NCBI GenBank assembly: GCA_024860865.1
Contig: JACRDV010000018.1
Location: 1 to 8,701, forward strand
DNA from: JACRDV01 sp024860865 [NCBI: Methanobacteriota archaeon]
GTDB lineage: Archaea; JACRDV01
Direction of reading: 5' to 3'
DNA: 8,701 nucleotides
Positions 1 through 8,701 of the stretch are shown piece by piece (positions within the stretch are counted from its first letter, which is position 1; every line of letters begins with the position of its first letter). The notes beneath the pieces were generated by a model that searched no databases, was not told the origin of the DNA, and saw only the letters and a program-made list of their open reading frames with translations. Both the position numbers and the translations under genes were made by a program.

Positions 1-44
1 CCTTGATTAATACTGTCAATGATCTCTTTTGCAAAATTTTTCAT
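1..44 (-). CDS. possible 5' end of a leftward gene, cut by the window edge
   Basis: On the minus strand an ATG at 44-42 opens a frame that runs to the edge and reads MKNFAKEIIDSINQG. The amphipathic, charged start looks like a real protein N-terminus, but 14 codons identify no family. There is no clear Shine-Dalgarno sequence in front of the ATG. The gene would be divergent from the toxin-antitoxin operon that starts at 179. The call rests only on an open frame and plausible composition. Confidence 0.35.
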   Translation of the reverse strand, partial: MKNFAKEIIDSINQ

Positions 45-130
45 TGCTTGCTCTTAAATAAGTGGGAATTTTGTTGAAGAGCTAAAAATGCTTAGCCTAA
101 AAAACGCAAAACTTTAGTCAAATGATTTTC

Positions 131-162
131 TTTATATACTAAAAATATACTATAATAGTATA
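131..162 (+). promoter_or_regulatory. toxin-antitoxin promoter with 7-bp inverted repeat operator candidate
   Basis: TTTATATA at 131-138 is a good archaeal TATA box. Directly after it lies a perfect inverted repeat: TATACTA (146-152), spacer TAA, TAGTATA (156-162). The start codon is at 179 with no Shine-Dalgarno, so the message may be leaderless. In that case the TATA element would lie inside the inverted repeat, about 25 bp before the start. In either arrangement a protein bound to the repeat would block transcription. The antitoxin encoded here has an AbrB/MazE-type domain, a class that binds palindromes in its own promoter, so autoregulation is the simplest reading (inference). Confidence 0.55.
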
Positions 163-178
163 CAAACTTAGTGTTTCT

Positions 179-430
179 ATGAAGTATGACATCCATAAGA
201 TGCCGGTGAAGATAAAGATGCATGCCTCGCAGAGGATTGCAGAGCGAATCAATGGTACGATGGACATAGAAGAGAAGGTATACTTTGTTCGGCGTTTAAT
301 AAAAGAGGGCAAGGTTATCAAAGACATCCGCAAGGATGGCGAGGTAGGCATAATTAAGAAAGGCAAATATCGAGCAAAGTTCACAGTTCGAGAAGGCATT
401 TTGTGGGTTCTAACGATCGAGGAGGGATGA
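179..430 (+). CDS. DUF4258-like toxin of a type II toxin-antitoxin pair
   Basis: Small basic protein of 83 residues. The order of elements is that of DUF4258, a RelE/BECR-like fold family close to MqsR: a helix beginning at His15 with Arg19 and Arg23 (HASQRIAERI), a second helix at about residues 29-42, a GKVIKDIR strand, a strand run ending in KYRAKFTV, and a final ILWVLTI strand. RelE-like relatives cut mRNA. That activity is inferred here and no catalytic residues can be assigned with certainty. ATG 179 is used; ATG 200 (MPVK) is possible but has no better ribosome site. The stop overlaps the next frame at ATGA 427-430, so the two genes are translationally linked. Toxin-first order matches mqsRA-type modules. 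The family call is by pattern, not by search. Confidence 0.65.
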   Translation: MKYDIHKMPVKIKMHASQRIAERINGTMDIEEKVYFVRRLIKEGKVIKDIRKDGEVGIIKKGKYRAKFTVREGILWVLTIEEG

Positions 431-432
431 AT

Positions 433-750
433 ATGAAGTGCCCGACTTGTAATGCTGATATGGTAAAAAGACAGATTGAGTGGAAGAAAGGTATCTATGT
501 TCGAGCAGATGTCTGCCCCAAATGTAAGGAGGAGTTCATCGATTTGGAAGAGCACGAGAGAGCTATGCGAGAGTACACGACGCAGAATATTACAAAACTA
601 AAGAGAAATGTCATAAAACTCGGCTCCTCGCTTGCGATAAGGATACCGAAGGATATTGAAACTTCGTTGGGCTTGAAAGAGAAGGATTCTGTCGAAATAT
701 TCAGCACGCGAGAGGGTATCGTTATTAAGCCGAAAAAAGTTAGAGTTTAG
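433..750 (+). CDS. antitoxin: YgiT-type zinc finger fused to AbrB/MazE-like DNA-binding domain
   Basis: 105 residues from ATG 433. Residues 1-40 form a YgiT/MqsA-type zinc finger with CPTC at 3-6 and CPKC at 28-31, separated by a basic strand. Residues 58-103 match the swapped-hairpin SpoVT/AbrB (MazE) fold: KRNVIKLGSSLAIRIPKDI, then LGLKEKDSVEIF and a closing GIVIKPKK strand. The zinc finger is expected to bind the toxin and the AbrB part to bind the operator. Canonical MqsA has a C-terminal helix-turn-helix instead. ATG 433 was chosen because GGAGGG at 421-426 ends six bases before it. An in-frame ATG at 427 abuts that sequence and is too close. The start lies three bases past the toxin stop. 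Confidence 0.75.
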   Translation: MKCPTCNADMVKRQIEWKKGIYVRADVCPKCKEEFIDLEEHERAMREYTTQNITKLKRNVIKLGSSLAIRIPKDIETSLGLKEKDSVEIFSTREGIVIKPKKVRV

Positions 751-833
751 AGGGGCAGGGCTTCTTGAATATCATGGATTGCGTTCATATCCCACGGATT
801 TATTAATAAAAGATTAAAAACCTCTGGGCTATG

Positions 834-878
834 TGGAGTCTTCTTCTCCAAGGCTTTGTACCATCTTGCTCAAAGCCT
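834..878 (-). terminator. two adjacent hairpins at the fdhD 3' end
   Basis: Two inverted repeats lie back to back between the converging antitoxin gene and fdhD: AGGCTTTG (851-858) with CAAAGCCT (871-878), loop 12 nt, and TGGAG (834-838) with CTCCA (846-850), loop 7 nt. Read leftward they start 11 bases after the fdhD stop and are followed by GGTTTTTAATCTTTT, so a terminator or RNA 3'-end stabiliser for fdhD is the simplest view. The remaining 751-833 stretch contains no gene that I can see. Confidence 0.4.
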
Positions 879-889
879 ATTCATTGGGT

Positions 890-1657
890 TCAATCAAGCA
901 CTCGCTCAGAATGAGAATAGATATTCATTCTATTGCCACGAGCAAATCCGATTAAAGTTAAACCAGTTTTTTGAGCTACTTCAATCCCTGAATCTAAAGG
1001 AGCCGTTCTAGATATCACTAAAGAAATTCCAACTCTAGCCGCTTTTAAGACCATATCAGCAGGTAATCTGCCACTAGATACCAACATGCACTTTTCGAAA
1101 TCAACTTTATTTAAAGCTGCTATGCCAATAACTTTATCAATCGCAACATATCTGCTCACATCTTCAGTAAAAGCAACTACTTTACCTTTTGCAGTTACAA
1201 GCATAGCTGAGTGAACCCCACCAGTTATTTTCCAACCTTTCGATCTCTCTTGAAATTCTTTCAACATTTTAAAAACAATCTCAGGTGAAAATTTATAATT
1301 GCTCATTATGTTTGGCGCTTGGGATGATAATTTTGCTCGCCAACCTCCAGTGCAATCAGTAGTCAAAATAAATTCCTTTTGAATTTCAAAGTCGCTAGTT
1401 TTTGTTGTTGTGATTCTAATATAGTCTCCATTCAATTCCATTTTTTCAATTTCTTCTAGTGTTTTAACGTAACCCTCGCCCAATAGATAACCAATTGCCG
1501 CTTCTTTTTCTAGTGATGGACTCATTGCTAGGTTAGCTATCAACTCTCCATTAACTAATATGCGCAATCGCCTTTCTATAGGTACAAACTCTTCTCTTTT
1601 TTCGATTTTTTTCTCGGCAGTAAGTCGTAATGCAGAAATTTTAATTGTATTTGACAT
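890..1657 (-). CDS. fdhD: FdhD-like formate dehydrogenase accessory sulfurtransferase
   Basis: 255 residues, close to usual FdhD length. In E. coli FdhD takes sulfur from IscS and sulfurates the molybdenum/tungsten bis-MGD cofactor of formate dehydrogenase. Family landmarks in order: VNGELIANLAMSP (35-47), IGYLLGEGYV (55-64), KITGGVHSAML (143-153), the EDVSRYVAIDKVIG block (165-178), VSSGRLPADMVLKAA (193-207) and SRTAPLDSGIEVA followed by LTLIGFARGNRMNIY (216-247). Unusual points: the CxxC motif is reduced to DCTGG, with Cys102 alone where the second cysteine is expected, and the usual EDVGRHNAVDK reads EDVSRYVAIDK. It may be an FdhD paralogue for another Mo/W enzyme, or work with one cysteine. 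ATG 1657 has only a weak AGAGAG before it. No formate dehydrogenase gene lies in the window. Confidence 0.88.
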   Translation of the reverse strand: MSNTIKISALRLTAEKKIEKREEFVPIERRLRILVNGELIANLAMSPSLEKEAAIGYLLGEGYVKTLEEIEKMELNGDYIRITTTKTSDFEIQKEFILTTDCTGGWRAKLSSQAPNIMSNYKFSPEIVFKMLKEFQERSKGWKITGGVHSAMLVTAKGKVVAFTEDVSRYVAIDKVIGIAALNKVDFEKCMLVSSGRLPADMVLKAARVGISLVISRTAPLDSGIEVAQKTGLTLIGFARGNRMNIYSHSERVLD

Positions 1658-1685
1658 GCTCTCTTATATGTTGTATACCTTTATT

Positions 1686-1696
1686 AAAATATAATT
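1686..1696 (-). promoter_or_regulatory. TATA box for fdhD
   Basis: Leftward, TTATATTTTAATAA lies about 30-37 bases before the fdhD ATG at 1657. This suits an archaeal TATA element giving a very short leader. No operator-like palindrome stands out nearby. Confidence 0.4.
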
Positions 1697-1758
1697 GGCA
1701 CCTAAAATAACGAATGCTCATAAAAATACTTTTTTGAAAGCGATTTTAAAATTCTTAT

Positions 1759-1785
1759 AGAAAAGAAAAAGAAAGAAAAAAATTT
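1759..1785 (-). terminator. T/C-tract terminator after the cytochrome gene
   Basis: Immediately after the cytochrome stop codon the leftward strand reads a 24-nt run of almost only T and C, with T7, T5 and T4 tracts. Oligo-T tracts without a hairpin are the usual intrinsic termination signal in archaea. It separates this gene from fdhD, whose promoter lies about 70 bases further on. Confidence 0.6.
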
Positions 1786-3052
1786 ATTTGAGCTTTCTTC
1801 GGAGAATTGCATATATTATTACTGGTATGATTGCAATCAACGGCATCGCTGTTGGCCCACAAATCCCTTTCTTAGGTGCAGGTGGTGGCGTAGGAGCTAC
1901 TTTCACAAAGCTATGGACTCCCTTTGCGTATTTTGATGCCCATTCTTTATTCTTTTCTGGATGACACGTAAGACATGCAAAGTCTACAGTGATATATCCA
2001 GTTGCATACTCCTTGCCATCTGCAGTTTTGTAGGTAAGGTTAACATTTACGTCTGTGTTTATCCTGAAGATATGAGTTTTTACATCCCCATCAAATTTCT
2101 TTAAATCTCCAACTGCTGATTTAGTAGCTTCCGGCATGTGACAATCTGTGCATTTTACTCCTGCCTTTTGCATAGTGCTGCCATTAAATTTTGCTTTTTG
2201 AGCGCTATGGCAAGTTTCGCATTCTTGTTTAATCCCATTAGCTGCTCCAGTTGGATTAGTTGCCCCTTTGTGAGTGCCCTTGTGGGGATTGTGGCAAGAA
2301 ATGCACTGTAGAACTTTATGTGGACCTGCAAGCAACTCTGGATACTGCTCATGATGATCAATAAATCCATCCTTTGCAGGTATTTTAGATGGATCTCCCC
2401 TAACATGACACAATCCACAGAAGGCTGAGGACTTGTTAATAACAATAGCAACTCCTTTACCTCCGCCTTTAGCGATGTGTTCGCTTCCCGGCCCATGACA
2501 TGCCTCACATTGCACGCCTCGAAACTCCCAATCTCCAACTATTCCGAGCAGGCCCATGTGATTTGAGTCATAGCTTGAACCAGTGTTGTGACACTTAGTG
2601 CAGTCGTATTTCTTCACTGCACCCGGCTCATAGTTGCTCCATTTTTTAGTCTCTAAGTTGTACTGGTTTGACCCATTTTTATCTCGATTTGGACCAGTCT
2701 TTGTAATTATGAAACCGTTTTTATCTATGAACCTTGCTTTCCATCCCCATCCACCTAGCACATAGAGGATATCATTCCAAGTGTAGCCCTCGGGTAATGG
2801 AAGATCTGACCTTATAGTCTTTGCTTCATCAGGAGTCATTAACTTATAGGGATGTCCCGATGTCTTCCAGTCATCGTACTTTTCTTTATGGCAGGTCTTA
2901 CATTTCTCTGCACCCATGTAGACAGCAGTTGGATCGGGCATGACTACCGGTGTTTTTTGGTCCCCTATCACATATTCCTTCGCAGAAACTGTACCAATCG
3001 TTGCGATTACTAAAATTGATGCGAACAAAATTATAATTCTTATATTGTTCAC
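1784..3052 (-). CDS. exported octaheme c-type cytochrome with CGP-CTERM-like anchor
   Basis: 422 residues. Residues 1-24 are a signal peptide ending TVSA. Eight CXXCH haem sites follow at 51, 151, 182, 212, 250, 278, 301 and 360, consistent with eight covalent c haems on the outer face of the membrane. Further histidines (HMGL, IDHHEQ, GPHKVLQ, VKTHIF) may serve as distal ligands. After a short Pro-rich linker (APTPPPAPKK) the C-terminus is ICGP, a hydrophobic stretch and RRK. This is the layout of the archaeal CGP-CTERM sorting signal, whose Cys398 is a likely lipid-attachment site. The enzyme substrate cannot be read from sequence. Extracellular electron transfer or a nitrite/hydroxylamine-type multihaem role are both open. 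The start is GTG 3052, with GGTGA at 3061-3057 four bases upstream. Confidence 0.9.
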   Translation of the reverse strand: MNNIRIIILFASILVIATIGTVSAKEYVIGDQKTPVVMPDPTAVYMGAEKCKTCHKEKYDDWKTSGHPYKLMTPDEAKTIRSDLPLPEGYTWNDILYVLGGWGWKARFIDKNGFIITKTGPNRDKNGSNQYNLETKKWSNYEPGAVKKYDCTKCHNTGSSYDSNHMGLLGIVGDWEFRGVQCEACHGPGSEHIAKGGGKGVAIVINKSSAFCGLCHVRGDPSKIPAKDGFIDHHEQYPELLAGPHKVLQCISCHNPHKGTHKGATNPTGAANGIKQECETCHSAQKAKFNGSTMQKAGVKCTDCHMPEATKSAVGDLKKFDGDVKTHIFRINTDVNVNLTYKTADGKEYATGYITVDFACLTCHPEKNKEWASKYAKGVHSFVKVAPTPPPAPKKGICGPTAMPLIAIIPVIIYAILRRKLK

Positions 3053-3056
3053 ATAC

Positions 3057-3092
3057 TCACCTTTTTAACCCGTTAACAAAGTTACTTATAAA
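3057..3092 (-). promoter_or_regulatory. promoter, operator candidate and RBS of the cytochrome gene
   Basis: Leftward, TTTATAAG (3092-3085) is a near-consensus archaeal TATA box. It predicts a transcript start near 3062-3066 and a leader of about 10 bases that is mostly the GGTGA ribosome site (3061-3057). Between the two lies an inverted repeat TTAAC-CC-GTTAA (3065-3076) over the expected start site, a possible repressor site. Confidence 0.55.
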
Positions 3093-3521
3093 TATGACGA
3101 ATTTAAAGTCGATTTTGGTCGGAGACAAACAGCATCTGATTGAAAAATTCATTTAAGATTTTTATTTTTTTATTTTTATTTTATTACTTAGTTCTTGGTT
3201 CCAACATGCTTTGAAAAAATAGAAACAAGTTGTAGCTTGGCTTGTAGAATGAATCCTTAATTCACATTTTTGATATAGTTTTGAAAATTGTTATTCTTAA
3301 AAAGGAATAATATTATTTTCTAAAAAGTTACACAAGAAAATTGTTTAGCACTAAAGAAAAAACTAATTTTGTGGCAATATATTTAGGTTATTAAATCACC
3401 AAAAAAACGGCTATTTCCGTGAATACGCTCGTAAGCAAAAATAATATTTGCCACTAATATCACAATTAAAAAGTGATAAATTGTAAATTTTGTCACTATA
3501 TTAATTTAAAAAAGGATAAAA
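3093..3521. other. long AT-rich divergent intergenic region, no gene seen
   Basis: This stretch separates the leftward cytochrome gene from the rightward TrmB-type regulator. I find no frame with a credible start and family pattern. It contains a T-rich run on the plus strand (about 3159-3186), a small ACGG/CCGT hairpin (3407-3420), and several CAC-type half-sites near its right end, listed separately. The length and the clustered motifs suggest regulation of one or both flanking genes. Confidence 0.5.
3371..3498 (+). promoter_or_regulatory. clustered TTGYCAC / TATCAC half-sites before the trmB-like gene
   Basis: An inverted pair TATCAC (3458-3463), nine bases, GTGATA (3473-3478) uses the half-site sequences known for the Thermococcus TrmB-family site TATCAC-N5-GTGATA, but with a wider spacer. 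Around it, TTTGCCACTA (3447-3456) and TTTGTCACTA (3489-3498) are direct repeats 42 bp apart, about four helical turns, and GTGGCAATAT (3371-3380) is an inverted copy of the first. The pattern suits a regulator binding its own promoter in several places. Core promoter position is unclear: GATAAATT (3475-3482) or TATATTAA (3497-3504). Confidence 0.5.
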
Positions 3522-4340
3522 GTGTTTAATTCAGAAGCTGTGAAGGCACTAAAAGAATTCGGACTTACTGAATATGAAGCAAAAGCTCTGATTGGTTTAG
3601 CAAGGGGTAACTCTCACTCAGCTAGCGATCTAAGCGAATTCTCAGCAGTTCCCCGCTCTAAAATTTATGAAGCTTTAAGCAAGCTTGAAGCAAGAGGTTT
3701 GTTGGAAACCCAAAATGGCAGACCTAAAAAATTTAGAATTGTTTCTTTCGACATGGTTATTCAGAAATTAAAAGAAGAAAGAATTAAACAACTTAAAGAG
3801 AAATACTCTCGAGAAAAAATTGAACTCGAAGAAAATTATAATAAAAAAATGCATTCGCTATCTAATTCAGAAACAATAATTTCTCAAGAATTAAAAACAC
3901 AACCAACAGAAGATAATAAAGTAAAGCTGTCGGATGAAGAAGCAATTTGGACATTAAAAGGCAGAGAAAATATACTGGAGCAAATCAAAAAATTGATTGG
4001 ACAAACAAGTCGCGAAATCCGAATTATGCTTCCTATTAAAGAAATTTTTGAACTTAAAGATTCTTTAAAATCGATTTCAACTGATGGGATTAGACCGAAA
4101 ATAATAGTTCATGAAATTTCAGATAATATAAAAGAACTTCTAAAATTTTGTGATGTTTGGCATGAAAAAAAGGCTCCTTTGAGCTGTGGCTTAATTATCA
4201 TAGATAACGAAGAATTGATTTTTGTAAGCGAATTATTTGAAACGGGCTTTAGAACTAAAAGCAAGAGTACCCTTTCTATGCTCTCGCACTTTTTTGATCA
4301 TGAATGGAAGGAAGCTAATCAATTAGTATATTATTTTTAA
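3522..4340 (+). CDS. TrmB-family transcriptional regulator
   Basis: 272 residues. Residues 5-73 are a TrmB-type winged helix: ALKEFGLTEYEAKALIGLARG, a recognition region SAVPRSKIYEALSKLEARGLLE, and a wing ending KKFRIV. Residues 76-115 are rich in K, E and R in a heptad-like pattern and should form a coiled-coil dimer arm. Residues 140-272 are a C-terminal effector domain of the PLD-like kind seen in TrmB relatives without a sugar domain (AIWTLKGRENILEQIKKLIG, then EIRIMLPI). Archaeal members control sugar, energy and redox genes; the signal here is unknown. The start is GTG 3522 with a weak GGAT site 4 bases upstream. It is divergent from the cytochrome gene, so autoregulation and cytochrome control are both plausible. 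Confidence 0.88.
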   Translation: MFNSEAVKALKEFGLTEYEAKALIGLARGNSHSASDLSEFSAVPRSKIYEALSKLEARGLLETQNGRPKKFRIVSFDMVIQKLKEERIKQLKEKYSREKIELEENYNKKMHSLSNSETIISQELKTQPTEDNKVKLSDEEAIWTLKGRENILEQIKKLIGQTSREIRIMLPIKEIFELKDSLKSISTDGIRPKIIVHEISDNIKELLKFCDVWHEKKAPLSCGLIIIDNEELIFVSELFETGFRTKSKSTLSMLSHFFDHEWKEANQLVYYF

Positions 4341-4363
4341 CCATTTATTAGAATTTCTTGTGA

Positions 4364-4371
4364 TTATAAAA
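4364..4371 (+). promoter_or_regulatory. TATA box before the candidate RNA locus
   Basis: TTATAAAA lies in an A-rich stretch just after the trmB-like stop. It predicts a rightward transcript start near 4388-4395, where the composition changes from AT-rich to GC-rich. No protein gene follows, so it may drive the structured RNA described at 4390-4800. Confidence 0.4.
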
Positions 4372-4389
4372 AAATTATTAAAAAACTTT

Positions 4390-4640
4390 CCAGCTGCTTA
4401 TTAGGTCGCATTCCTCACGGGTGCCTCTTCTTCCTGTGGTAGGCTGTAGGATTTTTGCTCGCTTACCCTGCCGACCTGCGCGGGTTTTGTTAACCCCCAG
4501 AGTGGCTTTTTGCGGAACACCTCTAGCCTCTTGGGGTCAAAAAAAGGAAAAAGAGGGGAGATTTTCTTTCAATCCTCACTTTTCGAGGCACGATTCTTTC
4601 GGAGGGCTTATTATCAGCCGATCCGAGGTCTAATTGCTTT
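4390..4640 (+). ncRNA. candidate structured non-coding RNA, GC-rich block
   Basis: This gap between converging genes is clearly richer in G+C than its AT-rich flanks. Rightward pairings seen by eye: an enclosing 11-position stem with one mismatch, CCTCTTCTTCC (4424-4434) with GGAAAAAGAGG (4546-4556); inside it CCCCCAGAG (4494-4502) with CTCTTGGGG (4528-4536), one mismatch; a competing GGGTT (4482-4486) with AACCC (4492-4496); an alternative long-range GTGCCTC (4421-4427) with GAGGCAC (4585-4591); and a hairpin TTTCGGA (4597-4603) with TCCGAGG (4622-4628), inner GGCT/AGCC. The competing stems may be chance or a switch. I do not recognise RNase P RNA (no GAGGAAAGTC), SRP RNA, tRNA or rRNA. A non-ATG frame crosses it but has no ribosome site. 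It may form one transcript with the tandem repeat after it. Confidence 0.45.
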
Positions 4641-4644
4641 GGTT

Positions 4645-4721
4645 TGTACACAAAAGTTAGGGCCACTTATGTCGTTTTAACGGTGTGGGTGACCCACCGA
4701 AGCGTACATTTTATGTTACAG
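4645..4721 (+). repeat. tandem RNA-like repeat, copy 1
   Basis: First of two 78-nt-spaced copies. It starts TGTACACAAAA and ends TTTATGTTACAG, both shared with copy 2, with TTTAACG shared in the middle. Plus-strand folding: outer TGTAC (4645-4649) with GTACA (4704-4708); central stem of 12 positions 4660-4671 with 4684-4695, one C/A mismatch and four G-T wobbles. An alternative outer pairing joins 4645-4655 to 4709-4720 with one bulge and one mismatch. The wobbles would be A/C mismatches on the other strand, so the rightward strand is the likely RNA. Confidence 0.6.
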
Positions 4722-4722
4722 G

Positions 4723-4795
4723 AGTACACAAAAATTAGTCGCTTACAGTTTAACGATGTAGGCGACCTATCCCGAGGCTGTACTTTATGTTACAG
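4723..4795 (+). repeat. tandem RNA-like repeat, copy 2
   Basis: Second copy. Central stem GTCGCTTACA (4738-4747) with TGTAGGCGAC (4757-4766): ten pairs including one wobble, loop GTTTAACGA. Outer stem AGTAC (4723-4727) with GTACT (4780-4784). Relative to copy 1 the outer T-A pair is A-T, an inner A-T pair is G-C, and the other stem differences all keep or restore pairing. TTTTT at 4803-4807 follows and could end a rightward transcript. Confidence 0.6.
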
Positions 4796-4832
4796 CAAGA
4801 AATTTTTGATTGCAGGCCAAATTCAATAATTT

Positions 4833-5279
4833 TTACCCAAAAACCCTTGTTAAATCAAATTTGTTTTTAAATGTTAAGGCTTTGGTTGGACATAGACCCA
4901 CACATTTGGCACAAGAAATGCATTTTTTTCTGTCAAATTCCACGCTACCAAATCCGAGCAATCCATTCGGGACTTCTACAATTCCTTCTAATTTACTTAT
5001 AGCAAGCTCTTGGATAAATTTGTATATCAACGCAATTTTTTCTGGAGTTTCTTCGTTTATGTTCAAGATGCTGGATAAATCAAACTCTCTTTTATGTAAA
5101 TAAGCTTCTGATGGACAAGCCTCAACGCATTGCAGACAGACCGTACACTTCCTTTTCTCATATTCGATTTCCCCAAATCCATAAATGTTGGCAGGAACCG
5201 AAATAAGCTCCTTAGACTCTTTTACTGCCACTTTTTTTATTAAGTCGAACAATATTTCTCTGTTCCATTTTTTTTCCAT
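4833..5279 (-). CDS. two-cluster 4Fe-4S ferredoxin built from an internal duplication
   Basis: 148 residues from ATG 5279. Two bacterial-ferredoxin-type motifs: Cys45-48-51 with Cys55 (CTVCLQCVEACP) and Cys120-123-126 with Cys130 (CISCAKCVGLCP), each expected to hold a [4Fe-4S] cluster. Residues 24-71 and 98-147 are copies of one unit: a VPxxxxGFGxxE lead, the cysteine motif and a KxxFDL tail, joined by a helical linker at 75-97. Soluble, with no signal or membrane segment. As last gene of the hdrA-mvhD-frhB operon it probably carries electrons for that complex. ATG 5279 begins four bases after the frhB-like stop, with GTGA just upstream. The frame extends to 5321, but that part overlaps frhB's end and looks like shadow sequence. 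Confidence 0.87.
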   Translation of the reverse strand: MEKKWNREILFDLIKKVAVKESKELISVPANIYGFGEIEYEKRKCTVCLQCVEACPSEAYLHKREFDLSSILNINEETPEKIALIYKFIQELAISKLEGIVEVPNGLLGFGSVEFDRKKCISCAKCVGLCPTKALTFKNKFDLTRVFG

Positions 5280-5283
5280 TTTA

Positions 5284-6381
5284 TCACTTAACTGCTTTAG
5301 GTGGAAGAGGAAGCTTTTCATTTTTTCTTCGTTTTATTTCATCAGTTGCTCTATCTCTCTTGTTAATAACAAGCTTTTTAACAGGACCGAAACTAACAGC
5401 TTCTTCTATTTGTACGTAACCTTTCTCTATTGCATTTTTTAGCAATTCTTCTCCAACTTGAGATCTTACTATTGCTGTTGACCAACCAGCAGGAGTACCC
5501 ACTGAACCGACTGATATGTCTGCCAACTCCGCAGAAAAATCAGTACAAACAAGGCAGTGCTCGGGAACGAATCTTTTTACTTCACTCAATGGTATTTCGA
5601 TTTTCTCAGTAGATTCAATTAGAAATTTTCCTTTCTTTATATCCATTTTTTTAACTTTTTTTAGATCCAACCTGGATCCAAAATATTCCACTAATTTCTC
5701 ATATGAAAATGCTTCCATGCAAAATAATCCAACTGTGATTATCTCAAGTTGCTTAACATTCAACAGGCCTTTTTGAAGCTTTCGAACTCCATTTATTTGG
5801 CATGGTGTACCCACAATAGCGATTTTTCTTAATTTTAGTTCTCTAATTGTTTTTCCAAGATTTTGCACAGTGTGGCTTGCCCAATATTTTGTTCCTGCTG
5901 CATTTATTAGGTCCTCAATCGAAGTTACAACCTTTGGTATCGACCTCCATCTTTCATCTTTATCTACGGCCAAAACGCCTTCTATTCTGCCGCTTTCAAG
6001 AGCAGCGCATAGAATAGAAGTTACAGCACCACCATCCTGTGCTTTTTGTAATATCGCTTCCTTTGTTGCTCTTAGCGGGACCACTTTTCTATAGAAGCCT
6101 AAGCTCTCATCGCCGCGTTCTCCAAACACATCCTCAGAGCTAAGAGCTGTTGTCACTGGACAATGATCATAACAAGTTCCATTTTTACTACATTCTAGTG
6201 CTCCTTCATCCAAAACACATTCACTGATCTTCTTGGGTTGTCCGTTAAATCCTAAATTCTTACAAAAAGCAACACATGCTCCACAACGAGTGCAAAAACC
6301 GGGGTCTATAACCTCTGCTTTTAATTCGTCAAAACCTAAGCTCTTCCTTTTTAAGCTGATGTGCCTAATGAGCTGTTGCAC
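5284..6381 (-). CDS. F420-dependent FrhB/FdhB-like iron-sulfur flavoprotein subunit
   Basis: 365 residues of the coenzyme F420 hydrogenase/dehydrogenase beta family. These carry FAD and Fe-S and move electrons between F420 and a partner. Residues 30-40 give CTRCGACVAFC, a [4Fe-4S] site, followed by more cysteines at 55, 64, 70 and 74. The FrhB N domain shows QDGGAVTSILCAALESGRIEG (115-135). The C domain shows IAIVGTPCQINGVRKLQ (187-203), GLFCMEAFSYEKL (218-230) and CLVCTDFSAELADISVG (276-292), ending GWSTAIVRSQVGEELL. Frh, FdhB, Fpo-F-like and glutamate-synthase-linked members look alike, so the exact partner comes from context: HdrA and MvhD upstream. Start is GTG 6381, the only start before the domain, with GAGGAG at 6395-6390 eight bases upstream. 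It overlaps the mvhD end by 17 bases. Confidence 0.88.
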   Translation of the reverse strand: MQQLIRHISLKRKSLGFDELKAEVIDPGFCTRCGACVAFCKNLGFNGQPKKISECVLDEGALECSKNGTCYDHCPVTTALSSEDVFGERGDESLGFYRKVVPLRATKEAILQKAQDGGAVTSILCAALESGRIEGVLAVDKDERWRSIPKVVTSIEDLINAAGTKYWASHTVQNLGKTIRELKLRKIAIVGTPCQINGVRKLQKGLLNVKQLEIITVGLFCMEAFSYEKLVEYFGSRLDLKKVKKMDIKKGKFLIESTEKIEIPLSEVKRFVPEHCLVCTDFSAELADISVGSVGTPAGWSTAIVRSQVGEELLKNAIEKGYVQIEEAVSFGPVKKLVINKRDRATDEIKRRKNEKLPLPPKAVK

Positions 6382-6805
6382 CTTGCTGTCTCCTCAATTT
6401 TATCGGATTAGGACCGAGTTTCTTAGCCCTTTCATACATTTCCTTCGCGCGCTCTGCAAAAAGTTTAGATTCAGATGCTGGAATCCAAAAAATTTCCAAC
6501 CTTTCTCCTCCAAATCCAATTTTGTCTAAAATTTCTTTTGCAAATTTTATCCGCTTTTCAGCTTTCAAATTGCCATCGATGTATCCGCACTGACCTGGCG
6601 CACATCCGCCAACGAAAACTGCATCAGCGCCTTCTTTAAAAGCCTTCAGCACAAACAGGATATCCATTAAGCCACTGCACGGAATTCGTATTATTCTTAC
6701 ATTGGTTGGATACTCCAATCTTTTGGACCCAGCTGCATCTGAAGCAGCATATGCACATTGCTCACATGCAAATCCAATAACTACTGGTTCGTACTCTCTG
6801 TCGAT
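6365..6805 (-). CDS. mvhD: MvhD-like [2Fe-2S] electron-transfer subunit, start unresolved
   Basis: MvhD passes electrons from a hydrogenase or F420 module to HdrA. The frame reads VVIGFACEQCAYAASDAAG, then NVRIIRIPCSG, GADAVFVGGCAPGQCGYIDGN, and ERLEIFWIPASESKLFAE, which are the family's five-cysteine [2Fe-2S] pattern and its tail. The first two cysteines are at codons 6764-6766 and 6755-6757. In the family the CxxC lies near the N-terminus, yet the frame contains no ATG, GTG or TTG between its upstream stop (6823-6821) and TTG 6718, which is past the CxxC. The given end, 6805, is an ATC codon after a GGGGG stretch and is only a placeholder. The 5' part overlaps hdrA in the -1 frame. Deviations from typical MvhD: CSGLMD and GCAPGQCGY, where CSGRVDP and GCHPGDCHY are usual. 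The family is sure; the start is not. Confidence 0.82.
   Translation of the reverse strand: MDREYEPVVIGFACEQCAYAASDAAGSKRLEYPTNVRIIRIPCSGLMDILFVLKAFKEGADAVFVGGCAPGQCGYIDGNLKAEKRIKFAKEILDKIGFGGERLEIFWIPASESKLFAERAKEMYERAKKLGPNPIKLRRQQGATAH
6390..6395 (-). promoter_or_regulatory. ribosome binding site fixing the frhB-like start
   Basis: GAGGAG on the minus strand lies eight bases before GTG 6381. It is inside the mvhD coding end and supports initiation at the GTG, since the frame has no other start before the iron-sulfur motif. Confidence 0.65.
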
Positions 6806-8701
6806 ACTTTTTCCCCCTTTTCATAATCAGCCATTATACCTTCAATTTGTGCAAAAATTTGATCAACTGTAAAATTGCTCCTTTGAAGAGCTCCAGTTGG
6901 ACAAGAACCGCAACATGTCCCACAGCCTCTGCATTCTGCCTCAAAGACTCGAGCTTTTTTCCCCTTGAAAGTTTCTATTAATTTTATAGCACTGTATGGG
7001 CACATCTGCTCACAGATGCCGCATCCTATACAAATGTCTTCACCGATTTTTGCAATTGTTAGCGTTACTTCAATCTCCCCTTTTCCCATTAAGGACATTG
7101 CGCGAGCAGCAGCAGCACTTCCTTGCTCAACAGCCTCAGGTATATCCTTTGGACCGGCACAAGCTCCAGCTATGTAGATCCCCGTTAGAGAACTGTCTAC
7201 AGGAGAGACTTTCGGATGAAGTTCCTTGAGAAATCCATCTTCTCCGAGAGCTATGCGAAGTTTTTCTGCAAGTTTTTGCGTGCCATTAATGGGAACTAGC
7301 GCAGAAGCTAAAACTACTAAATCTGCTTCGACCTTAATCGTCTTTCCTAAAAATGTATCTTCAACTTTCACTATCAAGTTTCTATTCTTTGGATTTTCTA
7401 AAACTTGTGCAACTCTCCCTCGAACTAACTTTAATCCTCTCTCTTGTACATCCTTGTAATACTCCTCATATCCCTTAGAAAAAGCCCTAATGTCCATATA
7501 ACACATGTAAATTTCTATTTTTGGATCTATATCTACAAAAATCATCTTTGCATGTTTCAGTGAAAACATGCAACAAATCTTAGAACAATATTGGAAATGA
7601 TTTATGTCCCTTGAACCTACACACTGAATAAAAACTATTCTCCTAGGAAGTGAACCTTCTGGTCCATCCGATGGCCTAAAAGGTCTGCCATGACTCGGGC
7701 CCTCTGGATCCAACATCCTTGCAAGTTGCAGTTGCGTTATAACATTTTCATATCTTCCATAGCCAAATTCTTCCTTAGCTTTTGGATCCCACTCTTCATA
7801 ACCAATTGCAACAATTATCGTCCCGACTGTTATTTCAATTTCTTCTGGCTTTTGGTTGAAATCAATAGCTTTAGGATCACATACAACCTCGCACATCCCG
7901 CAATTAATGCAGTGATCTTTATCAATTGTATAAACTTGAGGAATAGCTTGAGGATATGCTAAATAAACAGTTTTTCTTACTCCTATTCCTTGCTCAAACT
8001 CATCTGGCAATGTTACAGGGCAAACCTTAACACAATCTCCACAACTCGTGCACTTTTTCTCATCTATGTACCTAGGCTTTCTCACAAGTTTTACTTTGTA
8101 TTCTCCTGCACGCCCAGTTACTTCTTGAACCTCAGTATACGCTAAAATTTGTAGGTTAGGTGCCTTTCGCAGCTCGTTAAATTTCTTGCCCAAAATACAA
8201 AGTGGACAGTCATCAGTTGGAAAAACTTTTCCTAACCGTGCCATATTGCCTCCAAGGTGGGGGAGCTTATCAATTAGATAAACTTTGTAACCAGCATTAG
8301 CGAGGTCTAAAGAGGCTTGAATTCCGGCTGGCCCACCTCCAATAACTAAAGTAGAGGGGACCACTTTAACCTTCATTTTTTCAATTGGCTCGCTCTTCTT
8401 CACTTTCTCTACTGCAGCTGCCACTAAATGCTTGGCTTTCTCTGTAGCTTTTTCTGGATCTTTATAGTGGGGCCATGAGCAATGCTCTCTAACATTTGCA
8501 ACCTCATGAAAGAAAGGATTTAAACCTGCCTCGGCTGTAATTCCATGAAAAGTTTCTTCATGAAGTGTTGGAGTGCAGTGAGAAGTAACTACTCTATCTA
8601 ATTTATATTTCTTTATTGCTTCTCTGACCATATCTCTACCCGGATCAGAGCACAAAAATATATGATGATCTGCGTGAACTACCCCTGGTATCTTCTTAGC
8701 A
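6781..8701 (-). CDS. hdrA: HdrA-like heterodisulfide reductase subunit A, 5' end outside the window
   Basis: 639 residues visible. The frame is open at the edge, and the readable start KKIPGVVHADHHIF continues the family pattern, so roughly the first 60-plus residues with the N-terminal cysteines are missing. In visible numbering: LCSDPGRD 16-23; FAD-binding VIGGGPAGIQASLD 119-132; FPTDDCPLCIL 160-170; CTSCGDCVKVCP 217-228 and CINCGMCEVVC 264-274 (two 4Fe-4S); CVGSRD 360-365; YCSKICCMFSLKHAK 372-386; GPKDIPEAV 516-524; CIGCGICEQMCP 557-568 and CRGCGTCCGSCP 590-601 (two more). HdrA is the flavin core where electrons are split between ferredoxin and heterodisulfide. FPTDDCPLCILGKKF departs from the usual DCSxCILTPKM. 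No hdrB/hdrC follows; MvhD, FrhB and ferredoxin do. The C-terminus overlaps mvhD. Confidence 0.93.
   Translation of the reverse strand, partial: AKKIPGVVHADHHIFLCSDPGRDMVREAIKKYKLDRVVTSHCTPTLHEETFHGITAEAGLNPFFHEVANVREHCSWPHYKDPEKATEKAKHLVAAAVEKVKKSEPIEKMKVKVVPSTLVIGGGPAGIQASLDLANAGYKVYLIDKLPHLGGNMARLGKVFPTDDCPLCILGKKFNELRKAPNLQILAYTEVQEVTGRAGEYKVKLVRKPRYIDEKKCTSCGDCVKVCPVTLPDEFEQGIGVRKTVYLAYPQAIPQVYTIDKDHCINCGMCEVVCDPKAIDFNQKPEEIEITVGTIIVAIGYEEWDPKAKEEFGYGRYENVITQLQLARMLDPEGPSHGRPFRPSDGPEGSLPRRIVFIQCVGSRDINHFQYCSKICCMFSLKHAKMIFVDIDPKIEIYMCYMDIRAFSKGYEEYYKDVQERGLKLVRGRVAQVLENPKNRNLIVKVEDTFLGKTIKVEADLVVLASALVPINGTQKLAEKLRIALGEDGFLKELHPKVSPVDSSLTGIYIAGACAGPKDIPEAVEQGSAAAARAMSLMGKGEIEVTLTIAKIGEDICIGCGICEQMCPYSAIKLIETFKGKKARVFEAECRGCGTCCGSCPTGALQRSNFTVDQIFAQIEGIMADYEKGEKVSTESTNQ

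What the first reader, a model, noticed from the sequence alone, without database searches (positions are those of the whole stretch)
4645..4795. Tandem structured RNA motif with pairing-preserving changes between copies
Two copies 78 nt apart share their ends (GTACACAAAA, TTTATGTTACAG) and TTTAACG, but differ in the stems. In the central stem, A4665-T4690 becomes G4741-C4763, the wobbles T4668-G4687, T4670-G4685 and G4671-T4684 become T-A, C-G and A-T, and the C4663/A4692 mismatch becomes T-A. The outer TGTAC/GTACA becomes AGTAC/GTACT. Nearly every stem difference keeps or restores pairing, and the wobbles make sense only on the plus strand. This is how a duplicated functional RNA evolves. 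I know of no named archaeal RNA family with this layout.
Basis: partly seen in the sequence, partly recalled or inferred. Interest (0 to 1): 0.68.

Follow-up and report, generated by a model that had tools for sequence, protein, structure and literature searches.

The report
Duplicated hairpin element, unproven archaeal RNA
A stretch of about 75 bases that can fold into hairpins occurs twice in a row between two archaeal genes; the duplication is real, but the evidence that it is a working RNA is weak because no further copy was found.

Summary
The covariation argument is weaker than claimed. Ten comparable pairs of the central helix hold six substitutions, all transitions; one pair changed on both sides, and the outer helix adds one more. 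Random transitions keep pairing this well in 11-34% of simulations. On the unguided alignment the plus-strand consensus fold is unremarkable (202 of 2000 shuffles as good) and the minus-strand one better (15 of 2000), so the strand is open. U1 prefers a rival fold that U2 does not. A covariance model matched 1 of 394 archaeal genomes, the window's own, with only these two copies. That genome is the only one held of its phylum, so absence elsewhere tells little. No Rfam family matches; the H/ACA spacing rule fails. For an RNA: the intergenic region has 42.5% GC, against 22-25% in two other gaps, but a fourth gap has 41.7%. Best reading: lineage-restricted structured RNA candidate, unproven.

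The parts
4341..4832 (.). Long intergenic region between the TrmB-like gene (3522-4340, +) and the ferredoxin gene (4833-5321, -), convergent
   Evidence: GC 42.5% against 22.2% (1658-1783), 24.5% (3053-3521) and 41.7% (751-889) in three other gaps
4645..4721 (+). Copy U1 of the tandem element
4723..4795 (+). Copy U2 of the tandem element
   Evidence: strand not proven
4661..4694 (+).
4738..4766 (+).
4669..4709 (+). U1 rival hairpin (S2), within the minimum-energy fold of U1 (-23.0 against -19.6 kcal/mol for S1)
4744..4782 (+). U2 counterpart of S2; all 15 pairs can form, but at only -5.9 kcal/mol (-12.3 with its lower helix alone) against -21.8 for the free fold
4646..4655 (.). Conserved 5' end of U1, imperfect inverted repeat with 4709-4719
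   Evidence: weak, shuffle P 0.034 in U1 and 0.145 in U2
4364..4372 (+). TATA-like TTATAAAAA, about 25 nt before the GC-raised part begins; a possible archaeal promoter, by eye only
   Evidence: sequence read directly; inference, not tested

Best explanation
A lineage-restricted structured noncoding RNA, or the end of one, that holds a tandemly duplicated hairpin module of about 75 nt. Proposed working: a transcript, most simply from the TATA-like site at 4364-4372 on the plus strand to the T run at 4803-4807, carries two hairpins whose conserved single-stranded or closing ends (GTACACAAAA, TTTATGTTACAG) are bound by one protein or partner, while the stems drift. Shown: the duplication, the possible helices, the raised GC. 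Inferred: transcription, strand, partner binding and any function.
For: Homologous copies. Intergenic GC of 42.5% against 22-25% in two other gaps of the contig; long GC-raised gaps in AT-rich bacterial genomes are enriched for structured RNAs (PMC8632094, passages seen). Folding better than shuffles: U2 on plus z -2.73, 2 of 200; region 4388-4800 z -2.05 on plus and -3.19 on minus; 4726-4825 on plus ranks 8 of 345 windows and 4651-4750 on minus 3 of 345. With alignments fitted to a structure by hand, consensus folds beat nearly every shuffle: S1 plus 1 of 500, S1 minus 1 of 500, S2 plus 1 of 500, S2 minus 0 of 500, but those alignments lean towards structure.
Against: No homologue by covariance model beyond the own genome (1 of 394 genomes; no third copy at E up to 10; 0 of 23). 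Unguided alignment: plus strand 202 of 2000 shuffles as good. Pairing retention in the central helix is not unusual for transitions. U1 and U2 do not share one clearly best fold. U1 alone on plus is ordinary (z -1.53, 15 of 200), and much of 4351-4600 folds no better than shuffles. A fourth gap, 751-889, is equally GC-raised, so GC alone is no proof. No transcript data.
Confidence: 0.4

Rival explanations
1. A neutral, decaying tandem duplication: a stretch with some hairpin potential was doubled once and both copies drift; the pairing that remains is inherited and not selected.
For: Transitions alone keep this much pairing in 11-34% of simulations; no copy elsewhere; U1 and U2 have different best folds; plus-strand unguided consensus fold unremarkable.
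Against: Three blocks (15 nt at 93%, 19 nt at 84%, 12 nt at 100%) stay alike while the parts between diverge, which looks uneven for pure drift; raised GC; minus-strand unguided fold 15 of 2000.
Confidence: 0.27
2. Minus-strand 3' untranslated hairpins of the hdr gene cluster, or a two-way terminator between convergent genes: the ferredoxin stop lies at 4833, 37 bases from the edge of U2, so transcripts of that cluster would run into U2 and U1 and end or be stabilised there.
For: Position and orientation; minus-strand consensus fold on the unguided alignment beats plus (15 against 202 of 2000); conserved ends pair fully on minus, 10 of 10 and 9 of 9, against 9 of 10 and 8 of 9 on plus.
Against: The consensus terminator scan gave no minus-strand terminator in 4300-4900; its 4 terminator-like sites are on plus, at 4408-4606, outside the copies. 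Archaeal terminators are not covered by that scan.
Confidence: 0.2
3. A DNA-level element: two copies of a small imperfect palindrome with TGT...ACA-like ends, the remains of a non-autonomous mobile element or a single-stranded DNA hairpin site.
For: The conserved ends form an imperfect inverted repeat in both copies. The conserved parts are the ends plus one inner block.
Against: The inverted repeat is weak: shuffle P 0.034 (U1) and 0.145 (U2). No third copy in 1.54 Mb by BLAST or covariance model, though assemblies lose repeats. No hit in plasmid or phage collections. No mobile-element gene was recognised among the ten window proteins scanned.
Confidence: 0.13

Closest known systems
Archaeal H/ACA guide RNAs (tandem hairpins each ending in an ACA box)
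   Same: Tandem hairpins of about 75 nt, each followed by a conserved ACA (4718, 4792).
   Different: ACA lies 23 and 25 nt from the closing base of the upper stem, not 14-16 (PMC4652768, passages seen); no kink-turn recognised by eye; the ACA boxes shared by both copies gave no fold in a scan that required the spacing.
Structured RNA candidates found from long, GC-rich intergenic regions (GC-IGR approach, PMC8632094)
   Same: Long gap with raised GC and predicted hairpins.
   Different: Those candidates rest on homologues in several genomes; here none was found.
CRISPR direct repeats (RF01360, CRISPR-DR47)
   Same: A CRISPR-repeat-like stretch lies next door at 4566-4600, minus (19.5 bits, below the cut-off of 39), and a unit of 73-78 nt is in the range of a repeat plus spacer (recalled).
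   Different: U1 and U2 do not contain that stretch, and their shared blocks span the unit rather than alternate with unrelated spacers.

Membership tests
Archaeal H/ACA guide RNA | ANA/ACA box 14-16 nt from the base pair that closes the pocket in the upper stem | tested here: not met
In a looser scan of 4300-4840 four other ACA boxes fit by chance-like folds (plus 4517, 4728; minus 4647, 4490; mean 1.6 in 40 mononucleotide shuffles), none of them the ACA shared by the copies.
Archaeal H/ACA guide RNA | Kink-turn or kink-loop with sheared G-A pairs in the upper stem | tested here: inconclusive
   Read by eye only; none seen in the loops of either copy.
Archaeal box C/D guide RNA | C box (RUGANGA as searched) followed by a D box (CUGA) 30-90 nt on | tested here: not met
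   The exact-pattern scan of 4300-4840, both strands, printed no match; degenerate boxes were not tried.
Any family of Rfam 15 | Match at the gathering score | tested here: not met
   0 in the whole window; at E up to 5 in 4330-4850 only two sub-threshold matches, both outside U1 and U2.
Conserved structured RNA (general) | Homologues with significant covariation | tested here: not met
   No homologue by covariance model; only two copies to compare, with 2 two-sided changes of 16 pairs.
Conserved structured RNA (general) | Defined transcript | not testable with these tools
   No expression data.
Mobile-element ends / MITE | Further copies in the genome with terminal inverted repeats and target-site duplications | tested here: not met
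   No third copy; inverted repeat weak; target-site duplications not tested.

The most novel reading that the evidence does not exclude
A structured RNA class confined to an archaeal phylum of which one genome is held, built of tandem modules that each can switch between two mutually exclusive hairpins (S1 and S2), both kept in potential by paired changes between the copies. In S2 I count five pairs changed on both sides, from the pair lists.
Probability: 0.12. Interest if true: 0.65.

Novelty: new member of a known kind. Interest (0 to 1): 0.27.

Why it matters
If real, it would be an orphan structured RNA of a barely sampled archaeal phylum, next to an hdr (heterodisulfide-reductase-type) gene cluster, and a reminder that such RNAs cannot be recognised by homology until sister genomes are sequenced. 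As it stands it mainly shows how easily transitions and G-U pairs in two copies mimic covariation.

Tried and rejected
H/ACA and C/D guide RNA: spacing rule not met, no C/D boxes. Rfam families: none; tRNA: none. Archaeal RNase P or SRP RNA hidden in the region: SRP RNA lies on another contig; RNase P RNA was not found anywhere in the genome by two models, and no RNase P family matched the region at E up to 5. Coding origin: two short frames over the region gave no Pfam match, and the copies differ in spacing by lengths that shift the frame.

Distant copies: the 19-nt exact match in G034 (E 0.0059, one of 60 other genomes) lies beside an unrelated frame and gives only 18.7 bits with the model (E 0.077); I take it as chance. 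The paired-ends pattern gave 2 unrelated Clostridia stretches and 4 viral stretches, three of them one phage type and one other; the reversed control gave 0, so chance is likely but not proven. They reach 18.6-22.8 bits against 86.8 for U1, and the two phage alignments that I compared by eye match only at the ends. A looser pattern added one more viral stretch, the 19-mer one, the inner block none.

Synteny: the TrmB protein found no relative in genome contigs. The ferredoxin matched 8 of 394 genomes, own included; I looked at 3 of the 7 others, and none shows a TrmB match or a comparable gap. BLAST of the region in plasmids and phages: no match. Literature: four searches and passages of two papers; nothing on this element was noticed, which is no proof of absence from print.

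Full report
Setting. The window is a whole contig of an archaeal draft genome (1.54 Mb, 160 contigs, 92% complete). It is the only genome held of its phylum (searched 1 genome at phylum level), and the 60 other genomes listed are all related only at the level of the domain. The gap 4341-4832 lies between a TrmB-like regulator on plus (PF01978, E 3.2e-18) and a ferredoxin on minus, followed by FrhB/FdhB-like, MvhD-like (FlpD) and HdrA-like genes (the name HdrA is mine, the Pfam hits are its domains).

The observation. U1 and U2 share 15, 19 and 12 nt blocks in the same order, and their local alignment score of 34 exceeds the best of 2000 shuffles, 16. The duplication is certain.

How strong is the covariation? 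In ten comparable pairs of the central helix there are six substitutions, all transitions; one pair (A-T to G-C) changed on both sides, the others on one side. Since G-U pairs tolerate transitions, random placement of six transitions keeps at least as many pairs in 34% (from U2) or 11% (from U1) of simulations; if half the changes were transversions, 3.5% and 0.4%. The outer helix adds one two-sided change. This is not convincing evidence of selection for the helix.

Folds. Singly, U1 on plus is ordinary (z -1.53, 15 of 200 shuffles), U2 is better (z -2.73, 2 of 200); on minus both are intermediate (z -2.16, 6 of 200, and -1.71, 9 of 200). On the unguided MAFFT alignment the consensus fold scores -6.6 on plus (202 of 2000 shuffles as good) and -10.4 on minus (15 of 2000). 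On hand alignments fitted to S1 or S2, all four consensus folds beat at least 499 of 500 shuffles, the best being S2 on minus (z -4.98); these are biased by the fitting. U1 prefers a rival hairpin S2 (-23.0 against -19.6 kcal/mol), U2 prefers S1 (-21.8 against -5.9 with both S2 helices or -12.3 with the lower one). S1 is therefore the fold that both can form at low energy on plus, but it is not the best of U1. The strand remains open: the S1 central helix favours plus, the pairing of the conserved ends favours minus.

Context. The gap has 42.5% GC, against 22.2% and 24.5% in two other gaps, while a fourth, 751-889, has 41.7%. Among 345 windows of 100 nt per strand, 4726-4825 ranks 8th on plus and 4651-4750 3rd on minus, but coding regions hold lower values, and most of 4351-4600 is ordinary. 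The whole of 4388-4800 has z -2.05 on plus (2 of 100) and -3.19 on minus (0 of 100). A TATA-like TTATAAAAA lies at 4364-4372 (read); no promoter model for archaea was run.

Relatives. A covariance model of the two copies found only these copies: 1 of 394 genomes (stricter filters), no third place in the own genome at E up to 10, and 0 of 23 genomes of the phylum of G217 (overlap was not counted). The tool itself warns that an empty answer shows nothing without a known positive outside. The only other signals, a 19-nt match in G034 and a few pattern hits in Clostridia and phages, are best read as chance. Protein-guided searches gave no comparable gap.

Known kinds. No Rfam match. H/ACA is the nearest by look, tandem hairpins with ACA, but the spacing is 23 and 25 nt rather than 14-16 (passages of PMC4652768). 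Box C/D was not found by exact pattern.

Verdict. A real tandem duplication with hairpin potential in a GC-raised gap; a lineage-restricted structured RNA is the likeliest single reading (0.40), ahead of neutral duplication (0.27), minus-strand UTR or terminator hairpins (0.20) and a DNA element (0.13).

Noticed in passing
window 4566-4600 (-), L002 1505-1526 and 1578-1599, L003 331-352: Solitary CRISPR-repeat-like stretches ending in GAGGATTGAAAG or close to it: four places in the own genome by pattern with up to 3 mismatches (reversed control 0), two of them 73 bases apart on contig C65.
   Followed up: partly
whole own genome: No RNase P RNA was found with RF00373 or RF00010 at E up to 10, while SRP RNA was found clearly (157 bits). 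The genome is 92% complete, so it may be missing, or divergent.
   Followed up: partly
window 751-889: Another GC-raised gap (41.7%); the lowest minus-strand folding z of the window (-3.7) is at 851-950 next to it. Rfam at E up to 5 in 740-1000 gave one sub-threshold match only.
   Followed up: partly
window about 4541-4556; L027 about 1830-1845: The string AAAAAAAGGAAAAAGA occurs in the gap and also between the SRP RNA and what looks like a following tRNA gene (read; the tRNA is by eye).
   Followed up: no
window 403-750: A MazE-type antitoxin domain behind a weakly matching zinc-ribbon start (PF04014, E 1e-13), preceded by a small overlapping frame at 179-430 that may be a toxin partner (not searched).
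   Followed up: no
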